Shown here piece after piece: positions 1 to 64,000 of a stretch of DNA of 64,000 nt. Position numbers and translations under genes: made by a program. The stretch's first letter is position 1. The number at the start of each line of letters is the position of its first letter. This DNA is from Phascolarctobacterium sp. (GTDB lineage Bacteria > Bacillota > Negativicutes > Acidaminococcales > Acidaminococcaceae): assembly GCF_030531065.1 (NCBI RefSeq), contig NZ_JAUNOQ010000003.1, positions 124,001-188,000 of the forward strand. Reading direction: 5' to 3'. The notes below the pieces were generated by a model. The model had not been told where the DNA came from. It was given only the letters and a program-made list of their open reading frames with translations, and made no database searches.

Positions 1-322
1 CATCTTCCGCTAACAATTCTAAGTCGTTGGGATAACGAACAGAAATTCCATAAGGTGTTAATGAAGCGGCGCAATCATAAATTCTATCAGATATCTCAAC
101 CATATTTTTTATCTGATGAAGCAAAAAAACAAGCTCATGTCTCCTCGGCAAACCACCCTGAGCACCTTTGTAGACAATTATAGCTTTTATTGCTTTTTCG
201 GCACACTGTTCACAATGATAGCAAATAATCTCTACTGGCTGCGGCTTCATAGCTTGCAAAAATCTTGCTGCTTCTAAATCGCGGGCTGCATAATTCAGCC
301 ATTCTTGAAAATCATTTGCCAT
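1..322 (-). CDS. HEPN domain protein, 3'-truncated by window edge
   Basis: The minus frame from the ATG at 322 stays open to base 1, so the C-terminus is missing. The visible 107 residues begin MANDFQEWLNYAARDLEAAR and carry the helical pattern of HEPN proteins (AARDLEAARFL, then CYHCEQCAEKAIKAIIV, then RRHELVFLLHQ). HEPN proteins paired with MNT nucleotidyltransferases act as RNase toxins that the partner neutralises, often by modifying the HEPN protein. The start codon lies inside the last codons of the upstream nucleotidyltransferase gene (11-base overlap), so the two are probably translationally coupled. The catalytic R-x4-6-H motif is not in the visible part, so activity cannot be judged. 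Confidence 0.8.
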   Translation of the reverse strand, partial: MANDFQEWLNYAARDLEAARFLQAMKPQPVEIICYHCEQCAEKAIKAIIVYKGAQGGLPRRHELVFLLHQIKNMVEISDRIYDCAASLTPYGISVRYPNDLELLAED

Positions 323-647
323 ATACAAGTACTCCTTTTCTTGCAACCTCGTTTTCAACCGTAAGATTCAAATTTTTTCGGCTGTTAAAACGGTGTTCTT
401 TATTCACTATTATGTCTACCGCGCGATTACCTATCCCCATAATTGCTTTATATGCTTTTGTAGTCAAAGATACCATTCGTTCATCAGTATTATCCTGCAT
501 AACGACATAAAAATCAAAATCGCTATCTTCTTTTTGCTTTCCTTCGGCAAAAGAGCCAAACAAATAAATTTTTGTGGGATTAAGAGCTTTCACTATACAT
601 TCTTTTAATTTTTCTATTTCCTGATTCTCTTGAAGATTTGTACGCAC
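312..647 (-). CDS. MNT-type nucleotidyltransferase, partner of HEPN
   Basis: Small nucleotidyltransferase of the MNT/MntA type, about 111 residues. The signature GSFAEGKQKEDSDFDFYVV has the GSF motif followed by the DxD metal-binding pair (DFD). In HEPN/MNT pairs this protein is the antitoxin. I place the start at the GTG at 647 because GGGAGGTG lies just upstream; the longer frame to 662 would put that Shine-Dalgarno sequence inside the gene. It overlaps the HEPN gene by 11 bases. A second, unrelated-looking pair sits at 57059-57788. Confidence 0.82.
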   Translation of the reverse strand: MRTNLQENQEIEKLKECIVKALNPTKIYLFGSFAEGKQKEDSDFDFYVVMQDNTDERMVSLTTKAYKAIMGIGNRAVDIIVNKEHRFNSRKNLNLTVENEVARKGVLVYGK

Positions 648-803
648 GCCAACACCTCCCACTAATTTTAAACTCCAGCTAAGTCAGCAAAATCATTTAC
701 AGCTTCTTTATACTAAAATTATATTATCTCCGTATTTTTTCGTCAACTTTTCTTTAATAGCCGCTATTTCTGCCGAATAGCTGCCATCAAACTCACAAGT
801 CAG

Positions 804-847
804 AAAATAAAAAGAACCGAACCCCGCTTATTTCAGGATTCAGTCCT
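804..847 (-). terminator. Rho-independent terminator after the TauE operon
   Basis: On the minus strand a stem GGACTGAATCC / GGGTTCGGTTC with G-U wobbles is followed by CTTTTTATTTT. It sits about 35 bases past the TauE stop codon. Confidence 0.6.
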
Positions 848-880
848 CGTTAAAATTAAATAATATGATATTTCTCCAGC

Positions 881-1654
881 TCACGCCAGCATATAAATTG
901 CAATGCCCACAGAAAACACGGCCACAAAAATTTTCAGCGCCTTGACGGGAACTATGCTGGCCATACGGCTGCCAACCAGCACCCCCAGCCCGTGGCTAAT
1001 GCACACTAACAGCAACAGCCGCCACAGTTCCGCCGCATTCACGCGCGCCAGATAACCAACGCAGGACGGAACGGCAATGAACACCGAATTCAGCAGCGCA
1101 ATGCCCACGGCCAAACGCGGCGAAACGCCCAACGTCACCAAAAGCGGCATCACAAGAATAGGCCCGCCTGCCCCCGAAAGAGAGCAGACTGCGCCGGTGC
1201 TTAATCCCAGCGCCAGCAAAAACCAGGTCTTGTCAACTAATCCGCCGTTATGCGCAGGCACGCCGTCGGCAGCGCAGCCTGGCTTTCGCTCCCGCCGCAA
1301 ACGGTACAATATAGAAAGCCCCGATAGCAAAACCACCAGATATAAAATAGTTTTAGCGGCGGACTGGCTGATCAGCGCCTGCAAATAAACTCCCGCCACA
1401 GCGCCCGCTATACTGCCAACGCTAAGCTTTAAGGAAATATTTTTTTCGAGGTTGCCGGCGCGGTAATAATTATACGAGCCGATAACGCCGGAAACCAGAA
1501 ACGCCAGAAAGCTGGCCGCCAGCGCCAACTCCACAGAATAGCCCAGCGCGGCCGTGTACAGCATGGGCAGCAGAAAGCCCGCAATACCGCAGATACCGAT
1601 GCTCCAGCCAATTACGGCATTAGCCGCAGCGATAATTAACAAGGTCATGTCCAT
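881..1654 (-). CDS. TauE/SafE family membrane exporter
   Basis: Integral membrane protein of the TauE/SafE (formerly DUF81) family, about 257 residues. It has the two-fold layout of the family: an N-terminal half starting with a glycine-rich helix (GWSIGICGIAGFLLPML), a polar linker near residues 120-140, and a second half with the matching SLSGAGGPILVMPLL motif. The family exports sulfite, sulfoacetate or other small anions, or carries anions linked to sulfonate metabolism. I choose the ATG at 1654, four bases after the amidohydrolase stop; the longer frame from 1699 overlaps that gene. Last gene of the operon running from 4299. The cargo is not readable from sequence. Confidence 0.82.
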   Translation of the reverse strand: MDMTLLIIAAANAVIGWSIGICGIAGFLLPMLYTAALGYSVELALAASFLAFLVSGVIGSYNYYRAGNLEKNISLKLSVGSIAGAVAGVYLQALISQSAAKTILYLVVLLSGLSILYRLRRERKPGCAADGVPAHNGGLVDKTWFLLALGLSTGAVCSLSGAGGPILVMPLLVTLGVSPRLAVGIALLNSVFIAVPSCVGYLARVNAAELWRLLLLVCISHGLGVLVGSRMASIVPVKALKIFVAVFSVGIAIYMLA

Positions 1655-1658
1655 AATA

Positions 1659-2987
1659 TTATCTGCCCTGCTCCTTCGCAAGATAGCGCTTGAGCTCATA
1701 GCAAACCTCTTCCTTATCCAAGGTCAGGAACTCCCTGCGGCGCAGCAAAAATTTACCGGCCACCATACTGTCGCAAACGTCGCCGCCGCCGGCGCATTCC
1801 AAAAGGCTGTTAAGCCGGTTCAAGGAAGAACGCAAATGAATCCCGCTCCAATCAAGGGCAATCATATCAGCAGGCGCGCCGATGGTCAAGCCCCCGGCGT
1901 TGCTGGCGCCCTCCTGCAAAAGCCTGCCGCCGCCAAAAGCCATACGCAAAATATTTTCGGCAGGCATAACGGCAGGCTCGGCCAGCCGCGTGCCCCAAAA
2001 AGCGTTCATCACGGAGCGGAAAATTTTCATCTCGTTCCACAGGCTCAAGCCGCCGTGAGCCGCGCCGTCGCTGCCCAGCGCCACATGTATCCCAGCCTCC
2101 AGCAGCGCGGGAGTATCGGGCACGCCCTTGCCGCAATTACTGAAGGGACAATGCGCGACTTTAACCTTCCTTGCGGCCAGCAGAGCGCGTTCTTTAGCCG
2201 ACAGCATCAAGCAATGGGCTGCCAGAAAGTTTTCTCCCAGTGCGCCCAGCTTTTCCAGATATGCAAACGGACGCAGTTGGTAGCGCTCCAAGGTATAATT
2301 TACCTCGCCGGCGTATTCGTTCATATGCGCCTGCAAGTAGGTTTTGCGCTCCCTGGCCCGTGCCGCAGCGTTAGTAATGAGTTTTTCCGAGCAATTCATC
2401 AAAGCTCGCAGCGAATAAAAAACCTTTAAATTACTTTGATTATGAAATTCATCATATAAAGCGTCGGTCTTTGCCAGCGCTTCCTCGGTACTTTCTTTTA
2501 TAAATGCGGGAAAATTCCCCTGATCCATCGTGGAATGGCTTAAAGCGCCGCGCAGGCCGGACTGCAGATATACGCGGCCCGCTTCCTCCATAAAATAGCC
2601 GCCTGCGTCCACAAAGCCGGTAGTGCCGGAAGCAATCATCTCCAAGGCCGCGACCTGAGCGCTCAGCCGCATTTTTTCAGCGGTCATGGCGCTTTCAAAC
2701 GGCAGCATTATGCGCGTCCAGATCATGGGCAACTCGTCCAGCACCAGCCCTTTGAGCAGCTGCTGTCCGGTATGCATATGGCTGTCGACCAGACCGGGCA
2801 GCCACAATTTATCCTGCTCCTGAATTATTTCCCTGGCCTGATACTTATGCGCAGCCTCCTGCGGCAAAATATCCATAATTCTGCCATCCTTGACAGCTAC
2901 GGACATATGGTCCTTAATTTTCAGACCGTCAGCCAGCACGGAGCAATCATGTATCAATGTATCGCAGATTAAATTTATTTCTCCCAA
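1659..2987 (-). CDS. Amidohydrolase family deaminase/hydrolase
   Basis: Metal-dependent amidohydrolase of the SsnA / S-adenosylhomocysteine deaminase / chlorohydrolase group, 442 residues. It shows the metal ligands in order: HxH in LPGLVDSHMHTGQQ (about residue 69), a His with a nearby Glu in AHMNEYAGE (about 223), AAHCLML (about 260) and GSDGAAHGG (about 310). Such enzymes deaminate or dechlorinate purine, pyrimidine or guanidine-like rings in the cytosol. The start is probably the TTG at 2987, preceded by GGAGTG nine bases upstream. It sits 20 bases after a membrane protein gene and four before the TauE exporter, which suggests a catabolic operon whose substrate is imported by the DUF3100-like pair. 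The substrate is unknown. Confidence 0.85.
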   Translation of the reverse strand: MGEINLICDTLIHDCSVLADGLKIKDHMSVAVKDGRIMDILPQEAAHKYQAREIIQEQDKLWLPGLVDSHMHTGQQLLKGLVLDELPMIWTRIMLPFESAMTAEKMRLSAQVAALEMIASGTTGFVDAGGYFMEEAGRVYLQSGLRGALSHSTMDQGNFPAFIKESTEEALAKTDALYDEFHNQSNLKVFYSLRALMNCSEKLITNAAARARERKTYLQAHMNEYAGEVNYTLERYQLRPFAYLEKLGALGENFLAAHCLMLSAKERALLAARKVKVAHCPFSNCGKGVPDTPALLEAGIHVALGSDGAAHGGLSLWNEMKIFRSVMNAFWGTRLAEPAVMPAENILRMAFGGGRLLQEGASNAGGLTIGAPADMIALDWSGIHLRSSLNRLNSLLECAGGGDVCDSMVAGKFLLRRREFLTLDKEEVCYELKRYLAKEQGR

Positions 2988-3007
2988 GGCTAATCACTCC
3001 CGTTATC

Positions 3008-3454
3008 TTAAATAACGCCAGTCCAGGACAGGACAACATTCGCAATGAAGGCAGAGCAAATAAAGGTACCGGTCATAACCAGACAGGCGATTAAAACCAT
3101 CTTCCAGCCCTGCGCTACGAACTCCTTCAGCTTGTCGCTGATAGAAATACCCGCATAAGCGCCGACCATAGTCAAAGGCGCGGTGAAATTGATTTTGCCT
3201 GCCGCGGCAATAACGGTATCGCGCACCGGCGACAGCGGGCAGGCCAGCAGCAAGCCCAAAACGGAACAATAAGCGATAACCGGCAGCTTTAAGGGAATCA
3301 CCTTGCTCAGCCACACGGAAGCCAAAGAAATAGCCAACAAAATCAGCACTCCGGGAAGAGACGCTAAAAAATCAACCTTAAAGCCCACAAAATTTGCCAA
3401 GCACATACCGAAGCCCGCCACTAAAAACATTACTGCCCATTCTAAATAACGCAT
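3008..3454 (-). CDS. Small integral membrane protein, partner of DUF3100-like protein
   Basis: A 148-residue very hydrophobic protein with about five membrane segments, starting MRYLEWAVMFLVAGFGMCLA. I do not recognise the family with certainty. Its ATG overlaps the TAA of the DUF3100-like gene by one base (TAATG) and is preceded by GAGGGG, so the two are translated together. That coupling and the lack of soluble domains suggest the two proteins form one two-subunit transporter; this is inference. It is followed by an amidohydrolase. Confidence 0.65.
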   Translation of the reverse strand: MRYLEWAVMFLVAGFGMCLANFVGFKVDFLASLPGVLILLAISLASVWLSKVIPLKLPVIAYCSVLGLLLACPLSPVRDTVIAAAGKINFTAPLTMVGAYAGISISDKLKEFVAQGWKMVLIACLVMTGTFICSAFIANVVLSWTGVI

Positions 3455-4299
3455 TATTTCCCCTCCTCTGCATCTCTGGCTCCCTGCGGATTCAAAACCG
3501 GCTGCAATTTTTTGTACAGCCAATTACACAAAGGGATACCCACGAACAGCGCCATATAAATACCGTCAATGCCGGAAATAGTTTCGCTGGCGCTGGCCAA
3601 AGCGGAAATCTGCGTAGCCATATCCGGAAACATAGCGGTAAGGCTGGCGGTGGCAGAAGCCATCATAATGCCTGCGCCGACGCCTGCGGCCATACCCAAA
3701 GCATAGGGATGGAACCAGCCCAGCGCCGCCACAATGGTCGTCATAAAGCCGAAATAAATAGTTCCCACCATGCCGCCGATGATGTATATGGAAAGACTGC
3801 CTCTCGCCTCCGGTGATTCCGGTCCGAAAAGGTCCTGCACTAAAGCAAGATTCGTTTCACGATTAATGGAATGGCAGGCGCCGATAGCCTCGCGCTTCAT
3901 CCCCAGCAAAATAGCCACCGGCAAGGACAGCAAAATAGTGCCCAGATTGCCAAACTCCTGCAAAAGCAGCGCCGGCCCAGCGGAAATTACGGTTGCAATA
4001 TTAGCGCCCGCATTGATGCCCAATTTGGCGATAAACGGGCAAATGCAGACAATAACCAGCTTGGAAGCTGCCGCTACGTCCTTGCGGCTGAAAAATTTAC
4101 CCAGCTGCGGACCTGACAAAATCCCCAAAAAAATAGAATAAAAAATCGGGAATAAAATCAATACGCCCGGCCCGACCGGAATACGAATCTGCCCGATAGC
4201 ATCGGCAATAATAATAAATACGAAGGCGGCAAGATAAATCTTCCATTCGGAGCGCAGGCGCTCGCTGAGGCCACTATAAAGATAGTTCTCTTTTTTCAT
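3454..4299 (-). CDS. DUF3100-like multi-pass membrane protein
   Basis: A 281-residue membrane protein with about eight hydrophobic segments. The opening (IADAIGQIRIPVGPGVLILFP) and the central SAGPALLLQEFGNLGTILL stretch resemble DUF3100 proteins, which have no assigned function. First gene of an operon with a second membrane protein, an amidohydrolase and a TauE-type exporter, so a role as substrate importer is plausible. Divergently transcribed from a Crp-family regulator 167 bases away, which may control it. Family call from memory of the pattern, moderate certainty. Confidence 0.65.
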   Translation of the reverse strand: MKKENYLYSGLSERLRSEWKIYLAAFVFIIIADAIGQIRIPVGPGVLILFPIFYSIFLGILSGPQLGKFFSRKDVAAASKLVIVCICPFIAKLGINAGANIATVISAGPALLLQEFGNLGTILLSLPVAILLGMKREAIGACHSINRETNLALVQDLFGPESPEARGSLSIYIIGGMVGTIYFGFMTTIVAALGWFHPYALGMAAGVGAGIMMASATASLTAMFPDMATQISALASASETISGIDGIYMALFVGIPLCNWLYKKLQPVLNPQGARDAEEGK

Positions 4300-4466
4300 A
4301 CAAACAACGTCCTCCTCATTTTCAGCATAATCAACTTAATAATTTGCTATAAAGGGATTGTAACAAATTTTTTCTGTACAAAAAAGGACAAAAGGGCCTT
4401 TTTATGATATGATTTTTCTAAAATAATAATTTTTTATCTATTTTGGGGAAAGCGAGTGGTGTGTAA

Positions 4467-5183
4467 ATGAAGCTGGAAGAATTATTGGAAAAATATCCTG
4501 CCGCTAAAACTTATTTCGAGCATATGCCGAAGGAATTATTGCAGCGTTATAGCATCCGCACCTTCCCGCCGGGATATATAATTCATCAGAAGGATTATCC
4601 GCTGAATTATTTCGGCATCATTGTACACGGCGACCACCGCGTTATCAACGAATTTGAAAACGGCAATGTTTTCATGATTGAAAAAAATGAAGCCGTTGAT
4701 TTCATCGGCGAGGTAGCCATTGTAGCGGGTATGGAAAAAACCTCCGTCACCATCGAAACCCTGACGGAATGCGTCGCTTTTATGATTTCCCGCGAGGATT
4801 TTGAAATGTGGCTGTCCAAGGATATGCATTTTTTGCGGCTGATCGCTAAGGAAATAGCCTTCAAGCTCTACCGCTCGTCCTACAACCGGGGCGCCAAGCT
4901 TTTTTATCCTCCCACCTATCTGTTTATCGATTACTTGCTCAAAAATGTGCAGAAAAGTGAAATTGAAGCGAAGGGCTTCTATAAGCTGAACAAAACGCGC
5001 GAAGAAATCCGCGAAGAGCTGGGCATGACAGTCAAGACGATCAACCGTACCATCGCCAAGCTCAAGGAGCAGCAGCAAATAGGCATTAAAAGCGGTAAGG
5101 TAACGCTGTCGCTGGCCCAATACCATGCGGCGCTGGAAAACAATAAATTAACCAATGATTTTATCAGCGAAAGACGATTATAA
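4467..5183 (+). CDS. Crp/Fnr family transcriptional regulator
   Basis: A 238-residue Crp/Fnr-type regulator. Residues about 20-120 form the cyclic-nucleotide-binding-like beta barrel (IIVHGDHRVINE, then AVDFIGEVAIVAGM); the C-terminal helix-turn-helix is at KTREEIREELGMTVKTINRT (about residues 170-190). The arginine of the cAMP phosphate-binding motif is not evident, and there is no N-terminal cysteine cluster, so it is neither a clear cAMP sensor nor an FNR iron-sulfur sensor. It faces the DUF3100 operon and probably controls it. It is also the only Crp-type protein in the window that could bind the Crp-like boxes found upstream of the decarboxylase modules (33549, 35573, 37446), though such regulators are usually present in several copies per genome. 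Confidence 0.9.
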   Translation: MKLEELLEKYPAAKTYFEHMPKELLQRYSIRTFPPGYIIHQKDYPLNYFGIIVHGDHRVINEFENGNVFMIEKNEAVDFIGEVAIVAGMEKTSVTIETLTECVAFMISREDFEMWLSKDMHFLRLIAKEIAFKLYRSSYNRGAKLFYPPTYLFIDYLLKNVQKSEIEAKGFYKLNKTREEIREELGMTVKTINRTIAKLKEQQQIGIKSGKVTLSLAQYHAALENNKLTNDFISERRL

Positions 5184-5354
5184 AGCAGCTGAAAGTAAAA
5201 AACAGCTACGCTTATGGTAGCATTGGCGTAATGTATCCAGATCCATTTCCAGCAAAACTTTCTTACACTATTTCTCCGTTAATATCGATGCTTATCAATG
5301 CGTAGTATCATTTTAGTATCACGAATTTTTCCAGCTCTGTTTTTCATTTGTCAC

Positions 5355-5401
5355 AACAATAAAACAAGCCCTGAAACCACATGAGCCAGTGATTTCAGAG
5401 C
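5355..5401 (-). terminator. Terminator after rplL
   Basis: On the minus strand GCTCTGAAATCAC pairs fully (with wobbles) with GTGGTTTCAGGGC around an eight-base loop and is followed by TTGTTTTATTG. It ends the rplJL transcript; rpoB does not follow. The rest of 5184-5354 holds no gene that I can recognise. Confidence 0.85.
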
Positions 5402-5442
5402 TATATTTCAAAGTTATATTAATGCCCTGTTTTGGGCGCTAA

Positions 5443-5814
5443 TTATTTAACTTCTACGGTAGCGCCAGCAGCTTCCAGTTTCTCTTTCAGAGCGTCAGCG
5501 TCAGCTTTGGAGATTTTTTCTTTAATAGCTTTCGGAGCGCCGTCAACCAGCTCTTTAGCTTCTTTCAGGCCCAGGCCGGTAGCTTCGCGAACAGCTTTGA
5601 TAACTTGGATCTTGGAAGAACCAGCGGAAGCCAGGATTACGTCGAATTCAGTCTTTTCAGCAGCAGCTTCGCCAGCAGCAGCAACAGGAGCAGCAGCTAC
5701 AGCAACAGGAGCAGCAGCGGATACGCCAAATTTTTCTTCCAGAGCTTTAACCAGTTCGGACAGTTCCAATACGGTCATGGATTCAATAGCTTCGATGATT
5801 TGATCTTTATTCAT
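5443..5814 (-). CDS. rplL: 50S ribosomal protein L7/L12
   Basis: Full-length L7/L12, 123 residues: the N-terminal dimerisation helices ([20 protein letters not shown]), the Ala/Pro/Val-rich hinge (about 33-52) and the C-terminal factor-binding domain ([20 protein letters not shown], then [16 protein letters not shown]). It forms the flexible stalk that recruits elongation factors. It lies 68 bases after rplJ, shares its leader, and is closed by a strong terminator. Confidence 0.98.
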
Positions 5815-5882
5815 TATAGTTACCTCCAGTAATTAAGTAATTTTTTATTTTTAAGCTGCTCTAAGCAGCGCGCCGCCACGAA

Positions 5883-6410
5883 TTAAGCGGACTCTTTTTG
5901 TTTGCGTACAGCGTCCAGCGCATATACGACATTGCGGATAGTACCTTGCAGTACGTTGACAAAGCCAGCGATAGGAGCGTTCATGCTGCCCAGCATCTTG
6001 GCGATAAGAACTTCTTTCGGCGGCAGAGAAGCCAAAGCCTTAATTTCGTCAGCGCTGATAATCTTGCCGTCAAGAACGCCAACCTTAACTTTCAGTTCTT
6101 TGTTTTCTTTTGCGAAATCGCAAATAATTTTTGCAACTGCAACAGGATCTTCCGGAGCAACAGCGATAGCGGTGTTTTTCTCCAGAGCGGGCTCCAAGCC
6201 CTCAATGCCAGCCTCTTGTGCAGCAATACGCAGCAGAGTGTTCTTTACTACATTGTAGTGAACGCCAGCCTCACGCATTTTGCGGCGCAGAGCGGTATCC
6301 TGAGCAACAGTCAAACCACAGAAGTCTACTAAAACTGTGCATTTGGAACTGGTCAACAGCTCTTTAATCTCAGCAACTTTAGCAACTTTTTCAGGTTTAA
6401 TAACTGCCAT
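5883..6410 (-). CDS. rplJ: 50S ribosomal protein L10
   Basis: L10, 175 residues, with the typical N-terminus (KVAKVAEIKELLTSSKCTVL), the VVKNTLLRIAA RNA-binding region and a C-terminal helix that anchors L7/L12 dimers. Start at ATG 6410 behind GGAGG. The untranslated region upstream (6445-6559) matches the L10 leader, through which the L10-L12 complex represses its own synthesis. Confidence 0.97.
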   Translation of the reverse strand: MAVIKPEKVAKVAEIKELLTSSKCTVLVDFCGLTVAQDTALRRKMREAGVHYNVVKNTLLRIAAQEAGIEGLEPALEKNTAIAVAPEDPVAVAKIICDFAKENKELKVKVGVLDGKIISADEIKALASLPPKEVLIAKMLGSMNAPIAGFVNVLQGTIRNVVYALDAVRKQKESA

Positions 6411-6444
6411 TGGATTGCACCTCCTTCTTTTGATGTTTTTATTA

Positions 6445-6559
6445 AATCAAAAAGACCTCTCGGCCGCAGCCGGAGGTCGGAAGGTCTATATATCTTCACG
6501 CTCCAGCCTCGGCAGGCGTAACAAAAACTTACGCGGTTAGGCACCTGCTGTCTATGGCC
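6445..6559 (-). ncRNA. L10 leader RNA with attenuator hairpin
   Basis: Between rplA and rplJ the minus strand carries the segment ATAGACAGCAGGTGCC ... CCTGCCGAGG, characteristic of the L10 ribosomal leader, then a GC-rich hairpin (GACCTCCGGC TGCG GCCGAGAGGTC, about 6452-6476) followed by TTTTTGATTT. In this family L10(L12)4 binding to the leader lowers expression of rplJL. The hairpin with its U-run looks like the attenuating terminator. Confidence 0.88.
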
Positions 6560-6597
6560 CGATTATCTTCTGATTTAGTAAAATAGTAAAACTACAA

Positions 6598-7290
6598 TTA
6601 TTTGTCGCTGTTAGCCTTTAAAACGTCTAATTTAATACCAGGGCCCATGGTGGTGGACATGGTAACAGACTTAATGTATTGACCTTTAGCGCCGGAAGGT
6701 TTAACCTTAACCAGAGTGTCAGCCAAAGCGATGTAGTTTTGCAATAATTGCTCTTCAGTAAAGGAAGCTTTACCGATAGGAGCTTGTACGTTGCCGGCTT
6801 TATCGGTACGATACTCGATTTTACCAGCTTTAGATTCCTTAACGGCACGAGTTACGTCCATGGTAACGGTACCAACCTTCGGGTTAGGCATTAAACCGCG
6901 AGGGCCAAGGATTTTACCAAGGCGGCCAACCAGACCCATCATATCGGGGGTTGCGATGCAGACGTCAAAGTCCATCCAGCCTTGTTTAATTTTGTCAACG
7001 AATTCTTCGCCGCCAACAAAGTCAGCGCCTGCAGCTTCTGCCTCAGCAATCTTGGGGCCCTTAGCAAAAACCAAAACAGTTTTGGATTTACCGGTGCCGT
7101 TGGGCAGAACCAATGCGCCGCGAACCTGCTGATCAGGGTATTTAGGGTTAACGCCCAGACGGAAAGCAACTTCAACGGTGCTGTCGAATTTAGTGGTAGC
7201 GGTTTTCTTAACCAGCTCTACTGCTTCTTTCGGAGAGTAGAATTTGTCAGCTTCGATTAATTTCAAAGCGTCAGCATACTTTTTACCCAT
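6598..7290 (-). CDS. rplA: 50S ribosomal protein L1
   Basis: L1, 230 residues, from the ATG at 7290 ([20 protein letters not shown]) preceded by GGAGG; a longer frame to 7338 has no support. It shows the conserved [20 protein letters not shown] and [20 protein letters not shown] blocks. It binds the 23S rRNA L1 stalk and in many bacteria represses its own rplKA mRNA. Confidence 0.98.
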
Positions 7291-7357
7291 TGTTAAAATT
7301 CCTCCTATGTGGTACGAACGGCTTGTGCCTCCCACCAATTAAGAAAACTGCTTAAAA

Positions 7358-7783
7358 TCAGTCTTCGATTACGATACCCATGCTGCGTGCAGTGCCTTCT
7401 ACCATTCTCATAGCAGCTTCTACGCTTGCAGCATTGAGGTCAGCCATTTTGCTTTCTGCGATTTCGCGAACCTTATCGCGACCCAGCTTAGCAACTTTCT
7501 TTTTGTTTGGTTCACCAGAAGCCTTTTCCAGACCAGCAGCCTTTTTCAGCAGAACTGCAGCCGGAGGGGTTTTGGTTACGAAAGTAAAGGAACGATCCTC
7601 GAAAACAGTGATCTCAACAGGAATGATGAGACCAGCTTGTTTTTCAGTACGTGCGTTAAATTCCTTAACGAAGGCCATGATGTTAACACCAGCCTGGCCA
7701 AGCGCAGGACCTACAGGAGGAGCCGGGGTTGCTTTTGCAGCCGGTACCTGTAATTTTACCATTTTAACGACTTTCTTCGGCAT
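7358..7783 (-). CDS. rplK: 50S ribosomal protein L11
   Basis: L11, 141 residues, with the N-terminal [20 protein letters not shown] block and the C-terminal rRNA-binding domain. Part of the GTPase-associated centre that contacts EF-G and, in stringent control, RelA. Co-directional with nusG 18 bases upstream and rplA 67 bases downstream. Confidence 0.98.
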
Positions 7784-7801
7784 TTAATTACACCTCCTTA
7801 C

Positions 7802-8347
7802 TTATTCAGCTTCTTCTACTTGTGTAAAATCAATTTCAACAGGAGTTTCGCGCCCAAACATATCAACGAGAACCTTCAGCTTACCGCGTTCCTCGTTAAT
7901 GTCGGAAATTCTTCCCACCTGGTCAACAAAGGGGCCAGTTTTGAGTCGCACCAGCTGCTGCAACTGAAAATCAATATGAGGCCGCTCCTCTGCCACGCCC
8001 ATAGCGCGCATAATCTGCTGCACTTCAGAGTCAGTCAAAGGAATCGGCTTGGTTCCGGATCCGACAAAGCCTGTTACACCCGGAGTATTGCGAACGGCAT
8101 ACCAGCTGCGGTCGTTAACAATCATTTCCACCAGCACATAGCCGGGGAAAACCTTGCGCTCGACCAGCTTCTTTTTACCGTCTTTACTAAGCTCAACCTC
8201 TTTTTCCATGGGAATAATAACATTGAAAATTTCATTTTCCATGCCCAAGGATTGAACCTTGCGTTCCAGGTTAGTGCGTACTTTATTCTCATATCCAGAA
8301 TAGGTATGAATTACATACCAATGTCTTTCTTGCTTTTCTTCTTCCAT
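7802..8347 (-). CDS. nusG: Transcription termination/antitermination protein NusG
   Basis: NusG, 181 residues: N-terminal NGN domain (ERHWYVIHTYSGYENKVRTN) and C-terminal KOW domain (LKTGPFVDQVGRISDINEE). It binds RNA polymerase and links it to Rho or the ribosome. The codons before the ATG at 8347 are two TTGs in frame, so a start six bases earlier is possible; no strong ribosome site favours it. Confidence 0.97.
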   Translation of the reverse strand: MEEEKQERHWYVIHTYSGYENKVRTNLERKVQSLGMENEIFNVIIPMEKEVELSKDGKKKLVERKVFPGYVLVEMIVNDRSWYAVRNTPGVTGFVGSGTKPIPLTDSEVQQIMRAMGVAEERPHIDFQLQQLVRLKTGPFVDQVGRISDINEERGKLKVLVDMFGRETPVEIDFTQVEEAE

Positions 8348-8400
8348 CAACAAGCGGAAAGCAACGCTTCCCCTACCCTCCTTACTTAAGTCCTATCGCT

Positions 8401-8619
8401 TTATTGCAGAAGCATTCTGAACAATACGCTGAAGCAGGTATCGATTACCCAAATCAACGCTGCGCACAAACAAACTGCAATCATAACCACAATGGTGTTA
8501 GCAATAAGCTCTTGCTTGGTAGGCCAGGTTACCTTTTTCAATTCTACTTTAGTTTCTCTGAGAAAGCTGGCAATGCTGAAGCCTTTTTCCTCAGAGCCCG
8601 TAGTTTCCGGAACGGCCAT
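8401..8619 (-). CDS. secE: Preprotein translocase subunit SecE
   Basis: A 72-residue single-span SecE: cytoplasmic amphipathic helix with the family motif RETKVELKKVTWPTKQEL, then one membrane helix (NTIVVMIAVCLCAALIWVI). Essential subunit of the SecYEG channel. Standard position between rpmG and nusG. Confidence 0.96.
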   Translation of the reverse strand: MAVPETTGSEEKGFSIASFLRETKVELKKVTWPTKQELIANTIVVMIAVCLCAALIWVIDTCFSVLFRMLLQ

Positions 8620-8661
8620 CTCGTCACATCCTTGCTATTACTACCCAATTAACACAAAAAA

Positions 8662-8811
8662 TTATTTGGTTTCTTTGTGCAGAGTGTGCTTTTTGCAGAA
8701 CTTGCAGTATTTATTCAGCTCGATACGATCAGGATCGTTCTTTTTGTTTTTGTTGGTTTGATAGTTTCTTTGTTTGCATTCAGTGCAAGCCAAAGTAATC
8801 AGGTTACGCAT
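8662..8811 (-). CDS. rpmG: 50S ribosomal protein L33
   Basis: A 49-residue L33. The translation [19 protein letters not shown]... ends ...[16 protein letters not shown]. The two CxxC pairs (CTEC and CKFC) mark the zinc-binding form of the protein. It lies between tuf and secE as in other Firmicutes. Confidence 0.95.
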
Positions 8812-8964
8812 TTAGTTACACCTCGCTTACGTCATAAAATAAAACCAATCACAAATTGTCGCTAATATAGAGTACCACAGTTAACACTTTATGTCAACTA
8901 TAATCCTTCACAGACTGTGAATTTTTTTATGCTTGGTAAAACAGCGGCAGGGCCTGCTGTAAAC

Positions 8965-8992
8965 AGACAAGACCGGCCTTAACCGACCGGTC
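8965..8992 (-). terminator. Likely terminator after tuf
   Basis: On the minus strand GACCGG TCGGTTAAGG CCGGTC is followed by TTGTCTGTTT. The T-run is weak, but its position just past the tuf stop codon fits. Confidence 0.5.
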
Positions 8993-9008
8993 CTGTATGG
9001 TCTGTAAA

Positions 9009-10199
9009 TTATACTTCTTCTACTTCGGAAACAACGCCGGCGCCAACGGTACGACCGCCTTCACGGATAGCGAAACGCAGGCCTTTTTCGATGGCGATCG
9101 GAGTGATCAGCTCTACTTCCATGGTTACGTTATCGCCAGGCATTACCATCTCTACGCCTTCCGGCAGCTCGGTTACGCCGGTTACGTCGGTAGTACGGAA
9201 ATAGAATTGCGGACGGTAGCCGTTGAAGAACGGAGTATGACGGCCGCCTTCTTCTTTGGTCAGTACATATACTTCGCCTTTGAATTTGGTGTGCGGATGG
9301 ATGCTGCCCGGTTTTGCCAGTACCTGGCCGCGCTCGATTTCCTTACGGTCCACGCCGCGCAGCAGGCAGCCGATGTTATCGCCGGCTACTGCTTCGTCCA
9401 ACAGTTTGCGGAACATTTCTACGCCGGTTACTACGGTGGACTTCTTCTCGTCCTTCATGCCGACGATTTCTACGGTGTCGCCTACTTTTACGGTACCGCG
9501 CTCTACACGACCGGTTGCTACGGTGCCGCGACCGGTGATGGTGAATACGTCCTCGACGGGCATCAGGAACGGTTTGTCGGTTGCGCGCTCAGGCAGCGGA
9601 ATGTAGCTGTCTACTGCGTCCATCAGTTCCATAATCTTTGCTTCGTATTTCGGGTCGCCTTCCAAAGCTTTCAGTGCGGAACCTGCTACTACAGGAATGT
9701 CGTCGCCGGGGAAGTCATAGGAGCTCAGCAGTTCGCGAACTTCCATTTCTACCAGTTCCAGCAGCTCTTCGTCGTCTACCATATCTACTTTGTTCAGGAA
9801 TACTACCATTGCAGGTACGCCTACCTGGCGGGCCAGCAGGATGTGCTCACGGGTCTGGGGCATCGGGCCGTCGGCAGCGGATACTACCAGGATAGCGCCG
9901 TCCATCTGAGCTGCGCCGGTGATCATGTTCTTTACATAGTCGGCATGGCCCGGGCAGTCAACGTGTGCATAGTGGCGGGTTGCGGTTTCATATTCAACGT
10001 GTGCGGTGTTGATGGTGATGCCGCGCTCGCGCTCTTCCGGAGCCTTATCGATCATGGAATAGTCCATGAATTCTGCGCCGCCGCGTGCTGCCAGTACTTT
10101 GGTGATGGCTGCGGTCAGGGTGGTCTTGCCATGGTCAACGTGACCGATGGTGCCGATATTCAGATGCGGTTTAGTTCTTTCATATTTAGCTTTTGCCAT
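9009..10199 (-). CDS. tuf: Elongation factor Tu
   Basis: EF-Tu, 396 residues, complete. G1 P-loop [10 protein letters not shown], switch [16 protein letters not shown]3 [12 protein letters not shown]4 NKVDMVDD, followed by domains II and III. It carries aminoacyl-tRNA to the ribosome. Start at ATG 10199 behind GGAGG. The tRNA cluster lies upstream on the same strand, an arrangement reminiscent of the tRNA-tufB operon of enterobacteria. Confidence 0.99.
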
Positions 10200-10320
10200 T
10201 GTGAATTTCCTCCAATCAATACATCACAAAAATTTTTACGAAGGTCAAATTAACCTATCAATTTATATTCGCCCTGCAGCGGTAAAATCCTGCCGGCAGC
10301 AAAAGAAATATAAGAAAATC

Positions 10321-10496
10321 CAGTACGCCTTCGCTTCGCAAGCCTCGCTGTTCCTTGTTATCCAGCGCCTCTAATGCCTTTGTCGCCAACTGAGCATACA
10401 AAAAGACTCCCTTTTCTTCGGGAGCCTTGCTTTCTTTTTGGTGGCGGCGCACGGATTCGAACCGCGGATGACTGCGGGTATAAACCGCATGCTCTC
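10321..10496 (-). repeat. Direct repeat copy A (tRNA-Met 3' part and downstream sequence)
   Basis: About 175 bases matching 10558-10732 with few changes. It holds the 3' half of tRNA-Met, its CCA, a terminator hairpin and about 75 further bases. Copy A is the derived one, because its tRNA lacks the 5' half. The flank 10200-10320 shows only the tuf ribosome site and no gene. Confidence 0.85.
10398..10426 (-). terminator. Terminator hairpin, duplicated copy
   Basis: GGCTCCC GAAGAAAA GGGAGTC followed by TTTTTG on the minus strand; copy of the hairpin at 10637-10664. Confidence 0.65.
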
Positions 10497-10497
10497 A
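10440..10497 (-). pseudogene. tRNA-Met fragment (pseudo-tRNA)
   Basis: The minus strand repeats the anticodon arm, T arm and 3' acceptor of the tRNA-Met at 10676, including the CCA, but the D arm and 5' acceptor strand are replaced by unrelated sequence. The anticodon loop reads TTTATAC where the intact gene has TTCATAC, so the triplet is TAT, not CAT. It cannot fold as a tRNA. Confidence 0.8.
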
Positions 10498-10557
10498 AAG
10501 TCATTATTGACGCTGTCTTCCTGCGTCGCAGCTTCGTTTGCTTGCTCGACGTACTTC
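10496..10557. repeat. Intergenic repeat element with GTAC-centred dyad
   Basis: Sixty-odd bases between the two tRNA-Met repeats containing GACGCTGTCTTCCTGCGTCG and GACGTACTTCCAGTACGCC. The layout (AAGGAAC-GCG ... GCGTAC-n-AGTAC/GTACG ... GACGCAG) resembles the insert at 30097-30160, so both may belong to one dispersed family. Function unknown. Confidence 0.5.
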
Positions 10558-10732
10558 CAGTACGCCTTCGCTTCGCAAGCCTCGCTGTTCCTTGTTATCC
10601 AGCGCCTCTAATGCCTTTGTCGCCAACTGAGCATACAAAAAGACTCCCTTTTCTTCGGGAGCCTTGCTTTCTTTTTGGTGGCGGCGCACGGATTCGAACC
10701 GCGGACACTGCGGGTATGAACCGCATGCTCTA
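10558..10732 (-). repeat. Direct repeat copy B (contains intact tRNA-Met 3' part)
   Basis: Partner of 10321-10496, offset about 237 bases. This copy is continuous with the intact tRNA-Met gene and is presumably the parent. Confidence 0.85.
10637..10664 (-). terminator. Terminator of the tRNA cluster
   Basis: Just past the CCA of tRNA-Met the minus strand reads GGCTCCC GAAGAAAA GGGAGTC TTTTTG, a seven-base-pair stem and T-run. Confidence 0.8.
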
Positions 10733-10752
10733 GCCAACTGAGCTACGCCGCC
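10676..10752 (-). tRNA. tRNA-Met (CAT), elongator type
   Basis: 77 bases with an encoded CCA. The acceptor GGCGGCG pairs with CGCCGCC, the anticodon stem GCGG/CCGC holds loop TTCATAC, and the T arm contains GGTTCGAATCC. Its first pair is G-C, unlike the initiator tRNA nearby, so it is elongator Met (a CAT-Ile decoder cannot be excluded). Confidence 0.95.
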
Positions 10753-10760
10753 GTAAAATA

Positions 10761-10836
10761 TGGAGCTGATGACCAGGATTGAACTGGTGACCTTATCCTT
10801 ACCAAGGATACGCTCTGCCGACTGAGCTACATCAGC
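10761..10836 (-). tRNA. tRNA-Thr (GGT)
   Basis: 76 bases including CCA. Acceptor GCTGATG, anticodon loop TTGGTAA (GGT), T loop GTTCAATCC. Second last of four genes in the minus-strand tRNA cluster. Confidence 0.95.
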
Positions 10837-10842
10837 ATGTTT

Positions 10843-10918
<76 letters not shown>

Positions 10919-10927
10919 ATGAAATGT

Positions 10928-11012
10928 TGGTGGAGAGGGTTGGATTCGAACCAACGAAGCGAAACGCGGCAGATTTACAGTCTGCTCCCTTTAACCACTC
11001 GGGAACCTCTCC
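10928..11012 (-). tRNA. tRNA-Tyr (GTA)
   Basis: 85 bases with CCA and the long variable arm of a class II tRNA. Anticodon stem-loop GCAGA CTGTAAA TCTGC. First gene of the cluster. Confidence 0.95.
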
Positions 11013-11119
11013 GTTTGCGACAAAAAGAATTATACAGGATTCCAGCCAATTTGTCAACAGGTTTGCGTAAAAACTTTTACACTTTTTCTTGTAATTTAAA
11101 AACCGCCGTAACCTAAAAA

Positions 11120-11737
11120 TTATTCGCTTTTACTGCGCAGCTGCTCCAAAAAATCCACCAAAGCTTTAATTTGAAAATCCACAGCGGCGTCCGCAGCCTC
11201 CTCTACAAACAGCGGCAGCGCGGCAGGAATAGCCTGCCGTACTATAAATATCGACAAGCTTAAATTGATAATCACAGCTACCTGCTCGTCCGTAGCCTGA
11301 ATTCCAAAAATTTCCAGAATATCTTTAAACAAGCGGGCTTGTTTCTGCCTGAACTGTTCATAGCTGGCAGCCGTTAATCGCCGGAACACCAGCTGCTGCT
11401 CCTCGATGCTCAATATAGCGACCCCGCCCTTTTCGCCATAGCAGCAGGCATACAACAGCTTCGTAAAAGCTTCTCGCCAGCTAAGCGAGTCATCGTGCAC
11501 TAAGTTACGCGCGGCTTCTAAAATTTTAGGCTGCTGCAAATACAGAACCTCTAATATCAAATCTTCCTTCGTTGAAAAAAAGGTGTAGAAAAAGGTACGC
11601 GAAATTCCGACCCTTTTATAAATTTGTTCTACAGTAGTATGCTGTATACCCTGCTGTAAAAACAGCTCCAGACCTACCTTGGCCAATCTTCTCTTTACGT
11701 TTTCTCTATCAGCTTTGGAATAAGCTACTCTTGGCAT
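11120..11737 (-). CDS. TetR/AcrR family transcriptional regulator
   Basis: A 205-residue TetR-type regulator starting MPRVAYSKADRENVKRRLAK behind AAAGAGGGAAG. The helix-turn-helix is at TTVEQIYKRVGISRTFFYTF (about residues 33-52), followed by the FSTKEDL turn typical of the family and a variable ligand-binding domain. The open frame continues upstream without a stop into a PBECR nuclease remnant, but the good ribosome site and the canonical TetR N-terminus argue that translation starts here. Targets are not evident; no exporter gene adjoins it. Confidence 0.9.
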   Translation of the reverse strand: MPRVAYSKADRENVKRRLAKVGLELFLQQGIQHTTVEQIYKRVGISRTFFYTFFSTKEDLILEVLYLQQPKILEAARNLVHDDSLSWREAFTKLLYACCYGEKGGVAILSIEEQQLVFRRLTAASYEQFRQKQARLFKDILEIFGIQATDEQVAVIINLSLSIFIVRQAIPAALPLFVEEAADAAVDFQIKALVDFLEQLRSKSE

Positions 11738-12757
11738 GATCTTCCCTCTTTTAAGATTATTTTTCGCGTCTTTATTTTTTATTGTAACACTAAGCACCTT
11801 TGTACGCAAATAAAAATTCGCTGGTGCGAAGGCTTTGCGTTCTTCTGCTTTTTGTGATATATTGGTAGCGGAAGAAGCGACAACATCTCTATCACGACGC
11901 GTAAGTGTAGGCGTGGTAGCAGTAGACGCGGCTGAATCGAATCCTTCACCGTGTTCACTTGTTATCGCTTCTTTTGTATTTTCAAAGCCAGTCAAAATCC
12001 AAGTATTTTTGTTATCAGGCATAGACAACACCGCAGTATAACGATCATATCCAAGTTTCAACCTAGGCTCGCCGGTGTTGCCCACTCCATCTTGCCTTCC
12101 TACAATTTTCCCTTTAGCAATTACTTCTACTAATTTATTCGCGGTATTTTGCCCATTGCCATTTTCTGCATTACGCTTAGCAATAATATGCGCAATGCCA
12201 TAACCGCCCTTGAATTTAGCTCCGCGACCTTCTGTTCCCCACACGAAATCAATATTGCCCATATCTTCGCGATACATGGCGTTCTCTACATCTTCGTGTG
12301 TTTCAATAACCTTTTGGATAGCTTTTTTGCCGTTAGCAATGTTTTCTTCAACGCTAACGGCTTTTTTATTTTCTACCCTTTCAGCTTCGCTGTTTTGGCT
12401 TTCGTTCGCCTGTCCGCTTTCTGCCTTTGCACTTTCGGCAGGTTCGGGTACTCTGCTTTTATTTTGCTGGTCATGTTCACTACGCGCACTCTGCCCGTTC
12501 TTACCAGTCGCATTGTCTGCTTCTCCTTCCTGCTTTACAGCATATTTCTTCAAAAACTCCTGCGGTGTGATGTAAAGCTTCTTTCTCACTTTTAGTACCA
12601 AGATTTTGCGTTCTTCTGCTTTTTGTGATATATTGGTAGCGGAAGAAGCAACGGTTTCCCCGTTACGACGAGAACGCGTAGGCGTAACGGTGGTAGCATT
12701 GGCAGAGTCGTAACCCTCGCCACTCGCATTAACCGTTGCTTTTTTAGTTACAGCAAT
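11738..12757 (-). pseudogene. Phage-type PBECR nuclease-domain gene, remnant
   Basis: The open frame has no convincing start. Its middle (about 11850-12310) resembles the PBECR domain of phage head-associated and polymorphic toxin proteins: IDFVWGTEGRGAKFKGGYGI, then IIAKRNAENG, RLKLGYDRYTAVL and TWILTGFENT. It ends SSATNISQKAEERK, and an almost identical tail, SSATNISQKAEERK, is encoded again at about 12610-12660, so two copies of the gene appear to have recombined. The frame is closed upstream by TGA at 12758-12760 and runs in frame into the TetR gene. I read it as a decayed prophage piece. A low-complexity Glu/Ala/Asn-rich stretch (about 12330-12560) links the parts. Confidence 0.65.
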
Positions 12758-12767
12758 TCAATGGACT

Positions 12768-12796
12768 TTGTATTCTTTGTCTGCTTATGCTATACT
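12768..12796 (+). promoter_or_regulatory. Strong sigma-70 type promoter
   Basis: TTGTAT, a 17-base spacer, then TATACT, with an extended -10 (TGC just upstream). It points at the structured RNA beginning near 12804. Confidence 0.75.
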
Positions 12797-12803
12797 ATCA
12801 ATA

Positions 12804-12930
12804 TAAATTGGGTTTAGCACTATTAGCTTACTGCGATATGCTCCCAGCATTTGAAGAGTTATCGCGATTTGTAAGGTGATTGTCGCTGGGGAAAATCGAC
12901 ATGATTGTGTTTTCGTCCTAACCCAATGTT
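12804..12930 (+). ncRNA. Structured RNA of unknown family
   Basis: The transcript predicted from the promoter starts almost exactly at a closing stem, TTGGGTTTAG (12808-12817) with CTAACCCAA (918-926 of the 12,000 block, i.e. 12918-12926). Inside, CTCCCAGC (12841-12848) pairs with GCTGGGG (12885-12891), and TATCGCGATT lies in the apical part. A T-rich run (TGTTTCTTTTATATTT) follows. It could be a free small RNA or a leader for the small protein at 13005. I cannot match it to a known family. Confidence 0.55.
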
Positions 12931-13004
12931 TCTTTTATATTTATCCCTTTATAATTAAGCAGGTGTAATAGTAACTTTCGCTATCAAAAAGGAGTGTAAC
13001 AAAT

Positions 13005-13328
13005 ATGCCGAACAATCAATATGCCTCCAATTCCACTTTTACAGCAAACCCATCTTCAAAACCGCCCAAATTTACTTGCTTAAAAGAGCTAGGACAAGCC
13101 CTTACAAACAATGACTATAAATTTACAATTACATGGGAACGTTGCAATTATAATAACAAAAACTACATTTTAATTACAAGGTTGCGAGAAGGATGCCATG
13201 ATAAAGCTATTGGCATTCCTGTGCAATATGCAGGAGCAATTGGCAGCCTTTTGATACAAGCTTATCTTGAATATAAGTGTATTAGCGACGGCGGTAAAGC
13301 CCCTACAAAAATAGAAAATTTAAAATAG
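13005..13328 (+). CDS. Unknown small protein
   Basis: A 107-residue protein that I do not recognise, starting MPNNQYASNSTFTANPSSKP behind AAAAAGGAG. A Ser/Asn/Pro-rich first 25 residues precede a compact part (FTITWERCNYNNKNYILITR, then IGIPVQYAGAIGSLLIQAYL). No membrane segment or signal peptide. It lies in the phage-remnant stretch between the tRNA cluster and tRNA-Thr and has a long leader carrying the structured RNA. It is AT-richer than its neighbours, which suggests acquisition. Confidence 0.6.
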   Translation: MPNNQYASNSTFTANPSSKPPKFTCLKELGQALTNNDYKFTITWERCNYNNKNYILITRLREGCHDKAIGIPVQYAGAIGSLLIQAYLEYKCISDGGKAPTKIENLK

Positions 13329-13426
13329 CCGAATCTCCCCTTGTTCGACTTCGGCTTATAAAAGCTTTTGCGTTGTGCCCACGTTGTGCCCACGAGTAAC
13401 TGATTTTTGTGCCCATCAGGCATATA

Positions 13427-13454
13427 GAAAAGCCCCTAGACGCAGTCTAGGGGC
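13427..13454 (-). terminator. Terminator after tRNA-Thr
   Basis: Perfect stem GCCCCTAGAC TGC GTCTAGGGGC followed on the minus strand by TTTTCTATA. It would also stop plus-strand transcripts, which meet GGTTTTT. Confidence 0.85.
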
Positions 13455-13465
13455 GGTTTTTGCTT

Positions 13466-13541
13466 TGGAGCTGGCAATAGGAATCGAACCCACAACCTGC
13501 TGATTACAAATCAGCTGCTCTGCCTATTGAGCTATGCCAGC
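13466..13541 (-). tRNA. tRNA-Thr (TGT)
   Basis: 76 bases with CCA. Acceptor GCTGGCA, anticodon stem-loop CTGAT TTGTAAT (TGT), T arm GTGGGTTCGATTCC. It borders the phage-remnant stretch and could have served as an integration site, though no integrase remains. Confidence 0.95.
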
Positions 13542-13629
13542 ATCATCAATATAAAATTATACACGAATCATTATAATGGATACCTGCTGCTTTGTCAAGC
13601 CGGAATTATCTGCTCAGATTTTCGCCCTC

Positions 13630-14433
13630 TTACATATAAAAGTACCAATAGGTAACAAAGGCCAAGGCAATACGATACCAGGCAAAGCTCGTCAAATCGT
13701 ATTTGTGCAAGAATTTAAGGAACCACAGCACGGACCAATATGCTACAAAGAAGGAAACTACAAAGCCTATGCCCAGGACAATTAAATCATCCTTATTCAG
13801 GTAAGCCAGATTCTTCAGTAAATCATAAGTGCAAGCCACAAACATTAAGGGAACCGCTATCAGGAAGGTATAGCTGGCCGCGGCCTGACGCGAAAGCCCC
13901 ACGATTAAACCGCCTGCTATAGTACTGCCGCTGCGGGAAAAGCCGGGCCACAAGGACAGAAATTGGAACACGCCCACCCACAGCGCTTGTCTGATGCTTA
14001 TTTTATCCACATCGTCGACCAGCTCCGTTTCGCGCCCTTTAGTCAGACGCTCTGCCAGCATCAGCAGCAGGCCGCCCAACACCAGGCCAATGGCCACGGT
14101 AAAAGGAGAAAAAAGATATTGCTTAATGTAAGAATATCCCACATAGGCCACTGCCATAACCGGCACGATACCGGCAGCGATATGCCACACGGACAGGCCC
14201 TTATGCATATCCCAGCCATCTTTAGTGAAGAAACGATAAAAGCGTTCTTTATAAATAAAGATAACGGATAAAATCGCGCCCAGCTGGACGAATACGTCAA
14301 AGACGTCCGCAACATGACCGTCAAAGCCCAATAAATGACCTACGATAATCATATGCCCGGTAGAAGAAACCGGCAAAAACTCCGTCAGGCCTTCTACTAT
14401 ACCAACTACAACCGCAACAAGGTATTGATCCAT
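13630..14433 (-). CDS. uppP: Undecaprenyl-diphosphatase
   Basis: UppP (BacA) family, 267 residues, multi-pass inner membrane. The catalytic segments are visible: EGLTEFLPVSSTGHMIIV near the N-terminus and PGFSRSGSTIAGGLIVGLSR near residue 165. It removes a phosphate from undecaprenyl pyrophosphate to recycle the lipid carrier of peptidoglycan and O-antigen synthesis; the family confers bacitracin resistance when overproduced. Start at ATG 14433 behind AAAGGA. Confidence 0.95.
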   Translation of the reverse strand: MDQYLVAVVVGIVEGLTEFLPVSSTGHMIIVGHLLGFDGHVADVFDVFVQLGAILSVIFIYKERFYRFFTKDGWDMHKGLSVWHIAAGIVPVMAVAYVGYSYIKQYLFSPFTVAIGLVLGGLLLMLAERLTKGRETELVDDVDKISIRQALWVGVFQFLSLWPGFSRSGSTIAGGLIVGLSRQAAASYTFLIAVPLMFVACTYDLLKNLAYLNKDDLIVLGIGFVVSFFVAYWSVLWFLKFLHKYDLTSFAWYRIALAFVTYWYFYM

Positions 14434-14555
14434 ACTAACATCCTTTCAAAATTTGTTAATCTTATATATTATACTCTGAAACAGCAGGATCTGCAATTAT
14501 CGGCCATACATATTACATATTTTTGGCTTTAAGCGCAGCAATTCTTTGTCAGAGC

Positions 14556-14588
14556 AAAAAATAAGAGACAGCCCGTCCGGACTGTCTC
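14556..14588 (-). terminator. Terminator after pfkA
   Basis: GAGACAGTCC GGAC GGGCTGTCTC followed by TTATTTTTT on the minus strand, about 50 bases past the pfkA stop. Confidence 0.85.
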
Positions 14589-14637
14589 CTATGATATACT
14601 TTTTAAATGAATCAAAAATTAATTTTTCGTTCTTAAT

Positions 14638-15735
14638 TTAATCGCCAAAGCAAATTCCCAGCTGGCGGCCCGTGCGGATAATTTCGCTGTCCACCGGCAC
14701 CTGCTGCGGTTTGGAAGCCGCTTTTTGAATATAAACGGTTACGATTTTATCGTGATACAGGGAAACCATAACATTATATTCGCCGCGCAGGCACGCCTCG
14801 GCTGCCGCAACGCCATAGCGGGTAGACAATACTCTGTCAAAGGCTGTAGGCGAGCCGCCGCGCTGCAAATACCCCAGTACCGTACAACGTGCTTCTATTT
14901 CCGTACGCTCTTCAATTTCGCGCGCCACCTTATCGCCAATGCCGCCTAATCTGATAGGCTCAAAGCTACCCTTAACCACTCTGGCTACGGACATTTCGCC
15001 GCCCTCAGGCTTAGCGCCCTCCGCTACGACAACAATGCTGAAATTTTTGCCGGCCTGCTTCCGCTGCTGTATTTTTTCCAGCACCTTATCCAGCTTATAG
15101 GGAATTTCCGGCAGCAGAATAACGTCTGCGCCGCCGGCAATGCCGCTGTGCAAAGCAATCCAGCCGGCATAACGGCCCATAACCTCCAAAATCATAACCC
15201 GATGATGGGATTCCGCCGTAGTATGCAGCCTGTCCAAAGCTTCCGTCGCCATGGCCATAGCCGTATCAAAGCCAAATGTACGCTCGGTACACGGCAGGTC
15301 GTTATCGATAGTCTTAGGCACGCCTACTACCTTAACGCCGCACTCCCGTGCTAACTGAGCGCCAATATTCAGGCTGCCGTCGCCGCCGATGACAACTAGG
15401 GCTTCAATATCATACTTACGCAGGTTTTCCAGCACCTTGTCCCGCATATCCTCATAAACAATTTCGCCGTTCTCTTTTTCCACAGCGAAACGAAACGGAT
15501 TATCGCGGTTGGTAGTGCCTAAAATAGTGCCGCCGCGGGGCAGAATGCCCGAAACGCTGGCATAATCCATTAACTGCAAATTATCATTGACCAGTCCGTT
15601 AAACCCGTTCAGAACTCCGTACACCTCGCAGTCATTCTGCAAAAAGGTTTTTACTACGGCTCTGATAACGGCGTTCAAGCCGGGGCAGTCGCCGCCGCCC
15701 GTCAGAACTGCAAAACGACGCTTTTTTTGAGCCAT
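14638..15735 (-). CDS. pfkA: 6-phosphofructokinase
   Basis: Phosphofructokinase A family, 365 residues, phosphorylating fructose 6-phosphate. Nucleotide loop GGGDCPGLNAVIRAV, active-site PKTIDNDLPCTE, and MGRYAGWIALHSG. The residue equivalent to E. coli Gly104 stays Gly (GGDGS), as in ATP enzymes, whereas the residue equivalent to Gly124 is Lys (PKTIDND), a feature of pyrophosphate-dependent and group III enzymes. The phosphoryl donor is therefore best left open, with ATP favoured by the GGDGS motif. Longer than the 320-residue E. coli type. Confidence 0.93.
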   Translation of the reverse strand: MAQKKRRFAVLTGGGDCPGLNAVIRAVVKTFLQNDCEVYGVLNGFNGLVNDNLQLMDYASVSGILPRGGTILGTTNRDNPFRFAVEKENGEIVYEDMRDKVLENLRKYDIEALVVIGGDGSLNIGAQLARECGVKVVGVPKTIDNDLPCTERTFGFDTAMAMATEALDRLHTTAESHHRVMILEVMGRYAGWIALHSGIAGGADVILLPEIPYKLDKVLEKIQQRKQAGKNFSIVVVAEGAKPEGGEMSVARVVKGSFEPIRLGGIGDKVAREIEERTEIEARCTVLGYLQRGGSPTAFDRVLSTRYGVAAAEACLRGEYNVMVSLYHDKIVTVYIQKAASKPQQVPVDSEIIRTGRQLGICFGD

Positions 15736-15773
15736 GCCTTGCCTCCGCTATATTACAGAATAAATTCTTCAGC

Positions 15774-16235
15774 TTATTCTACGTTCCAAATCTTGAAGCC
15801 GTCGGGACTGATGCGGATAGCTTCCGTGCCGTCGAATTTATCGTAGCACAGGTTGCCGTTTTCAATATAGCCGGGCCATGCGGTAATAATGGTAAATTTC
15901 TTGCTCAGCTTGCGCATGAGGCTGTCGGTGTTGATGTGGAATACGGGCACAAACAGAGTTTGCAGTCTGTCCAGAATGATAACGTCTGCATTGTAGCTTT
16001 CCAGGATTTCAGCAAACATATCAGGAGCGTATAAGCCTCTGTCGGCGGCAGGAATAGCCAAAAATTCCTCGCTGATCAGCATACGGCAGTCTACATAGGT
16101 CCATTTTTTAATTTCAGCCGCTTCGCGCAGCACCTTGCTCTTGCCGCTGCCCGGTTTGCCGGTAACGATAACTACGTTGCCCTTGTCGGCTTGAGCCTGC
16201 TCGACTACCTTTAACAATTCTTCTACTTGATTCAT
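15774..16235 (-). CDS. BrxF-like P-loop protein (orphan)
   Basis: A 153-residue P-loop protein with Walker A VTGKPGSGKSKVLREA near residue 25, a candidate Walker B ADVIILD near 88, and a C-terminal strand FTIITAWPGYIENG. Size and the AWPG ending fit BrxF, the small P-loop component of type 3 BREX phage defence. No other BREX gene (brxC, pglX, pglZ, brxHII) lies in the window, so its role here is unclear. It sits between sigH and pfkA and has its own GGAGG site. Confidence 0.65.
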   Translation of the reverse strand: MNQVEELLKVVEQAQADKGNVVIVTGKPGSGKSKVLREAAEIKKWTYVDCRMLISEEFLAIPAADRGLYAPDMFAEILESYNADVIILDRLQTLFVPVFHINTDSLMRKLSKKFTIITAWPGYIENGNLCYDKFDGTEAIRISPDGFKIWNVE

Positions 16236-16319
16236 TTGAAAAACCTCCTATGACACCGAAGTGTTAATATTATCAAATCAAATTGTTACTTATTCTATTC
16301 GCTGAAAGCCGCTAAAATC

Positions 16320-16365
16320 CTTTAAAAAAAATACACCATTCTGAAAATTGCAAAATGATGTATGG
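16320..16365 (-). terminator. Terminator after sigH
   Basis: On the minus strand ATACATCATT pairs with AATGGTGTAT (wobbles) and is followed by TTTTTTTT, shortly past the sigH stop. Confidence 0.7.
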
Positions 16366-16388
16366 TACTGTTACAGTTTTATCAGTAA

Positions 16389-17126
16389 TCAGCTGTTTTT
16401 AGAGTCCTTGCCCTTAAAGCGGTCATAAGGGTCAATAGCCAGAAGCCCGCTGTAAACGGTTCGCAAATCGGTGATATCGCCCTTGCTGATAATATACTTT
16501 TCCAGCTTGCGTTTAACGCGCTGCAAAGCGTTGTCTATGGACTTGATGTGCCGGTCAAGCTCCACGGCAATTTCCTGATAGGATTTACCGTCCAAATAGC
16601 TCATCAGCACTTTCCATTCCAGATCGCTGAGAATATTATTCATTTTATTTTCAATATCGCTGAATTCCTCCCTGCTGATGACCATATCTTCGGGATTGGC
16701 TACGCGCACGCCGCTGATAATATCCAGCAGAGTACGGTCGCTGTCCTCCTCGTAAATAGGCTTATTAAGCGAAACGTAAGAGTTCAGCGGAATGTGCTTT
16801 TGCCGGGTTGCCGTTTTAATAGCGGTAATAATCTGCCTGGTCACGCACAGCTCCGCAAAGGCGCGGAAGGACGCCTGCTTATCTCCGCGGAAGTCGCGGA
16901 TGGCCTTATAAAGGCCGATCATGCCCTCCTGAATAATATCCTCCCGCTCTGCGCCGATTAAAAAATAGCTGCGCGCCTTGGCTCTGACAAAGTTTCTGTA
17001 TTTATGCAGCAAATACTCCTGCGCCAGTACATTATCGTTAAGCTGGGCATCTAAAACGATTTCCTCATCCTGCTTATCAGCAAAAGCTTCATAAGGATCG
17101 TTTTTCTTTTCCGTATCTGTGGTCAT
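16389..17126 (-). CDS. sigH: RNA polymerase sigma factor, SigH (Spo0H) type
   Basis: A 245-residue sigma-70 family factor. Region 2 shows YLLHKYRNFVRAKARSYFL and EDIIQEGMIGLYKAIRDF; region 4 shows LSYLDGKSYQEIAVELDRH-like spacing (VLMSYLDGKSYQEIAVELD) followed by an RVKRKLEKYI helix. In Bacillus and Clostridia SigH directs early sporulation and stationary-phase genes. Its position after rlmB and yacP and before the secE-nusG block is the conserved Firmicutes order, although pfkA, a BrxF-like gene and uppP now separate the two blocks. Confidence 0.9.
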   Translation of the reverse strand: MTTDTEKKNDPYEAFADKQDEEIVLDAQLNDNVLAQEYLLHKYRNFVRAKARSYFLIGAEREDIIQEGMIGLYKAIRDFRGDKQASFRAFAELCVTRQIITAIKTATRQKHIPLNSYVSLNKPIYEEDSDRTLLDIISGVRVANPEDMVISREEFSDIENKMNNILSDLEWKVLMSYLDGKSYQEIAVELDRHIKSIDNALQRVKRKLEKYIISKGDITDLRTVYSGLLAIDPYDRFKGKDSKNS

Positions 17127-17198
17127 AAACTACATTTCCTCCGTATGGGTCTTCTAAAAAATAATACTTTTTTATTATATCCTGTATAGCCCGCGCCG

Positions 17199-17723
17199 TC
17201 AACTTTTGCGGCGGCGTAATTTTTCCAGATGCTCCAGCACATGTCCGTTAATGCGTCCGCCAAGCTCGTTGCGGTTCAGCGCGCGGTCCGGCACGCGCAA
17301 GCGGGCGGCTATTTCTTTTTTTGCCTTCAGATAATCCTCGTGGAATTCTCTGGAGGAAATGCGATACGCTCCGGCGCCCAAAATATTTATCTGCTCGGCA
17401 TAATCGCTGGTCACGACAAAAACCTTGGCCTTGCCAACGCCCCGTCCCAGCTCGTAGGCCCGCCGTTCAATCCACGAATCCGCGGTTTCGCCCTCGCTGG
17501 TATAAACCACCTGAATGCCGTGTACCGTTTCCACAGCGGCAGCTCCGACAACCTCCTGCGCGTCGAAAACCACGATAGCACGATAGCCTTTAAAGGCCGC
17601 GTACTCCGATACTCCGGCGATTAACAGCTCGCGGGCATGCTCCAGGCTCGTTTGCCGCAGCCGGGCAAATTCCTTCCAGGCGTTGATTACATTATAACCG
17701 TCCACAATCAGGTATTCGCCCAT
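17199..17723 (-). CDS. YacP/Rae1 family NYN-domain ribonuclease
   Basis: A 174-residue NYN (PIN-like) protein: EYLIVDGYNVINAW at the N-terminus and DAQEV, AYELGRG and VVTSDYAEQ bearing acidic metal ligands. The Bacillus homologue Rae1 cleaves mRNA in the ribosomal A site. It lies ten bases after rlmB, as in Bacillus. The C-terminus is rich in Arg and Lys. Confidence 0.9.
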   Translation of the reverse strand: MGEYLIVDGYNVINAWKEFARLRQTSLEHARELLIAGVSEYAAFKGYRAIVVFDAQEVVGAAAVETVHGIQVVYTSEGETADSWIERRAYELGRGVGKAKVFVVTSDYAEQINILGAGAYRISSREFHEDYLKAKKEIAARLRVPDRALNRNELGGRINGHVLEHLEKLRRRKS

Positions 17724-17733
17724 GCTTCACACC

Positions 17734-18483
17734 TCACTGAAACAAACGGCGCTGGCGCACAACCTCGTACATCAGTACCGCGCCTGCATTGGAAGCGTTC
17801 AGAGAATTGACGCCGCCGTTCATAGGAATGCTGACGATATCGTCGCACTTTTGCTTAACCAGACGGCCAAGGCCCTTGCCCTCGGCGCCAATGACCAAAA
17901 CAATCGGCCCCGTCATATTGGCGGCGTAAAAATCCACGCCGTCCATATCGGCGCCGACAACCCAACAGCCCCGCTGCTTCAATTCGTCGATAGCCTGGGC
18001 AATATTGCCGATTTGCACCACCGGCACATACTCCACCGCCCCGGCGGAAATCTTAGCCACCGCCGCGTTTAACGGACAGCTGCGGCGGCGCGGCAGCAAA
18101 ACCCCATGCACTCCGGCAGCATCGGCAGTACGCAGCAGCGCGCCTACATTCTGCGGGTCCTGCAGCTCGTCCAGCAGCAGCAGAAATGGCGGCTCGTCCT
18201 TGGCCGCAGCCTTGGCGAAAACATCGTCCAGGCTTTGAAAGGCGATAGGAGCAGCCAAAGCGACGGCTCCCTGGTGCCGCAGTCCCGGCGCCAGCTTATC
18301 CAACCTTTCAGCCTTAACTATTTCCACGGGCACGCCCTTATTTTTCGCAGCGGCAACCAGCTCGCCCAGACTACCGCCGCGCGCGCCCTCCTGTATTAAA
18401 ATTTTATTGATAGAACGCTGCCCCCGCAGCGCTTCGGACACAGCGTTACGGCCGGCAATCACGTCGCTTGCTTGCTGAGTCAT
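17734..18483 (-). CDS. rlmB: 23S rRNA (guanosine-2'-O-)-methyltransferase RlmB
   Basis: SpoU-type TrmH family methyltransferase, 249 residues. N-terminal substrate-binding domain (VIAGRNAVSEALRGQRSINK) and the knotted C-terminal domain with LDELQDPQNVGALLRTADAA, VLVIGAEGKGLGRLVKQKCD and SIPMNGGVNSLNASNAGAV. It modifies G2251 of 23S rRNA. Co-transcribed with thyX 13 bases upstream. Confidence 0.95.
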   Translation of the reverse strand: MTQQASDVIAGRNAVSEALRGQRSINKILIQEGARGGSLGELVAAAKNKGVPVEIVKAERLDKLAPGLRHQGAVALAAPIAFQSLDDVFAKAAAKDEPPFLLLLDELQDPQNVGALLRTADAAGVHGVLLPRRRSCPLNAAVAKISAGAVEYVPVVQIGNIAQAIDELKQRGCWVVGADMDGVDFYAANMTGPIVLVIGAEGKGLGRLVKQKCDDIVSIPMNGGVNSLNASNAGAVLMYEVVRQRRLFQ

Positions 18484-18496
18484 AGCCTGTCCTCCC

Positions 18497-19204
18497 TTAT
18501 TTCGCAGCCTGCGCTTTAGCCCGCTGCGCTAAAATAGCCTGCAATCTGCCGCAGGACATAGCGCCCTCGTGGCACACGCCCTCGGATACGCAGGTAGGCC
18601 CTGCGTTTTCAAAAATCACCGGCGCAACCTTCTGGCATTCGGCCAGCATTTTATTGGCCAACGCTCTTATTTCCCATTGAGCGCGGGTGCAGCAGCGCAG
18701 GCTGAAAAAGTTCAGCAAGGAACGGGCGTTAAAGGTGCAGACAATCTTGGTTTCCGTTGCGTTCGGCAGAATGTAACGAGCGTCCTCCGCCGGAATCCCT
18801 GCTTCGGTAAACTCATTGTACAAGGACTGGATTTCCTCCATCAGCGCGGCAAATTTAGCCTGCGCTTCAGCGTTAGCGGCAATAGAAGGCGGCAGAATAG
18901 TTTCAAAGGCATGCTCCTTCACATAGCGCTGGGATTGCTGGGAATAGGAGGCAATGCGGTGGCGCACCAGTTGGTGGGTCAGCACGCGGGACACGCCTTC
19001 AATCGCAAAGGTGAAGGTTACATGCTCCAGCGTGGATAAATGCCCCATGCTGACTAACTTGCGTACCAAATTAGCAGCCTGCTCGTCGCTGATGCGTTCC
19101 TCCAGCTGCGCAGCGCCAATAGGCGAATAACACAAACGAGCGCTCATGGCTACCGTGCGCTCCGGTTCCGGCGTATGACGTACCAATTTTACATGCATAT
19201 TCAT
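18497..19204 (-). CDS. thyX: FAD-dependent thymidylate synthase ThyX
   Basis: ThyX, about 235 residues, with the signature [15 protein letters not shown]. It makes dTMP from dUMP with reduced flavin and methylene-tetrahydrofolate, replacing ThyA. Start at ATG 19204: AAGGAGG is seven bases upstream, and the first codon of the longer frame is a TTG inside that spacing. It sits between mrnC and rlmB, where Bacillus has no thyX. Confidence 0.95.
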
Positions 19205-19206
19205 CT

Positions 19207-19680
19207 TCAAACCTCCTTCTTTGCAGCTGCCTGCATCTTTCCCGTAATGATAACGAAGGACTCGTCCAACAGCTCGTGCAGGCGCTGCTCCCGCTCCTCC
19301 AAAAACAAATAGCCAAGCAACGCCTCAAAGGCCGTAGCCATTCTGTATTCATAAACGGAAGCGCTTTTCGGCACCTGGGATTTAGCGTTGCGCCCACGGC
19401 GGAAAACAGCCTCCTCCTCCGGCGTCAGCCCGGCCTTCAGCTCCGTCATCGCCTGGCATTGATAAACAGCCGACACCATTTTAGCGCCCAGGTCATTTAC
19501 GATACGCACATGACTGGACACAGGCAAAAGACGCAGCCGAATATACATAGAAAAAACCACGTCGCCGATATATGCCAACAAAATAGGGTTCAGCTGTTTG
19601 GCAGCAGGAAAGTCTGCGCCGGCCGCTTTACAAGCAGCCAGCGCATGTTCCTTTAATATTTGATATTGTGCAAATTTCAT
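19207..19680 (-). CDS. mrnC: Mini-ribonuclease III
   Basis: 157 residues, an RNase III catalytic domain with no double-stranded RNA-binding domain. Active-site blocks [15 protein letters not shown] and [15 protein letters not shown] are intact. It matures 23S rRNA ends in Firmicutes. Its start overlaps the cysS stop (ATGA). Confidence 0.94.
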
Positions 19681-21122
19681 TGTTTAGACCATTTTACGCC
19701 TTGCGGAGTATCCTGCAAAACAATGCCGACAGCGCCCAGTTTATTGCGCAGCTCGTCGGCCAAAGCGTAATTCTTAGCCTTGCGGGCCTCCTGACGCATA
19801 CTAATCAGCAGCTCTACCAGCTCGGCTTCCTTGCTGTCGTCCGCAGCGGCTTCCGCCGGAGCGGCAGTCTTTTCCAATACGCCGATGATGGAGCACATTT
19901 CGCTGAATACCTCGTCCAGCATAGCGACCAGCTTGCCGTCCGGCTTAGCGGCGGCGTCGGTAATCGCTTTATGATAGATATTGATTTCCTTAGCCAGCGC
20001 AAACATATGGCTGATAGCCAGCGCCGTGTTAAAGTCGTCGCGCATAGCCTCCATAAAGGCTTCGCGCAGCTCGCGGGCTTTAGCACGCAGCTCCAGACTT
20101 GCTTCCGTAGGCCCGGCGCTCATCATGGCTGCCAGCTCGCCCAGGGTTTCCTGAGCCTGACGCAGACGGGCCAGACTCTTCTGCGCTTCCGTCAGACGGG
20201 CGTCGCTGAAGTCCAGGGGGCTGCGATAGTGGGTCGATACGATGAAGAAGCGCAAGGTTTCCGGGTCGTAATGCTCTAAAATATCGATAACCATGAAGAA
20301 ATTGCCAAGGGATTTGGACATTTTTTCTTCATTTACGGTAATAAAGCCGTTATGCAGCCAGTAATGCACAAAAGGATGGCAGCCGGTGCAGCCCTCGGAT
20401 TGCGCGATTTCGTTTTCATGGTGCGGGAAGATAAGGTCGCTGCCGCCGCCATGGAAATCGAAGGATTCTCCCAAATACTTCATGCTCATGGTCGAGCATT
20501 CGATATGCCAGCCAGGACGGCCTTTGCCCCAGGGGCTGTCCCAGGAGGGTTCGCCCGGCTTAGCCGATTTCCACAAAGCGAAATCCATGGGATTACGCTT
20601 GCGGTCGTCCACATCTACGCGCGCGCCAGCCAGCATATCCTCCAGATTGCGTCCGGACAGCTGGCCGTAATATTTGAATTTTTCCACGCTGTAGAAAACG
20701 TCGCCGTCCACAACGTAGGCATAGCCGTTATCGATTAAGGTTTGTACTGTTTGAATAATATCCTCGATATGCTCGGATACGCGGGGATAAACGTGGGCGC
20801 GGCGCACGTTGAGCTTATCCATTACCTCAAAATAAGAATCGATGTAACGGTTGCAGATATCGTACCACTGCACGCCCTCTTTATTGGCAGTATTGATGAT
20901 TTTGTCGTCTACATCGGTAAAGTTCTGCACATGCGTAACGTCGTAGCCCTCATGCTCCAAAAAACGGCGGATAACGTCCCAGGTAACAAAGGGACGGGCA
21001 TTGCCGACATGGGGATGGTTATAGGGCGTTACGCCGCACACATAAATATTAGCCTTTCCCGGATGGATGGGGATAAATTCTTCTTTCTGCTTCGTCAATG
21101 TATTATAAACTTTAATAGACAT
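19677..21122 (-). CDS. cysS: Cysteinyl-tRNA synthetase
   Basis: CysRS, 481 residues, class I. HIGH-like motif [11 protein letters not shown], zinc site cysteine in CGVTPYN and [14 protein letters not shown], and [10 protein letters not shown]-terminal anticodon-binding helices. Overlaps mrnC by four bases. No T-box leader is visible in the 27 bases upstream. Confidence 0.98.
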
Positions 21123-21149
21123 TGTGCATCTCCTTCTGTCGCGCTCAGC

Positions 21150-22625
21150 TTACAGCGTTACGCCGGCCTTCGCCATGCTGGCTTTAATTCTCCCGGCAGT
21201 ACGCTCTGCGCCCAGCAGCGGCACCATAGCCGCCAGCTCCGGGCCGTGCTGGTTGCCGGTCAAGGCCACGCGGATAGGCATGAATACGTCCTTGCCCTTA
21301 AGCTTGGTAGCCTTTTGAATCTGCTTAAACAGCGCCTTAACGCTGGCGTTATCCAAAGCTTCAACTTTAGGCAGCTCCTCCAGCAGCATATTGATGACTA
21401 CCGGTACGTTTTCGCCCTTCAGAACAGCTTCCGCTTCTTCGTTTTCAAAAGCAAATTCGTCGTTAAAATACATTTCCACACAAGCGGGAATCTGAGCGGC
21501 ATAGGAAACATGCTCCTGCGCCGTTGCCACTACCCTGCGCAGCCAGACCAGCTTCTCGCCCGTTTCTTCGCCCGTCATATAGCCTGCGGCTATCATATGG
21601 GGCTTAGCGCAGTCGAAGAAAGCGTCTGCGTCCAGCTGACGCATATAATGCTGATTGATCCAGTTCAGCTTGTCGATATCGAAAACTGCGGGGTTTTTAG
21701 CCACGCGGTCCATGGAAAATTCCTTGATCAGCTCATCCATGCTGAAAATTTCCTGCTCGCTGTTAGGAGCCCAGCCAAGCAGAGCCAGGAAATTATTGAT
21801 AGCGGCCGGCAGATAACCCAGCTGCCGATATTGGTCCACGCTGGTAGCGCCGTGGCGCTTGCTCATCTTGGTATGGTCCTTGCCCAAAATCAGGGAAATA
21901 TGCCCAAAGGTCGGCTGCTTAAAGCCCAGCGCGTCATAAATCAGGCATTGGCGCGGCGTATTGGATAAATGCTCCTCGGCGCGGATAACATGAGTAATGT
22001 GCATCAAAGCGTCGTCGATAACTACGGCGTAGTTATAAGTCGGGATACCGTCGGACTTTACAATAACGAAATCGCCGATATTATTGGAATCGAAAACTAC
22101 GTCGCCGCGTACCATATCGCGTACTAAAATCTGCTTATCGGCAGGTACGCGAAAGCGCACCGTGGGCTTACGGCCCTCGGCCTCGTACTTAGCGACCTGC
22201 TCCGGCGTTAAATGGCGGCATTTGCCCATGTAACGCGGCATTTTGCCTTCTTTAATCAAGGACTGGCGTTCTTCCTCCAGCTCCTCGTCGGTACAATAGC
22301 AATAATAAGCCTTGCCTTCCGCCAGCAGCTTATCCGTATATTTTTTATACAGCTCCAGGCGCTCCATTTGATGGTAAGGGCCGTTGGGGCCGCCCACGTC
22401 GACGCCTTCATCCCAATCCATACCCAGCCATTTTAACGCAGCCTTAATATTTTCCTCGGATTCCGGCGTGGAACGCTCACGGTCAGTATCCTCGATACGC
22501 AAAATCAGCTTGCCGCCAGTCTTACGGGCCAGCAGCCAGTTAAACAGAGCGCTGCGGGCGCCGCCGATATGGAACGGACCCGTTGGGCTCGGTGCAAAGC
22601 GAACTCTTACTTCATCACTACACAT
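21150..22625 (-). CDS. gltX: Glutamyl-tRNA synthetase
   Basis: GluRS, 491 residues. HIGH-type APSPTGPFHIGGARSALFN and KMSKRHG motifs; the CYCTDEELEEER insert resembles the zinc-binding region. Start at ATG 22625 behind GGAGGGAG; the longer frame begins with a TTG within that site. Many Firmicutes use such an enzyme to charge tRNA-Gln as well, followed by amidation. Confidence 0.96.
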   Translation of the reverse strand: MCSDEVRVRFAPSPTGPFHIGGARSALFNWLLARKTGGKLILRIEDTDRERSTPESEENIKAALKWLGMDWDEGVDVGGPNGPYHQMERLELYKKYTDKLLAEGKAYYCYCTDEELEEERQSLIKEGKMPRYMGKCRHLTPEQVAKYEAEGRKPTVRFRVPADKQILVRDMVRGDVVFDSNNIGDFVIVKSDGIPTYNYAVVIDDALMHITHVIRAEEHLSNTPRQCLIYDALGFKQPTFGHISLILGKDHTKMSKRHGATSVDQYRQLGYLPAAINNFLALLGWAPNSEQEIFSMDELIKEFSMDRVAKNPAVFDIDKLNWINQHYMRQLDADAFFDCAKPHMIAAGYMTGEETGEKLVWLRRVVATAQEHVSYAAQIPACVEMYFNDEFAFENEEAEAVLKGENVPVVINMLLEELPKVEALDNASVKALFKQIQKATKLKGKDVFMPIRVALTGNQHGPELAAMVPLLGAERTAGRIKASMAKAGVTL

Positions 22626-22737
22626 CTTTAAATCTCCCTCCAAATTTATAGCTCACTGCTAACAGTTTACTTTATAAGCTTCAGTAGAATTATACCATAC
22701 TATGGCTTCTTTAGCCAATTTATATCGAAAAAGTATC

Positions 22738-23241
22738 TTAAATTGCGCTGATAATAGAGGCCACCGCTTCGGCAGCCATGCCCTCGCCGCGTCCCGCAAA
22801 GCCCAGCTTTTCGGTAGTCGTGGCTTTGATATTCACCGCGGCCTCCTCCACCTCCAAAACCGCCGCCACATTGGCCCGCATCTGCGGGATATAGCCAGCC
22901 AGCTTGGGACGCTGGGCGATAATCGTCACGTCCACATTATTAACGCGCCAGCCCCGCTGCGTCAGCAGCTCCTTAACATGCGCCGTCAGCTTCATGCTGT
23001 CGGCCCCCTTGAAGCGCTCGTCCGTATCGGGAAAATGCTTGCCGATATCGCCTAAAGCGGCAGCTCCCAGCAGCGCGTCCATCAAAGCGTGCAAAGCCAC
23101 GTCCGCATCGCTGTGGCCCAAAAGCCCCAGCTCGTAGGGAATTCCCACGCCGCATAAAATCAGCTTGCGTCCTTCCGTCAGTTTATGCACATCATAGCCG
23201 CAGCCTATACGCAGCTGCGGCAGGCTATTCTTCTTTTCCAT
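22738..23241 (-). CDS. ispF: 2-C-methyl-D-erythritol 2,4-cyclodiphosphate synthase
   Basis: IspF, 167 residues. Zinc ligands in GCGYDVHKL and the signature [20 protein letters not shown]. Fifth step of the MEP isoprenoid pathway. Its start lies 17 bases inside the end of ispD. Confidence 0.97.
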
Positions 23242-23947
23242 ACTCCCGCTCCTGTCGCGCCAGCAGATATTCGGCCAAAGCCAAATCCTCCGGCGTAGTT
23301 ATTTTAATATTTTCGTAACGGCCCTCCGCTACTACCACCTTATGTCCCAGCAGCTCCACTACCGAAGCGTCGTCCGTTACGGCGGCAGGGTGAGCTGCCA
23401 GATAGGCATAAGCTCTTTTCAGCAGATTGGCTGCAAAAATCTGCGGCGTCTGCACTGCCTGCAGGGTACTGCGCGCCGGCGTAGCTATTACCTGCCCGTC
23501 GGCGTCGACCACTTTAATGGTGTTTTTCACGGGCACTGCAGCGATAGCCGCGCCATAAAGCATAGCTGCCGCTAAAGTACGGGCGAAAACCTCGCGCCCG
23601 GCAAAGGGACGCGCCCCGTCGTGAACGGCGATATAACCCGCGGTCTCCGGAACAACGGCCAAAGCGTTGGCTACGCTGTCCTGGCGTTCCTTTCCGCCTG
23701 CTACTACCTGGAACGGCAACTCAGGGAAATATTCCGCCCGGTACCTTGCCAGTAAAGAACGCCCTTCCTCGACCTCATCCGCTGCCAATACCACCACCGC
23801 CCGCTCTACCAGCCCGGTACGCTCCAGCATCCGCAGGCAATGTGCTAAAAGCGGCGCGCCCCGCAGCATAGCAAAGGCCTTATTAAACCCTAGGCCCAAA
23901 CGCCTGCCCGCTCCTGCCGCAGGTACAATGGCAATTACTTTTTCCAT
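23225..23947 (-). CDS. ispD: 2-C-methyl-D-erythritol 4-phosphate cytidylyltransferase
   Basis: IspD, 240 residues. CTP-binding loop [20 protein letters not shown], then VHDGARPF and VTDDASVVE. Third step of the MEP pathway. Overlaps ispF, so the two are translationally coupled. Confidence 0.96.
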
Positions 23948-23969
23948 CGCTTTCCTCCCATATTAAACT

Positions 23970-24000
23970 ACAGACTGAGACAGGGCCTGCCTCAGTCTGT
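23970..24000 (-). terminator. Hairpin between yacL and ispD
   Basis: ACAGACTGAG / CTCAGTCTGT form a perfect ten-base-pair stem on the minus strand. Only AGTTTAA follows, so termination may be partial. Confidence 0.55.
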
Positions 24001-24016
24001 AAAATCAGCTATGCTA

Positions 24017-25153
24017 TTAATATTTAGCCTTGGCAAAAATCATGCGCCCCGCAGCTGTTTGCAGCACAGAAGTCACTACTATGGCTATACTGCTGCCGAT
24101 ACCGCGGCGGCCGTTTTCCACTACGATCATAGTGCCGTCGTCCAAATAAGCCACGGCCTGATTAGGCTCCTTGCCTTCCTTAACCAAATAAACAGTCATT
24201 TCTTCACCGGCAATAACCACAGGCTTAATAGCGTTAGCCAGCTCGTTGATATTCAGCACCTTAATGCCCTGAATACCGGCGACCTTATTCAAATTGTAGT
24301 CATTAGTAATAATATCCGCGTTGGCCTGCTTGGCCAGGCGCACCAGCTTGGCGTCTACCTCGCTTAAATCATCATAATCGTTATCCACTACCAGCAGCTG
24401 GTCCTTATAGCTTATCTGTAAATCCTGCACCAAATCCAGGCCGCGCCGGCCCTTGGCGCGTTTGAGGCTGTCGGCAGAATCAGACAGCTTCTGCAGCTCC
24501 TCCAGCACAAAATTAGGCACGACTAGCTTACCGTCCAAAAAGCCTGCGGACATAATATCCATAATGCGCCCGTCGATAATTACGCTGGTATCCAGCAGCT
24601 TATTACTGCTGTACAGGCGGTCGCCCAGCGGGCCGTCCAAAACATTATCGTTTTTCGCCGCTTCCAGCTTAGCCGTCCTGCGGCTGGGAATGCGGTTAAA
24701 AAATTCAACTATATCGTTATGCTTGCGCAAAGCCAGCTTAGCGCCTACCACAGCCAATATCAGGCTAAGGAAAATCGGTATATACGGCCCTATAATAGGC
24801 AGACGGGAAAAGGGCCCGCCTATCAGATTGGCCAGAATCAGGCCGATGCCAATGCCAAAAATCATTACCAGGATATCGCTGGTAGGAATACGCGACAAGT
24901 TGACAGTTAAACGCTCGGCATAATTAAAAATGCCGTTAGTGACAAAGGGCGCCAGCACCAACGCCAGCCAGCCGAAAACAAAGAACCCCGGCAATACTAA
25001 AATGATGTTGGCAAAGGTTATACCAAAGACACCGTTGTCATGCAGATCGTAGCCCAAATATTCCGACATGAAGGGTAAAGAATAATCTGTAAGTATGAGT
25101 CCGGTAATAATAATAATCAAAGAAATAGTCAGGCTAACCAATTTTTTTAACAT
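24017..25153 (-). CDS. YacL-like PIN/TRAM domain membrane protein
   Basis: 378 residues. Four N-terminal membrane helices (to about 145), a PIN nuclease-like domain (LLDTSVIIDGRIMDIMSAGF, then NADIITNDYNLNKVA) and a C-terminal TRAM-like domain (VIAGEEMTVYLVKEGKEPNQ). Homologues (YacL in Bacillus) sit between disA/carD-type genes and ispD, as here. RNase function is inferred from the fold. Confidence 0.9.
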   Translation of the reverse strand: MLKKLVSLTISLIIIITGLILTDYSLPFMSEYLGYDLHDNGVFGITFANIILVLPGFFVFGWLALVLAPFVTNGIFNYAERLTVNLSRIPTSDILVMIFGIGIGLILANLIGGPFSRLPIIGPYIPIFLSLILAVVGAKLALRKHNDIVEFFNRIPSRRTAKLEAAKNDNVLDGPLGDRLYSSNKLLDTSVIIDGRIMDIMSAGFLDGKLVVPNFVLEELQKLSDSADSLKRAKGRRGLDLVQDLQISYKDQLLVVDNDYDDLSEVDAKLVRLAKQANADIITNDYNLNKVAGIQGIKVLNINELANAIKPVVIAGEEMTVYLVKEGKEPNQAVAYLDDGTMIVVENGRRGIGSSIAIVVTSVLQTAAGRMIFAKAKY

Positions 25154-25298
25154 TACGCCACCTCCTTTCCTGCAAAAATAGATACAACACTGCTATTTAA
25201 TATTGTACCAATTATATGATACAGCGAATAAAGTTAAAAAACAAGTAACTAATCCCACTAAATATGTCAGCTTTGTAAAATAGTTATAGCTATTCGGT

Positions 25299-25374
25299 AA
25301 CAAAAAGCAGGCAGTCCATACCGGCACAATCCTGCATACGTCCGCTGCAGGACCGGCCAGCGCAAAACTGCCTG
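25299..25374 (-). terminator. Terminator after the CarD-like gene
   Basis: A long hairpin on the minus strand: CAGGCAGT ... ACTGCCTG with an inner TCCTGCA/TGCAGGA stem, followed by CTTTTTGTTA. It separates the CarD-like gene from yacL. Confidence 0.75.
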
Positions 25375-25410
25375 ACACAAAACCGCTATGCTATTATCTA
25401 AAGTAAAACT

Positions 25411-25896
25411 TTACTGGCAGCAGGTTTCCAGCCAGCTTCCAGCATTTTGAGCGTCAATATTGCGTATCAGCATAACCTCGCTCTGCAAAATCTGTCTGGT
25501 GCTGTGCAGCAGCCGCCTCTCGCCCACAGATATTTTTTTACTGCGCTCCAACAAAATCAGCAGCTTAAAAATTTTCGCTACCTCCACAACGCTGCCGCTC
25601 TTAATTTTTTCCATATATAACTGAAAGCGACGATTCCAAGAAATACTTTTGACTGCCTGTACATCCGGAACCTCGCGCAGAACATCCTGAATCAGCGCCA
25701 AAGTCTTTTCGTCGCCAATTTTGCGCAGCCCCAGCTTTTGCGCGCTGCTTACCGGTATCGCTATCGTCATGCTTTCAAAAAGCATCTGCAAAATATAATA
25801 ATCTATCCTCTTGCCATTTTGTTCCCGTTGCTCCACGCATTGAACAATAGCTCCGCCATGCAAAGGATACACCACACGGTCGCCCGCAGCAAACAT
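25411..25896 (-). CDS. CarD/CdnL family transcriptional regulator
   Basis: 161 residues. N-terminal CarD/TRCF RNA-polymerase-interacting domain (FAAGDRVVYPLHGGAIVQCV) and a helical C-terminal part (ISWNRRFQLYMEKIKSG). CarD proteins bind RNA polymerase beta and stabilise open complexes, often at rRNA promoters. I start at ATG 25896 because GGGAGGG precedes it; an ATG at 25911 would include that site. Confidence 0.88.
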   Translation of the reverse strand: MFAAGDRVVYPLHGGAIVQCVEQREQNGKRIDYYILQMLFESMTIAIPVSSAQKLGLRKIGDEKTLALIQDVLREVPDVQAVKSISWNRRFQLYMEKIKSGSVVEVAKIFKLLILLERSKKISVGERRLLHSTRQILQSEVMLIRNIDAQNAGSWLETCCQ

Positions 25897-26138
25897 TTTC
25901 CACCCTCCCATTTTAAAAAATTCCGTTGCTTATAAACCTTATGCATACATTTTATCACTGCCGTTTCAAATTGTCAAAAATTTATTATTTTATCACGCTC
26001 TTTTTTCTATGTCAATATATAAAAAGCCACTTTATTTAAATTCACATTTTTTGTACACTTCTTTAGCAGCTTTACTGCAAACGCCGCAGATTTAACAAAA
26101 AGTTTACTACTTGTACAAGCGGCGCTGCCACCAAGCCC

Positions 26139-26167
26139 TTGCAAAAAATAAGCTTTTCTTTCATAAT
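26139..26167 (+). promoter_or_regulatory. Predicted promoter of HAD gene
   Basis: TTGCAA, 17 bases, CATAAT, about 45 bases before the start codon. The rest of 25912-26211 holds no gene. Confidence 0.5.
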
Positions 26168-26211
26168 AGAATTGTAGAATAAAGATATTGAACAAGCAAA
26201 GGATGATAAAC

Positions 26212-27015
26212 ATGACTGAACAGGAACAAAATCTGCGCCTTTTAGAAGAATTGCGCGGCAAGCAGGGCTATATCTGCGACATGGACGGCGTTATCTACCA
26301 TGGCAACCGTCTGCTGCCGGGCGTTAAAGATTTTATCGACTGGCTTTATAAAAACGATAAACGCTTTCTATTTCTTACCAACTCCAGCGAACGCAGCCCC
26401 AAAGAATTGCAGCAAAAATTAGAGCGCATGGGCTTAGAGGTGGACGAAAGCCATTTCTACACCAGCTCTTTGGCCACCGCCAAATTCATCCACACGCAAT
26501 CCCCCGGAAGCAGCGCCTATGTCATAGGAGCGCCGGGCCTTGTAAACGCCTTGTACGACGTCGGCATTACGATGAATGACGTTAATCCCGATTACGTAGT
26601 AGTAGGAGAAACAAATTCTTACAATTACAATATGATCATCAAAGCCTGCCAGCTGATCAACCAGGGCGCACGGCTGATCGGTACCAATTCCGACCTCACC
26701 GGTCCTTCGGAATTCGGCGTTATTCCCTCCTGCCGCGCGCTGGTAGCTCCTATCGAACTGGCAACCGGCTGCCACGCCTACTATGTAGGCAAGCCCAACC
26801 CCCTGATGATGCGTACAGGCCTGCGCCTGCTGGACGTGCATTCCGAGGATGCGGCTATGATCGGCGACCGCATGGACACGGATATCGTGGCCGGTATGGA
26901 AAGCGGCCTCATGACCTGCCTGGTGCTCAGCGGCGTCAGCACGAGGGAAAATATCAAAGAATTTTCCTATCGTCCCTCTATTATATTGGAAGGCGTAAAT
27001 AAAATACCAGAATAA
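26212..27015 (+). CDS. HAD-superfamily hydrolase, NagD type
   Basis: About 267 residues, subclass IIA HAD phosphatase. Motif I DMDGVIYHGN, motif II FLTNSSERSP, motif III with GKPNPLMMRTGL and motif IV IGDRMDTDIVAGM. Such cytosolic enzymes hydrolyse nucleotide monophosphates or sugar/glycerol phosphates. Start at ATG 26212 with AAAGGA upstream; upstream codons of the frame begin with TTG. Followed by its own terminator. Confidence 0.92.
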   Translation: MTEQEQNLRLLEELRGKQGYICDMDGVIYHGNRLLPGVKDFIDWLYKNDKRFLFLTNSSERSPKELQQKLERMGLEVDESHFYTSSLATAKFIHTQSPGSSAYVIGAPGLVNALYDVGITMNDVNPDYVVVGETNSYNYNMIIKACQLINQGARLIGTNSDLTGPSEFGVIPSCRALVAPIELATGCHAYYVGKPNPLMMRTGLRLLDVHSEDAAMIGDRMDTDIVAGMESGLMTCLVLSGVSTRENIKEFSYRPSIILEGVNKIPE

Positions 27016-27021
27016 TCCAGA

Positions 27022-27053
27022 ACGGGCGCGGAGCGTATCTGCGCCCGTTTTTT
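27022..27053 (+). terminator. Terminator after HAD gene
   Basis: ACGGGCGC ... GCGCCCGT followed by TTTTTTC on the plus strand. Confidence 0.9.
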
Positions 27054-27076
27054 CACGCAAATGTCAAACGCTACCC

Positions 27077-27107
27077 TTGACTTAAAGCGTGCTATAAGCT
27101 GTATAAT
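27077..27107 (+). promoter_or_regulatory. Predicted promoter of metallophosphoesterase
   Basis: TTGACT, a 19-base spacer and TATAAT, about 47 bases before the start codon. The spacer is slightly long. Confidence 0.5.
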
Positions 27108-27153
27108 ATGTATGATATAAAATCAAAACTATTTGACAAGGAGTATTATACAT

Positions 27154-28242
27154 ATGCGCATTATCTTCCTTATTGGCTCCGTAGATTTACTGCTCAGCCT
27201 TATCGGCTATTTGTACTACCGCTTCAACCTGCCTTGGGGACACAGCGCCGCTTTTGGCGCGGCTTACCTGCTGCTAACGCTCAACGCTATTTTCAGCCGT
27301 CTGCTTTCGCCTTCCCTGCCCCATGCTCTGGTCAAAATATCCGCCTGGCTGGAAGGCCTGTGGCTGGCGTTCGGTTACTATACATTGCTATTGGCAGCGC
27401 TGCATTTGCTTTTATTGCTGGCAGGCAAAATAATCGGCTGGCAGCTGCCATCCGCCAAATTAGCCGCCGTCTGCTTCAGCGTCATCTGCCTGTTCGTAGC
27501 CTGGGGCAGCTACCGCGCTTTTCATCCTGTTGTACGTACCGAACGCATTGCGACGGATAAGCTTGCCAGCGGCGAGCATTATAAAATGCTATTTCTGACC
27601 GACCTGCATCTAGGACGTATCCTTGGCCGCAGCTACGCCGAACGCCTGACGGAAAGAATCAACGAACTGCAACCCGACGCGGTACTTATCGCCGGAGATT
27701 TAGTCGATGAAAAAATTGCCTACGTGCAGGAAGAGGATTCGCTTGCCGCCCTTAGCGGCGTCCGTGCGCCTAAAGGAGTTTACGTATCCTTCGGCAACCA
27801 TGAATATATCGACGACCCCGAACTTTGGCAGCGTATGCTGGAGCAGCAAGGCTTTACCGTCCTGCGCGATGCCGACGCCATTGTAGACGGCAAAATAAAA
27901 ATTACGGGTCTTACCGACTTCAGCCGCAGCCGCACTGCAGACAGCCTTAATTCACTGGCTGCCAACAACAATGCTTACTACAGCATTCTGCTAGACCACC
28001 AGCCCCGTAAAATGGCAGAAGCTGCCGCCGCAGGCTACGACCTGTACCTTTCCGGTCACACCCATACCGGCCAGCTCTTCCCCAATCGTTTAATTACGAA
28101 AAAAATGTATCAGCTGGATTACGGCCGCTGCGAACATAACGGTTTGACCGCTATCACCAGCGCGGGCTACGGCTTCTGGGGTCCGCCGGTGCGCACGGAA
28201 GCGGCGCCGGAAATAGTGGTAATTGAACTTACAGGAAAATAA
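27154..28242 (+). CDS. Membrane-anchored metallophosphoesterase (YkuE/YaeI-like)
   Basis: 362 residues. Four hydrophobic segments in the first 125 residues, then a calcineurin-like domain with all metal motifs: DLHLGRI, AGDLVD, FGNHEY and GHTHTGQLF. Related proteins (YkuE, YaeI) act on lipid-linked or other phosphodiesters at the membrane. Start at ATG 27154 behind AAGGAG. Single-gene transcript with promoter and terminator. Confidence 0.9.
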   Translation: MRIIFLIGSVDLLLSLIGYLYYRFNLPWGHSAAFGAAYLLLTLNAIFSRLLSPSLPHALVKISAWLEGLWLAFGYYTLLLAALHLLLLLAGKIIGWQLPSAKLAAVCFSVICLFVAWGSYRAFHPVVRTERIATDKLASGEHYKMLFLTDLHLGRILGRSYAERLTERINELQPDAVLIAGDLVDEKIAYVQEEDSLAALSGVRAPKGVYVSFGNHEYIDDPELWQRMLEQQGFTVLRDADAIVDGKIKITGLTDFSRSRTADSLNSLAANNNAYYSILLDHQPRKMAEAAAAGYDLYLSGHTHTGQLFPNRLITKKMYQLDYGRCEHNGLTAITSAGYGFWGPPVRTEAAPEIVVIELTGK

Positions 28243-28247
28243 AGATG

Positions 28248-28285
28248 GAGCTGTCACATCAAAAAGGTGTGGCAGCTCTTTTTTT
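28248..28285 (+). terminator. Terminator after metallophosphoesterase
   Basis: GAGCTGTCACATC AAAAA GGTGTGGCAGCTC followed by TTTTTTT. Confidence 0.92.
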
Positions 28286-28288
28286 ATA

Positions 28289-28320
28289 CAAAAAAGCCTG
28301 CCGCCGAAGCAACAGGCTTT
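28289..28320 (-). terminator. Terminator after DASS carrier copy A
   Basis: AAGCCTGTTGC TTCG GCGGCAGGCTT followed by TTTTTG on the minus strand; the same hairpin recurs after copy B at 30029-30060. Confidence 0.88.
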
Positions 28321-28419
28321 AATTTTGTTGTCTTTTGAGACAGCGGAGAAAGTACCGGATGGCACTTTATATGCTGTCGAATTTTCCAAAATCGTGGAGA
28401 ATGCGTCAGAGATTTTTAA

Positions 28420-29694
28420 TTATTTGCCGGGGAAGAACGGCCATACCATCGGAATAACAACCAAGGATACTACGAAAGCTACGATTACCAGACCGGTACC
28501 AGCTTTTACATAGTCCATGAATTTGTATCCGCCAGGGCCAAGTACCAGCGTGTTCGGAGGAGTACCTACCGGAGTTGCGAATGCGCAGGATGCTGCAACG
28601 GCGATAGCCATCAGAACTGCTTTCGGGTCAGCGCCCAGTTGCTTGGAAATTGCAATACCGATCGGGCACAGCAGAGCTGCGGATGCGGTGTTGGACATGA
28701 ACTGGGTCAGGCCGCAGGACAGGATGAACAGTACGCCGGTTACCAGAAGCGGAGAAGGAGAGCCGCCCATCAGGCCGACAGTCCATTCAGCGATCAATTT
28801 GCCAGCGCCGGTTTTATCCATTGCGGAAGATACAGGCATCATACCAGCGAACAGGAAAATGGTTACCCAGTCGATGGAAGCGTATGCTTGTTTTTCAGTT
28901 AAGCAGCCGGTCAGTACGCATACCAATGCGCCGATGATTGCTGCCATTTCCAAGGTTACGCCTTTGATATTCAGAGCCATTACCAATACTACTGCGAGCA
29001 GGATAACGCCGGAGATGATCATCTTGTTCTTGGAAGTTTCGTTAGCTTCAATCTCTTGCTCAACTTCCTGGTCAGCGTCCAGTTCTTTCTTCGGCAGCAG
29101 GTATTTGCCGACGAACATCATGTACAGCATGCCTGCTACGGATACGGGGATACCGATCCAAGCGAATTCGAAGAAGCCGAAAGCGGGCAGGCCGGCAGCG
29201 GTCAGAGCGCCGGTAGCGATGATGTTAGGAGGCGTACCTACCATGGTGATGATACCGCCCCAACCGCAAGCAAATGCCAAAGGCATCAACTGACGGGATG
29301 CGGGGATTTTAGCGGATGCGCAAATACCCAAAGCAACGGGCAGCAGGCAGGCTGCGGTACCGGTGTTGGACAATACTGCGGACAGTGCAGTACCAACAAT
29401 CATCAAACCGAACATCAAGCTGTTTTCACCGGTACCCACCATTTTAACAACGGTGTTACCAATGGCTTGAGCCAAGCCGGTGTAGAACATTGCTGCACCA
29501 ACTACGAACATGCCTGCGAACAATACTACAGTAGAGTTGGACAGGCCGCTGAATACCTGCTTAGCAGGAATCAGCCCTAAAAGGCCGCAACCAATGGCTG
29601 CGCCAGTAGCAGTAACTGCAAGAGGGATAAGTTCAGTTACGAAGAATAATGCAACTACTGCCAACAGAATTAAACATTTAATTGCTGGGGACAT
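28420..29694 (-). CDS. DASS (SLC13) family dicarboxylate transporter, copy A
   Basis: 424 residues, about eleven membrane spans. Both SNT sodium/substrate motifs are present (VLSNTGTAACLLPVALGI and FMSNTASAALLCPIGIAI), each followed by the family GTPPN motif (MVGTPPNIIATG and VGTPPNTLVLG). DASS carriers take up succinate, malate, fumarate or citrate with sodium. Start at ATG 29694 with AAGGAGG upstream. Copy B at 30183 has the same sequence from about residue 45 onward. With the decarboxylase beta subunits next door, succinate is the likely cargo (inference). Confidence 0.9.
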   Translation of the reverse strand: MSPAIKCLILLAVVALFFVTELIPLAVTATGAAIGCGLLGLIPAKQVFSGLSNSTVVLFAGMFVVGAAMFYTGLAQAIGNTVVKMVGTGENSLMFGLMIVGTALSAVLSNTGTAACLLPVALGICASAKIPASRQLMPLAFACGWGGIITMVGTPPNIIATGALTAAGLPAFGFFEFAWIGIPVSVAGMLYMMFVGKYLLPKKELDADQEVEQEIEANETSKNKMIISGVILLAVVLVMALNIKGVTLEMAAIIGALVCVLTGCLTEKQAYASIDWVTIFLFAGMMPVSSAMDKTGAGKLIAEWTVGLMGGSPSPLLVTGVLFILSCGLTQFMSNTASAALLCPIGIAISKQLGADPKAVLMAIAVAASCAFATPVGTPPNTLVLGPGGYKFMDYVKAGTGLVIVAFVVSLVVIPMVWPFFPGK

Positions 29695-30028
29695 TTTTTG
29701 TTCCTCCTTATAAAATTTTACGGCCAAAATCAGTAATTACATACAGGCAAAATGCGTTTTTTATTTATATACATTTTACCGCAAAAGGCTCCGGAGCCCG
29801 GTAAGCAAATCTAGCACTTCCCTTGCTTAATTTAATTACTTAATAGCCCCTTTATGCTTTTTTTAGTTACTTAATTCTGGTCACCATCAATGATAGCATA
29901 TTTCTTATCTAAATTCAAGTCTTTGTCACAATCCCCTTAGCGTCTTTACATATTACCAGGCGACAGCCTTATGATTAAATATACACAAACAAAGATTATT
30001 TATCCGCAGATGCACTTCTTAGCAAGCG
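29695..30028. other. Spacer between transporter copies
   Basis: AT-rich sequence with the AAGGAGG site of copy A and no open frame that I can support. No clear Crp-like box; only a half-site TGTCACA near 29925. The promoter of copy A should lie here but I cannot place it with confidence. Confidence 0.4.
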
Positions 30029-30060
30029 AAAAAAAGCCTGCCGCCGAAGCGACAGGCTTT
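30029..30060 (-). terminator. Terminator after DASS carrier copy B
   Basis: AAAGCCTGTCGC TTCG GCGGCAGGCTT followed by TTTTTTTCG on the minus strand; near-identical to 28289-28320. Confidence 0.88.
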
Positions 30061-30095
30061 AGATTTGTTGTCTTTTGAGACAGCGGAGAAAGTGT

Positions 30096-30160
30096 CAGAT
30101 GCAAGGAACGGCGACAACGGCGTACAATTAGTACTCCTAGGAGCCGTGACGCAGCAGATG
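30096..30160. repeat. 59-bp insertion flanked by CAGATG direct repeats
   Basis: The flanks of copies A and B match, but copy B has 59 extra bases here, bounded by CAGATG (30096-30101) and CAGATG (30155-30160); copy A reads only CGGATG. The insert has an imperfect dyad (GGCGTACAATTAGTACTCC). Confidence 0.7.
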
Positions 30161-30182
30161 GCGCTTTATATGCTGTCGAGCA

Positions 30183-31457
30183 TTATTTGCCGGGGAAGAA
30201 CGGCCATACCATCGGAATAACAACCAGGGATACTACGAAAGCTACGATTACCAGACCGGTACCAGCTTTTACATAGTCCATGAATTTGTATCCGCCAGGG
30301 CCAAGTACCAGCGTGTTCGGAGGAGTACCTACCGGAGTTGCGAATGCGCAGGATGCTGCAACGGCGATAGCCATCAGAACTGCTTTCGGGTCAGCGCCCA
30401 GTTGCTTGGAAATTGCAATACCGATCGGGCACAGCAGAGCTGCGGATGCGGTGTTGGACATGAACTGGGTCAGGCCGCAGGACAGGATGAACAGTACGCC
30501 GGTTACCAGAAGCGGAGAAGGAGAGCCGCCCATCAGGCCGACAGTCCATTCAGCGATCAATTTGCCAGCGCCGGTTTTATCCATTGCGGAAGATACAGGC
30601 ATCATACCAGCGAACAGGAAAATGGTTACCCAGTCGATGGAAGCGTATGCTTGTTTTTCAGTTAAGCAGCCGGTCAGTACGCATACCAATGCGCCGATGA
30701 TTGCTGCCATTTCCAAGGTTACGCCTTTGATATTCAGAGCCATTACCAATACTACTGCGAGCAGGATAACGCCGGAGATGATCATCTTGTTCTTGGAAGT
30801 TTCGTTAGCTTCAATCTCTTGCTCAACTTCCTGGTCAGCGTCCAGTTCTTTCTTCGGCAGCAGGTATTTGCCGACGAACATCATGTACAGCATGCCTGCT
30901 ACGGATACGGGGATACCGATCCAAGCGAATTCGAAGAAGCCGAAAGCGGGCAGGCCGGCAGCGGTCAGAGCGCCGGTAGCGATGATGTTAGGAGGCGTAC
31001 CTACCATGGTGATGATACCGCCCCAACCGCAAGCAAATGCCAAAGGCATCAACTGACGGGATGCGGGGATTTTAGCGGATGCGCAAATACCCAAAGCAAC
31101 GGGCAGCAGGCAGGCTGCGGTACCGGTGTTGGACAATACTGCGGACAGTGCAGTACCAACAATCATCAAACCGAACATCAAGCTGTTTTCACCGGTACCC
31201 ACCATTTTAACAACGGTGTTACCAATGGCTTGAGCCAAGCCGGTGTAGAACATTGCTGCACCAACTACGAACATGCCTGCGAACAATACTACAGTAGAGT
31301 TGGACAGGCCGCTGAATACCTGCTTAGCAGGAATCAGCCCTAAAAGACCGCAAGCGATAGCGCCGGCGGTAGCAGTAACTGCAAGAGGGATAAGTTCAGT
31401 TACGAAGAATAATGCAATTACTGCCAACAGAATTAAACATTTTACTGCTGGGGACAT
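30183..31457 (-). CDS. DASS (SLC13) family dicarboxylate transporter, copy B
   Basis: 424 residues, identical to copy A except for a handful of changes within the first 45 residues (for example AVIALFF against AVVALFF, and TAGAIACGL against TGAAIGCGL). Same SNT and GTPPN motifs. The DNA is also almost unchanged over the last 1.15 kb, including silent sites, so the duplication is recent or is kept uniform by gene conversion. Start at ATG 31457 behind AAGGAGG. Its upstream region differs from that of copy A, so the two may be regulated differently. Confidence 0.9.
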   Translation of the reverse strand: MSPAVKCLILLAVIALFFVTELIPLAVTATAGAIACGLLGLIPAKQVFSGLSNSTVVLFAGMFVVGAAMFYTGLAQAIGNTVVKMVGTGENSLMFGLMIVGTALSAVLSNTGTAACLLPVALGICASAKIPASRQLMPLAFACGWGGIITMVGTPPNIIATGALTAAGLPAFGFFEFAWIGIPVSVAGMLYMMFVGKYLLPKKELDADQEVEQEIEANETSKNKMIISGVILLAVVLVMALNIKGVTLEMAAIIGALVCVLTGCLTEKQAYASIDWVTIFLFAGMMPVSSAMDKTGAGKLIAEWTVGLMGGSPSPLLVTGVLFILSCGLTQFMSNTASAALLCPIGIAISKQLGADPKAVLMAIAVAASCAFATPVGTPPNTLVLGPGGYKFMDYVKAGTGLVIVAFVVSLVVIPMVWPFFPGK

Positions 31458-31910
31458 TTTCTGTTCCTCCTTATAAAATTTTTATATACGGCGCCTGACG
31501 GCGCTATATACCAAGAGCGTCAATGAAAGCGTGGCTGGCTTTGCAGCAGGCTTTCCTGTATATTTTTACATTTTTTCGCGGTGCTAACCGCTCTATATCT
31601 GCTTTTAAAAAGTTGTTTTCCAAATTTAATGCGTTAATCTGTACTATGGTATGGATATTATGTGTACTTATCAGGTACAATGATACCTCTGATAAAATAC
31701 TGCATCTTTAATTACGCGCTTTGGGAGCCGCAACAAAAGTTCCAAGCGAGCGGCGCATAAAATTTTTCTTTAATTCCGTAAGTATCTTTCGCTAAAAGCG
31801 TTATGTTTATTACATTTTCAGAGGCCGCGACCAAGCGGCGCCGCCGACTAATCTATGAAGGAATAATCTAGTGTATAGCTTATAACTTTTCTTATAGTAT
31901 AAATTGATGG
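31458..31910. other. Upstream region of DASS copy B
   Basis: No gene recognised. An imperfect palindrome, TTATCAGGTA ... TACCTCTGATAA (31668-31695), about 210 bases before the carrier start may be an operator. The remainder is AT-rich and unassigned. Confidence 0.35.
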
Positions 31911-31935
31911 AGGGTGCGTTTGCCGCACCCTCCCA
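31911..31935 (-). terminator. Hairpin after decarboxylase beta subunit 1
   Basis: GGAGGGTGCG GCAAA CGCACCCTCC, a perfect ten-base-pair stem on the minus strand. The following ATCAATTTATA is only weakly T-rich. Confidence 0.6.
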
Positions 31936-31956
31936 GGGGAGTTGCTTAGCAAAGGA

Positions 31957-33090
31957 TTATTTTGCTACAGGGCCAATCATAGCCAGCATGGTACCGGCTG
32001 CAACTGCGGTACCGATTACGCCTGCAACGTTCGGGCCCATAGCGTGCATCAGCAGGAAGTTTGCCGGATTGCACTTTTGACCAACCTTTTGAGATACGCG
32101 GGCTGCCATAGGTACAGCGGATACGCCTGCGGAACCAATCAACGGGTTGGTTTGGCCGCCGTCAACCATGCACATAATCTTACCGAAGATTACGCCTGCA
32201 GCAGTACCAGCTACGAAAGCAACCAGACCAAGGATAATGATCAGGATGGTTTGGTAGTTCAGGAAGGACTCTGCGCTCATGGTCAAGCCAGTACCGGTAG
32301 CCAGCATGATGGTTACGGTGTTCATCAAAGCGTTTTGCGCGGTATCGCTCAAACGATCCAGGCAGCCGGCTTCTTTGAACAGGTTGCCCAGCATCAGCAT
32401 ACCAATCAAAGCGGTTACGGAAGGTAACAGCAAGGAAATTACGATGGTGGTCATGATCGGGAATACGATCTTTTCAAATTTGGAAACCGGACGCAGCTGC
32501 TGCATAACAATCTTGCGGTCAGCTTCGGTGGTGAACAGGTGCATGATAGGAGGCTGAATCAGCGGAACCAGAGACATGTAGGAGTATGCGGCAACGGCGA
32601 TAGCGCCCAACAGCTGCGGAGCCATCTTAGCAGCCAGATAAATGGAGGTCGGGCCGTCTGCGCCGCCGATGATACCGATAGCGGCAGCTTCCTGTACGGA
32701 GAAGCCCAGCAGCATAGCGCCCAGCAGCGCTACGAATACGCCTGCCTGAGCGGCAGCGCCCAGCAGCAAAGTCTTGGGGTTAGCGATCAGCGGACCGAAG
32801 TCGGTCATTGCGCCTACGCCTAAGAAAATCAACGGCGGGAATACTTCGTGGTTAATACCGTACATAATAACGGACATTACGCCAGGAGCCTCAAAGCCGT
32901 TTTTAGGAATGTTGGCCAGAATGCAGCCAAATGCGATAGGGGACAGCAGCAAGGGCTCAAAGCCTTTGCCAATAGCCATGTACAACAGAACCAGACCAAC
33001 GCAAATCATGATTACATGACCGCCGGTCAAAGCGGAGAAGCCGCTGTCTGCCCATACGGAAGACAAAGCAACGATAAATGCTTCAAACAT
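31957..33090 (-). CDS. Sodium-translocating decarboxylase beta subunit, copy 1
   Basis: 377 residues, OadB/GcdB/MmdB family, the membrane subunit that couples carboxyl-biotin decarboxylation to sodium export. Family motifs [40 protein letters not shown] and [16 protein letters not shown] are intact. Start at ATG 33090 (MFEAFIVALSSVWADSG) with AAGGAGG upstream. It follows a 44-residue subunit gene (33318). The exact substrate complex (methylmalonyl-CoA or glutaconyl-CoA) cannot be told from beta alone, and no alpha or biotin-carrier gene is in the window. Confidence 0.92.
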   Translation of the reverse strand: MFEAFIVALSSVWADSGFSALTGGHVIMICVGLVLLYMAIGKGFEPLLLSPIAFGCILANIPKNGFEAPGVMSVIMYGINHEVFPPLIFLGVGAMTDFGPLIANPKTLLLGAAAQAGVFVALLGAMLLGFSVQEAAAIGIIGGADGPTSIYLAAKMAPQLLGAIAVAAYSYMSLVPLIQPPIMHLFTTEADRKIVMQQLRPVSKFEKIVFPIMTTIVISLLLPSVTALIGMLMLGNLFKEAGCLDRLSDTAQNALMNTVTIMLATGTGLTMSAESFLNYQTILIIILGLVAFVAGTAAGVIFGKIMCMVDGGQTNPLIGSAGVSAVPMAARVSQKVGQKCNPANFLLMHAMGPNVAGVIGTAVAAGTMLAMIGPVAK

Positions 33091-33140
33091 GTGATAATTT
33101 CCTCCTTGTTTCCCATCAACGGGATGTAATATAAGTGCGT

Positions 33141-33155
33141 ATTGCCAAAGGCAAT
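33141..33155 (-). promoter_or_regulatory. Conserved hairpin between small and beta subunit genes (module 1)
   Basis: ATTGCC TTT GGCAAT, followed by the invariant ACGCACTTATATTA. The same hairpin and flank recur in modules 2 and 3 at the same relative place, about 50-65 bases before the beta start codon. Possible processing or stability element. Confidence 0.55.
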
Positions 33156-33317
33156 AAAATTGCTCCACTATACAGCAAAGCCTTTCGCCATCAAACTGCT
33201 CCTTCAGTCTCCCCTAGCCTGTCGGAATGAAGAACAAATTTCTTCAGCAGTTTAGTAAACACAACGACTGTACTGCGCGAAGCTGCTTAAAGCAGCAATG
33301 CTGCTTCTAAACCTGAA

Positions 33318-33452
33318 TTATTTTGCTTTAGCTCTAGTCGGATCGACTACCTGGATAAGGCTCATCAATACGCCCAAAGCGATCAGCACACCGAAAACTA
33401 TGGTCATGTTAATGAGGGCAATCAGCCACGGATTAGTTGTTACAGGACCCAT
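33318..33452 (-). CDS. 44-residue one-helix decarboxylase subunit, copy 1
   Basis: The minus strand encodes MGPVTTNPWLIALINMTIVF and then a further hydrophobic run (GVLIALGVLMSLIQVV) ending DPTRAKAK. One membrane helix and a basic tail fit the anchor part of OadG/GcdD/MmdE-type small subunits, which hold sodium-pump decarboxylase complexes together. Good ribosome site (GAGGTG). It precedes the beta gene by 227 bases. Identification rests on context and helix pattern; the family is too short for certainty. Confidence 0.75.
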   Translation of the reverse strand: MGPVTTNPWLIALINMTIVFGVLIALGVLMSLIQVVDPTRAKAK

Positions 33453-33521
33453 ACACTCACCTCTTCCTCAATAATTACAGGGAAAAACTCCGTAAGATCG
33501 CTTACTTATCTTACTTTAATA

Positions 33522-33564
33522 AGTATAAATTTAATTTTTTTAATCTTCTGTTGCCTAAGTCACA
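33522..33564 (-). promoter_or_regulatory. Promoter of module 1 with Crp-like box
   Basis: -10 hexamer TATACT at 33522-33527 and the box TGTTGCCTAAGTCACA at 33549-33564 (plus-strand reading). The box centre falls about 32 bases upstream of the -10 centre, i.e. near -41.5, the class II Crp activator position. Confidence 0.65.
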
Positions 33565-33650
33565 CTTTGTTCAGCCGTCTTGCTTACATTATTTACATAA
33601 ATCGCTTACTTTATCTTCTTTAAGCTTACTATATTTTTTTAATATATTTA

Positions 33651-33666
33651 TGTTGCCTAAGTCACA
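33651..33666 (-). promoter_or_regulatory. Second Crp-like box, module 1
   Basis: The identical 16 bases TGTTGCCTAAGTCACA occur again 102 bases further upstream, with similar T-rich surroundings, as if the promoter segment had been duplicated. Confidence 0.55.
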
Positions 33667-33794
33667 GTTTTATGCTGGCATTTTGCTACAATAATAACGC
33701 AAAGCAACCATTTAATATCCTCTCAATCTTCAATTTGCGATTAGAAAGATTGGGAGACGTTGTTAAGGTAACTGCGAATTATCTTGACAAAAGA

Positions 33795-33827
33795 AAAATA
33801 ACCAGCTGCGAACTGGTTATTTTTTTG
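33795..33827. terminator. Bidirectional terminator hairpin
   Basis: AAATAACCAG CTGCGAA CTGGTTATTT with A-rich and T-rich flanks on both sides. Confidence 0.75.
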
Positions 33828-33906
33828 CGCTTTTTTAGCTGCCAGCGATATCTTCCAAAGCTTTTCGATTATACTTTGCGTTCAGCAAACGCTTTCTTAC
33901 ATAGTG

Positions 33907-33935
33907 AAACGCCCGGCCAAACGGTCGGGCGTTTT
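33907..33935 (-). terminator. Terminator after decarboxylase beta subunit 2
   Basis: AAACGCCCGACCGTTTGGCCGGGCGTTT forms a GC-rich stem with short T-run, about 55 bases past the stop codon of beta copy 2. Confidence 0.7.
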
Positions 33936-33989
33936 ACGTTTTAAACAATATACTGAAAATGTATCGGCGGGGAGAAGCAAATACTTTAA

Positions 33990-35123
33990 TTATTTAGCAA
34001 CAGGACCAATCATAGCCAGCATAGTACCGGCTGCAACTGCGGTACCGATAACGCCTGCAACGTTCGGGCCCATAGCGTGCATCAGCAGGAAGTTTGCCGG
34101 ATTGCACTTTTGACCAACCTTTTGAGATACGCGGGCTGCCATAGGTACAGCGGATACGCCTGCGGAACCAATCAACGGGTTAGTCTTGCCGCCGTCGATA
34201 GCGCACATCAGCTTACCGAAGATTACGCCGGCAGCAGTACCGCCGATGAATGCAACCAGACCTAAGAAGATAATCAGGATGGTCTGATAGTTCAGGAAGG
34301 ACTCTGCGCTCATGGTCAAGCCGGTACCGGTAGCCAGCATGATAGTTACGGTGTTCATCAAAGCGTTTTGCGCGGTATCGCTCAAACGATCCAGGCAGCC
34401 GGCTTCTTTGAACAGGTTGCCCAGCATCAGCATACCAATCAAAGCGGTTACGGAAGGTAACAGCAAGGAAATTACGATGGTGGTCATGATCGGGAATACG
34501 ATCTTTTCAAATTTGGAAACCGGACGCAGCTGCTGCATAACAATCTTGCGGTCAGCTTCGGTGGTGAACAGGTGCATGATAGGAGGCTGAATCAGCGGAA
34601 CCAGAGACATGTAGGAGTATGCGGCAACGGCGATAGCGCCCAACAGCTGCGGAGCCATCTTAGCAGCCAGATAAATGGAGGTCGGGCCGTCTGCGCCGCC
34701 GATGATACCGATAGCGGCAGCTTCCTGTACGGAGAAGCCCAGCAGCATAGCGCCCAGCAGCGCTACGAATACGCCTGCCTGAGCGGCAGCGCCCAGCAGC
34801 AAAGTCTTGGGGTTAGCGATCAGCGGACCGAAGTCGGTCATTGCGCCTACGCCTAAGAAAATCAACGGCGGGAATACTTCGTGGTTAATACCGTACATAA
34901 TAACGGACATTACGCCAGGAGCCTCAAAGCCGTTTTTAGGAATGTTGGCCAGAATGCAGCCAAATGCGATAGGGGACAGCAGCAAGGGCTCAAAGCCTTT
35001 GCCAATAGCCATGTACAACAGAACCAGACCAACGCAAATCATGATTACATGACCGCCGGTCAAAGCGGAGAAGCCGCTGTCTGCCCATACGGAAGACAAA
35101 GCAACGATAAATGCTTCAAACAT
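33990..35123 (-). CDS. Sodium-translocating decarboxylase beta subunit, copy 2
   Basis: 377 residues, the same as copy 1 except for one patch near residues 275-305 ([20 protein letters not shown] against IILGLVAFVAGTAAGVIFGK, and MCAIDGGK against MCMVDGGQ). The DNA outside the patch is nearly identical. Same motifs and same ribosome site. The patchy difference suggests gene conversion among the three copies. Preceded by its own 44-residue subunit gene and promoter. Confidence 0.92.
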   Translation of the reverse strand: MFEAFIVALSSVWADSGFSALTGGHVIMICVGLVLLYMAIGKGFEPLLLSPIAFGCILANIPKNGFEAPGVMSVIMYGINHEVFPPLIFLGVGAMTDFGPLIANPKTLLLGAAAQAGVFVALLGAMLLGFSVQEAAAIGIIGGADGPTSIYLAAKMAPQLLGAIAVAAYSYMSLVPLIQPPIMHLFTTEADRKIVMQQLRPVSKFEKIVFPIMTTIVISLLLPSVTALIGMLMLGNLFKEAGCLDRLSDTAQNALMNTVTIMLATGTGLTMSAESFLNYQTILIIFLGLVAFIGGTAAGVIFGKLMCAIDGGKTNPLIGSAGVSAVPMAARVSQKVGQKCNPANFLLMHAMGPNVAGVIGTAVAAGTMLAMIGPVAK

Positions 35124-35173
35124 ATGATAATTTCCTCCTTGTTTCCCATCAATGGGATGTAATATAAGTGCGT

Positions 35174-35188
35174 ATTGCCAAAGGCAAT
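35174..35188 (-). promoter_or_regulatory. Conserved hairpin, module 2
   Basis: ATTGCC TTT GGCAAT followed by ACGCACTTATATTA, as in modules 1 and 3. Confidence 0.55.
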
Positions 35189-35344
35189 AAAATTGCTTCA
35201 TTGTGCAGCCAGACCCTAACCGTCAGCCTGCTTCCGCCAGTCTCCCCTAGCCTGTCGGGTGCTGACCTTGCGTCTGCAACAGGCGACGCCGTGCTTGCGC
35301 TGCGCGAAGCTGCTTAAAGCAGCAATGCTGCTTCTAAACCTGGA

Positions 35345-35479
35345 TTATTTGGCTTTAGCCCTGGTCGGATCGACTACCTGAATCAGGCTCATCAAAACGC
35401 CCAAAGCGATAAGCACGCCGAAAACGATGGTCATGTTAATAAGGGCAATCAGCCACGGATTGGTTGTTACAGGACCCAT
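35345..35479 (-). CDS. 44-residue one-helix decarboxylase subunit, copy 2
   Basis: Encodes the same 44 residues as copy 1, with silent base changes. One membrane helix and the ending DPTRAKAK. It lies 221 bases before beta copy 2. Confidence 0.75.
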   Translation of the reverse strand: MGPVTTNPWLIALINMTIVFGVLIALGVLMSLIQVVDPTRAKAK

Positions 35480-35545
35480 ACACTCACCTCTTCCTCAAAA
35501 ATTACAGGGGTAAACTCCGTAAGATTCTTTTATCTTACTTTAATA

Positions 35546-35588
35546 AGTATAATTTTAAATTTTTTTACATTCTGTTGCTCACGTCACA
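35546..35588 (-). promoter_or_regulatory. Promoter of module 2 with Crp-like box
   Basis: TATACT at 35546-35551 and TGTTGCTCACGTCACA at 35573-35588. The distance from -10 to box is the same as in modules 1 and 3. Confidence 0.65.
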
Positions 35589-35749
35589 TCATATGGGCGT
35601 CATATAGTTAGATTAGTTACAAAAAGCGCTTATTTTATCTACCTTTCGCTTGCTATATTTTCTAAATTCAAAATCGCCCGCAAAGCAAATAAAAGGCCGC
35701 GTTTCGACGTTTTAGCGGCGTTTCTCAGCGTTTTCTAAAGCCGGAGGCA

Positions 35750-35790
35750 AAAAAATAAGACCCGGCAAGCAAAGCCGAGTCTTATTTTAT
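35750..35790 (-). terminator. Terminator after decarboxylase beta subunit 3
   Basis: AATAAGACTCGGC TTTGCTT GCCGGGTCTTATT followed by TTTTTG on the minus strand. Confidence 0.88.
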
Positions 35791-35851
35791 AAGTAGGGTG
35801 CGCCCCCGCAGGGGCAACGCGCATATCAGAGGGGAGAAGCCAACGTTGGAA

Positions 35852-36985
35852 TTATTTAGCAACAGGACCAATCATAGCCAGCATCGTACCGGCAGCAACT
35901 GCGGTACCGATAACGCCTGCAACGTTCGGGCCCATAGCGTGCATCAGCAGGAAGTTGGCAGGGTTTGCTTTTTGGCCGACGATCTGGGATACGCGCGCTG
36001 CCATAGGTACTGCGGATACGCCTGCGGAACCGATAAGCGGATTAGTCTTGCCGCCGTCAAGCTTGCACATAATCTTGCCGAACACAACGCCGCCCCAGGT
36101 GCCTGCTGCGAAAGCAACCAAGCCCAGGAAGATGATCAGGATGGTTTGGTAGTTCAGGAAAGCTTCTGCGCTCATGGTCAAGCCGGTACCGGTAGCCAGC
36201 ATGATGGTTACGGTGTTCATCAAAGCGTTTTGCGCGGTATCGCTCAAACGATCCAGGCAGCCTGCTTCTTTGAACAAGTTACCCAGCATCAGCATACCGA
36301 TCAAAGCGGTTACAGGGGGTAACAACAGGGAAATAACGATGGTGCAGACAATGGGGAATACGACCTTTTCAAATTTAGAAACAGGGCGCAGCTGCTGCAT
36401 AACGATCTTACGCTCTGCTTCGCTGGTGAACAGTTTCATAATAGGAGGCTGAATCAGCGGAACCAAAGACATGTAGGAATATGCAGCAACGGCGATAGCG
36501 CCCAGCAGATTGGGAGCCATTTTAGCAGCCAGATAAATAGCGGTCGGGCCGTCCGCGCCGCCGATGATGCCGATAGCGGAAGCTTCCTGTACGGTGAAGC
36601 CCAAAGCCATAGCGCCCATCAGGGATACGAATACGCCGATTTGAGCGGCAGCGCCCAACAGCAGGGTTTTGGGGTTAGCGATCAGCGGACCGAAGTCGGT
36701 CATTGCGCCTACGCCCAAGAAAATCAACGGCGGGAATACTTCGTGTTGGATACCATACATAATAACGGACATTACGCCGGGAGCCTCGAAACCATTTTTA
36801 GGAATATTGGCCAGCAGGCAGCCAAAGGCGATAGGGGAAAGCAGCAAAGGCTCAAAGCCCTTACCGATAGCCATATACAACAGTACCAGGCCAACGCAGA
36901 TCATAATAATGTTGCCGCTGGTCAAAGCGGAAAACCCGCTGTCGGCCCATACAGATGCTAAAGCAACAACAAATGCTTCAACCAT
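35852..36985 (-). CDS. Sodium-translocating decarboxylase beta subunit, copy 3
   Basis: 377 residues, start [20 protein letters not shown] behind GGAGG. About nine-tenths alike to copies 1 and 2 by eye, with changes spread through the protein ([44 protein letters not shown]). All family motifs including [20 protein letters not shown] are kept. It is the most diverged copy and probably the oldest. Same gene order with a 44-residue subunit upstream. Confidence 0.92.
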
Positions 36986-37035
36986 GAGATAAATTCCTCC
37001 TCTTTTCCCGATATGGGATTTTAATATAAGTGCGT

Positions 37036-37050
37036 ATTGCCAAAGGCAAT
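37036..37050 (-). promoter_or_regulatory. Conserved hairpin, module 3
   Basis: ATTGCC TTT GGCAAT followed by ACGCACTTATATTA, kept although the rest of this spacer has diverged. Confidence 0.55.
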
Positions 37051-37206
37051 AAAAACTTCATTTCGTTCAACGCTTACGAACTCTCAAGCCCCGCCGCCTC
37101 CCCTAGTCGGCTTGCCTTCGCGCCGCCGCGCCATGAACCAGAATCGCTTCTGCCATCCATGAAGTTGTTAAAGCAGAAAACTGCTTTGAAACCAAATACG
37201 ACGGGC

Positions 37207-37341
37207 TTATTTCGCTTTAGCCTTCGTGGGATCGACTACCTGAATCAGACTCATCAATACGCCTAAAGCGATTAGCACGCCAAATACGATAGTCATATTG
37301 ATAACGGCAATCAGCCAAGGATTAGTTGTTACAGGACCCAT
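37207..37341 (-). CDS. 44-residue one-helix decarboxylase subunit, copy 3
   Basis: Same length as copies 1 and 2, with two changes: IAVINMTIVF for IALINMTIVF and a DPTKAKAK ending. Ribosome site GGAGGTGAG. Conservation of the protein while DNA differs shows it is a real gene under selection. Confidence 0.75.
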   Translation of the reverse strand: MGPVTTNPWLIAVINMTIVFGVLIALGVLMSLIQVVDPTKAKAK

Positions 37342-37418
37342 GCGCTCACCTCCACAACATAATCGCTCCGCCCTGAGCGAAGCAGGGGAAAATATTAGCA
37401 GCTCCTTGTGCTTGTTTA

Positions 37419-37461
37419 ATTATAAGCGGCGCGCTTACCCCTAACTGTTGCCCCCGTCACC
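37419..37461 (-). promoter_or_regulatory. Promoter of module 3 with Crp-like box
   Basis: TATAAT at 37419-37424 and TGTTGCCCCCGTCACC at 37446-37461. Spacing identical to modules 1 and 2 even though the surrounding bases differ. Confidence 0.65.
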
Positions 37462-37569
37462 TTAACGACGCGGTTAAGTCTTTGTCTATTTACTTAAAAG
37501 AGCTAAAATCTTTTTTATGTTTTTTATGCTTTTTTATGCTAATGAAAGTTAATAATCTTTTTTAACGCG

Positions 37570-37631
37570 CAGCAAAAATAAAAAATGGTTTAGGGCAAAA
37601 CAGCGTTTTAAGCTATTTCGCTCTAAACCAT
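37570..37631 (-). terminator. Terminator of the racemase/peptidase operon
   Basis: ATGGTTTAG ... CTAAACCAT with an inner AGCGAAATAGC/GCTGTTTTGCC pairing, followed by TTTTTATTTTT on the minus strand. Nothing else is recognised in 37632-37760. Confidence 0.8.
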
Positions 37632-37760
37632 AAAATTTATGAAAGCCAAAGTTTAGTTGCATTTGGCCCGGCGTTCCTTTCGCCACAAGCGTTACAAAAA
37701 TGCTTGACCACAACAAAGGATATTTTTGACTTTTATCAGCTATTTCGTTGCTAATGTATA

Positions 37761-38411
37761 CTACTGCCCTTTCTTCTCTACCATTTGCGTAACCGCAATA
37801 CCTATGGCTATACAAACCAGGCTCAACCAAATGATATGCACATGTAAAAAGCTTTTCAAGATAAAAGCGGCGCCAGCAGCCAGAATAATAGTAATAAAGC
37901 CCGCCTTAAGATGCTTCAGACAAAGCTGCATATAAACGGCTCCAAATAAGGATGGCATCAGATAGCGGAAGCCGTTCTTTATAAAGGGAGGCAGATTGTT
38001 AATTACTTCGCCTCCAAGATAAGTAAAAAGAGAAATAATAAAAATAGAAACAAACGTAGAAACAGCAACTCCGATTGTAGCCATCACATCGCCCTCAGGA
38101 GTAGCGGCTTCATAGCCGGAAGCCTTTTGAGCCATAGTAATTGCCGGAATACGGATATCGGCACAATTACCGCTGAGCCAGCCGATATAGCTGCCTGCTA
38201 CTCCCATCATTGTGTAGAAAGCTGTAGGCTGTACAATGTAGGTTATGCCAAAGCCAGCCAAAGCCACACCCCAGATCTTCAGTAAATCGCTGAAAGGAGG
38301 GATGATACCATAAGCAAAATATACATACACTGCAGGAATAAAGTTCGCAATAATACCGCAGCTTAAAAAGGTAACGCCAATGCGTACGGATTTCTTTTCA
38401 AAAGCGCTCAT
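37761..38411 (-). CDS. Unknown multi-pass membrane protein, partner of DUF5058-like protein
   Basis: 216 residues with about six hydrophobic segments, starting MSAFEKKSVRIGVTFLSCGI behind AAGGAGG. I do not recognise a named family. It lies 12 bases after the DUF5058-like gene and both are very hydrophobic, so they probably form a two-subunit transporter. The charged middle (GNCADIRIPAITMAQKASGY) could be a substrate-facing loop. Last gene of the operon. Confidence 0.65.
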   Translation of the reverse strand: MSAFEKKSVRIGVTFLSCGIIANFIPAVYVYFAYGIIPPFSDLLKIWGVALAGFGITYIVQPTAFYTMMGVAGSYIGWLSGNCADIRIPAITMAQKASGYEAATPEGDVMATIGVAVSTFVSIFIISLFTYLGGEVINNLPPFIKNGFRYLMPSLFGAVYMQLCLKHLKAGFITIILAAGAAFILKSFLHVHIIWLSLVCIAIGIAVTQMVEKKGQ

Positions 38412-38423
38412 TTTTTAACCTCC

Positions 38424-39125
38424 TTAGCCCATAATTGCGGCAGTAACATACATGCCAATAACAATCGATAAGCCCAAGCCAACCTCTTGCAGACGAGGAT
38501 AGTTTTTAAATACAGTAGAAATTACTACCATGGAGCCTGCTCCTACAAAAGCTGCAATCCACGTACTAGTTTTATAGGGCACTAAAGCGGGAGCCAGCAG
38601 GAATGCGAACAAGCCAATGCCAGAGCCAGCGATAAGCAGCTTAACTGTATTAGCGTCATACTTAGAATTCAGAGAAGCTACAACCTTGCTCATACGATGG
38701 GTTAAAAGCAAAGCCGCCAGCATCCACCCCACATTGTTTAATGCCATTCCCCACAGAGCGTAAGCAAAGCCCTTCAGGCCCCAGCTTGCAGTGTTAGGCT
38801 CGACGCCAGCAACCTTGGCCGCCAACGTAATCATGGCCATCTCTGAACGAGCAGCGCCAATGTCATTCATACGCATCCATGTCGTGGGGGTACCCATAAC
38901 AGCTAACAAAGCCATCATTATGATAACCGGTGCAAAGGAAGGCCCTACGGCTGTAATAGCAGCTGAGCGTATGCCAGCCATCCATCTTTCCTTAGGAATA
39001 CCCATACGCCTGGCTTCATCGATACCCGCCTTCAGGAAAACAGCGCTTTCAACAATAATTGTGATTATCATGATGGAGGAAGCTATCCACATCCCCGGAC
39101 TGTTAATTATTTCCTTAAATTCCAT
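38424..39125 (-). CDS. DUF5058-like membrane protein
   Basis: 233 residues, about six membrane segments, starting MEFKEIINSPGMWIASSIMI behind GGAGC. Pattern and length fit DUF5058 proteins (moderate certainty). A polar stretch KAGIDEARRMGIPKERWMAG follows the first helix. Its operon contains an NSAR/OSBS-type racemase and an M20 peptidase, so uptake of an amino-acid derivative is the likely job (inference). Confidence 0.65.
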   Translation of the reverse strand: MEFKEIINSPGMWIASSIMIITIIVESAVFLKAGIDEARRMGIPKERWMAGIRSAAITAVGPSFAPVIIMMALLAVMGTPTTWMRMNDIGAARSEMAMITLAAKVAGVEPNTASWGLKGFAYALWGMALNNVGWMLAALLLTHRMSKVVASLNSKYDANTVKLLIAGSGIGLFAFLLAPALVPYKTSTWIAAFVGAGSMVVISTVFKNYPRLQEVGLGLSIVIGMYVTAAIMG

Positions 39126-39135
39126 TTTCTGCTCC

Positions 39136-40248
39136 TTATTTCATAATCCAATGCGCTACCGTCATAGCATCGATAGCTTTTTCATCTACATCATACTTAA
39201 TACCATTGGTTTCATCGGGAACGATGATGGTACATCTATCAGTAATATCAACCATTGGCAGAGTAATATCCTGGTTAAAATAACGATTTGCTGCAGCCAC
39301 ATCATGCGCTAATTCCGTAAAACCAGGCAAAGAAGCAAAGGATACGTTTTGAGCACGGCCAATGCCTAATTCCGTCATACCGCCGCACCATAGTGGAATG
39401 TTGTTGGCAACGCACAAATCGTGAATACGCTTTCCTTCATACATTCCTCCAACACGGCTAGACTTAATATTAACTACACGGCAGGCCTTAAGCTTAATAG
39501 CGGCTACGCAGGCGTCATAAGAATCAATAGATTCATCTAAGCAGATAGGAGTAGAAATCTGAGATTGCAGCTCCGCATGGTCTACCAAATCACATTCTCC
39601 CAAAGGCTGCTCAATATATTGCAGCTTGTATTCGTCCAAAGCCTTAAAAAGCTCCACATCCTTTAAACTATAAGCAGAGTTAGCGTCAACCGTCAAGGTA
39701 ATATCGCCAAATTCCTTACGAATTCCCTTGATAACATCTATATCCTTCCCGGGATGAATTTTAATCTTAGTACGATGATAGCCTTGCTTCAGGTATTTTT
39801 CAATCATGCGATACAAATCATCTAAGGATTTTTCGCTGCCCAGGGATACGCCTACCTTAATTTCGTCTTGAGTGCCTCCTAACAGAGTTTTAATAGACTT
39901 ACCTGTTCTTTGACTCAGCAGCTCCCATAAAGCATTTTCAATAGCAGCCTTAGCCAAACGATTACCCTTGATATACTTAAACCTTTCAATAAACTCTGCA
40001 GGTCCTGCAATATCCTCGTGTAAAATAGCAGGAATGATAATATTCTTTAACACATGCAAAACAGTACCGTTATCCTCAGGATTGTAAAAGGGACCATAAA
40101 AGGCTTTGCATTCACCCCACCCGACTAAGCCTTCAGAATAAACCTTGATTAACAGTGCATCACGATTTACAAAGCTTGTAAAACTAGTAGTAAAGGGGTG
40201 ATTAAACGGGTTGTGTACATTAATAATATCCACGCGGTCAATTTTCAT
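39136..40248 (-). CDS. Enolase-superfamily enzyme, NSAR/OSBS type
   Basis: 370 residues, muconate lactonising subgroup. N-terminal capping domain, then the barrel with catalytic residues in order: KTKIKIHPGKD (KxK lysines, about 160), VDANSAY (Asp), IEQPL (Glu), CLDESID (Asp/Glu) and NIKSSRVGG (second catalytic Lys). The GGMTELGIGRAQNVSFASLP segment is typical of N-succinylamino acid racemase / o-succinylbenzoate synthase. No menaquinone genes adjoin; the M20 peptidase neighbour favours an N-acylamino acid racemase role. Start at ATG 40248 behind GAGGAGC. Confidence 0.85.
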   Translation of the reverse strand: MKIDRVDIINVHNPFNHPFTTSFTSFVNRDALLIKVYSEGLVGWGECKAFYGPFYNPEDNGTVLHVLKNIIIPAILHEDIAGPAEFIERFKYIKGNRLAKAAIENALWELLSQRTGKSIKTLLGGTQDEIKVGVSLGSEKSLDDLYRMIEKYLKQGYHRTKIKIHPGKDIDVIKGIRKEFGDITLTVDANSAYSLKDVELFKALDEYKLQYIEQPLGECDLVDHAELQSQISTPICLDESIDSYDACVAAIKLKACRVVNIKSSRVGGMYEGKRIHDLCVANNIPLWCGGMTELGIGRAQNVSFASLPGFTELAHDVAAANRYFNQDITLPMVDITDRCTIIVPDETNGIKYDVDEKAIDAMTVAHWIMK

Positions 40249-40265
40249 ACTTTTCAGCTCCTCAC

Positions 40266-41438
40266 TTAAAAATCATCAGGTAAATTTATAATGGTTAAAA
40301 CGATTTTGGCAGCCTGCTCTAAAATGCTGCTTTCATAAGCATATTCTTCCAAGGTATGGTTATGGTCGCCAATGATACCTGTACCGCATAAGGTAGGCAC
40401 ACCCACATGCGACACAAAAGCCGCATCACTGCAGCCGCCGACAAATATACCTGTAGGCCGCTTATAGCCTAATTCCTCAGCAGCGTTGGCAAACCGCTCC
40501 ATCAAAGCGTCTGTCTTAGCTACCTTTTCCAAGGCTCTGAACAGACCTACAGCCTCTAATTCTGCATGAATCAACGGATTAGGATTGTCCTCAACTATTT
40601 TGCGAATGTTGTTTAGAGCGCTATCGTAGGCTTCATTAGTCTTAAAGCGAATATCATTGACAAATTCACAGTAGTCCGGGACAATATTGCTCTTGGTCCC
40701 GCCTTTGATTACGCCTGTGCCAAAATAAGCATCATCATAATCGCTTAATTTGGCTATAGCAGATATTTTCTCCGCCGCCGCCAGGATTGCATTAGCCCCG
40801 TCCCAAGGAGCATTACCCGCGTGAGCGGCCTTACCGTAGACCTTAACCTTCAAGATGCCGCCGCCATTACGCTCTAGTACAATCTGGTCATGCAAACGGC
40901 CGCTGTCACAGTTAAAGCAGCAGCAGGCTCCACAGGCTTCCTGCTCAATAATAACCGCGCTAGCCCCGTTGCTAAGGGTATGAGCCACCTCTTCATCACT
41001 CACTAAAACCAGCTTCAGCTGGCGTTTGTTATAACCTAAGGCCTGCAAAGCCTTCAGGACAAATATAGCAATAACTATGCCGCCTTTAGTATCGTAAACG
41101 CCTGGACCACGCACAATATCCGGATTCACAGCGTCCCGCACAAACACATCCTCGCCAAAAGCGCCTACAGGATGCACGGTATCCATATGGCTGCACAGCA
41201 GAATCGGCGCCAGCTCCGTAGCCTGGCTTTCTGCTACTAAAGTGGGGCCAGCAGTCTCAAAGCAGTGCTTTTGCACCTTTAAGCCCATAGCATTCAAATA
41301 AGTATCTAAATGAGCCGCCAGCTTTTCTAAGGCCGGCTTATCTGCAGAAGGAGTTTCGATACGGACTATATTTTCATATAAGTAGCTAATCTGCTGCTTC
41401 TGCTGGTTTAAATATTCAACAAGTTTATTGTTTTCCAT
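40266..41438 (-). CDS. M20 family metallopeptidase / N-acyl amino acid hydrolase
   Basis: 390 residues, di-zinc M20 fold. Metal and catalytic residues: CSHMDTVHPVG (HxD), GPGVYDTKGG (Asp), VSDEEVAH (Glu-Glu), and GDHNHTLEEYA near the C-terminus; the lid domain begins near KVYGKAAHAGNAP. The group includes carboxypeptidase G2, desuccinylases and deacylases. I start at ATG 41438, with AGGTGG upstream; the frame could begin at a GTG nine bases earlier. Beside the NSAR-type enzyme, it probably releases the free L-amino acid from its N-acyl form (inference). Confidence 0.88.
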   Translation of the reverse strand: MENNKLVEYLNQQKQQISYLYENIVRIETPSADKPALEKLAAHLDTYLNAMGLKVQKHCFETAGPTLVAESQATELAPILLCSHMDTVHPVGAFGEDVFVRDAVNPDIVRGPGVYDTKGGIVIAIFVLKALQALGYNKRQLKLVLVSDEEVAHTLSNGASAVIIEQEACGACCCFNCDSGRLHDQIVLERNGGGILKVKVYGKAAHAGNAPWDGANAILAAAEKISAIAKLSDYDDAYFGTGVIKGGTKSNIVPDYCEFVNDIRFKTNEAYDSALNNIRKIVEDNPNPLIHAELEAVGLFRALEKVAKTDALMERFANAAEELGYKRPTGIFVGGCSDAAFVSHVGVPTLCGTGIIGDHNHTLEEYAYESSILEQAAKIVLTIINLPDDF

Positions 41439-41557
41439 ACATTCCACCTAAATAATTGCTAAATTTCTTCTCTAAGAATACAACTAGACAAAGGACTTTA
41501 ATAGGCGTATAATTAGGTCTATAATTATAAACTACGTCTAAAAAAGAGGTAACAGAC

Positions 41558-42850
41558 ATGAAGCTGGGAATTATAGGCGCTAAAAGTATCATAGATATTC
41601 TAATAAAGGTAATAAGAGAAGAAACAATCGACATTGATATTGTCTCTGTAGAAACAGACGTTATTACAGAGACTCCGAAAAAAACTCGTATTTTAGAAAA
41701 GCAGGTTGACGCCATTCTTTTTACAGGCGTCTATAATTACTACTTTACCCTTGCACATTTAAAGAAGGCCTCAATTCCCTGGAGCTTTTTACCACATAAT
41801 CGTATTTCAGCAATGCAAGCGCTTTTACAGGCAAGTATTAATTTTCACAGCGATTTAAAGCATATCAGCTTGGACACCTATGATCCGCAGATTATTCGGG
41901 AAGCTCTGCAAACTGTCGGGATAAACGACGCTAAAATTTATACTGCGACCATAGACCCTAATGCCGAAAATTTAAATGAAAAGCTCTTCCATGCGCATAG
42001 TAAACGCTATCAGCAAAACAATGAGGTTATCTGCCTTACCAGTCACCAGGTATGCCACGAACTACTAACCAAAGCCGGCATTCCCTGCCTGCGCATTTAT
42101 CCTGCCAGAGAAATCATCAAGGAGCAAATATACTACCTCCAGCTTCAGCATTTAAATGTTTCTGAAAAGCAGGGCAACTATGCCGTTGTAGCGATTCACT
42201 ATAACTATATTTTTGACAATGAAAAAGACCCCGCCGTGCGCGACTGGGAAAAGCTACGCTATCAACACGAAATCAGAGAATATGTATATACCATAGCTCA
42301 CAAGCTTCAGGCAGCGGTTTTCTCAGACGATATTGTACCTTTATTTATTGTAACCTCCAAAAATATGCTCAATAATGTTTTCTTAAAGCAGCAGGATCAT
42401 ATTAAACTGCTGCAATTCGGACAACAGCTGCAGCGCTTCCGCGTCTGCTTAGGTATCGGTCTTGGCAACAGCATGTTAGAAGCGAAAGCTCATTCAACAA
42501 TGGCCTTGAACCATGCCTTCAAGGATATCGACGTGCGAGCCTATATCGCCAGGGACAGTTCTGAAAATGTAGCGCCTGCAGTAACCACAGAACTACTAGA
42601 GAAAACCCCTCTTAAGGTCATGGCCGAGCACTGCGGTTTTACCGTAGCTACGTTGCAAAAGCTTAACAATGCGTTAGAAAAAATCGGCAATCCTATTACG
42701 GCAGAACAGTTGGCTGAGGAGATGCACATGAATGTCCGCAGCATAAACCGCATTCTCGTCAAACTTGAGGATGCAGGCTGCGTCAATGTAGTGGCTAAGC
42801 AGGGACATGGCAGAGGTAGGCCGACGCGAGTTTTAAAAATAATTATATAG
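41558..42850 (+). CDS. Transcriptional regulator with C-terminal HTH
   Basis: 430 residues. The N-terminal part (MKLGIIGAKSIIDILIKVIR, VDAILFTGVYNYYF) looks like a sensory alpha/beta domain; the middle (about 205-335) has a GGDEF-like arrangement without the GGDEF motif (GIGLGNSMLEAKAHSTMALNH); the C-terminus holds a winged helix (NPITAEQLAEEMHMNVRSIN). It is divergent from the M20/NSAR operon with 119 bases between start codons, so it most likely controls it. The intergenic region has paired TATAATTA-like AT blocks. Family name not certain. Confidence 0.75.
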   Translation: MKLGIIGAKSIIDILIKVIREETIDIDIVSVETDVITETPKKTRILEKQVDAILFTGVYNYYFTLAHLKKASIPWSFLPHNRISAMQALLQASINFHSDLKHISLDTYDPQIIREALQTVGINDAKIYTATIDPNAENLNEKLFHAHSKRYQQNNEVICLTSHQVCHELLTKAGIPCLRIYPAREIIKEQIYYLQLQHLNVSEKQGNYAVVAIHYNYIFDNEKDPAVRDWEKLRYQHEIREYVYTIAHKLQAAVFSDDIVPLFIVTSKNMLNNVFLKQQDHIKLLQFGQQLQRFRVCLGIGLGNSMLEAKAHSTMALNHAFKDIDVRAYIARDSSENVAPAVTTELLEKTPLKVMAEHCGFTVATLQKLNNALEKIGNPITAEQLAEEMHMNVRSINRILVKLEDAGCVNVVAKQGHGRGRPTRVLKIII

Positions 42851-42857
42851 GCAAAAA

Positions 42858-42902
42858 GCTCCGCCCGACCCGATAAGGGACGAGCGGAGCTTCGTTTTAA
42901 AA
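42858..42902. terminator. Terminator between regulator and RND pump
   Basis: AAGCTCCGC ... GCGGAGCTT followed by CGTTTTAAAA; A-rich on the other side, so it can serve both converging transcripts. Confidence 0.75.
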
Positions 42903-42924
42903 CGATGTTAACTTACCGCGCTTC

Positions 42925-45900
42925 TTACAGCTGTTCAGTAACGTCTTCTTTCTTCTTACGGCTGAAGAAATGTTCTACAACCACGAAGAGCGTAGGAATG
43001 AGGAAGATGCCGAAAGCGGTAGCAATGGCCATGCCGCCTACTACGGCGTTACCCATGGACACGCGCGCGCCGGCGCCCGGGCCGGTAGCGATAGCCAGCG
43101 GCAAGCAGCCCAGAATAAACGCAAAGGACGTCATCAAAATAGGACGCAGGCGGACATGAGCGGCTTCAATGGCAGCCTGCACAGCATCCATACCTTGCTC
43201 CATGTACATCTTGGCATATTCGACAATCAAAATGGCGTTCTTCGCAGACAAGCCGATAAGGGTAATCAGAGCAATCTGCATATAAACGTCGTTGTTCTGC
43301 CCGCGCAGGTACTGCGACAGGAAGCAGCCGAATATTGCGGAGGGCACGGACAGCAGTACGGCCAGAGGAATGGTCCAGCTTTCGTACAGCGCCGCCAAAA
43401 GCAGGAAGACGAAAATCATGGAAATGATATAGATTTGCGTAGAACGGCTGCCTGCTTCGATTTCGTCGCGGCTCTGGTCAACCCATTCGTAGGTGTACGT
43501 ATTGGGCAGCGTTTCCGCGGCTACTTCTTCCAAAGCTGCCATAGCCTGACCGGTGGAATAACCGTCGGCAGGGTCGCCCGCAATCTTAATCGCGCGCGCG
43601 CCGTTAAAGCGCGTCATAATCAGGGAACTGTTTTTCTCTTGCGGCGTTACCAAGGTGTTCAGCGGCACCAGCTGCCCGTCGTTACTGCGCACAAAGAAGT
43701 AACGCATATCGTTGACGCCGGTACGGTATTTGGAATCGGCCTGCATCACTACCTTCCAGGTACGGCCGAAGTTATTGATATCGTTGATTTCGTAGCCGCC
43801 CAAGAAAGTCTGCAAAGCATTGTACACGCTGGATACGGGCACGTTCAGGGATTGTGCCTTTTCGCGATCGACTTCAAAATTATACATGGGCGTCGTGGTA
43901 TTCAGCGTCGTATAAACCATAGCGATTTCCGGCCGTTGGTTAGCCTTCGCCAAAAATTCGTTGGCGCGCTGGCCCATAACTTCTACATCCTCGCCGCCCA
44001 GGTTCATCAAGTACAGGCTCAAAGTACCGGTATTGGACGCGCCCGGCAAAGAGGGCGGCTGGAAGGCCATAATCTGAGCGTCGGGGAAATCGGCGCTCAT
44101 GCCGTACATCATCGGGATAATATCCTGCACCGAATTATCGCGGTTCTGGTAATCGTCCATAGCAATTACCAGCAAAGCGGAATTAGCCTTTTGCGCGTTA
44201 CTCAGAATATCTACGCCGCTAACCGTCAGGACATTTTTTACGCCCGGCAGCTTTCCTGCTCTTTCGCCAATCTCGCTCAGTAACTGAATTGTGCGGTTAC
44301 TGGAAGCGGCTTCAGGCAGGGAAATAGATACGGCGCTCATGCCCTGGTCCTCGTTCGGCACGAAGCCGGTGGGCGTTACCTTCGCCAAAGCGCCGATGCA
44401 GATGACGATAACAACTAAGCAGGTCAGCATCAGCTTGGACCTGCGGATGCACACCTCGACGTTTTTCACGTATTTTGCCAGCATACGGGCGTACCAATTA
44501 TTAAATCCCGCTACCATTTTACCGATAAAGCCTTTAGGAGCCGTCTCCTCGTCCTTCTTAACCAAAATCAGGGCGCACAGCGCCGGCGTCAGGGACAAAG
44601 CGACGATGGCCGAAAGCAGCATGGATACGGAAATAGTAATCGCAAACTGCTTATACAATTCGCCGACGGTACCGCCGGTAAAGGCTGTAGGAATGAATAC
44701 CGCCGCCAGCACGAAGGCGATGGCCACAACAGGGCCGGATACTTCGTTCATAGCGCGGTAGGTGGCTTCCTTAGGCGACATACCGTTTTCCTGAATATGA
44801 TGCTCTACCGCCTCTACTACGACGATGGCGTCGTCGACAACCAGACCGATTGCCAGAATCATGGCGAACGCCGTCAGCGTATTAATGGTAAAGCCTAAAA
44901 TTACGAAGGAAGCGAAGGTGCCTACCAAAGATACCGGCACGGCCAGCATAGGAATAAGCGTGGCGCGCCAGCTGCCCAGGAACATGAATACTACGAAGAT
45001 AACCAAAGCCAACGCTTCGAAAAATGTATGGGCAACCTTGTTCAGGGATTCCGTAATGAACTGGGTATTATCCTGAACGATAATCAGCTTCATATCGTCC
45101 GGGAAACGCGATTCTGCATCCGCCAATACTTCTTTAATATTGCCGACGGTTTCCAAAGAGTTGGCGTCGGACGTCAAAGATACAGGGAATACAACGGAGT
45201 CGCCGCCGTTTATCCGGCTGACGGTCATATCGTTACGCGGCCCTTCTTTAATCGTAGCGATATCACGCAGCTTCAAATTATCGCCTTTTTGCGTGCGGAC
45301 GATAACGTTGCCAAATTCTTCCGGCGTTTTTAAACGGCCCTGGGCGCTGGCGGAATAAGTACGCTCCTGCATAGCGTCGGTAGGACGGTCGCCGATGGAG
45401 CCTACGGCCGCCTGGATATTCTGCGTTTGGATAGCGTTAGTAACATCGTCCACCGTCACGCCCAGCTGCGCCATCTTTTCCGGGTTCAGCCACAGGCGCA
45501 TGGAATATTCCGGACCGTATTCGTTGACAGACGAAACACCCTTAACGCGCTTCACGGCGTCGATAAAGTTGGCGTCGGCGTAAGTACGCAGGAACATACC
45601 GTCGTAAGTCTTGTTCGGCGAATACAAGCCGAAGTACATAATAGTTTCCGCCGATTGCTTAGTCGTAGTGATACCGTAAGCGGTTACTTCGGCGGGCATG
45701 GAGCTGTTAGCCTGGGATACGCGGTTCTGTACCTCTACGGACGCGATATCGGCGTTCTTGTCCAGGTTGAACTGAACGTTCAATTCGTACTGGCCGTTAC
45801 TGGTACTGATGGAGTTCATATCCAGCATATTTTCTACGCCGCTGACCTTCTGTTCGATAGCCTGGGCAACGGCTTCTTCTACTACGTCGGCGCTGGCGCC

Positions 45901-46050
45901 GGTATACGTGGTTTCTACGGTAATACGCGGTTTAGTAATCTGCGGATATTGCGCGATAGGTAAGCTAAAACCGGCCAAAGCGCCAAGCAAGGTGATCAAA
46001 ATCGCCAATACTATAGCGAATACGGGACGATCAATAAAGAAACGTGCCAT
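42925..46050 (-). CDS. RND multidrug efflux pump, inner-membrane subunit (AcrB/HAE1 type)
   Basis: 1041 residues, full length. Proton-relay residues are present: the Asp pair in LVVDDAIVVVEAVEHH (helix 4) and Lys in LSAKNAILIVEYAK (helix 10). N-terminus MARFFIDRPVFAIVLAILIT is typical. It expels drugs from the periplasm through an outer-membrane channel using the proton gradient. Fourteen bases after the membrane fusion protein gene. No outer-membrane factor gene follows, so TolC-like protein must come from elsewhere. Evidence for a two-membrane envelope. Confidence 0.96.
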   Translation of the reverse strand: MARFFIDRPVFAIVLAILITLLGALAGFSLPIAQYPQITKPRITVETTYTGASADVVEEAVAQAIEQKVSGVENMLDMNSISTSNGQYELNVQFNLDKNADIASVEVQNRVSQANSSMPAEVTAYGITTTKQSAETIMYFGLYSPNKTYDGMFLRTYADANFIDAVKRVKGVSSVNEYGPEYSMRLWLNPEKMAQLGVTVDDVTNAIQTQNIQAAVGSIGDRPTDAMQERTYSASAQGRLKTPEEFGNVIVRTQKGDNLKLRDIATIKEGPRNDMTVSRINGGDSVVFPVSLTSDANSLETVGNIKEVLADAESRFPDDMKLIIVQDNTQFITESLNKVAHTFFEALALVIFVVFMFLGSWRATLIPMLAVPVSLVGTFASFVILGFTINTLTAFAMILAIGLVVDDAIVVVEAVEHHIQENGMSPKEATYRAMNEVSGPVVAIAFVLAAVFIPTAFTGGTVGELYKQFAITISVSMLLSAIVALSLTPALCALILVKKDEETAPKGFIGKMVAGFNNWYARMLAKYVKNVEVCIRRSKLMLTCLVVIVICIGALAKVTPTGFVPNEDQGMSAVSISLPEAASSNRTIQLLSEIGERAGKLPGVKNVLTVSGVDILSNAQKANSALLVIAMDDYQNRDNSVQDIIPMMYGMSADFPDAQIMAFQPPSLPGASNTGTLSLYLMNLGGEDVEVMGQRANEFLAKANQRPEIAMVYTTLNTTTPMYNFEVDREKAQSLNVPVSSVYNALQTFLGGYEINDINNFGRTWKVVMQADSKYRTGVNDMRYFFVRSNDGQLVPLNTLVTPQEKNSSLIMTRFNGARAIKIAGDPADGYSTGQAMAALEEVAAETLPNTYTYEWVDQSRDEIEAGSRSTQIYIISMIFVFLLLAALYESWTIPLAVLLSVPSAIFGCFLSQYLRGQNNDVYMQIALITLIGLSAKNAILIVEYAKMYMEQGMDAVQAAIEAAHVRLRPILMTSFAFILGCLPLAIATGPGAGARVSMGNAVVGGMAIATAFGIFLIPTLFVVVEHFFSRKKKEDVTEQL

Positions 46051-46063
46051 TTAGCCTACCTCC

Positions 46064-47239
46064 TTATTTTTGCGCTGCAGAATCCTGTTCTGCAGTATCA
46101 AGCTCGGCCTCCGTCATGGGTTCCGGCTTAACCTCGGAGCCCTGGCGTACCTTGCCCGTACCTTCTACTACAAGGGTTTCGCTGCCGTCGAGGCCGCTTT
46201 CTACCATGTATAAGCGGTCGACGCTGGGTCCTAAGGTAATTTCCTTCATCGTTACTTTATTATCGCTACCGACAATATAAACGAATTTTTTATACATCAA
46301 TTCAACGACGGCGCGCTTGGGAATCAGCAAAGCGCCCTCTTTAGTACCGGCAGTAGCCTGCACGTGAGCGAACATACCCGGCAGCAAGCGACGCTGCGGG
46401 TTATCGAACAACGCCTTAATCGTCAAGGTGCCGGTGTTGTCGTTAATGCCGCGGTTCACTTCGGCAACCTGTCCCTTCAAATCGTACTGGCTGCCGTCGC
46501 TCAAAACGATGGTCAAATTATCCAGCGCCGCGCCGCCCTCGGCAGTCTGCGAGGAGGACAGCTTCAAATATTCCGGCTCGGCCACGCTGAACTGCACGAA
46601 TACGGGGTCGGTATTGGAAATCGTCGCCAAGGTCGTCTGTCCGGCGGTTACGTAGTTGCCTACTTCCAAAGCCGTGGTGTCAATGCGCCCGGTAAAGGGA
46701 GCGACAACGCTGGTATCGGTCATGCTGATTTGCGCGTTTTCAACGAGCGCTTCCTGCGCGTTTACCGAAGCCTGCGCCTGGTCGCGCTGCATAATGGCGT
46801 TATCCAGCACCTGCTTGGAAATAGCGTTTTGCTCGTACAATTTAGTATAACGCTCGGCGTCCATGGCGGCGTTAGCCAAAGCGGCGCGCGCGTTAGCCAG
46901 ACCTGCCTGGGCGTTGAGCAAATTAGCCTGATAAGTACGTTGGTCGATGGAATAAAGCTGCTGTCCTGCGGTGACGGTGTCGCCGCCTTTAAAATATTTA
47001 CCCATAATCTGACCGCTTACCTGCGCTTTGAGCTCCATTTCCTGCTGCGCTTGCACAAAGCCGGTATAATCGTACACAATAGGGGTATCGCGCTTGATGA
47101 CCTGCATGGTTTTAACCAGCGTAGCCTGCGGCGCAGCCTGCTCCTTTTGGGCGCAGCCCGCAACGGTCAGCATCACAGCCGCCGCCATAGCTGCAGCCAT
47201 AGCCCTTTTAGCGCGGCTGGAGCGGATAAAACTTAACAT
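46064..47239 (-). CDS. RND efflux periplasmic adaptor (membrane fusion protein)
   Basis: 391 residues. Signal peptide with lipobox (MLTVAGC, Cys about 29), barrel-sandwich lipoyl halves (AQQEMELKAQVSGQIMGKYF and ISMTDTSVVAPFTGRIDTTA), an alpha-hairpin between them (LLNAQAGLANARAALANAAM) and beta-barrel domains. It bridges the pump to the outer-membrane channel. Start at ATG 47239 behind GGAGG. First gene of the two-gene operon. Confidence 0.95.
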   Translation of the reverse strand: MLSFIRSSRAKRAMAAAMAAAVMLTVAGCAQKEQAAPQATLVKTMQVIKRDTPIVYDYTGFVQAQQEMELKAQVSGQIMGKYFKGGDTVTAGQQLYSIDQRTYQANLLNAQAGLANARAALANAAMDAERYTKLYEQNAISKQVLDNAIMQRDQAQASVNAQEALVENAQISMTDTSVVAPFTGRIDTTALEVGNYVTAGQTTLATISNTDPVFVQFSVAEPEYLKLSSSQTAEGGAALDNLTIVLSDGSQYDLKGQVAEVNRGINDNTGTLTIKALFDNPQRRLLPGMFAHVQATAGTKEGALLIPKRAVVELMYKKFVYIVGSDNKVTMKEITLGPSVDRLYMVESGLDGSETLVVEGTGKVRQGSEVKPEPMTEAELDTAEQDSAAQK

Positions 47240-47423
47240 AGAAAAACCTCCTTCATTCTTCTACTCTCAGAAACTATCATATCTATATACAAGCAAAAAT
47301 AGACAATGGCTCAGTTTCAGAATACTTCTATTATAAATGAGCCCGTTGATAAAAGCAAATGCGATTAAAGCTAATTAAACGTCTTATGCTTCTTTTATCT
47401 CCATTTTACTTTATTTTTCAGCC

Positions 47424-47447
47424 AAAGCTGACTGGTCAGTCAGCTTT
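47424..47447. promoter_or_regulatory. Perfect 11-bp inverted repeat upstream of the RND operon
   Basis: AAAGCTGACTG GT CAGTCAGCTTT. The core TGACTGRYCAGTCA is like TetR/AcrR-type operators, and it lies about 185 bases before the pump operon. It also overlaps the stop codon of the secreted-protein gene at 47440 and could be that gene's transcription terminator; the following T-run is poor. Confidence 0.45.
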
Positions 47448-48720
47448 GTTGCAGCCATTTCTTATCCAACAAGAATTTATGCAGATTGCCTAAAGCGAAG
47501 CCCGCGACTTCGTCTTTGCCGCAAATATTCTGCATCAGGAAGAGGTTATTGCCCTCGATATACCATTCTTTGGATATACCTTCTGTAAAATCCATATTTT
47601 TATTAGTGCAGAGCAAATTAAGCAAAGGGCGCAAATCCGGGTCGTCAGAATTCAAAATCTGCTCTAGCTGCACCGGCTCGCCCGTAGCTGGGTCAATGTG
47701 CAGCTGATGGTGCCTGAAGCTGTTCTTGCCGCTTATCAGCTGCAGCGACAGCAGTAAATCGTCGGCGCGCAACACTTTAAAGGCCATATCCGCCTGCCCC
47801 TGGTAAAAGAGCTGTAAATATTCCGCGCATTCCTTTTCCAGGTAAGCGTTAATTTTATTTTGCAGCTCTACGTTTGGCGACGCAAAAACCGGATAGGTTG
47901 CTTCGCCGCCCGGCACTACCATTTTGCGCGGCAAGATGCTGCCCGCGTCAAAATCGCAGCCGTCATTAATGGTATTGCTTTTATCTACCGGCGTAGCGGT
48001 CATCACCGTAAAGGCGCTGCGCTGCCACTGTTCGTTTTTATCGTCATCTTGCTGCAGCCGCCATACCGCGCCCACATCCGCCAAAAGCTGCCTGCGCTGC
48101 GTCAGCTGCTGGCTTGTCAGCAGCTCCTGCTGCCCGTCGCCGTCCACATCATACGCCGTCAGCGAAAATAAGCCGCCGAATTCCACCTTGCCGCTTTCAG
48201 GAAAGCTTTCGGGCAGCGGCGCATTATTTTTCTGCCCGTCCTGCAGCGTAATTTCCAAAGCGTTTTCCTTATTAGAGGCGTTAGTGACGATGCCCATGCT
48301 GTCGGCAGCGCTGAACAGCTCCGCAATCCGCTTAGGCTTGGTAAAATCAATGATTCTGTATTCGCTACCTGCCTCCCAAGCGCCCTGTCCCAGGCTAAGC
48401 AGCAGCTGCTGCGGCACACCGCTCTGCCGCTCATTCCCTTCCGGCAGCGGCTTCACCTGCACCGCCTGCAAAATAGGATTATAGCCGCCCTTAACCGAGG
48501 GCGCATAAGCGGTTATCAGCTTGCCGTCCTCCTTAAGCAGCAGCAAAAGCTGTTCCGTGTAGCCGCCGGGCAGACGCTCGCCCCACAGCTCCACTGTCGC
48601 TTTTCCATGCTCCTGCTGCAGCGTCGTACTGGCCAGCAGCGTTTCGCTGGCAGCAGCGCCCGTACACAGCAGCATACTGCAGCCTGCGGCAGCCAGCTTT
48701 ATCTTCCAAGAGTTTTTCAC
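47440..48720 (-). CDS. Secreted protein of unknown function with FG-GAP-like and RsiV-like parts
   Basis: 426 residues. Signal peptide (KLAAAGCSMLLCTGAAA) followed by a mature protein with a calcium-loop-like repeat FSLTAYDVDGDGQQELLTS near residue 190 and a C-terminal half (about 270-426) whose layout (VPGGEATYPVFASPN, LQLISGKNSFRHHQLHID) resembles DUF3298/RsiV-type extracytoplasmic domains. No enzyme motif is seen. Probably periplasmic. A small RNA gene lies upstream on the same strand, ending 190 bases before this start. Confidence 0.7.
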   Translation of the reverse strand: MKNSWKIKLAAAGCSMLLCTGAAASETLLASTTLQQEHGKATVELWGERLPGGYTEQLLLLLKEDGKLITAYAPSVKGGYNPILQAVQVKPLPEGNERQSGVPQQLLLSLGQGAWEAGSEYRIIDFTKPKRIAELFSAADSMGIVTNASNKENALEITLQDGQKNNAPLPESFPESGKVEFGGLFSLTAYDVDGDGQQELLTSQQLTQRRQLLADVGAVWRLQQDDDKNEQWQRSAFTVMTATPVDKSNTINDGCDFDAGSILPRKMVVPGGEATYPVFASPNVELQNKINAYLEKECAEYLQLFYQGQADMAFKVLRADDLLLSLQLISGKNSFRHHQLHIDPATGEPVQLEQILNSDDPDLRPLLNLLCTNKNMDFTEGISKEWYIEGNNLFLMQNICGKDEVAGFALGNLHKFLLDKKWLQQS

Positions 48721-48912
48721 TCCGTCACTTCCTTCCCCAACGCTACCCCCGCGTCAGCGTTTCATATTAAATTTATTATAACATTATTTGACGATTATTG
48801 TAACAAAGCACACAGATTTTACCAAAGTTTCAAAAAGCAGCCATAAAATACGCTTAAAGTAATTTATGTAACGCTATAAGGGGTTGCGGAATACGACGTC
48901 GCCCTTTAACGC
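48721..48912. other. Upstream region of secreted-protein gene
   Basis: No gene recognised. It should hold the promoter of the secreted-protein gene; I see no reliable -35/-10 pair. Confidence 0.3.
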
Positions 48913-48948
48913 ATAAAAAAACGGCTATCCCTATATTAGATAACCGTT
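48913..48948 (-). terminator. Terminator of the small RNA
   Basis: AACGGTTATC TAATATAGG GATAGCCGTT followed by TTTTTTATG on the minus strand. Confidence 0.88.
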
Positions 48949-49090
48949 AAACGAAAATCCTGTTCAAAATAATTAAACAGAAAGCTATCTGGCAGGCGTC
49001 GCCGCTCCTGCATCTCTTTTGACCCAATGGGTGCGTGGTTGCAACGAAATTTACCACCTCAGATAACTTCCTGCTTCGTGCCTTTTATCT
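48949..49090 (-). ncRNA. Candidate small structured RNA
   Basis: A promoter, a folded body and a terminator are all visible. A 14-base-pair stem (CAGGAAGTTATCTG, 49060-49073, with CAGATAGCTTTCTG, 48978-48991) encloses three hairpins: GGTGG/CCACG, ACCCATTGGGT and GCAGG AGCGGCGACG CCTGC. No open frame covers it. It may act as a free small RNA or as an attenuator for the gene at 48720. It fits none of the riboswitch consensus sequences that I know. Confidence 0.65.
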
Positions 49091-49096
49091 GTTTCT

Positions 49097-49125
49097 ATTT
49101 TACCTTATTTATAATTTCCTGTAAA
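49097..49125 (-). promoter_or_regulatory. Promoter of the small RNA
   Basis: On the minus strand TTTACA, a 17-base spacer and TAAAAT, placed at the 3' end of the PBECR gene. Confidence 0.65.
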
Positions 49126-49486
49126 GTATTTCTTTATTTCTCAGGTAATTGTTCAATCTATTTTCACTAATTTTCCAGCAAGAAATTATCGAATTTTTAT
49201 AGTTAGGCGCGTCGCTCTCTGTACAAATTCTTAAAACTAACTGTATATAAGAAGTTTCCGTTTTTATCCGTTTAATTATTAAACCGCTATTTGGATGCTT
49301 ATCACGAATAATATAATCGGGATCAGCGATAGCAGCATATAATAACTTAACAGCCTGTTCATAAGCATCTAAATGCCTTTCCCGAATATGTTGTATTTGA
49401 TTATCAGTTATTACCACTTCATCCGTTACTATATCTTCTGCTATACATTTATAAATTTCCCTGTCAATCCTGCCTACAAAATACAT
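49109..49486 (-). CDS. PBECR-type (barnase/EndoU/colicin/RelE-like) nuclease domain protein
   Basis: 125 residues from ATG 49486 (MYFVGRIDREIYKCIAEDIV) with GGAGCTGGTGAG upstream; the frame extends to a TTG at 49552 without a better site. It shows the pattern of PBECR RNase domains: NQIQHIRERHLDAYEQAVKL, ADPDYIIRDKHPNSG and the C-terminal SCWKISENRLNNYLRNKEIL. These domains usually end phage head proteins or polymorphic toxins; here the domain stands alone with no recognisable antitoxin. Function as a toxin or RNase is inferred from the family. Confidence 0.7.
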   Translation of the reverse strand: MYFVGRIDREIYKCIAEDIVTDEVVITDNQIQHIRERHLDAYEQAVKLLYAAIADPDYIIRDKHPNSGLIIKRIKTETSYIQLVLRICTESDAPNYKNSIISCWKISENRLNNYLRNKEILYRKL

Positions 49487-49684
49487 CTCACCAGCTCCGC
49501 CAAAATCATTTTTATTAAGTATATCAGTTATACGGCCATACCGCAACTTCAATACGCACGCTTACTGTAACAAAGCGTACAAATCGCTTGTGTCCCGGTA
49601 AAATTTCTGCAAAAGCTACTGCTTTTTCGCGCCAAATAGTGTACAATAACGATGATATTTTATTTCATCAGCCAAGGAGAAGGG

Positions 49685-50710
49685 ATGTATAGTATGAAAA
49701 AGATTTTAGCATTTTTAACGGCCATGTGCATGCTGCTGGCGCTGGCCGGCTGCGGCGGCAACGACGCCCCCAGCAAAGCTCCTAAGGAAAAAACAAAGGT
49801 AAGCCTGGGCATGCTGCGCCTGACCAGCAGCGCGCCTTTATTTATCGCGATGGATAAAGGCTTCTTCGCCGACGAGGGTCTTGAAATCGACGCCCAATGG
49901 TTTGACGCCGCCCACCCCATCGCCGTAGCCACCGCCTCCTCTAAAGTAAACGTAGGCGCTACGGGCATCACCGCCAGCCTGTATAATATGGCGGCCAACG
50001 GGCAGAAGCTGGGCATCGTAGCGGATAAGGGCCGCGAGCAGAAAGGTTATTCTTCTTCCGCGCTTTTGGTCACCGCCGATAATTTCAACAATGGCGTACA
50101 AAGCTTGAAGGACCTGAAAGGCAAACGCATCGGCATTACGCAAAAGGGTTCTACCTTCCATTATATGTTAGGCCGTATGCTGGAAACTCAGGGCATGAGC
50201 CTGGACGACGTGGAAATCGTCCCGCTGAACAAGGTCAGCGCCGTTATGGCAGCCCTGGAAAGCAAGCAAATCGACGGCTGCATTCTCAACGAGCCCAATA
50301 TCACCAAAGTACAAAAGGCCGGTTACGGCAAGCTGGTAGTGCAGGTAGGCGACGTAATTCCCTATCAGACCTCCGCAATTTTCTACTCTCCTGAATTTAT
50401 GCAGAACAAGGATGCTGCCGAACGCTTTATGAAGGCTTACGTTAAAGCCTGCAACTATTATTATGAAGCGGCCATAGAAAAGAAGGACGCCAAAAAGCTG
50501 GACGAGGTCGTTAATATCGTAGCCAAATATGTAAAGGCTCCCGCCGAGGATATTAAGGCAGGCCTGCCCTACATCGATAAAAACGGCCAGCTGCTGGCTT
50601 CCGATATCGACACCCAAATCAAATGGTACACCGCTAATAAGATGATGTCCGGCAAGCTGGACGCCAAGGACGTTGCCATTACCTCCTTCCAGGAGGCGGC
50701 CGCCAAATAA
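49685..50710 (+). CDS. ABC transporter substrate-binding lipoprotein (SsuA/TauA/NMT1 type)
   Basis: About 341 residues. Lipoprotein signal peptide (ILAFLTAMCMLLALAGC, lipidated Cys about 23), then a two-lobed binding domain starting VSLGMLRLTSSAPLFIAMDK and KGFFADEGLEIDAQWFD. This group binds sulfonates, nitrate, taurine, riboflavin or pyrimidine precursors. Start at ATG 49685 with AAGGAG five bases before; an ATG nine bases later is possible. First gene of an importer operon with ATPase and permease. Confidence 0.9.
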   Translation: MYSMKKILAFLTAMCMLLALAGCGGNDAPSKAPKEKTKVSLGMLRLTSSAPLFIAMDKGFFADEGLEIDAQWFDAAHPIAVATASSKVNVGATGITASLYNMAANGQKLGIVADKGREQKGYSSSALLVTADNFNNGVQSLKDLKGKRIGITQKGSTFHYMLGRMLETQGMSLDDVEIVPLNKVSAVMAALESKQIDGCILNEPNITKVQKAGYGKLVVQVGDVIPYQTSAIFYSPEFMQNKDAAERFMKAYVKACNYYYEAAIEKKDAKKLDEVVNIVAKYVKAPAEDIKAGLPYIDKNGQLLASDIDTQIKWYTANKMMSGKLDAKDVAITSFQEAAAK

Positions 50711-50787
50711 GTAAGGTGTAGCTTGAAGCAGGGCGGAGCGATCCACCCTGCTTTCTGTTTTTAGTATTATGGGAGGTTATGCAGCTT

Positions 50788-51576
50788 ATGAAATTAGTAA
50801 TTGATAAAATCTGCAAGGATTTTACCAATAACCGCGGCCAGGCGCTGTCCGTCCTGCAGGATATTGAACTGACAGTAAACAAAGAAGAATTTGTAGCATT
50901 AGTAGGCCCGTCAGGTTGCGGTAAATCCACCTTGCTTAACATTGCGTCCGGCCTTTTGCAGCCCACCAGCGGCGCGGTAAAATTTACGGAGGTCGACGAG
51001 GGCTACGAGCCGCGTATGAGCATCGTCTTTCAGGAAACGGGGCTCTTTCCCTGGCGCAACGTACACGATAATATCGCCTTCGGCCTGGAAACCGCAGGTA
51101 TGCCTGCCGCCCAGAGGGAAGAACGCATCAAGCATTATATCGAGCTTGTCGGCCTGAAGGGCTTTGAAAAATCCTTTCCCCATCAATTAAGCGGCGGTAT
51201 GCGCCAGCGCGTCGGCATCGCCCGCGCCCTGGCCATCGAGCCCGACCTGCTGCTGATGGACGAGCCCTTCAGCGCGCTGGACGCCCAAACGCGCACCATC
51301 ATGCAGGAGGAGCTGGTAACGCTGTGGGAAAAAACGCGCCTTACTACATTATACGTTACCCACAATATCCAGGAAGCCGTCATGCTGGCCGACAGGGTTG
51401 TGCTGCTGTCGCGCCGCCCCGGCAGGGTCAGCAAAATTCTGACTATCGGCATCCCCCGCGCCGACCGCGACAAACCGGAACACGCCGAGGCCGTCGCCGA
51501 ATTTATCCGCATCATTTGGGAGCACATCAGCAAGGACGCCCGCGCCGCTCTGATGGAGGTGGAAAACAATGGCTAA
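50788..51576 (+). CDS. ABC transporter ATP-binding protein (SsuB/NrtD type)
   Basis: 262 residues. Walker A GPSGCGKSTLLNIASG, Q-loop FQETGLFPWRNVHDNI, signature LSGGMRQRVGIARAL, Walker B LLLMDEPFSALDAQT and switch His in YVTHNIQEAV. The SsuB/TauB/NrtD group energises nitrate/sulfonate-type import. Start ATG 50788 (MKLVIDKICKDF) with GGGAGG eleven bases before; the nearer ATG at 50779 is too close to that site. Overlaps the permease gene by eight bases. Confidence 0.93.
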   Translation: MKLVIDKICKDFTNNRGQALSVLQDIELTVNKEEFVALVGPSGCGKSTLLNIASGLLQPTSGAVKFTEVDEGYEPRMSIVFQETGLFPWRNVHDNIAFGLETAGMPAAQREERIKHYIELVGLKGFEKSFPHQLSGGMRQRVGIARALAIEPDLLLMDEPFSALDAQTRTIMQEELVTLWEKTRLTTLYVTHNIQEAVMLADRVVLLSRRPGRVSKILTIGIPRADRDKPEHAEAVAEFIRIIWEHISKDARAALMEVENNG

Positions 51577-52363
51577 GCATGAATACACTGTCCGCAACCG
51601 TATGACCCATTGGCAGAAAAGCTATCCCCATTGGGTATCCGTAGTTTCCATTATCTGCGTAGTAATTTTGTGGGAGCTCATCTGCCGTGCGGGCGTAGTA
51701 TCCTCCCTCTTTCTGCCCGCGCCCAGCCGGATTGTCGCCGCGCTGCTGACGCTAATTGCCGACGGAGAAATAGGCGTCAGCCTGGCAGCCAGTATGTACC
51801 GCATTTTGGCGGGCTTCGCCGTAGGCAGTCTTATCGGTCTGGCCGTCGGCCTTGTCACCGGTACGTCGGCGCTGGCCGACAAAATCGGCAGCCCCATCGT
51901 CAACGCCCTGTACCCCATTCCTAAAATCGCTCTGCTGCCGCTGTTCATTCTGTGGCTGGGTATCGGCGAATTGTCGAAAGTCACGATTATCGCCTTGGGC
52001 GTCTTTTTCCCCGTAGCCATGAACACCTACAGCGGCGTCAAAAACGTCGACGCCCTGCTTATCAAGGTAGCGGTCAGCTTTAACGCCGGCTGGTGGAAAA
52101 CGATGAAAAGCGTCGTGCTGCCCAACGCCCTGCCCATGATTTTCGCCGGGCTGCGGCTGGCGGCAGGCACGTCCTTGCTGCTTTTAGTCGCCGCCGAAAT
52201 GATCGCGGCCCAGGTCGGCATCGGCGCGCTGATTCTGCATTACGGCGATTTGATGATTACCGACCGCTTGATGGCGGGCGTAATCGTCCTGTCGCTGTTA
52301 GGCTTAATCTTTAATCTGCTGCTGCAATGGCTGGAAAAGAAAGCCGTCCCTTGGAAAAATTAA
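51569..52363 (+). CDS. ABC transporter permease (SsuC/NrtB type)
   Basis: 264 residues, about six membrane spans. The EAA-like cytoplasmic loop reads SFNAGWWKTMKSVVLPNALP and the family opening VVSIICVVILWELICRAGVV is present. It forms the import channel with the ATPase above. Closed by a terminator at 52397. Confidence 0.93.
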   Translation: MAKHEYTVRNRMTHWQKSYPHWVSVVSIICVVILWELICRAGVVSSLFLPAPSRIVAALLTLIADGEIGVSLAASMYRILAGFAVGSLIGLAVGLVTGTSALADKIGSPIVNALYPIPKIALLPLFILWLGIGELSKVTIIALGVFFPVAMNTYSGVKNVDALLIKVAVSFNAGWWKTMKSVVLPNALPMIFAGLRLAAGTSLLLLVAAEMIAAQVGIGALILHYGDLMITDRLMAGVIVLSLLGLIFNLLLQWLEKKAVPWKN

Positions 52364-52396
52364 CGCCGCAAATTATAATTTTCATACCGTTACAGC

Positions 52397-52438
52397 AAAA
52401 CAACCTCAAGCGCAAGGCACGCCTGAGGTTGTTTTATT
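52397..52438. terminator. Bidirectional terminator, ABC operon / hsdR
   Basis: CAACCTCA(AG)GC ... GC(C)TGAGGTTG flanked by AAAA and GTTTTATT. A close relative with the same CAGCAAAACRACC...GTTTTATTAT frame lies at 62685-62732, at the other end of the restriction island. Confidence 0.85.
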
Positions 52439-52449
52439 ATGCGCTTTGT

Positions 52450-55400
52450 TTAATCTTGCCTTGAGCCGTACTGCTCCTTAACGTCCGCAGCTTTAAGCAA
52501 AACCGCCGCTTCCGCATAAGCGCTTTGCTTCTGCGGCTCTTGCGCCGCTTCGCTAAAGTTTGCCAAGCCGAAATATTTTTCAAAAAACGTTTGCAGCTTT
52601 TGCAAAACGGTCTGCTTCTTCTTATCGCGCGAGCCGCCGCCGAAGCGCGAAACCGGAGGCAGCAGCCTGTCCACTTCCGTGCCGGTCGTTTTCAGCACAC
52701 CGTCGCGAAAAGCGTTCTGCACAAATCTTTGCGTTTCTTCCGGCTTCAAGCGTTCTTCCGCAATCAAAGCCTGCATATCGCTTGCGCAGCGCTCCTGCAC
52801 AAAGTTCTGCCAATCGTCCTTGACATTCGTCGAAGCGTTGACCGTCGCGATGAAATTTTCTATCAGCTCTCTTTTCGAGCGCAGCTGCAAGCTGGATTTA
52901 ATAGCCTTGTCGATAGCTACCAAAATTTCTTTATCCCGGCAATTAGAAGCGTGATATTTAGCGACCAGCAGCAAAATATAATCTATATTTACCTCCACCT
53001 GCTTGACGAGCTCCATTTCAAAAACAACGTCGTCGATGATGCTGTCCTTGTCGCCTTTATTCCGTTTCATTGCTTCATATATATCATGGTACGTGCCCGT
53101 ATAATCCTGAAAATCAAGCGGCGATAAAATTTCGTTGCCGGCAAAGCGGTCGAAAGCGGCGAGGATATTGCGCAAGCGCAAAATATTCCCGAACAAAACG
53201 AGAAAGTCTTTTTTATTTTGCTCGCCGATAATCGCTTCGCCCAGCGGAAAGCGTTCCTGCAATTCCGCAATGCGCTGCTCGTAACCTTTTTGCTCGACGC
53301 CGTCGGCGTCCTTATAACCGTAATAATAATCGTCGTAAGATTTCAAAAGCACAATGCCGCTGGCTTCCTTATCGCCGAACAGGGCGATAGCGTCATCCGT
53401 CGCCTGCTCCAGATCACGGAAGCAGACGATATTGCCGAAAGTCTTGACGGAATTTAAAATGCGGTTGGTGCGCGAAAAGGCTTGAACGAGTCCGTGCATT
53501 TTTAAATTCTTATCCACCCACAAAGTATTCAGCGTCGTCGCGTCGAAACCGGTCAAAAACATATTGACCACAATTAACAAATCTACTTCGCGGTTCTTCA
53601 CGCGCTGAGACAAATCCTTATAATAATTTTCAAATTCCTTAGCGGAAGTATTAAAATTAGTATGAAAGACCTTATTATAATCGGCAATCGCCGCTTCTAA
53701 AAAATCGCGTGAGCTTGCGTCCAGGCCGTCGACGTCAAAGCTTTCGTCCGCCAACACGCCGTCCGCGTTTTCCTCTTCGTTGGGCGCGAAAGAAAAAATC
53801 GTCGCGACGGTCAAATTGCGGCGCCGCTCGGCCAACTGCTTTTTGATTTCCCCATAATATTTTTTACAAGCCGCAATCGAGCTGACGGCGAAAATGGAAT
53901 TAAAGCCGTTGACGCGCTGGCCCTTCAGCGAATAATAAGCGCCGCGCACGGTCTTTTGGTCGAAGTGCTCCAAAATATATTGCACGACGGCGCCGATACG
54001 CTCCGGCGAATTGAGCGCCGCTTCGGTATCGATGGCGGCGACCTGCTTATCCTGCCTGCCGTCCTTTTGCTTAACCGTATTGATAAAATCGATGCGGAAG
54101 GGCAGCACGTTGCCGTCGTTAATCGCGTCGACGATGGTGTAGGTATGCAGCTTCGCGCCGAAGGCCTGCTCCGTCGTTTTCAAATTAGGATTGCCGCCCG
54201 TCCCCGCGTTGGCGGCGAAAATCGGCGTGCCGGTAAAGCCGAAGATGCAATAATGCTTAAAATACTTTTCTACTTTAATCGTCTTTTCGCCCTTGCGTAT
54301 CTGCCCGCCGACGATACGCGCGTGCATATCGCCGAACTGACTGCGATGGCATTCGTCAAAAATCAACGCGACGCGCTTATCCCTAATCGGGTGATGCGGA
54401 TTTTTAGCGATAAAGATGGATAATTTCTGAATCGTGGTGACGATGATGGGATACTCTTTGTAAAATCCCTTCTCGTCCGTATCCTCCAGCTGCCGCTGCA
54501 AAACGGCGGTGCTTTTGTTCGGCGTTACGCAGCCTTTAGCAAAGCGTTCGTACTCTTTAATCGTCTGGTAGTCCAAATCCTTGCGGTCGACGACGAACAT
54601 TACCTTATCGATATACGGCAGCGCCGACGCCAGCTGCGCCGCCTTAAACGAAGTCAGGGTTTTGCCGCTGCCCGTAGTGTGCCAGATATACCCGCCCGCC
54701 TCGACGCTGCCCAGCTTTTTATAATTGGCGGCGATTTCGATGCGGTTTAAAATTCTTTCCGTCGCCACAATCTGGTACGGGCGCATAACCAAAAGCAAAT
54801 TTTCCGTCGTGAACACGCAATATTTCGTCAGGATATTGAGCAGCGTATGTTTCGCGAAAAAGGTTTTCGTAAAATCCACCAGGTCGGCGATGACTTTATT
54901 ATTGCCGTCCGCCCAATAGGACGTAAATTCAAAACTGTTGGACGTTTTCCTGCCGCGACGCTGGCCGCCGTTTTCGTTTTCCTTAATGTGGTTCGCTCGC
55001 GTCGTATTGGAATAATATTTCGTAAACGTGCCGTTGGAAATGACAAAAACCTGCACGTATTCGTACAAACCGCAGCCCGCCCAAAAGCTGTCGCGCTGGT
55101 AGCGGTTAATTTGATTGAAAGCTTCCTTTATCGCCACGCCGCGCCGCTTTAATTCCACGTGTACCAGCGGCAACCCGTTGACCAAAATCGTAACGTCGTA
55201 ACGGTTGTCGTAGCGCGCGCCCTCGCTCGTACCCACGGCGTATTGGTTGATGACCTGCAGGCGGTTGTTGTGGATGTTCTTTTTATCGATTAGCGCGATA
55301 TTAAAAGTCGTCCCGTCCTCGCGCGTCAAATTCTGCACGTAATCCTCCTGGATTTTGCGCGTTTTTTCTACGACGCCTTCGTTGGCGTTGGCGATTTTAT

Positions 55401-55656
55401 TTTGAAAAAAGCTTTGCCACTCCTTATCGGTAAAGCGATAATTATTCAGCAGCTCCAGCTGACGCCGCAAATTGGCGATTAAATCCTGCTCGCTGTGCAA
55501 CGCCGCGTACTCGTAGCCCTGCTCGCCCAGCATTTTGATGAACGCCGCCTCCAGCGCGGCCTCGCTTTGATAAGCGTCGCTGCGCGCGCTTTGCGGCTCG
55601 TAAGCGGCGACCACGGTGCTTTCGTTCGTCGCCAGCACAATATTATAGGAACTCAC
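52450..55656 (-). CDS. hsdR: Type I restriction enzyme, motor/nuclease subunit HsdR
   Basis: 1068 residues, EcoR124I-like. N-terminal nuclease with the D-x-ELK pattern (RYDVTILVNGLPLVHVELKR), helicase Walker A YIWHTTGSGKTLTSFKAAQL, DEAD-like box IFDECHRSQFG, motif III FGFTGTP and motif VI QAFSRTNRIL; C-terminal helical domain contacts the methylase. It translocates DNA and cuts unmethylated DNA far from the site. Start is a GTG at 55656 with GGAGG eight bases before. Complete, with no frameshift. Last gene of the hsd operon. Confidence 0.97.
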   Translation of the reverse strand: MSSYNIVLATNESTVVAAYEPQSARSDAYQSEAALEAAFIKMLGEQGYEYAALHSEQDLIANLRRQLELLNNYRFTDKEWQSFFQNKIANANEGVVEKTRKIQEDYVQNLTREDGTTFNIALIDKKNIHNNRLQVINQYAVGTSEGARYDNRYDVTILVNGLPLVHVELKRRGVAIKEAFNQINRYQRDSFWAGCGLYEYVQVFVISNGTFTKYYSNTTRANHIKENENGGQRRGRKTSNSFEFTSYWADGNNKVIADLVDFTKTFFAKHTLLNILTKYCVFTTENLLLVMRPYQIVATERILNRIEIAANYKKLGSVEAGGYIWHTTGSGKTLTSFKAAQLASALPYIDKVMFVVDRKDLDYQTIKEYERFAKGCVTPNKSTAVLQRQLEDTDEKGFYKEYPIIVTTIQKLSIFIAKNPHHPIRDKRVALIFDECHRSQFGDMHARIVGGQIRKGEKTIKVEKYFKHYCIFGFTGTPIFAANAGTGGNPNLKTTEQAFGAKLHTYTIVDAINDGNVLPFRIDFINTVKQKDGRQDKQVAAIDTEAALNSPERIGAVVQYILEHFDQKTVRGAYYSLKGQRVNGFNSIFAVSSIAACKKYYGEIKKQLAERRRNLTVATIFSFAPNEEENADGVLADESFDVDGLDASSRDFLEAAIADYNKVFHTNFNTSAKEFENYYKDLSQRVKNREVDLLIVVNMFLTGFDATTLNTLWVDKNLKMHGLVQAFSRTNRILNSVKTFGNIVCFRDLEQATDDAIALFGDKEASGIVLLKSYDDYYYGYKDADGVEQKGYEQRIAELQERFPLGEAIIGEQNKKDFLVLFGNILRLRNILAAFDRFAGNEILSPLDFQDYTGTYHDIYEAMKRNKGDKDSIIDDVVFEMELVKQVEVNIDYILLLVAKYHASNCRDKEILVAIDKAIKSSLQLRSKRELIENFIATVNASTNVKDDWQNFVQERCASDMQALIAEERLKPEETQRFVQNAFRDGVLKTTGTEVDRLLPPVSRFGGGSRDKKKQTVLQKLQTFFEKYFGLANFSEAAQEPQKQSAYAEAAVLLKAADVKEQYGSRQD

Positions 55657-55714
55657 GCTCTCGCCTCCATTTCACTTTTTGCAGTCGTTACCTGTTTTTA
55701 TTTTTCATTTTGCA

Positions 55715-56953
55715 CTACGCATCTAATCTTTTAAAATCTAACAGCTTGTCGCGATAATATTCGTACTGCTTCTGCCGCAACGCAATTTCTGCTGGCAAGC
55801 CGCTAGTCAAATCGTTACACAGCGCGTCGAAGCGGTCGAGGACGTTGACAATGCGATTCTGAATCTCAATAGACGGTACTGCTACTTTTAACGAACGGAC
55901 GAACTCCATATTAGCCATAGTAAGTTTTGACCCATGCGTTAAGGCTAAAAACTTAGGATATAACGCAGTACACGCATAATAAAGATATGAGGGATTCAAC
56001 GTATTTGTATCTTTAGGATATATTCCTGCAATATTTTGGTTAATAGAAGCTTCAAAAGGCAAGAATGCAACTTTGCCTATTGTTGCTCCTACTAAAGCAA
56101 TGAGTGTTGTTCCAGCCTTCATTATTTTTGCTGACGATTCGGCAAATCCTTTTTCTGTAATATAACCAGTCACCTCATCAACAGTTTTTTGATTTTTACA
56201 TACAGTTGAACCTAACCATTTTATATTTCCACCAACCCAATAGCTATCATTTTTCTTTGATGGAGTTCCACCTGCAACTACACTACAAACATCGCCAAGC
56301 GTCCGCCATACGACATCACTTGTTCCCCCCCATTCCTCAAAATTCAACAGCTTATCCCTGTAACATTCGTACTGCTTCTTCCGAGCTGTAAGCTCGGCTG
56401 TAAGCTCGGCTGTATAGAACGTGAACTTGTCCAGCACGCGGACAATTTCACGTTGTACCTCCAGCGGAGGTACAGGGAGAATCACGCTATTCAGACTATC
56501 CGGCGTTACTTCAATGACCTTAGTTCCATGAGCCAATTTCCTTTTTTGGGAAAAGAACTGCTTTGAATGAAAAAAATACGTCAGATATTTAGCGTCTAAC
56601 GAATGATGTATAATTGCAGAATGCCCACTCACAGCTACGTTCTCATCACCCAACCAAGCCACACATTTACATACATCTTCGATATTTTCACTAGTTACAG
56701 CCATAATAATATCATTTTTTACAGCTATTTTTTGCTTTTCTGCTTTCTCTTTGCTTATAAAAGTCAAAGTTTTATCAGTAAAAAGATTATATCTCGTATA
56801 AATTTGCCCGTAGTGAATACAAGGAACGCCTTGCTCAACAAAATCTTTCTTTTGAAAATTGCCGCCTCGATATACAGTTGCAACTTCCCCTAGCTTTTTA
56901 TACTCCACCCCATCAGGGCACAACTCGCGTATCAATTCGCTTAACCTGCTCAT
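55715..56953 (-). CDS. hsdS: Type I restriction specificity subunit HsdS
   Basis: 412 residues, two target-recognition domains (about 1-150 and 205-360) each followed by a conserved coiled-coil (IVRVLDKFTFYTAEL and IVNVLDRFDALCNDL; both end in KKQYECYRDKLL / QKQYEYYRDKLL). The central spacer has two TAEL repeats followed by TAR. In EcoR124I-type HsdS the repeat number sets the spacing between half-sites of the DNA target. The target sequence itself cannot be read from the protein. Confidence 0.96.
   Translation of the reverse strand: MSRLSELIRELCPDGVEYKKLGEVATVYRGGNFQKKDFVEQGVPCIHYGQIYTRYNLFTDKTLTFISKEKAEKQKIAVKNDIIMAVTSENIEDVCKCVAWLGDENVAVSGHSAIIHHSLDAKYLTYFFHSKQFFSQKRKLAHGTKVIEVTPDSLNSVILPVPPLEVQREIVRVLDKFTFYTAELTAELTARKKQYECYRDKLLNFEEWGGTSDVVWRTLGDVCSVVAGGTPSKKNDSYWVGGNIKWLGSTVCKNQKTVDEVTGYITEKGFAESSAKIMKAGTTLIALVGATIGKVAFLPFEASINQNIAGIYPKDTNTLNPSYLYYACTALYPKFLALTHGSKLTMANMEFVRSLKVAVPSIEIQNRIVNVLDRFDALCNDLTSGLPAEIALRQKQYEYYRDKLLDFKRLDA
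56390..56413 (-). repeat. Tandem 12-bp repeats (TAEL) in hsdS
   Basis: Two exact copies of AAGCTCGGCTGT (plus strand), encoding TAEL TAEL; a third, partly matching unit encodes TAR. Slippage in such tracts switches recognition spacer length. Confidence 0.9.
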
Positions 56954-57058
56954 GCGTCGTCACCGTTCCTTTGCAATGTTTCCATTTCTCCCAAGTGCAA
57001 CTAAAGAGCTGCCGCATATATGCTATAATAAACTTAATGCAACAGCTCTCAACATAAT

Positions 57059-57460
57059 CTACAACACATCTTTAGACAACAAATATCTTTTGACCATTCC
57101 TAAAAAATCAATCGCCGCTTGTAATTGAATCTCTGCGTCGTCTTGACTAACATTATACCAATCTTTATAATCGCTTTCATTTCTGCTATCAAATGCGTTA
57201 CCAATAATTGCCGACGCTTCCACAGGAAAAATCTGCGTCTTAATATATTCTTTTCGGAAATACCCTATTACGCCAGAATGCTTTTCAAAGTCTTTTCTTT
57301 CCAGCGCTAACACAGCTCTCATTCCATGAAATATAGCATAATAGGCTCTATTGGAGACTAAATTGTAATCATTTATTTGCATAACATGCTCGGCAACTTT
57401 GATACATTGCATTGCCTTGTCAAATCTGTATTGCGATAAAAGTTTAGCTTGCTCTCCCAT
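57059..57460 (-). CDS. HEPN domain protein, RNase toxin type
   Basis: 133 residues. It carries the HEPN catalytic motif R-x6-H in VSNRAYYAIFHGMRAVLALE, with typical surrounding helices (YRFDKAMQCIKVAEHVM; YFRKEYIKTQIF). HEPN/MNT pairs form toxin-antitoxin systems in which the HEPN protein cleaves RNA. Start at ATG 57460; another in-frame ATG at 57475 is possible. It overlaps the end of the nucleotidyltransferase gene. Located between hsdS and hsdM. Confidence 0.85.
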   Translation of the reverse strand: MGEQAKLLSQYRFDKAMQCIKVAEHVMQINDYNLVSNRAYYAIFHGMRAVLALERKDFEKHSGVIGYFRKEYIKTQIFPVEASAIIGNAFDSRNESDYKDWYNVSQDDAEIQLQAAIDFLGMVKRYLLSKDVL

Positions 57461-57788
57461 ATAATTCAATCCCATCTCTAGCAATATTTCTATAGAACAA
57501 AGTGTCCGCCATATCCTGATACTCTTTTTTATCGCTGATAATTAAAGACACTACTTCATCTTGCTCCAAGCTAATCATACTTGTAAGATTGCGCATGGCC
57601 CTTTTAATTTTACTTAATTGTTCTTCTGGCGCATCTATCACGACTAAAATATCGATATCTGATTCTGCATTGCTATCGCCGCGCGCTTGCGAGCCGAACA
57701 AAATAATTTTTTCTACTTCCGAAGATACCGACAAAATAGCCTTAACGGTATCTTCAGTAATATTTTTTAGTTTACCTTTATTACACAT
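57444..57788 (-). CDS. MNT-type nucleotidyltransferase, antitoxin partner
   Basis: 114 residues with the motif FGSQARGDSNAESDIDILVV (GS followed by DxD). Short MNT nucleotidyltransferases inactivate the HEPN partner, in characterised cases by adenylylating it. It overlaps the HEPN gene by 17 bases. A comparable pair lies at the left window edge, with different sequence. Confidence 0.87.
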   Translation of the reverse strand: MCNKGKLKNITEDTVKAILSVSSEVEKIILFGSQARGDSNAESDIDILVVIDAPEEQLSKIKRAMRNLTSMISLEQDEVVSLIISDKKEYQDMADTLFYRNIARDGIELYGRAS

Positions 57789-57879
57789 ACCGCCACCTGC
57801 TTTCTCTATTAAATATATTATATCATATTTGATGTGCTTCTGATATTTCTATTATCGAGTTCAGATTCCAGAAAAAATT

Positions 57880-58022
57880 TAATACCTGCTGACGCTAAAT
57901 TTATCTTCGCCAGCTTTCTAACATAATTTTTCTCGTTCTAACATAATTATGTTAGAACGTCATTTTTATGTTAGAAACAAATTTGCCTCACGCTTCCAGC
58001 TCCGCAATAATCTTATCAATTT
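57880..58022 (-). repeat. Direct repeat 1 with hsdM 3'-end copy
   Basis: About 140 bases alike to 59264-59430. It contains, right after the DUF1016 stop codon, a 36-base copy of the last hsdM codons ([11 protein letters not shown]-stop), then the inverted-repeat cluster. Confidence 0.85.
57936..57957. repeat. 22-bp perfect palindrome
   Basis: TTCTAACATAATTATGTTAGAA. Flanked by further half-sites on both sides (TTTCTAACATAA at about 57916 and TTATGTTAGAAA to about 57977), giving a large potential hairpin. Confidence 0.9.
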
Positions 58023-58024
58023 CA

Positions 58025-59194
58025 TTACTCTTTATCGCCTTCCGTAAATTCCGCTTCATTCAGCATCTTAGGCACTTCCTCAATAATTGGTGCAAGAACT
58101 TTATAGCTGATAGGCAATTCATCCGCTGTGCGATAGGTCGCTACACCCATCGGTTTGGAATAATCACGAATCGCCAGTTCTACAACGCTTTTATTTGCTT
58201 CACGGCATAGAAGAATACCGATAGCCGGATTTTCTCCATTCTTGCGCTCTTGTTCGTCCAAAGCCGACAAATAGAAGTTTAGCTGCCCCAGATAAGACGG
58301 CTTGAACTTTCCTTTTTTCAGTTCAATCACAACCAACGCTTTCAAGTCACGCTGAAAAAATAGCAAATCAGCAAAAAATTCCTCGCCGTCTACTTCAATG
58401 CGATGCTGATTTCCAACAAAACAGAAACCGGAACCAAGACATTGAATGAAATTACGTATGTTGCTGATGATTTCTTTTTCCAGAACACGTTCGTCTAAAT
58501 CCTGCGGATCGGTTAAATCAAGTTCTTCGGTATTGATAAAATCCAGAAAATATTCGTCCTTAAAGGTCTGAATCGCTTTCATATATTGCTTATCATCCGG
58601 CAAAGTCATGGAAAAATTATTGGTCAACGCACCTTTATGCTGATAAAAATTTTCTTTTAGCCTGGTACGCAGGGCAGTTTTACTCCAATGGCCTGTTGCA
58701 CATTCACGAATGTAAAAAAGCCTTTCATCCAGTTCTTTAGTTTTGTGAAGAATTTCCATGTGATGCGTAAAGCTGATTTCCATGAACGCTTCCATCGGAA
58801 AAACGATAGCCGCCGGCAATCGTTTTTCCGAAACTACCAAACCTGCGTCATCTGTCTGTTCTAAATCGATAGCCGTGGCTACCGATTTACTTTCCAAAAA
58901 AAATTCAGCATTTGTTTGCAAATACGGTCGCCATGCTTCAAAAAATTGACGCATCAGTTTGATATTTCCGGAAGAAAAGCCACGCAGCCCCGGAAGTTCT
59001 TCACGCAAACGGGCGCTTATTTCATCAATAGCACCTGTTCCCCAAGTACCTTCTCTGGAATTGCTGGAAACATAACCGCCAATGGCGTAATATAAAGACA
59101 GCATTTCTGCGTTTGTATATTTTGCAGCCCTGTTTTGGCTTCTTAAAATTGCCGTTTTTATGGTTTTAACAGCCTCCAAATATTTCTCGTTCAT
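58025..59194 (-). CDS. DUF1016 (YhcG-like) PDDEXK nuclease family protein
   Basis: 389 residues. N-terminal DUF1016 domain (NAEMLSLYYAIGGYVSSNSR; FSSGNIKLMRQFFEAW) and C-terminal PD-(D/E)xK domain with DLLFFQRDLKALVVIELKKG. Proteins of this kind are often embedded in type I restriction loci; their role is not established. It lies between hsdM and the HEPN/MNT pair and is flanked by direct repeats, so it looks like an inserted cassette. Confidence 0.9.
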   Translation of the reverse strand: MNEKYLEAVKTIKTAILRSQNRAAKYTNAEMLSLYYAIGGYVSSNSREGTWGTGAIDEISARLREELPGLRGFSSGNIKLMRQFFEAWRPYLQTNAEFFLESKSVATAIDLEQTDDAGLVVSEKRLPAAIVFPMEAFMEISFTHHMEILHKTKELDERLFYIRECATGHWSKTALRTRLKENFYQHKGALTNNFSMTLPDDKQYMKAIQTFKDEYFLDFINTEELDLTDPQDLDERVLEKEIISNIRNFIQCLGSGFCFVGNQHRIEVDGEEFFADLLFFQRDLKALVVIELKKGKFKPSYLGQLNFYLSALDEQERKNGENPAIGILLCREANKSVVELAIRDYSKPMGVATYRTADELPISYKVLAPIIEEVPKMLNEAEFTEGDKE

Positions 59195-59263
59195 ATACCT
59201 ACCTCGATTTCTGCGATAATTTTCGCAATTTCATCACGAAACACCTATCAGCTTCTAAAAATT

Positions 59264-59430
59264 TTAATACTTACTAGCGTTAAATTTATCTACGCCACAC
59301 GCTTTCTTATTCCAGATATTCTTCCTAACATAAATTTTCTCGTTCTAACATAATTATGTTAGAATGTCATTTTTATGTTAGAAGCAAATTTGCCTCACGC
59401 TTCCAGCTCCGCAATAATCTTATCAATTTC
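59264..59430 (-). repeat. Direct repeat 2 covering the hsdM 3' end
   Basis: Partner of 57880-58022. Here the matching segment is the genuine end of hsdM plus its downstream palindromes. Confidence 0.85.
59343..59364. repeat. 22-bp perfect palindrome, second copy
   Basis: TTCTAACATAATTATGTTAGAA, identical to 57936-57957, again with flanking half-sites (CCTAACATAAA and TTATGTTAGAAG). Confidence 0.9.
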
Positions 59431-60957
59431 CGCGCGCAGCTTTTCTTCGCGTTTCACAATCTCGGCAATTTCCGCGTTCAGCTTTACGATATCAATTACT
59501 TCGCGCGTATCTTCCGGTTCAACGTAATTGCTGACGGACAAATTATAATCCTGCTCCACAATTTGCTCATACGGCACGCAGCGCGCCAGATGCGCCACAT
59601 CTTCACGCGCCGTAAATTCTTCGACGATACGCTTGATATTCGCTTCCGTCAAGCGGTTGTTATTCGTCACCTTGACAAATTCTTTGGAAGCGTCGATAAA
59701 GAGCGTGCGGTTGTCCGCCTTGCTACGTTTCAAAACCATAATGCAGGTGGCTATACTCGTCCCGAAAAACAAATTGCTCGGCAGTTGGATAATGCAGTCG
59801 ATAAAATTATTATCGATTAAATACTTGCGGATTTTCTTTTCCGCGCCGCCGCGATACATAATCCCCGGAAAGCAAACTATCGCCGCCGTGCCGTTAGTCG
59901 CCAGCCAGGCCAGAGAATGCATGATGAACGCCATATCGGCTTTGGATTTGGGCGCCAACACCCCGGCTGGAGCAAAGCGCGGGTCGTTAATCAGCACGGG
60001 ATTATCGTCGCCCTCCCATTTTATGGAATACGGCGGATTAGAAACGATAACTTCAAAAGGCTCGTCGTCCCAATGCTGCGGCGCGGTCAAAGTATCCTCG
60101 TGCGCGATGTCGAATTTATCGAAATCAATATCGTGCAAAAACATATTGATGCGGCAAAGATTATACGTCGTCAAATTTATTTCCTGTCCGAAAAATCCCT
60201 GGCGCACATTTTCCCTGCCCAAAACTTTAGCGGCTTTTAAAAGCAGAGACCCGCTGCCGCAAGCCGGGTCGTAAACTTTATTGACTTCCGTTTTTCCGGC
60301 GACGGCAAGGCGCGTCAACAGTTCGGACACATCCTGCGGCGTAAAAAATTCGCCGCCGCTCTTGCCCGCGTTGGAAGCGTACATGCTCATTAAATATTCG
60401 TAAGCGTCGCCGAAAGCGTCGATGGAATTTTCTTTATAGTTTCCTAAACGCATATTAGCCACGCCGTCCAAAAGCTTCACTAAATTAGCGTTACGCTTGG
60501 CGACGGTCGCGCCCAATTTATTGCTGTTGACGTCGATATCGTCAAACAGTCCCGCAAAATCGTCTTCGCTGTCGCTGCCCTTCGCCGATTCTTCAATGTG
60601 GCGGAAGACCGCTTCCAACGTCATGTTTAAATTTTCGTCGTTTGCCGCCCGCTGCCGCACATTACAAAAAAGTTCCGACGGCACTATGAAGAAGCCCTTG
60701 GTGCGTACTAAATCCGCGCGCGCCTGCTCCGCTTCCTCGTCCGCCATCAAAACGTAATCGAAAGCTTCCCTGCCCGCTTCTTTTTCGCCTTCGTTAATAT
60801 AATTAGCCAGGTTTTCCGAAATATAACGGTAGAACATCATGCCCAGGACATAAGATTTAAAATCCCAGCCGTCTACGCTGCCGCGCAATTCGTCGGCAAT
60901 CGCCCATATCGCGCGGTGCAGCTCGTCGCGCTCTTGTTCCTTCTTTATATCAGCCAT
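59395..60957 (-). CDS. hsdM: Type I restriction-modification methyltransferase HsdM
   Basis: 520 residues, N6-adenine methylase. SAM-binding motif [15 protein letters not shown] and catalytic [10 protein letters not shown]-terminal helical domain and a C-terminal coiled coil ([16 protein letters not shown]). Start at ATG 60957 with AAAGGAG seven bases before; the open frame extends upstream to 61059 without a ribosome site. First gene of the hsd operon. It methylates host sites and with HsdS and HsdR forms the restriction complex. Confidence 0.97.
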
Positions 60958-61180
60958 CTGCATTCTCCTTTGAAAAAATTTTCTCCATCGCGCTTGTCGT
61001 AATTTTTCTGCAAGCTTGTCGTAATTTTTTACTCCTACAAGCTTGCAAGCAGCGCTCAACGTCGCTCTAAGAATTTATTTCCGCTTTGCTTATTATTTTA
61101 TAACATCTCGCGCCAATGGTAAACTTTAATTTTCCAAGCTGCCGCTCAATAGCAAAACTCCCCTAAGCGTAATTTTCTAT
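60958..61180. other. Upstream region of hsdM
   Basis: AT-rich, with a short direct repeat (AAGCTTGTCGTAATTTTT near 61012-61030 and its neighbour). It should carry the hsdM promoter. No gene is seen. Confidence 0.35.
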
Positions 61181-61217
61181 TAGCTAAAATTGCGAGTACT
61201 CGCAAAAATTTTTACTA
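61181..61217. repeat. Palindromic direct repeat, copy 1
   Basis: TAGCTAAAATTGCGAGTACTCGCAAAAATTTTTACTA in pieces: the core GCGAGTACTCGC is a perfect 12-base palindrome, followed by AAAAATTTTTACTA. Confidence 0.85.
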
Positions 61218-61258
61218 AAGCTTGTTCAAGACGACGCAACGAGGTATAATACTATTAA

Positions 61259-61298
61259 ATAAAACTGCGAGTACTCGTAAAAATTTTCATTAGGAGCG
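61259..61298 (+). repeat. Palindromic direct repeat, copy 2
   Basis: AAAACTGCGAGTACTCGTAA and AAATTTTCATTAGGAGCGG; one base of the palindrome is changed. AGGAG within it is the ribosome site of the ATPase gene. Confidence 0.85.
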
Positions 61299-61307
61299 GC
61301 TTCTATC

Positions 61308-62561
61308 ATGGAAATTAAAAGAAACCTTTATCTCAATAAATTGCTAAGCAAAAAACATAACGGGCTCATTAAAGTTATTACCGGTATGCGCCGCTGCGGA
61401 AAATCTTATTTATTGTTTACTTTATTTAAGCAGCGCCTGTTGGACGAGGGCATAAACGCAAATCACATTATCGAAATTGCCTTTGATTCCTTTGAAAATA
61501 AAAGCTTCCGCGACCCGGAAATTTTGTATCCTTATTTAAAATCGCAAATTCAAGACGACGACCGATATTATATCTTGCTTGATGAAATTCAACTATTAAA
61601 CGAATTTGAAGACGTGCTTAACGGCCTGAGCCGCATTCCAAACGTAGATATCTACGTAACGGGCAGCAACGCCCGCTTTCTATCCAAGGATATCATTACC
61701 GAATTTCGCGGGCGCGGCGACGAGATTCATATGTATCCGCTCAGCTTTGCAGAATTTATGTCCGTCCATCCCGGCTCTCCACAAAGCGGTTGGAACGAAT
61801 ACATGCTTTACGGCGGCTTACCCTTAGTGCTGAATATTGCCGCGCCGGAAGAAAAAATCGCCTTTTTAAAATCGTTGTTTAACGAAACTTATATTTCCGA
61901 TATTGTAGGCAGACATAACGTGCGCAATCAGCCGGAACTGGAAGAGCTGATAAATATTTTATCCTCTTCTATCGGATCGTTGACCAATCCGACAAAATTA
62001 GCGGCCACTTTCAAAAGCGTTAAGAAGAAAATTATCAGCAACGTCACTTTAGCCCGATACATAGACTATCTATGCGATTCCTTTCTTATCGACAAAGCTA
62101 TGCGTTACGATATCAAAGGCCGGAAATATATCGATACGCCCATCAAATATTACTTTACCGATTTAGGATTACGTAACGCCAGACTTAATTTTCGCCAGCT
62201 GGAAGAAACCCACGCTATGGAAAATATAATTTTCAACGAACTAAAAATACGCGGGTTTAATGTGGACGTAGGCGTCATCACAACGAACAGCACCAACGAA
62301 AAAGGCAACGGTATCCGCAAACAGTTGAAAATCGACTTTGTTTGCAATAAAGGGTCCAAGCGTTACTATATTCAGTCTGCTTACGCCATACCGGACCAGA
62401 CAAAAATGCGGCAGGAGCAGCGCTCCTTAATGCTGACCGGCGATTTTTTCAAAAAAATTATTATTACTAAGGATGCGCCCATGCCATATTATAACGACGA
62501 CGGCATTTTAGTAATGAGCGTTTTCGATTTTTTGCTTAACGAGCGCAGCTTAGAAAGCTAA
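61308..62561 (+). CDS. AAA ATPase with DUF4143 domain
   Basis: 417 residues. P-loop VITGMRRCGKSYLLFTLF, Walker B RYYILLDEIQLLNEFED, arginine-finger region VTGSNARFLSKDIITEFRGR, and a C-terminal DUF4143 domain (about 200-400; IKYYFTDLGLRNARLNF; nuclease-like tail IDFVCNKGSKRYYIQ). This family is common in mobile and defence regions; its biochemical role is unknown. Plus strand, opposite to the hsd genes, and framed by the palindromic repeats, the last of which begins at the stop codon. Confidence 0.9.
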   Translation: MEIKRNLYLNKLLSKKHNGLIKVITGMRRCGKSYLLFTLFKQRLLDEGINANHIIEIAFDSFENKSFRDPEILYPYLKSQIQDDDRYYILLDEIQLLNEFEDVLNGLSRIPNVDIYVTGSNARFLSKDIITEFRGRGDEIHMYPLSFAEFMSVHPGSPQSGWNEYMLYGGLPLVLNIAAPEEKIAFLKSLFNETYISDIVGRHNVRNQPELEELINILSSSIGSLTNPTKLAATFKSVKKKIISNVTLARYIDYLCDSFLIDKAMRYDIKGRKYIDTPIKYYFTDLGLRNARLNFRQLEETHAMENIIFNELKIRGFNVDVGVITTNSTNEKGNGIRKQLKIDFVCNKGSKRYYIQSAYAIPDQTKMRQEQRSLMLTGDFFKKIIITKDAPMPYYNDDGILVMSVFDFLLNERSLES

Positions 62562-62606
62562 TAGCTAAAACTGCGAGTACTCGCAAAAATTTTTACTAGA
62601 AGCGGT
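62562..62606. repeat. Palindromic direct repeat, copy 3
   Basis: TAGCTAAAACTGCGAGTACT then CGCAAAAATTTTTACTAGAAGCGG. Starts one base past the ATPase stop codon. Confidence 0.85.
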
Positions 62607-62684
62607 TTAACGTATAACTGCCGAAAGCTTCATCTTATAAACCAGCGCATAAACGATAAGCGTCAAATCGCATTTTCCCACAGC

Positions 62685-62732
62685 AAAACGACCCCAAGCA
62701 TAGCAAGGCCTACGCTTGAGGTCGTTTTATTA
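62685..62732. terminator. Bidirectional terminator, ATPase / mntH-like
   Basis: CGACCCCAAGC ... GCTTGAGGTCG, followed by TTTTATTAT and preceded by CAGCAAAA. Resembles the hairpin at 52397-52438. Confidence 0.8.
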
Positions 62733-62740
62733 TACATATT

Positions 62741-64000
62741 TCAAAAGCTGACAGCGCCCACGGCTTCCAACAGCAGCATAATATTCAACGCGATAACTAT
62801 CGCGCCGATTACGCACAGCGTAATTTTCAAACGCAGGCTGTTGGCGAATTTGCCCATAACCTTTTTAGACGAAGTAAGATAAATCAAAATGCCGATGGTC
62901 CAGGGCAGCTGCACGCTGAGCGCCATTTGCGAATAAATCAAACCCTGGAAAGGGTCGTCGATAAATAAAATCACGAGCACCGCCAGCCAATAGGTCAACA
63001 GCACGCCGTGCCAGGAATGCGGGTCCTGCACGTCGTAGCCCTCGCCGAAAATACCGGCGTACACGCTGGCCCCCGCCATACCGGCAGTAGCCGTCGACGA
63101 AATGCCTGCGAACAGCAGCGCCACGGCGAACAGCACCGCCGCGTTGTTGCCCAAAAGCGGCCGCAGCATATCCACGGCCTGCGCCAAATCGCTTACCTGC
63201 ACCTTATTGGCAAAAAACACAGCCGCCGCGACCAAAATCATGGCGCTGTTAATCGCCCAACCGATGCTCATGGACAAAAGCGTGTCGAGAAATTCAAAAT
63301 CCAACTGCCGCTTGATAATTGCTTCGTCCTCTAAATTCCAGTGGCGGCTTTGGATAACCTCCGAATGTAAATACAAATTATGCGGCATGACCACCGCGCC
63401 CAAAACGCTCATGATGACCAGCAGCGAGCCCTGCGGAATGCTGGGCGTTACCCAGCCCCTGGCAGCCGCGCTCCAATCTAACGGCACCATGACGATTTCC
63501 GCTAAAAACGAAAGCCCGATGAGCGACACGAAGCCGATAATAATCTTCTCCAGCTTGCTATAGGAATTAGACCGCAATAGCCACGAGCACAAAGCAGCCA
63601 TTAAAATGCTGCCCAGCCACAGCGGCAGGCCAAACAGCAGCTGTAAAGCAATCGCTCCGCCCAAAATTTCAGCCAAGGCGGTGGCGACGGAAGCCAGCAC
63701 CGCCGACAGTAAAATGGGACGCGACAGCCACTTTGGCAAGTACGCCGTCGCCGCCTCCGACAAGCATAAACCGGTAGCAATGCCCAAATGCGCGGCGTTA
63801 TGCTGTAAAATAATCAACATGATTGTTGAAAGCGTTACCATCCACAGCAGCAAATAGCCGTAATCCGCGCCAGCCGCCAGATTAGACGCCCAGTTGCCCG
63901 GGTCGATAAAGCCCACTGTTATTAACAGACCCGGCCCGATATAACGTAAAAATTCTTCCGCCTTGGAACTAGGACGGTGTTGTTTACAATATTTTTTGAA
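62741..64000 (-). CDS. Nramp family divalent metal transporter, 5'-truncated by window edge
   Basis: The minus frame is open from the edge (FKKYCKQHRPSSKAEEFLRY) to the stop at 62741, so at least 419 residues are present and only the very start is missing. Metal-binding motifs DPGNW (helix 1) and VVMPHNLYLHS (helix 6) are intact, with eleven or so membrane spans. Nramp/MntH proteins import manganese or iron with protons. A GTG at 63916 lies inside the conserved first helix and is not a start. No Mn-responsive leader can be assessed because the upstream region is outside the window. Confidence 0.92.
   Translation of the reverse strand, partial: FKKYCKQHRPSSKAEEFLRYIGPGLLITVGFIDPGNWASNLAAGADYGYLLLWMVTLSTIMLIILQHNAAHLGIATGLCLSEAATAYLPKWLSRPILLSAVLASVATALAEILGGAIALQLLFGLPLWLGSILMAALCSWLLRSNSYSKLEKIIIGFVSLIGLSFLAEIVMVPLDWSAAARGWVTPSIPQGSLLVIMSVLGAVVMPHNLYLHSEVIQSRHWNLEDEAIIKRQLDFEFLDTLLSMSIGWAINSAMILVAAAVFFANKVQVSDLAQAVDMLRPLLGNNAAVLFAVALLFAGISSTATAGMAGASVYAGIFGEGYDVQDPHSWHGVLLTYWLAVLVILFIDDPFQGLIYSQMALSVQLPWTIGILIYLTSSKKVMGKFANSLRLKITLCVIGAIVIALNIMLLLEAVGAVSF

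Follow-up and report, generated by a model that had tools for sequence, protein, structure and literature searches.

Class II promoters activated by E. coli CRP have a site near -41.5, 21 bp from the -10 hexamer, and lack a good -35; a preference for 21 bp between box and -10, shared by many promoters, usually marks class II activation by CRP and FNR. Small RNAs such as FnrS and Spot 42 pair with the ribosome-binding sites of metabolic mRNAs under the control of Crp/Fnr-family regulators. Dicarboxylate control of succinate transport is exerted by two-component systems such as DcuSR and DctBD. In C. thermocellum and C. difficile, HcpR2, a member of the same family, is reported to carry Ser at residue 181 (PMC1274295, PMC12750200, PMC12915319). 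Phascolarctobacterium turns the succinate of other gut bacteria into propionate and can gain energy from a sodium gradient that decarboxylation drives (PMC7568257). The portions covered of the literature searched contained no transcriptional regulator of this succinate lifestyle. The present analysis of 64,000 nucleotides of Phascolarctobacterium DNA (here the window) supplies a candidate regulator, site, set of targets and small RNA.

Putative operators of the three decarboxylase modules

The original prediction placed a Crp-like 16-mer of the form TGTnn-N6-nnACA ahead of each of three decarboxylase modules, 21 bp from the -10 hexamer, with a second exact copy in module 1. The 16-mers, the copy and the gap to TATACT, TATACT and TATAAT were all confirmed, the genes lying on the minus strand (Table 1). 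The form itself does not extend to the third box, which lacks the ACA because its end reads ACC. No TATAAT was present 21 bp from the second module 1 box, and no second copy was seen in the scanned loci of genomes G036 and G038. Module 1 also has what looks like a duplicated promoter, second box included. A consensus promoter scan listed no -35/-10 pair at the three module -10 hexamers. All three OadB proteins are beta subunits of sodium-pump decarboxylases (PF03977, 508 to 510 bits); module 2 OadB, the only one scanned with TIGR01109, scored 486 bits. The two DASS dicarboxylate transporters scanned with TIGR00785, at 28420 in the window and L008:7418, scored 210.8 and 216.8 bits, respectively (cut-off 198.6).

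Table 1. Coordinates of the operators, promoters, genes and predicted pairing regions in the window
Feature	Position	Strand	Remarks
Crp/Fnr protein named in the original prediction	4467..5183	+	Very probably not the regulator of these boxes
Second DASS transporter, predicted small-RNA target	28420..29694	-	No box at ≤2 mismatches
Predicted small-RNA pairing region	29671..29707	-	-35.3 kcal/mol
DASS-type transporter, predicted small-RNA target	30183..31457	-	Lacks a good box; 3 mismatches in its best site
Predicted small-RNA pairing region	31434..31470	-	Ribosome-binding site, start codon, first codons; -35.3 kcal/mol
OadB, module 1	31957..33090	-	PF03977
Short OadG-like subunit, module 1	33318..33452	-	44 aa; PF04277, 27.4 bits (cut-off 27)
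-10 hexamer, module 1	33522..33527	-	TATACT
Operator, module 1	33549..33564	-	TGTGACTTAGGCAACA; centre about -41.5
Second exact copy of module 1 operator	33651..33666	-	102 bp upstream
OadB, module 2	33990..35123	-	PF03977
Short OadG-like subunit, module 2	35345..35479	-
-10 hexamer, module 2	35546..35551	-	TATACT
Operator, module 2	35573..35588	-	TGTGACGTGAGCAACA
OadB, module 3	35852..36985	-	PF03977
Short OadG-like subunit, module 3	37207..37341	-
-10 hexamer, module 3	37419..37424	-	TATAAT
Operator, module 3	37446..37461	-	GGTGACGGGGGCAACA

A motif scan of the 2.37-Mb genome revealed three exact matches to TGTTGCNNNNGTCACA, all in the window, for about 0.3 expected by arithmetic on both strands. 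The exact box is thus found above chance; enrichment was absent at ≤2 mismatches genome-wide (79 matches, versus 153 for the reversed pattern) and at ≤3 mismatches in the window (38 found, 41.7 expected). The palindrome described below behaved similarly at ≤2 mismatches genome-wide (101 places, 163 for the control). A large CRP-type regulon is therefore ruled out. No box at ≤2 mismatches precedes the complete decarboxylase operon of contig 21.

Spacing between box and -10 hexamer

Box matches defined the DASS, small-RNA and Clostridia promoter sets, with the following exceptions. Before the 36-site gap count, G038 C59 and G024 C51, which lie at least 304 bp from the start and lack a good -10, were dropped, as was one of the two G039 C21 boxes. 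The DASS site of contig 3 in our genome (G000), with 3 mismatches, was added manually; the count placed its best -10 at 16 bp rather than at the TATTAT at 21 bp. The best -10 was at exactly 21 bp for 24 of the 36 sites, comprising 10/20 DASS, 7/9 RNA and 7/7 module promoters, the relatives' module sites not being independent on spacing since they were found with a filter demanding a -10 at 20 to 22 bp. The mean -10 score at gap 21 was equalled in 0/2000 rotations. In a separate set of Clostridia-type boxes downstream of the regulator gene, the best -10 was at 21 bp in 18/30 cases (1/30 in the opposite reading). The regulator's own promoter departs from the 21-bp rule, the top -10 score of Clostridia-type own promoters being at 15 bp (24 boxes). 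On the counts from the 36 sites, the predicted class II position, with a site near -41.5 at a fixed distance from the -10, holds.

Candidate regulator and its palindrome

Only two Crp/Fnr genes were found in the genome, that at 4467 and G000:C3:24394-25077 (C3 below). The C3 protein belongs to the Crp/Fnr family by its cyclic-nucleotide-binding-like sensor (PF00027, 45.7 bits against a cut-off of 27.5) and its Crp-type helix-turn-helix (PF13545, 41 bits against 27). The genome contains two exact copies of TGTTGC-N4-GCAACA, both beside the C3 gene, one in its own promoter and one before a DASS transporter. Relatives of C3 with at least 48% identity occur in 13 of the 59 family genomes, G000 included. 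The helix DADRSA(L/M)TRE is constant in 12 aligned clade members and altered in 9/9 more distant family homologs. With up to one mismatch, the palindrome lies beside the regulator in 11/12 Phascolarctobacterium-type relatives (reversed pattern, 0/80 over all relatives) and, from -300 to +1700 of the regulator gene, in 54/68 other Bacillota loci (reversed pattern, 0/68). The clade consensus is therefore TGTTGC-N4-GCAACA, not the E. coli-type TGTGA-N6-TCACA. The distant homologs lack TGTTGC-form boxes; TGTTGT-N4-ACAACA, a pattern picked after such sites had been seen, occurs with ≤1 mismatch in 12/17 of their upstream regions versus 1/17 for the control.

The tree unites the 12 clade members with 100/100 support, among Clostridia regulators, but leaves their fork with the others drawn open; the placements of L190, whose row had a read-through stop at the end, and of the 4467 protein, a very long branch, were not used. 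Some Clostridia relatives with the same palindrome adjoin hcp, asrABC or ferredoxin genes. Exact palindromes are abundant in G001 (62), G004 (51) and G005 (106); those read, one each from G001, G004, G005, G008 and G009, sit in longer terminator-like hairpins, and the notion of a big palindrome regulon in the first three genomes was therefore set aside. Single palindromes in G033, G034 and G035 are flanked by unrelated sequence and look like chance occurrences.

The window boxes most likely belong to the C3 protein. They retain the promoter-proximal GCAACA half, the distal half reading TGTGAC or GGTGAC. Because 2 to 3 bases differ from the palindrome, in one half only, their affinity may be low. 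Of the coordinated activation originally proposed, co-ordination of the modules by a Crp/Fnr protein at class II positions is supported, whereas the identity of the regulator, the CRP-form consensus and the restriction to the pump are not: DASS transporters and a small-RNA candidate also appear to belong to the set. A box at ≤2 mismatches within 450 bp was present at only 21/48 DASS promoters, some without a good -10 at 21 bp.

Small-RNA candidate and its predicted pairing with DASS mRNAs

Divergent from the regulator gene and fronted by a box is a conserved small-RNA candidate of about 97 nt, with its own -10 and a terminator-like hairpin. It was found in 9/59 genomes at E ≤1.7e-9 and was not found in 5 of the 13 in which the regulator has a close relative; a G036 candidate was not accepted (E 0.3). 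Rfam searches of five loci gave 0 matches at gathering thresholds. All nine sequences share the 12-base block GAGACATTTGCT unchanged, and stem pairs show compensatory changes.

Predicted pairing of the candidate's core with DASS genes takes in the ribosome-binding site, the start codon and codons 2 to 9; on the RNA, the pairing region lies partly inside predicted hairpins. In the eight RNA-bearing genomes, pairing reached z ≤ -4.4 for 24/34 DASS starts, both window DASS genes included. The 34 starts comprise 26 tested first and eight tested later, which were weak (z of -1.8, -0.5, -2.4, -3.3, -1.5, -3.9, -3.0 and +0.2, the last being the wrongly anchored G026 L155). Against 172 G000 starts, the full-length RNA gave no clear ranking, with mechanical ORFs on top and four DASS starts better than 147 to 156 of the 172. 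With the conserved core (transcript bases 9 to 52, with a shuffle-based score), chosen after the full-length ranking had been seen, DASS starts took the top two places by z and, by energy, the first and the fifth. DASS starts complementary to the RNA also occur in five genomes in which it was not detected; the complementarity on the DASS side can therefore be a coding constraint. OadG and OadB of module 1 were rejected as targets (z -0.7 each, the OadB start being 3 bases off the ATG in that test). In 7/8 RNA-bearing genomes, the strongest-pairing box-less DASS exceeds every box-bearing copy, with a tie in G000. Box-less copies that pair weakly are G000 L160, G025 L127 and L141, G032 L159 and G058 L161.

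Proposed mechanism and alternative explanations

We infer that a dimer of the C3 protein, from a clade probably related to HcpR, would read the boxes and, on TGTTGC-N4-GCAACA near -41.5, recruit RNA polymerase where a good -35 is missing. The set would comprise the three OadG-OadB modules, the promoter of the regulator itself, two DASS genes next to it and the divergent RNA. This RNA, if it exists as a transcript, would reduce DASS translation, pairing with the mRNAs at the ribosome-binding site and start codon, its targets including the two box-less window DASS genes adjoining the modules. When the presumed signal is present, the cell would make more of the carboxybiotin-decarboxylase beta subunits of the sodium pump and of one DASS set, the other being restrained. 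Site conservation, the 21-bp spacing and the link between clade and palindrome are features of the sequences themselves, as are the conservation and complementarity of the RNA. Taken whole, class II sites for C3, a wider set than the pump and a small RNA holding back DASS, the proposal has in our estimate a probability of about 0.75. A further reading is tentative: an HcpR-like sensor, whose Clostridia forms adjoin hydroxylamine, sulfite and redox genes, may have kept its DNA site and been redeployed to sodium-pump metabolism driven by succinate, the presumed substrate, with direct activation of boxed DASS genes and small-RNA shut-off of strongly pairing box-less ones. Its probability, well below that of the main proposal, is lowered by the box-less copies that pair weakly.

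An activator role of the 4467 protein, bound at the module boxes as originally suggested, appears very improbable. Its gene lies in the same 64 kb and is one of the only two of its family found in the genome, and the top PDB match of the protein is E. coli CRP, whose site resembles TGTGA. However, it has no match in 58/58 other family genomes, yet module boxes persist in G036, G038 and G039, and its recognition helix is unlike that of the palindrome-bearing clade. No box at ≤3 mismatches lies within 300 bp upstream of the 4467 gene, and the divergent gene encodes a DUF3100 protein, a likelier target than the modules. Functionless boxes held in common only through recent module duplication are scarcely credible. 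Modules 1 and 2 arose by recent duplication (their OadB copies are 98% identical) and so are not independent instances of the box; the duplicated-promoter-like stretch of module 1 also suits this explanation, as do the conserved flanks of the module 3 lineage (24/40 bases upstream of the box). In that lineage (G000, G036 and G038), however, 13/16 box bases and 6/6 -10 bases are conserved against 5/21 in the spacer, a contrast that is smaller in the module 1/2 lineage (13/16 versus 14/21). Counting against the main proposal, box plus gap passed at only three sites (two in G036, one in G038) among 18 OadB loci of relatives, many of which end at contig ends or form part of complete operons. A G039 module has a perfect palindrome 21 bp from its -10. 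The module box with its gap also occurs ahead of DASS genes and the small RNA, and in another genus, which argues against duplication.

A repressor blocking the -35 region at the module sites, rather than an activator, is improbable. A site at -41.5 does overlap the -35 position, and the different spacing of the Clostridia-type own promoters suits repression there, but the module promoters have no recognisable -35 and their 21-bp spacing, shared by many promoters, is typical of class II activation. We regard as unlikely, though deserving more weight, that the 97-nt element is an unrelated conserved terminator or leader whose DASS match was inherited from an old inverted duplication. Complementary DASS starts in genomes without the detected RNA, and several non-complementary ones in RNA-bearing genomes, favour it. 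The element's own box, -10 and hairpin, its invariant 12-base block amid compensatory stem changes, and a pairing that spans the ribosome-binding site, start codon and codons 2 to 9 point instead to the proposed small RNA.

Comparison with known systems

C3 shares the Crp/Fnr fold with HcpR and HcpR2; its best Foldseek E-value is to P. gingivalis HcpR (9day), other Crp proteins having higher TM-scores. Its residue 181, by alignment to CRP, is Ser, as reported for the HcpR2 proteins named above. Its motif, TGTTGC-N4-GCAACA, is neither the GTAAC-N4-GTTAC of HcpR/HcpR2 (PMC1274295, PMC12750200, PMC12915319) nor TGTGA-N6-TCACA, and a palindrome other than GTAAC-N4-GTTAC is consistent with Ser at this residue. 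HcpR and HcpR2 control hcp, whereas the set here consists of a transporter, a pump and a small RNA; hcp (PF03063) had no match in G000 and was present in 4 of the 13 genomes searched, with a separate paralog of the regulator beside it in G057 and G058. At the position of the heme ligand Met68 in P. gingivalis HcpR, C3 has Lys66 by alignment, which weakens the case for heme and nitric oxide sensing. The clade would exemplify a regulator that retains its DNA site as the genes under its control change.

As at the E. coli CRP class II promoters, the site is two-fold symmetric, near -41.5, 21 bp from the -10 and without a good -35; the half-site is TGTTGC with N4 here and TGTGA with N6 in E. coli. 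The candidate RNA would likewise be a Crp/Fnr-family-controlled small RNA pairing with ribosome-binding sites, although we know of no resemblance to FnrS or Spot 42; unlike these, it is divergent from its own regulator and its predicted targets are of one transporter family. Control of C4-dicarboxylate uptake is common to DcuSR, DctBD and the present system, which would exert it through a one-component Crp/Fnr regulator rather than a two-component system.

Decarboxylase modules and their promoters

The focal genome (2.37 Mb) carries in the window three consecutive modules on the minus strand, each pairing a 44-amino-acid OadG-like subunit with an OadB beta subunit, followed by two transporters of the DASS (dicarboxylate transporter) type that are 99% identical to each other. 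The original prediction had placed a Crp-like box 21 bp from a -10 hexamer in front of every module, with a second box copy at module 1. Upon re-checking of the coordinates, the boxes, hexamers, gaps and second copy were all as claimed; the ACA ending assigned to the box form applies to the other boxes but not to the third, which departs from it. In the module 3 lineage, the box and the -10 hexamer are kept and the spacer has drifted, 24 of 40 upstream bases being kept too.

The second module 1 box lies inside a stretch resembling a diverged tandem promoter copy, with no TATAAT at 21 bp; such a copy was not observed at the loci scanned in the relatives G036 and G038. CTTACTTTAAT / TTAC repeats, common to the module promoters and to the promoter of the contig-3 candidate regulator discussed below, are also present in relatives and are possibly a site for another protein. 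The module OadG lacks the C-terminal part; the form encoded by the complete decarboxylase operon on contig 21 has 116 residues. That operon has no box at ≤2 mismatches, so that the contribution of the modules would be limited to beta and short gamma-type subunits.

Coordinates of the features discussed (L008, contig-3 regulator locus; L056 to L058, loci of relatives)
Feature	Sequence	Position	Strand
DUF3100 protein	window	3454-4299	-
Crp/Fnr gene 4467	window	4467-5183	+
Module OadG	window	33318-33452	-
Module OadG	window	35345-35479	-
Module OadG	window	37207-37341	-
Second module 1 box	window	33651-33666	
Repeats, module promoters	window	33500-33530, 33590-33640	
Repeats, regulator promoter	L008	6290-6330	
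Contig-3 Crp/Fnr gene	contig 3	24394-25077	
Divergent promoter	L008	6121	
Small-RNA candidate	L008	5993-6089	-
Palindromes in hairpins (examples)	L056, L057, L058	1487, 262, 1501	

Identification of a candidate regulator

Two Crp/Fnr genes turned up in the genome search: 4467, which lies in the window, and another on contig 3. Gene 4467 had been put forward as the possible regulator of the boxes, a proposal that fared poorly, as it had no match in any of the 58 other family genomes, some of which are incomplete. A gene encoding a DUF3100 protein, divergent from 4467, is the more likely target of the 4467 protein. Of the 59 family genomes, 13, the focal one among them, encode relatives of the contig-3 protein at ≥48% identity. 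Two DASS-type transporters come after the contig-3 gene, and the only two exact copies of the palindrome TGTTGC-N4-GCAACA in the genome are located 5' of this gene and 5' of the second transporter. A copy with one mismatch separates the regulator from a divergent promoter. The first transporter is preceded by TGTTGCTTGAGTCGCA, which has 3 mismatches and stands 21 bp from TATTAT.

The conservation of the palindrome was surveyed in the best 80 of 96 relatives found, the loci being chosen via recognition-helix peptide patterns and not via the DNA box. Between -300 and +1700 of the regulator gene, the palindrome (≤1 mismatch) was present in 11 of 12 Phascolarctobacterium-type loci, mostly from the same genomes as the 13 with ≥48% relatives, and in 54 of 68 other Bacillota loci (exact copies in 8/12 and 38/68). 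The reversed-pattern control gave 0/12 and 0/68 over the same span. Exact palindromes are numerous in three genomes of one genus (G001, 62; G004, 51; G005, 106); those inspected lie within longer, terminator-like GGGGC-...-GCCCC hairpins, unusually uniform in sequence within that genus.

The best -10 was exactly 21 bp from the box at 24 of 36 sites preceding modules (7/7), DASS genes (10/20) and the small-RNA candidate (7/9), the module sites of relatives having been partly picked by a gap filter. Over these sites, the mean -10 score at gap 21 exceeded that of all 2000 rotations; several other DASS sites have TATTAT at 22 bp. A module of G039, from another genus, combines a perfect palindrome with the 21-bp gap. 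Among 18 OadB loci scanned in relatives, box plus gap passed at three sites only, two in G036 and one in G038; the others were complete operons, cut by a contig end or without a box, including the third OadB of G036 (L100). In the congener G035 (92% complete), the regulator was not found, the two DASS genes scanned had no box at ≤2 mismatches, and no box of fewer than 4 mismatches accompanied by a -10 preceded OadB.

A small-RNA candidate and transporter copies

At the contig-3 locus, the divergent promoter, whose box stands 21 bp from TATAAT, points into a conserved element of ~97 nt. This new small-RNA candidate thus carries a box of its own, and it ends in a terminator-like hairpin plus T run. 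Homologs were found in G023 to G026, G028, G032, G057 and G058. Eight sequences share a three-hairpin consensus, with at least one compensatory change in 5 of 25 predicted pairs. At E ≤1.7e-9, the covariance model had hits in nine genomes of the 59 searched; eight of these were in the model itself, and the one left out, G032, scored 1.7e-9. Seven further hits had E values of 0.02 to 0.8. The candidate adjoins the regulator in 8 of 9 genomes; in G028 it lies near a contig end and the regulator was not found.

The predicted core pairing, which includes a GGGRCAU/AUGUCCC block, extends on DASS mRNAs over the ribosome-binding site, the start codon and codons 2 to 9. For 24 of 34 DASS starts (8 genomes), z was -4.4 or beyond, and none of the 24 was reached by 300 shuffles; the other 10 were weaker (-3.9 to +0.2, one wrongly anchored). 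Among 172 mechanically defined open reading frame starts of the focal genome, two DASS starts ranked first and second by z and first and fifth by energy, and two further DASS starts, scored separately, gave -6.7 and -7.0. In five genomes where the RNA was not detected, DASS starts show pairing with the core as well, and conservation on the mRNA side is thus partly coding.

In 7 of 8 genomes, the strongest box-less DASS copy out-pairs the strongest box-bearing copy, with a tie in the focal genome. This contrast suggests that box-bearing and box-less copies, together with the predicted RNA, could form a switch between transporters. Negative feedback on the closely related DASS copies is equally possible; some box-less copies pair only weakly. 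PMC7568257 reports much larger TPM for two DASS genes in co-culture with a succinate producer. Its three columns read 254, 2765 and 7570 for RS03075 and 1136, 997 and 3053 for RS04475; the decarboxylase genes listed there have low values in two of these columns, and its authors caution on too few reads. No regulator of the Phascolarctobacterium succinate lifestyle was found in the open-access literature searched.

Comparison with HcpR and Clostridia-type systems

In Clostridia-type loci, boxes downstream of the regulator gene had their best -10 at 21 bp in 18 of 30 cases in the onward direction versus 1 of 30 backward. The regulator's own promoter box in such loci (L181 to L248; 24 boxes) stands ~15 bp, not 21, from the likely -10, a spacing compatible with negative autoregulation. 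Tests of nine neighbours of the regulator, taken from seven Clostridia-type loci, gave three hydroxylamine reductase/prismane proteins, one metallo-beta-lactamase protein, AsrA, AsrB, AsrC, one ferredoxin-type protein and one flavin-reductase-type protein. For Clostridia, the palindrome motif may in part have been described before.

The helix DADRSA(L/M)TRE is present in 12 of 12 aligned clade members and is changed in nine more distant family homologs and in the two hcp-linked paralogs shown. A shifted site, TGTTGT-N4-ACAACA, seems to serve the distant homologs (L039 to L055): it was present within 300 bp upstream at ≤1 mismatch in 12 of 17 (control pattern, 1/17), and nine of the 17 had their best -10, read away from the regulator gene, at a gap of 21 bp. 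The site thus seems to vary in step with the helix. According to PMC1274295, residues 180 and 181 determine the site, and the motifs of HcpR2 proteins differ where residue 181 is Ser; by alignment to CRP, the contig-3 regulator appears to carry Arg at 180 and Ser at 181. No hcp gene was found in the focal genome.

Both the sensor and the helix-turn-helix of the contig-3 regulator are recognizable. In a search with its structure model (mean pLDDT, 78.5), Porphyromonas gingivalis HcpR was the closest structure by Foldseek E value. Met68, the heme ligand of P. gingivalis HcpR according to PMC12750200, is replaced by Lys at the aligned position of the contig-3 regulator.

Follow-up and report, generated by a model that had tools for sequence, protein, structure and literature searches.

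A skipping-rope RNA encoded beside a PBECR2-type RNase gene, a candidate RNA antitoxin in Bacillota and their phages

What does a free-standing small RNA gene do between a predicted nuclease gene and the gene of a secreted protein, and to which of these neighbours does it belong? The gene in question lies within the 64,000-nucleotide stretch of Phascolarctobacterium sp. DNA analysed here (the window), where an earlier note, made by eye, had located it at 48913-49125 without giving a strand and had been unable to match it to a known class. All the elements then described are present, and they lie on the minus strand. A search of the whole window against Rfam identified the RNA as RF02924, the skipping-rope RNA. 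The score is 63.6 bits, above the gathering threshold of 36.7 (E = 6e-13), and the match covers model positions 1-80 of 80. The window RNA is therefore a full-length new member of a known family and not a new class, and the fold that had been read by eye, a long closing stem with three inner hairpins, is the RF02924 consensus. Rfam classes the family as an sRNA gene and gives no function; none is assigned in the literature searched either, the original 2017 description lying outside that search.

The RNA gene is real, and it is free-standing, as the note had proposed. Taken individually, its promoter and terminator are at chance level, with 4 promoter-like sites found in this 1.2 kb for 3.8 expected and 1 terminator-like site for 0.9 expected by chance. 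Both are nevertheless credible because they are conserved in relatives: 81% of the RNAs have a -10 element ahead of them, against 31% in shuffles, and in 70 of 93 cases a terminator stands within tens of bases behind the RNA, against 14% in shuffles. The segment 48913-49093 folds with -54.4 kcal/mol (z = -3.9), and none of 200 shuffles was equally stable. No long open reading frame over the RNA was found in the ORF check of the window, again in agreement with the note. The features of the locus are collected in Table 1.

Table 1. Features of the RNase and skipping-rope RNA locus (positions in the window)
Feature	Position	Strand	Remarks
Left copy of 27-nt direct repeat	48791..48817	+	flanks cassette
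Inserted cassette with RNase and RNA genes, ~0.77 kb	48818..49557		absent from three same-genus genomes
Right copy of 27-nt direct repeat	49558..49584	+	81% identical to left copy; flanks cassette
PBECR2-type BECR-fold RNase gene, predicted toxin	49109..49486	-	125 aa from ATG at 49486; PF18810
RNA promoter TTTACA-17-TAAAAT	49097..49125	-	10/12 matches; overlaps end of RNase gene
Skipping-rope RNA core	48984..49067	-	RF02924, 63.6 bits; own covariance model R1, 104 bits
Closing stem, 8 bp	49067-49060 / 48991-48984	-	extended outward in window; AG linker follows
Hairpin 1	49057-49035	-	parsed by script; one base before hairpin 2
Hairpin 2	49033-49016	-	parsed by script; length varies across family
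AGAU linker	49015-49012	-	between hairpins 2 and 3
Hairpin 3	49011-48992	-	parsed by script
Pseudoknot, loop 1 CGUUGC (49046-49041) with loop 3 GCGACG (49002-48997)	48997..49046	-	covariation in relatives
Intrinsic terminator of RNA	48913..48948	-	11-pair stem and T-run; would also terminate any read-through RNase mRNA

In the MAFFT alignment of all RNAs, hairpin 3 of a short-loop subtype was placed wrongly; for this reason the helices were parsed by script, and RNAs of the well-aligned subtype were used to make the covariance model. The RNA is a four-way junction with linkers of 2, 1, 4-5 and 0 bases, in which loop 1 pairs with loop 3. The pairing sequences differ among relatives while remaining complementary (CGUGGC/GCCACG, CGUCCG/CGGACG, CGGCAC/GUGCCG, CGUAGC/GCUACG and GGCA/UGCC), and the observed complementarity was reached by none of 2000 permutations. 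In 24 well-aligned RNAs, 95.7% of the pseudoknot cells pair (none of 500 shuffles was as good), and 14 pairs have changed on both sides, whereas slid controls reach 8 at most. Covariation in the same 24 relatives also supports the helices. The earlier note had missed the pseudoknot; for the family, the pseudoknot is already displayed in Rfam (PMC7779021, Fig. 3A). The closing stem and the terminator of the window RNA share a striking sequence (GTTATCT/GATAGC in both), but such sharing is not systematic, since 42 of 100 permutations scored as high.

The secreted-protein gene starts (GTG, 48720) about 193 bases past the end of the RNA, close to the 190 first estimated, and attenuation of this gene had been suggested as one role of the RNA. 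This suggestion does not hold: three genomes of the same genus lack the RNA and have the divergent NMT1 gene as the immediate neighbour of the secreted-protein gene, the RNA has its own terminator, and no recurrent downstream gene family was found at other RNA loci by neighbour clustering (with crude orientation rules, which turned a few loci the wrong way). Where those three genomes have the two genes adjoining, the window has the stretch with RNase and RNA between them, flanked by direct repeats 767 nt apart; RNase and RNA genes thus form one inserted cassette. Elsewhere in the window, a large minus-strand ORF (52450-55656) that by its translation resembles the HsdR subunit of a type I restriction system lies 3 kb from the cassette, and an ordinary ribosomal protein L10 leader (RF00557) is found at 6440-6575, also on the minus strand.

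The adjoining gene does encode a PBECR nuclease, as previously noted, its product matching PF18810 (PBECR2) with 46.5 bits against a cut-off of 27.1. The protein is a single domain of 125 residues, and its structure model has a pLDDT of 90.6. Foldseek alone returned nothing significant, and a sequence search of solved structures gave only weak matches to ribosomal protein L23. When the Foldseek candidates were realigned with VIA-align, the best matches were BECR toxins: a toxin-antitoxin complex from Salmonella with Z 6.5, the ribonuclease of 1tfo (6.3), BrnT (5.7) and CdiA-type toxins (5.6 and 5.0), followed by RelE/ParE. The scores are modest, with 6.5 as the best Z, and the list points almost uniformly to BECR toxins. 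The 1tfo entry is an E. coli ribonuclease-inhibitor complex, its ribonuclease being colicin D, a tRNA nuclease. Among the RNases, His33 is invariant and sits in an N-terminal helix (28-35), and a conserved NS.I(S/T) motif lies in a late strand (98-106); the histidine and the late-strand S/T match the active site described for PBECR domains (PMC5512222). The domains are mildly basic, with a mean pI of 8.0. We predict a small, metal-independent endoribonuclease of BECR fold (PBECR2/3 type). Among the known defence systems in PADLOC, the window RNase had no match, and one relative matched weakly (17 bits).

The skipping-rope RNA is sporadic: within the genus, 1 of 7 genomes carries it, and among 398 Bacillota genomes 28 do; a motif pattern search yielded 77 bacterial and 7 viral stretches. 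When the ORFs neighbouring the RNAs were clustered, a single large cluster emerged, comprising homologues of the window PBECR2 gene at 72 loci. By crude orientation rules, 68 of these lie upstream of the RNA on the same strand, mostly 30-40 nt from it, while the second-largest cluster covers 11 loci in mixed positions. For an RNA-first census we kept 111 RNAs, having dropped four pattern matches in other phyla that are unlike the RNA (L048, L082, L096, L117) and one cut at a contig end (L108), and we searched six-frame translations with an RNase profile, taking strands as reported by the searches. The RNase lies directly upstream at 74 of the 111 (67%), intact at 60 and broken or partial at 14; of the others, 2 are convergent, 2 further away, 27 without an RNase and 6 with too little sequence. 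Two RNAs of one genome (L121 and L129, G281:C11) lie tail to tail with the RNase on opposite strands, one RNase being intact and the other partial, and at L014 the two genes are separated by 1.8 kb.

Since the RNase profile was made from neighbours of the RNA, two independent tests weigh more. In the first, all 11 genes above the Pfam PBECR2 cut-off in the 398 Bacillota genomes adjoin a skipping-rope RNA, one of which (in G343) had been missed by the strict genome filter and was recovered by cmscan; at the level of genomes the association has a Fisher p of 9e-14. In the second, viral contigs were searched from the protein side, and a same-strand RNA was found with covariance model R1 at 42 of 43 RNase loci, fewer of which are independent because some are near-duplicates. 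At 41 of the 43 the RNA immediately follows the RNase domain, typically 25-60 nt past the domain match, and the one locus with no RNA (L207) ends at a contig edge. The earlier note was right that the nuclease is a neighbour of the RNA, but it is not a mere landmark: a PBECR2/3-type RNase is the conserved neighbour and partner of the skipping-rope RNA across Bacillota and their phages. RNA and RNase also diverge together (Spearman 0.85, highest permutation 0.49, host phylogeny not controlled for), which shows a stable linkage.

Viral RNases are often parts of larger proteins, 27 of 43 lying in ORFs of about 350-870 residues, and each of the nine long viral relatives tested has an N-terminal Phage_min_cap2 or Phage_Mu_F domain. 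The RNase of the window is a solo protein, with no MuF or minor capsid fusion. On four viral contigs (L166, L168, L169, L174), two tandem skipping-rope RNAs stand directly behind one RNase gene. One viral locus (L178) differs from the others in that its RNase (2501-2875) and RNA (5150-5246) are 2.3 kb apart, possibly through an insertion. Phage copies of the RNA have been mentioned before (PMC8501573). Our own tblastn and blastn searches of phage and plasmid records returned one unannotated phage record and no plasmid match.

The Pfam family PBECR3 overlaps PBECR2, and six PBECR3 genes have no nearby RNA, which shows that the domain by itself can do without one. Four of these genes encode proteins of 1413-2356 residues, one of 693 and one of 191, the five of 693-2356 residues being L222, L232, L234, L236 and L243; presumably, these large proteins use another control. 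A weak PBECR2 match below the cut-off (L164, E = 0.001) also lacks the RNA. The RNA accompanies solo and capsid-fused RNases, and not large polyvalent proteins.

RNAs without an RNase, or beside a broken one, mostly keep their fold. With one probably false RNA (L066) kept in the count, orphan RNAs have a structure score of 44.7, against 47.4 for RNAs with an intact RNase, and retain the promoter in 61% of cases (90% with an intact RNase) and the terminator in 65% (79%). The converse, an RNase of the window clade without RNA, was not found in the Bacillota genomes and viral contigs. The RNA thus outlives the RNase and not the reverse, which is the pattern expected of an antitoxin and its toxin. 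The genome of the window itself holds a second, diverged skipping-rope copy with no RNase nearby (G000:C27:63743-63837; L149 7001-7095, minus strand). This copy scores 28.6 bits with Rfam and 41.9 with R1, has mismatches in hairpin 3 and the pseudoknot, and is probably a decaying orphan. Two other RNAs without an RNase (L011, L018) adjoin nucleotidyltransferase genes and a third (L087) a YafQ toxin gene, neighbourhoods that are also toxin-antitoxin-like.

We consider it likely that the two genes form a toxin-antitoxin, or toxin-immunity, cassette in which the RNA inhibits the RNase. A separate promoter, located where the RNase gene ends, would drive the RNA and keep it in excess; the RNA would also be made as the 3' UTR of the RNase mRNA. 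Folded as a four-way junction that the pairing of loops 1 and 3 would lock, it could bind the RNase and block the active site, and loss of the RNA would free the enzyme. In phages, where the RNase is often joined to a minor capsid or MuF protein, the RNA could keep a lysogen safe from virion-borne RNase, whether its own or incoming. The RNase activity of the protein, its toxicity, its direct binding by the RNA and the resulting inhibition are all inferred; we favour direct inhibition, as in type III systems and in the RCd22/AbiF pair (PMC12373285). We also lean, with less assurance, towards the wider proposal that the skipping-rope RNA is the dedicated antitoxin or immunity factor of a phage-spread RNase family, capsid fusions carried in virions included, with a toxin fold, an RNA fold and a gene order of its own.

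The main rival gives the RNA the role of an activating cofactor or guide: the RNase would work only as a ribonucleoprotein, scaffolded or targeted by the RNA, and the same linkage would result. There is a precedent in RAGATH-18, a structured RNA beside a nuclease gene that proved to be the guide scaffold of IS607 TnpB, and its adjacency of 64% (PMC11061315) is close to the 67% found here. However, the skipping-rope RNA has no candidate guide stretch, the loop of hairpin 2 being short and the terminator following within tens of bases in 70 of 93 cases; the RNase is a 125-residue single domain; and well-folded orphans and RNAs beside broken RNases fit an antidote better. We therefore regard this role as unlikely. 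It is likewise improbable that the RNA serves as a decoy, substrate or sensor that mimics a natural target such as tRNA and is bound or cut by the RNase, which would thereby be titrated or regulated. The junction geometry and the contact between loops 1 and 3 do recall a tRNA cloverleaf with its D-T contact, and the fold neighbours include the ribonuclease of 1tfo and CdiA toxins, but the resemblance was judged by eye and is a lead, no tRNA model matches the RNA, a T-loop motif is absent and hairpin 2 is sometimes very short.

Control at the RNA level, through antisense pairing or the 3' UTR as in type I systems and with no binding of protein, is very unlikely. As part of the RNase mRNA the RNA would be well placed for it, and cognate duplex energies are slightly stronger than non-cognate ones; the same small excess, however, appears in reverse-complemented and distant control stretches and therefore reflects base composition, and antisense pairing needs no conserved pseudoknotted fold. 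Antisense pairing with the RNase mRNA is disfavoured on this basis, although the energy test alone could miss a short pairing. That the RNA is an ordinary trans-acting sRNA or attenuator with unrelated targets, hitchhiking with the RNase on mobile elements, agrees with the sporadic, phage-linked distribution and with the roughly one quarter of RNAs that have no adjoining RNase, but is the least credible reading given the 42 of 43 protein-first viral loci with RNA, 41 of them at nearly fixed spacing, the 11 of 11 PF18810 genes in diverse capsid-fused and solo contexts, and the lack of any other recurrent neighbour.

Read as an RNA antitoxin, the skipping-rope RNA gives a structured family that is functionless in Rfam a testable function, and its sporadic, phage-linked distribution would be explained. 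The prediction is that PBECR2-type RNases, including those in phage heads, are held in check by RNA and not by protein; for a two-plasmid test, RNase and RNA together amount to about 0.6 kb. Both the RNA family and the nuclease family were known. Papers naming the RNA in the literature searched do not mention an RNase partner, and neither the pair nor its reading as antitoxin or immunity was found there, the original 2017 motif paper being outside the search.

The pair resembles type III systems (ToxIN, CptIN, TenpIN) in that a pseudoknotted, structured RNA lies beside a predicted endoribonuclease gene and is linked to phages. In classical type III systems the antitoxin RNA is a short-repeat array upstream of the toxin gene, with a single promoter and a terminator in between (PMC5086642), whereas the skipping-rope RNA comes after the RNase gene, has a promoter to itself and forms no repeat array, being single in the window and present in two copies at four viral loci. 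The toxin also differs, since the window protein is a PBECR2 domain of BECR fold with no ToxN family match by Pfam. A second parallel is a C. difficile prophage pair in which the RCd22 RNA neutralises AbiF by direct binding (PMC12373285). As is proposed here, a phage-borne toxic protein is joined to a conserved structured RNA, but AbiF belongs to the Abi_2 proteins, which are related to ancestors of Cas13, and its RNA precedes the gene and has two motifs. The viral RNases, often the C-terminus of a MuF-like minor capsid protein, recall the MuF polymorphic toxins of temperate phages, in which a minor head protein carries a nuclease domain at its C-terminus (PMC5576092); PBECR-MuF fusions have been described previously (PMC5512222). 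The immunity candidates published for these toxins are small downstream ORFs, whereas skipping-rope loci have the RNA in that place, and the window RNase stands alone. If our reading is true, the pair would be a variant of the RNA-inhibited kind of toxin, distinct in its gene order and in the folds of both toxin and RNA. It would add a toxin fold to RNA-inhibited toxin-antitoxin systems and, for part of the MuF toxins, provide the immunity factor that is missing.
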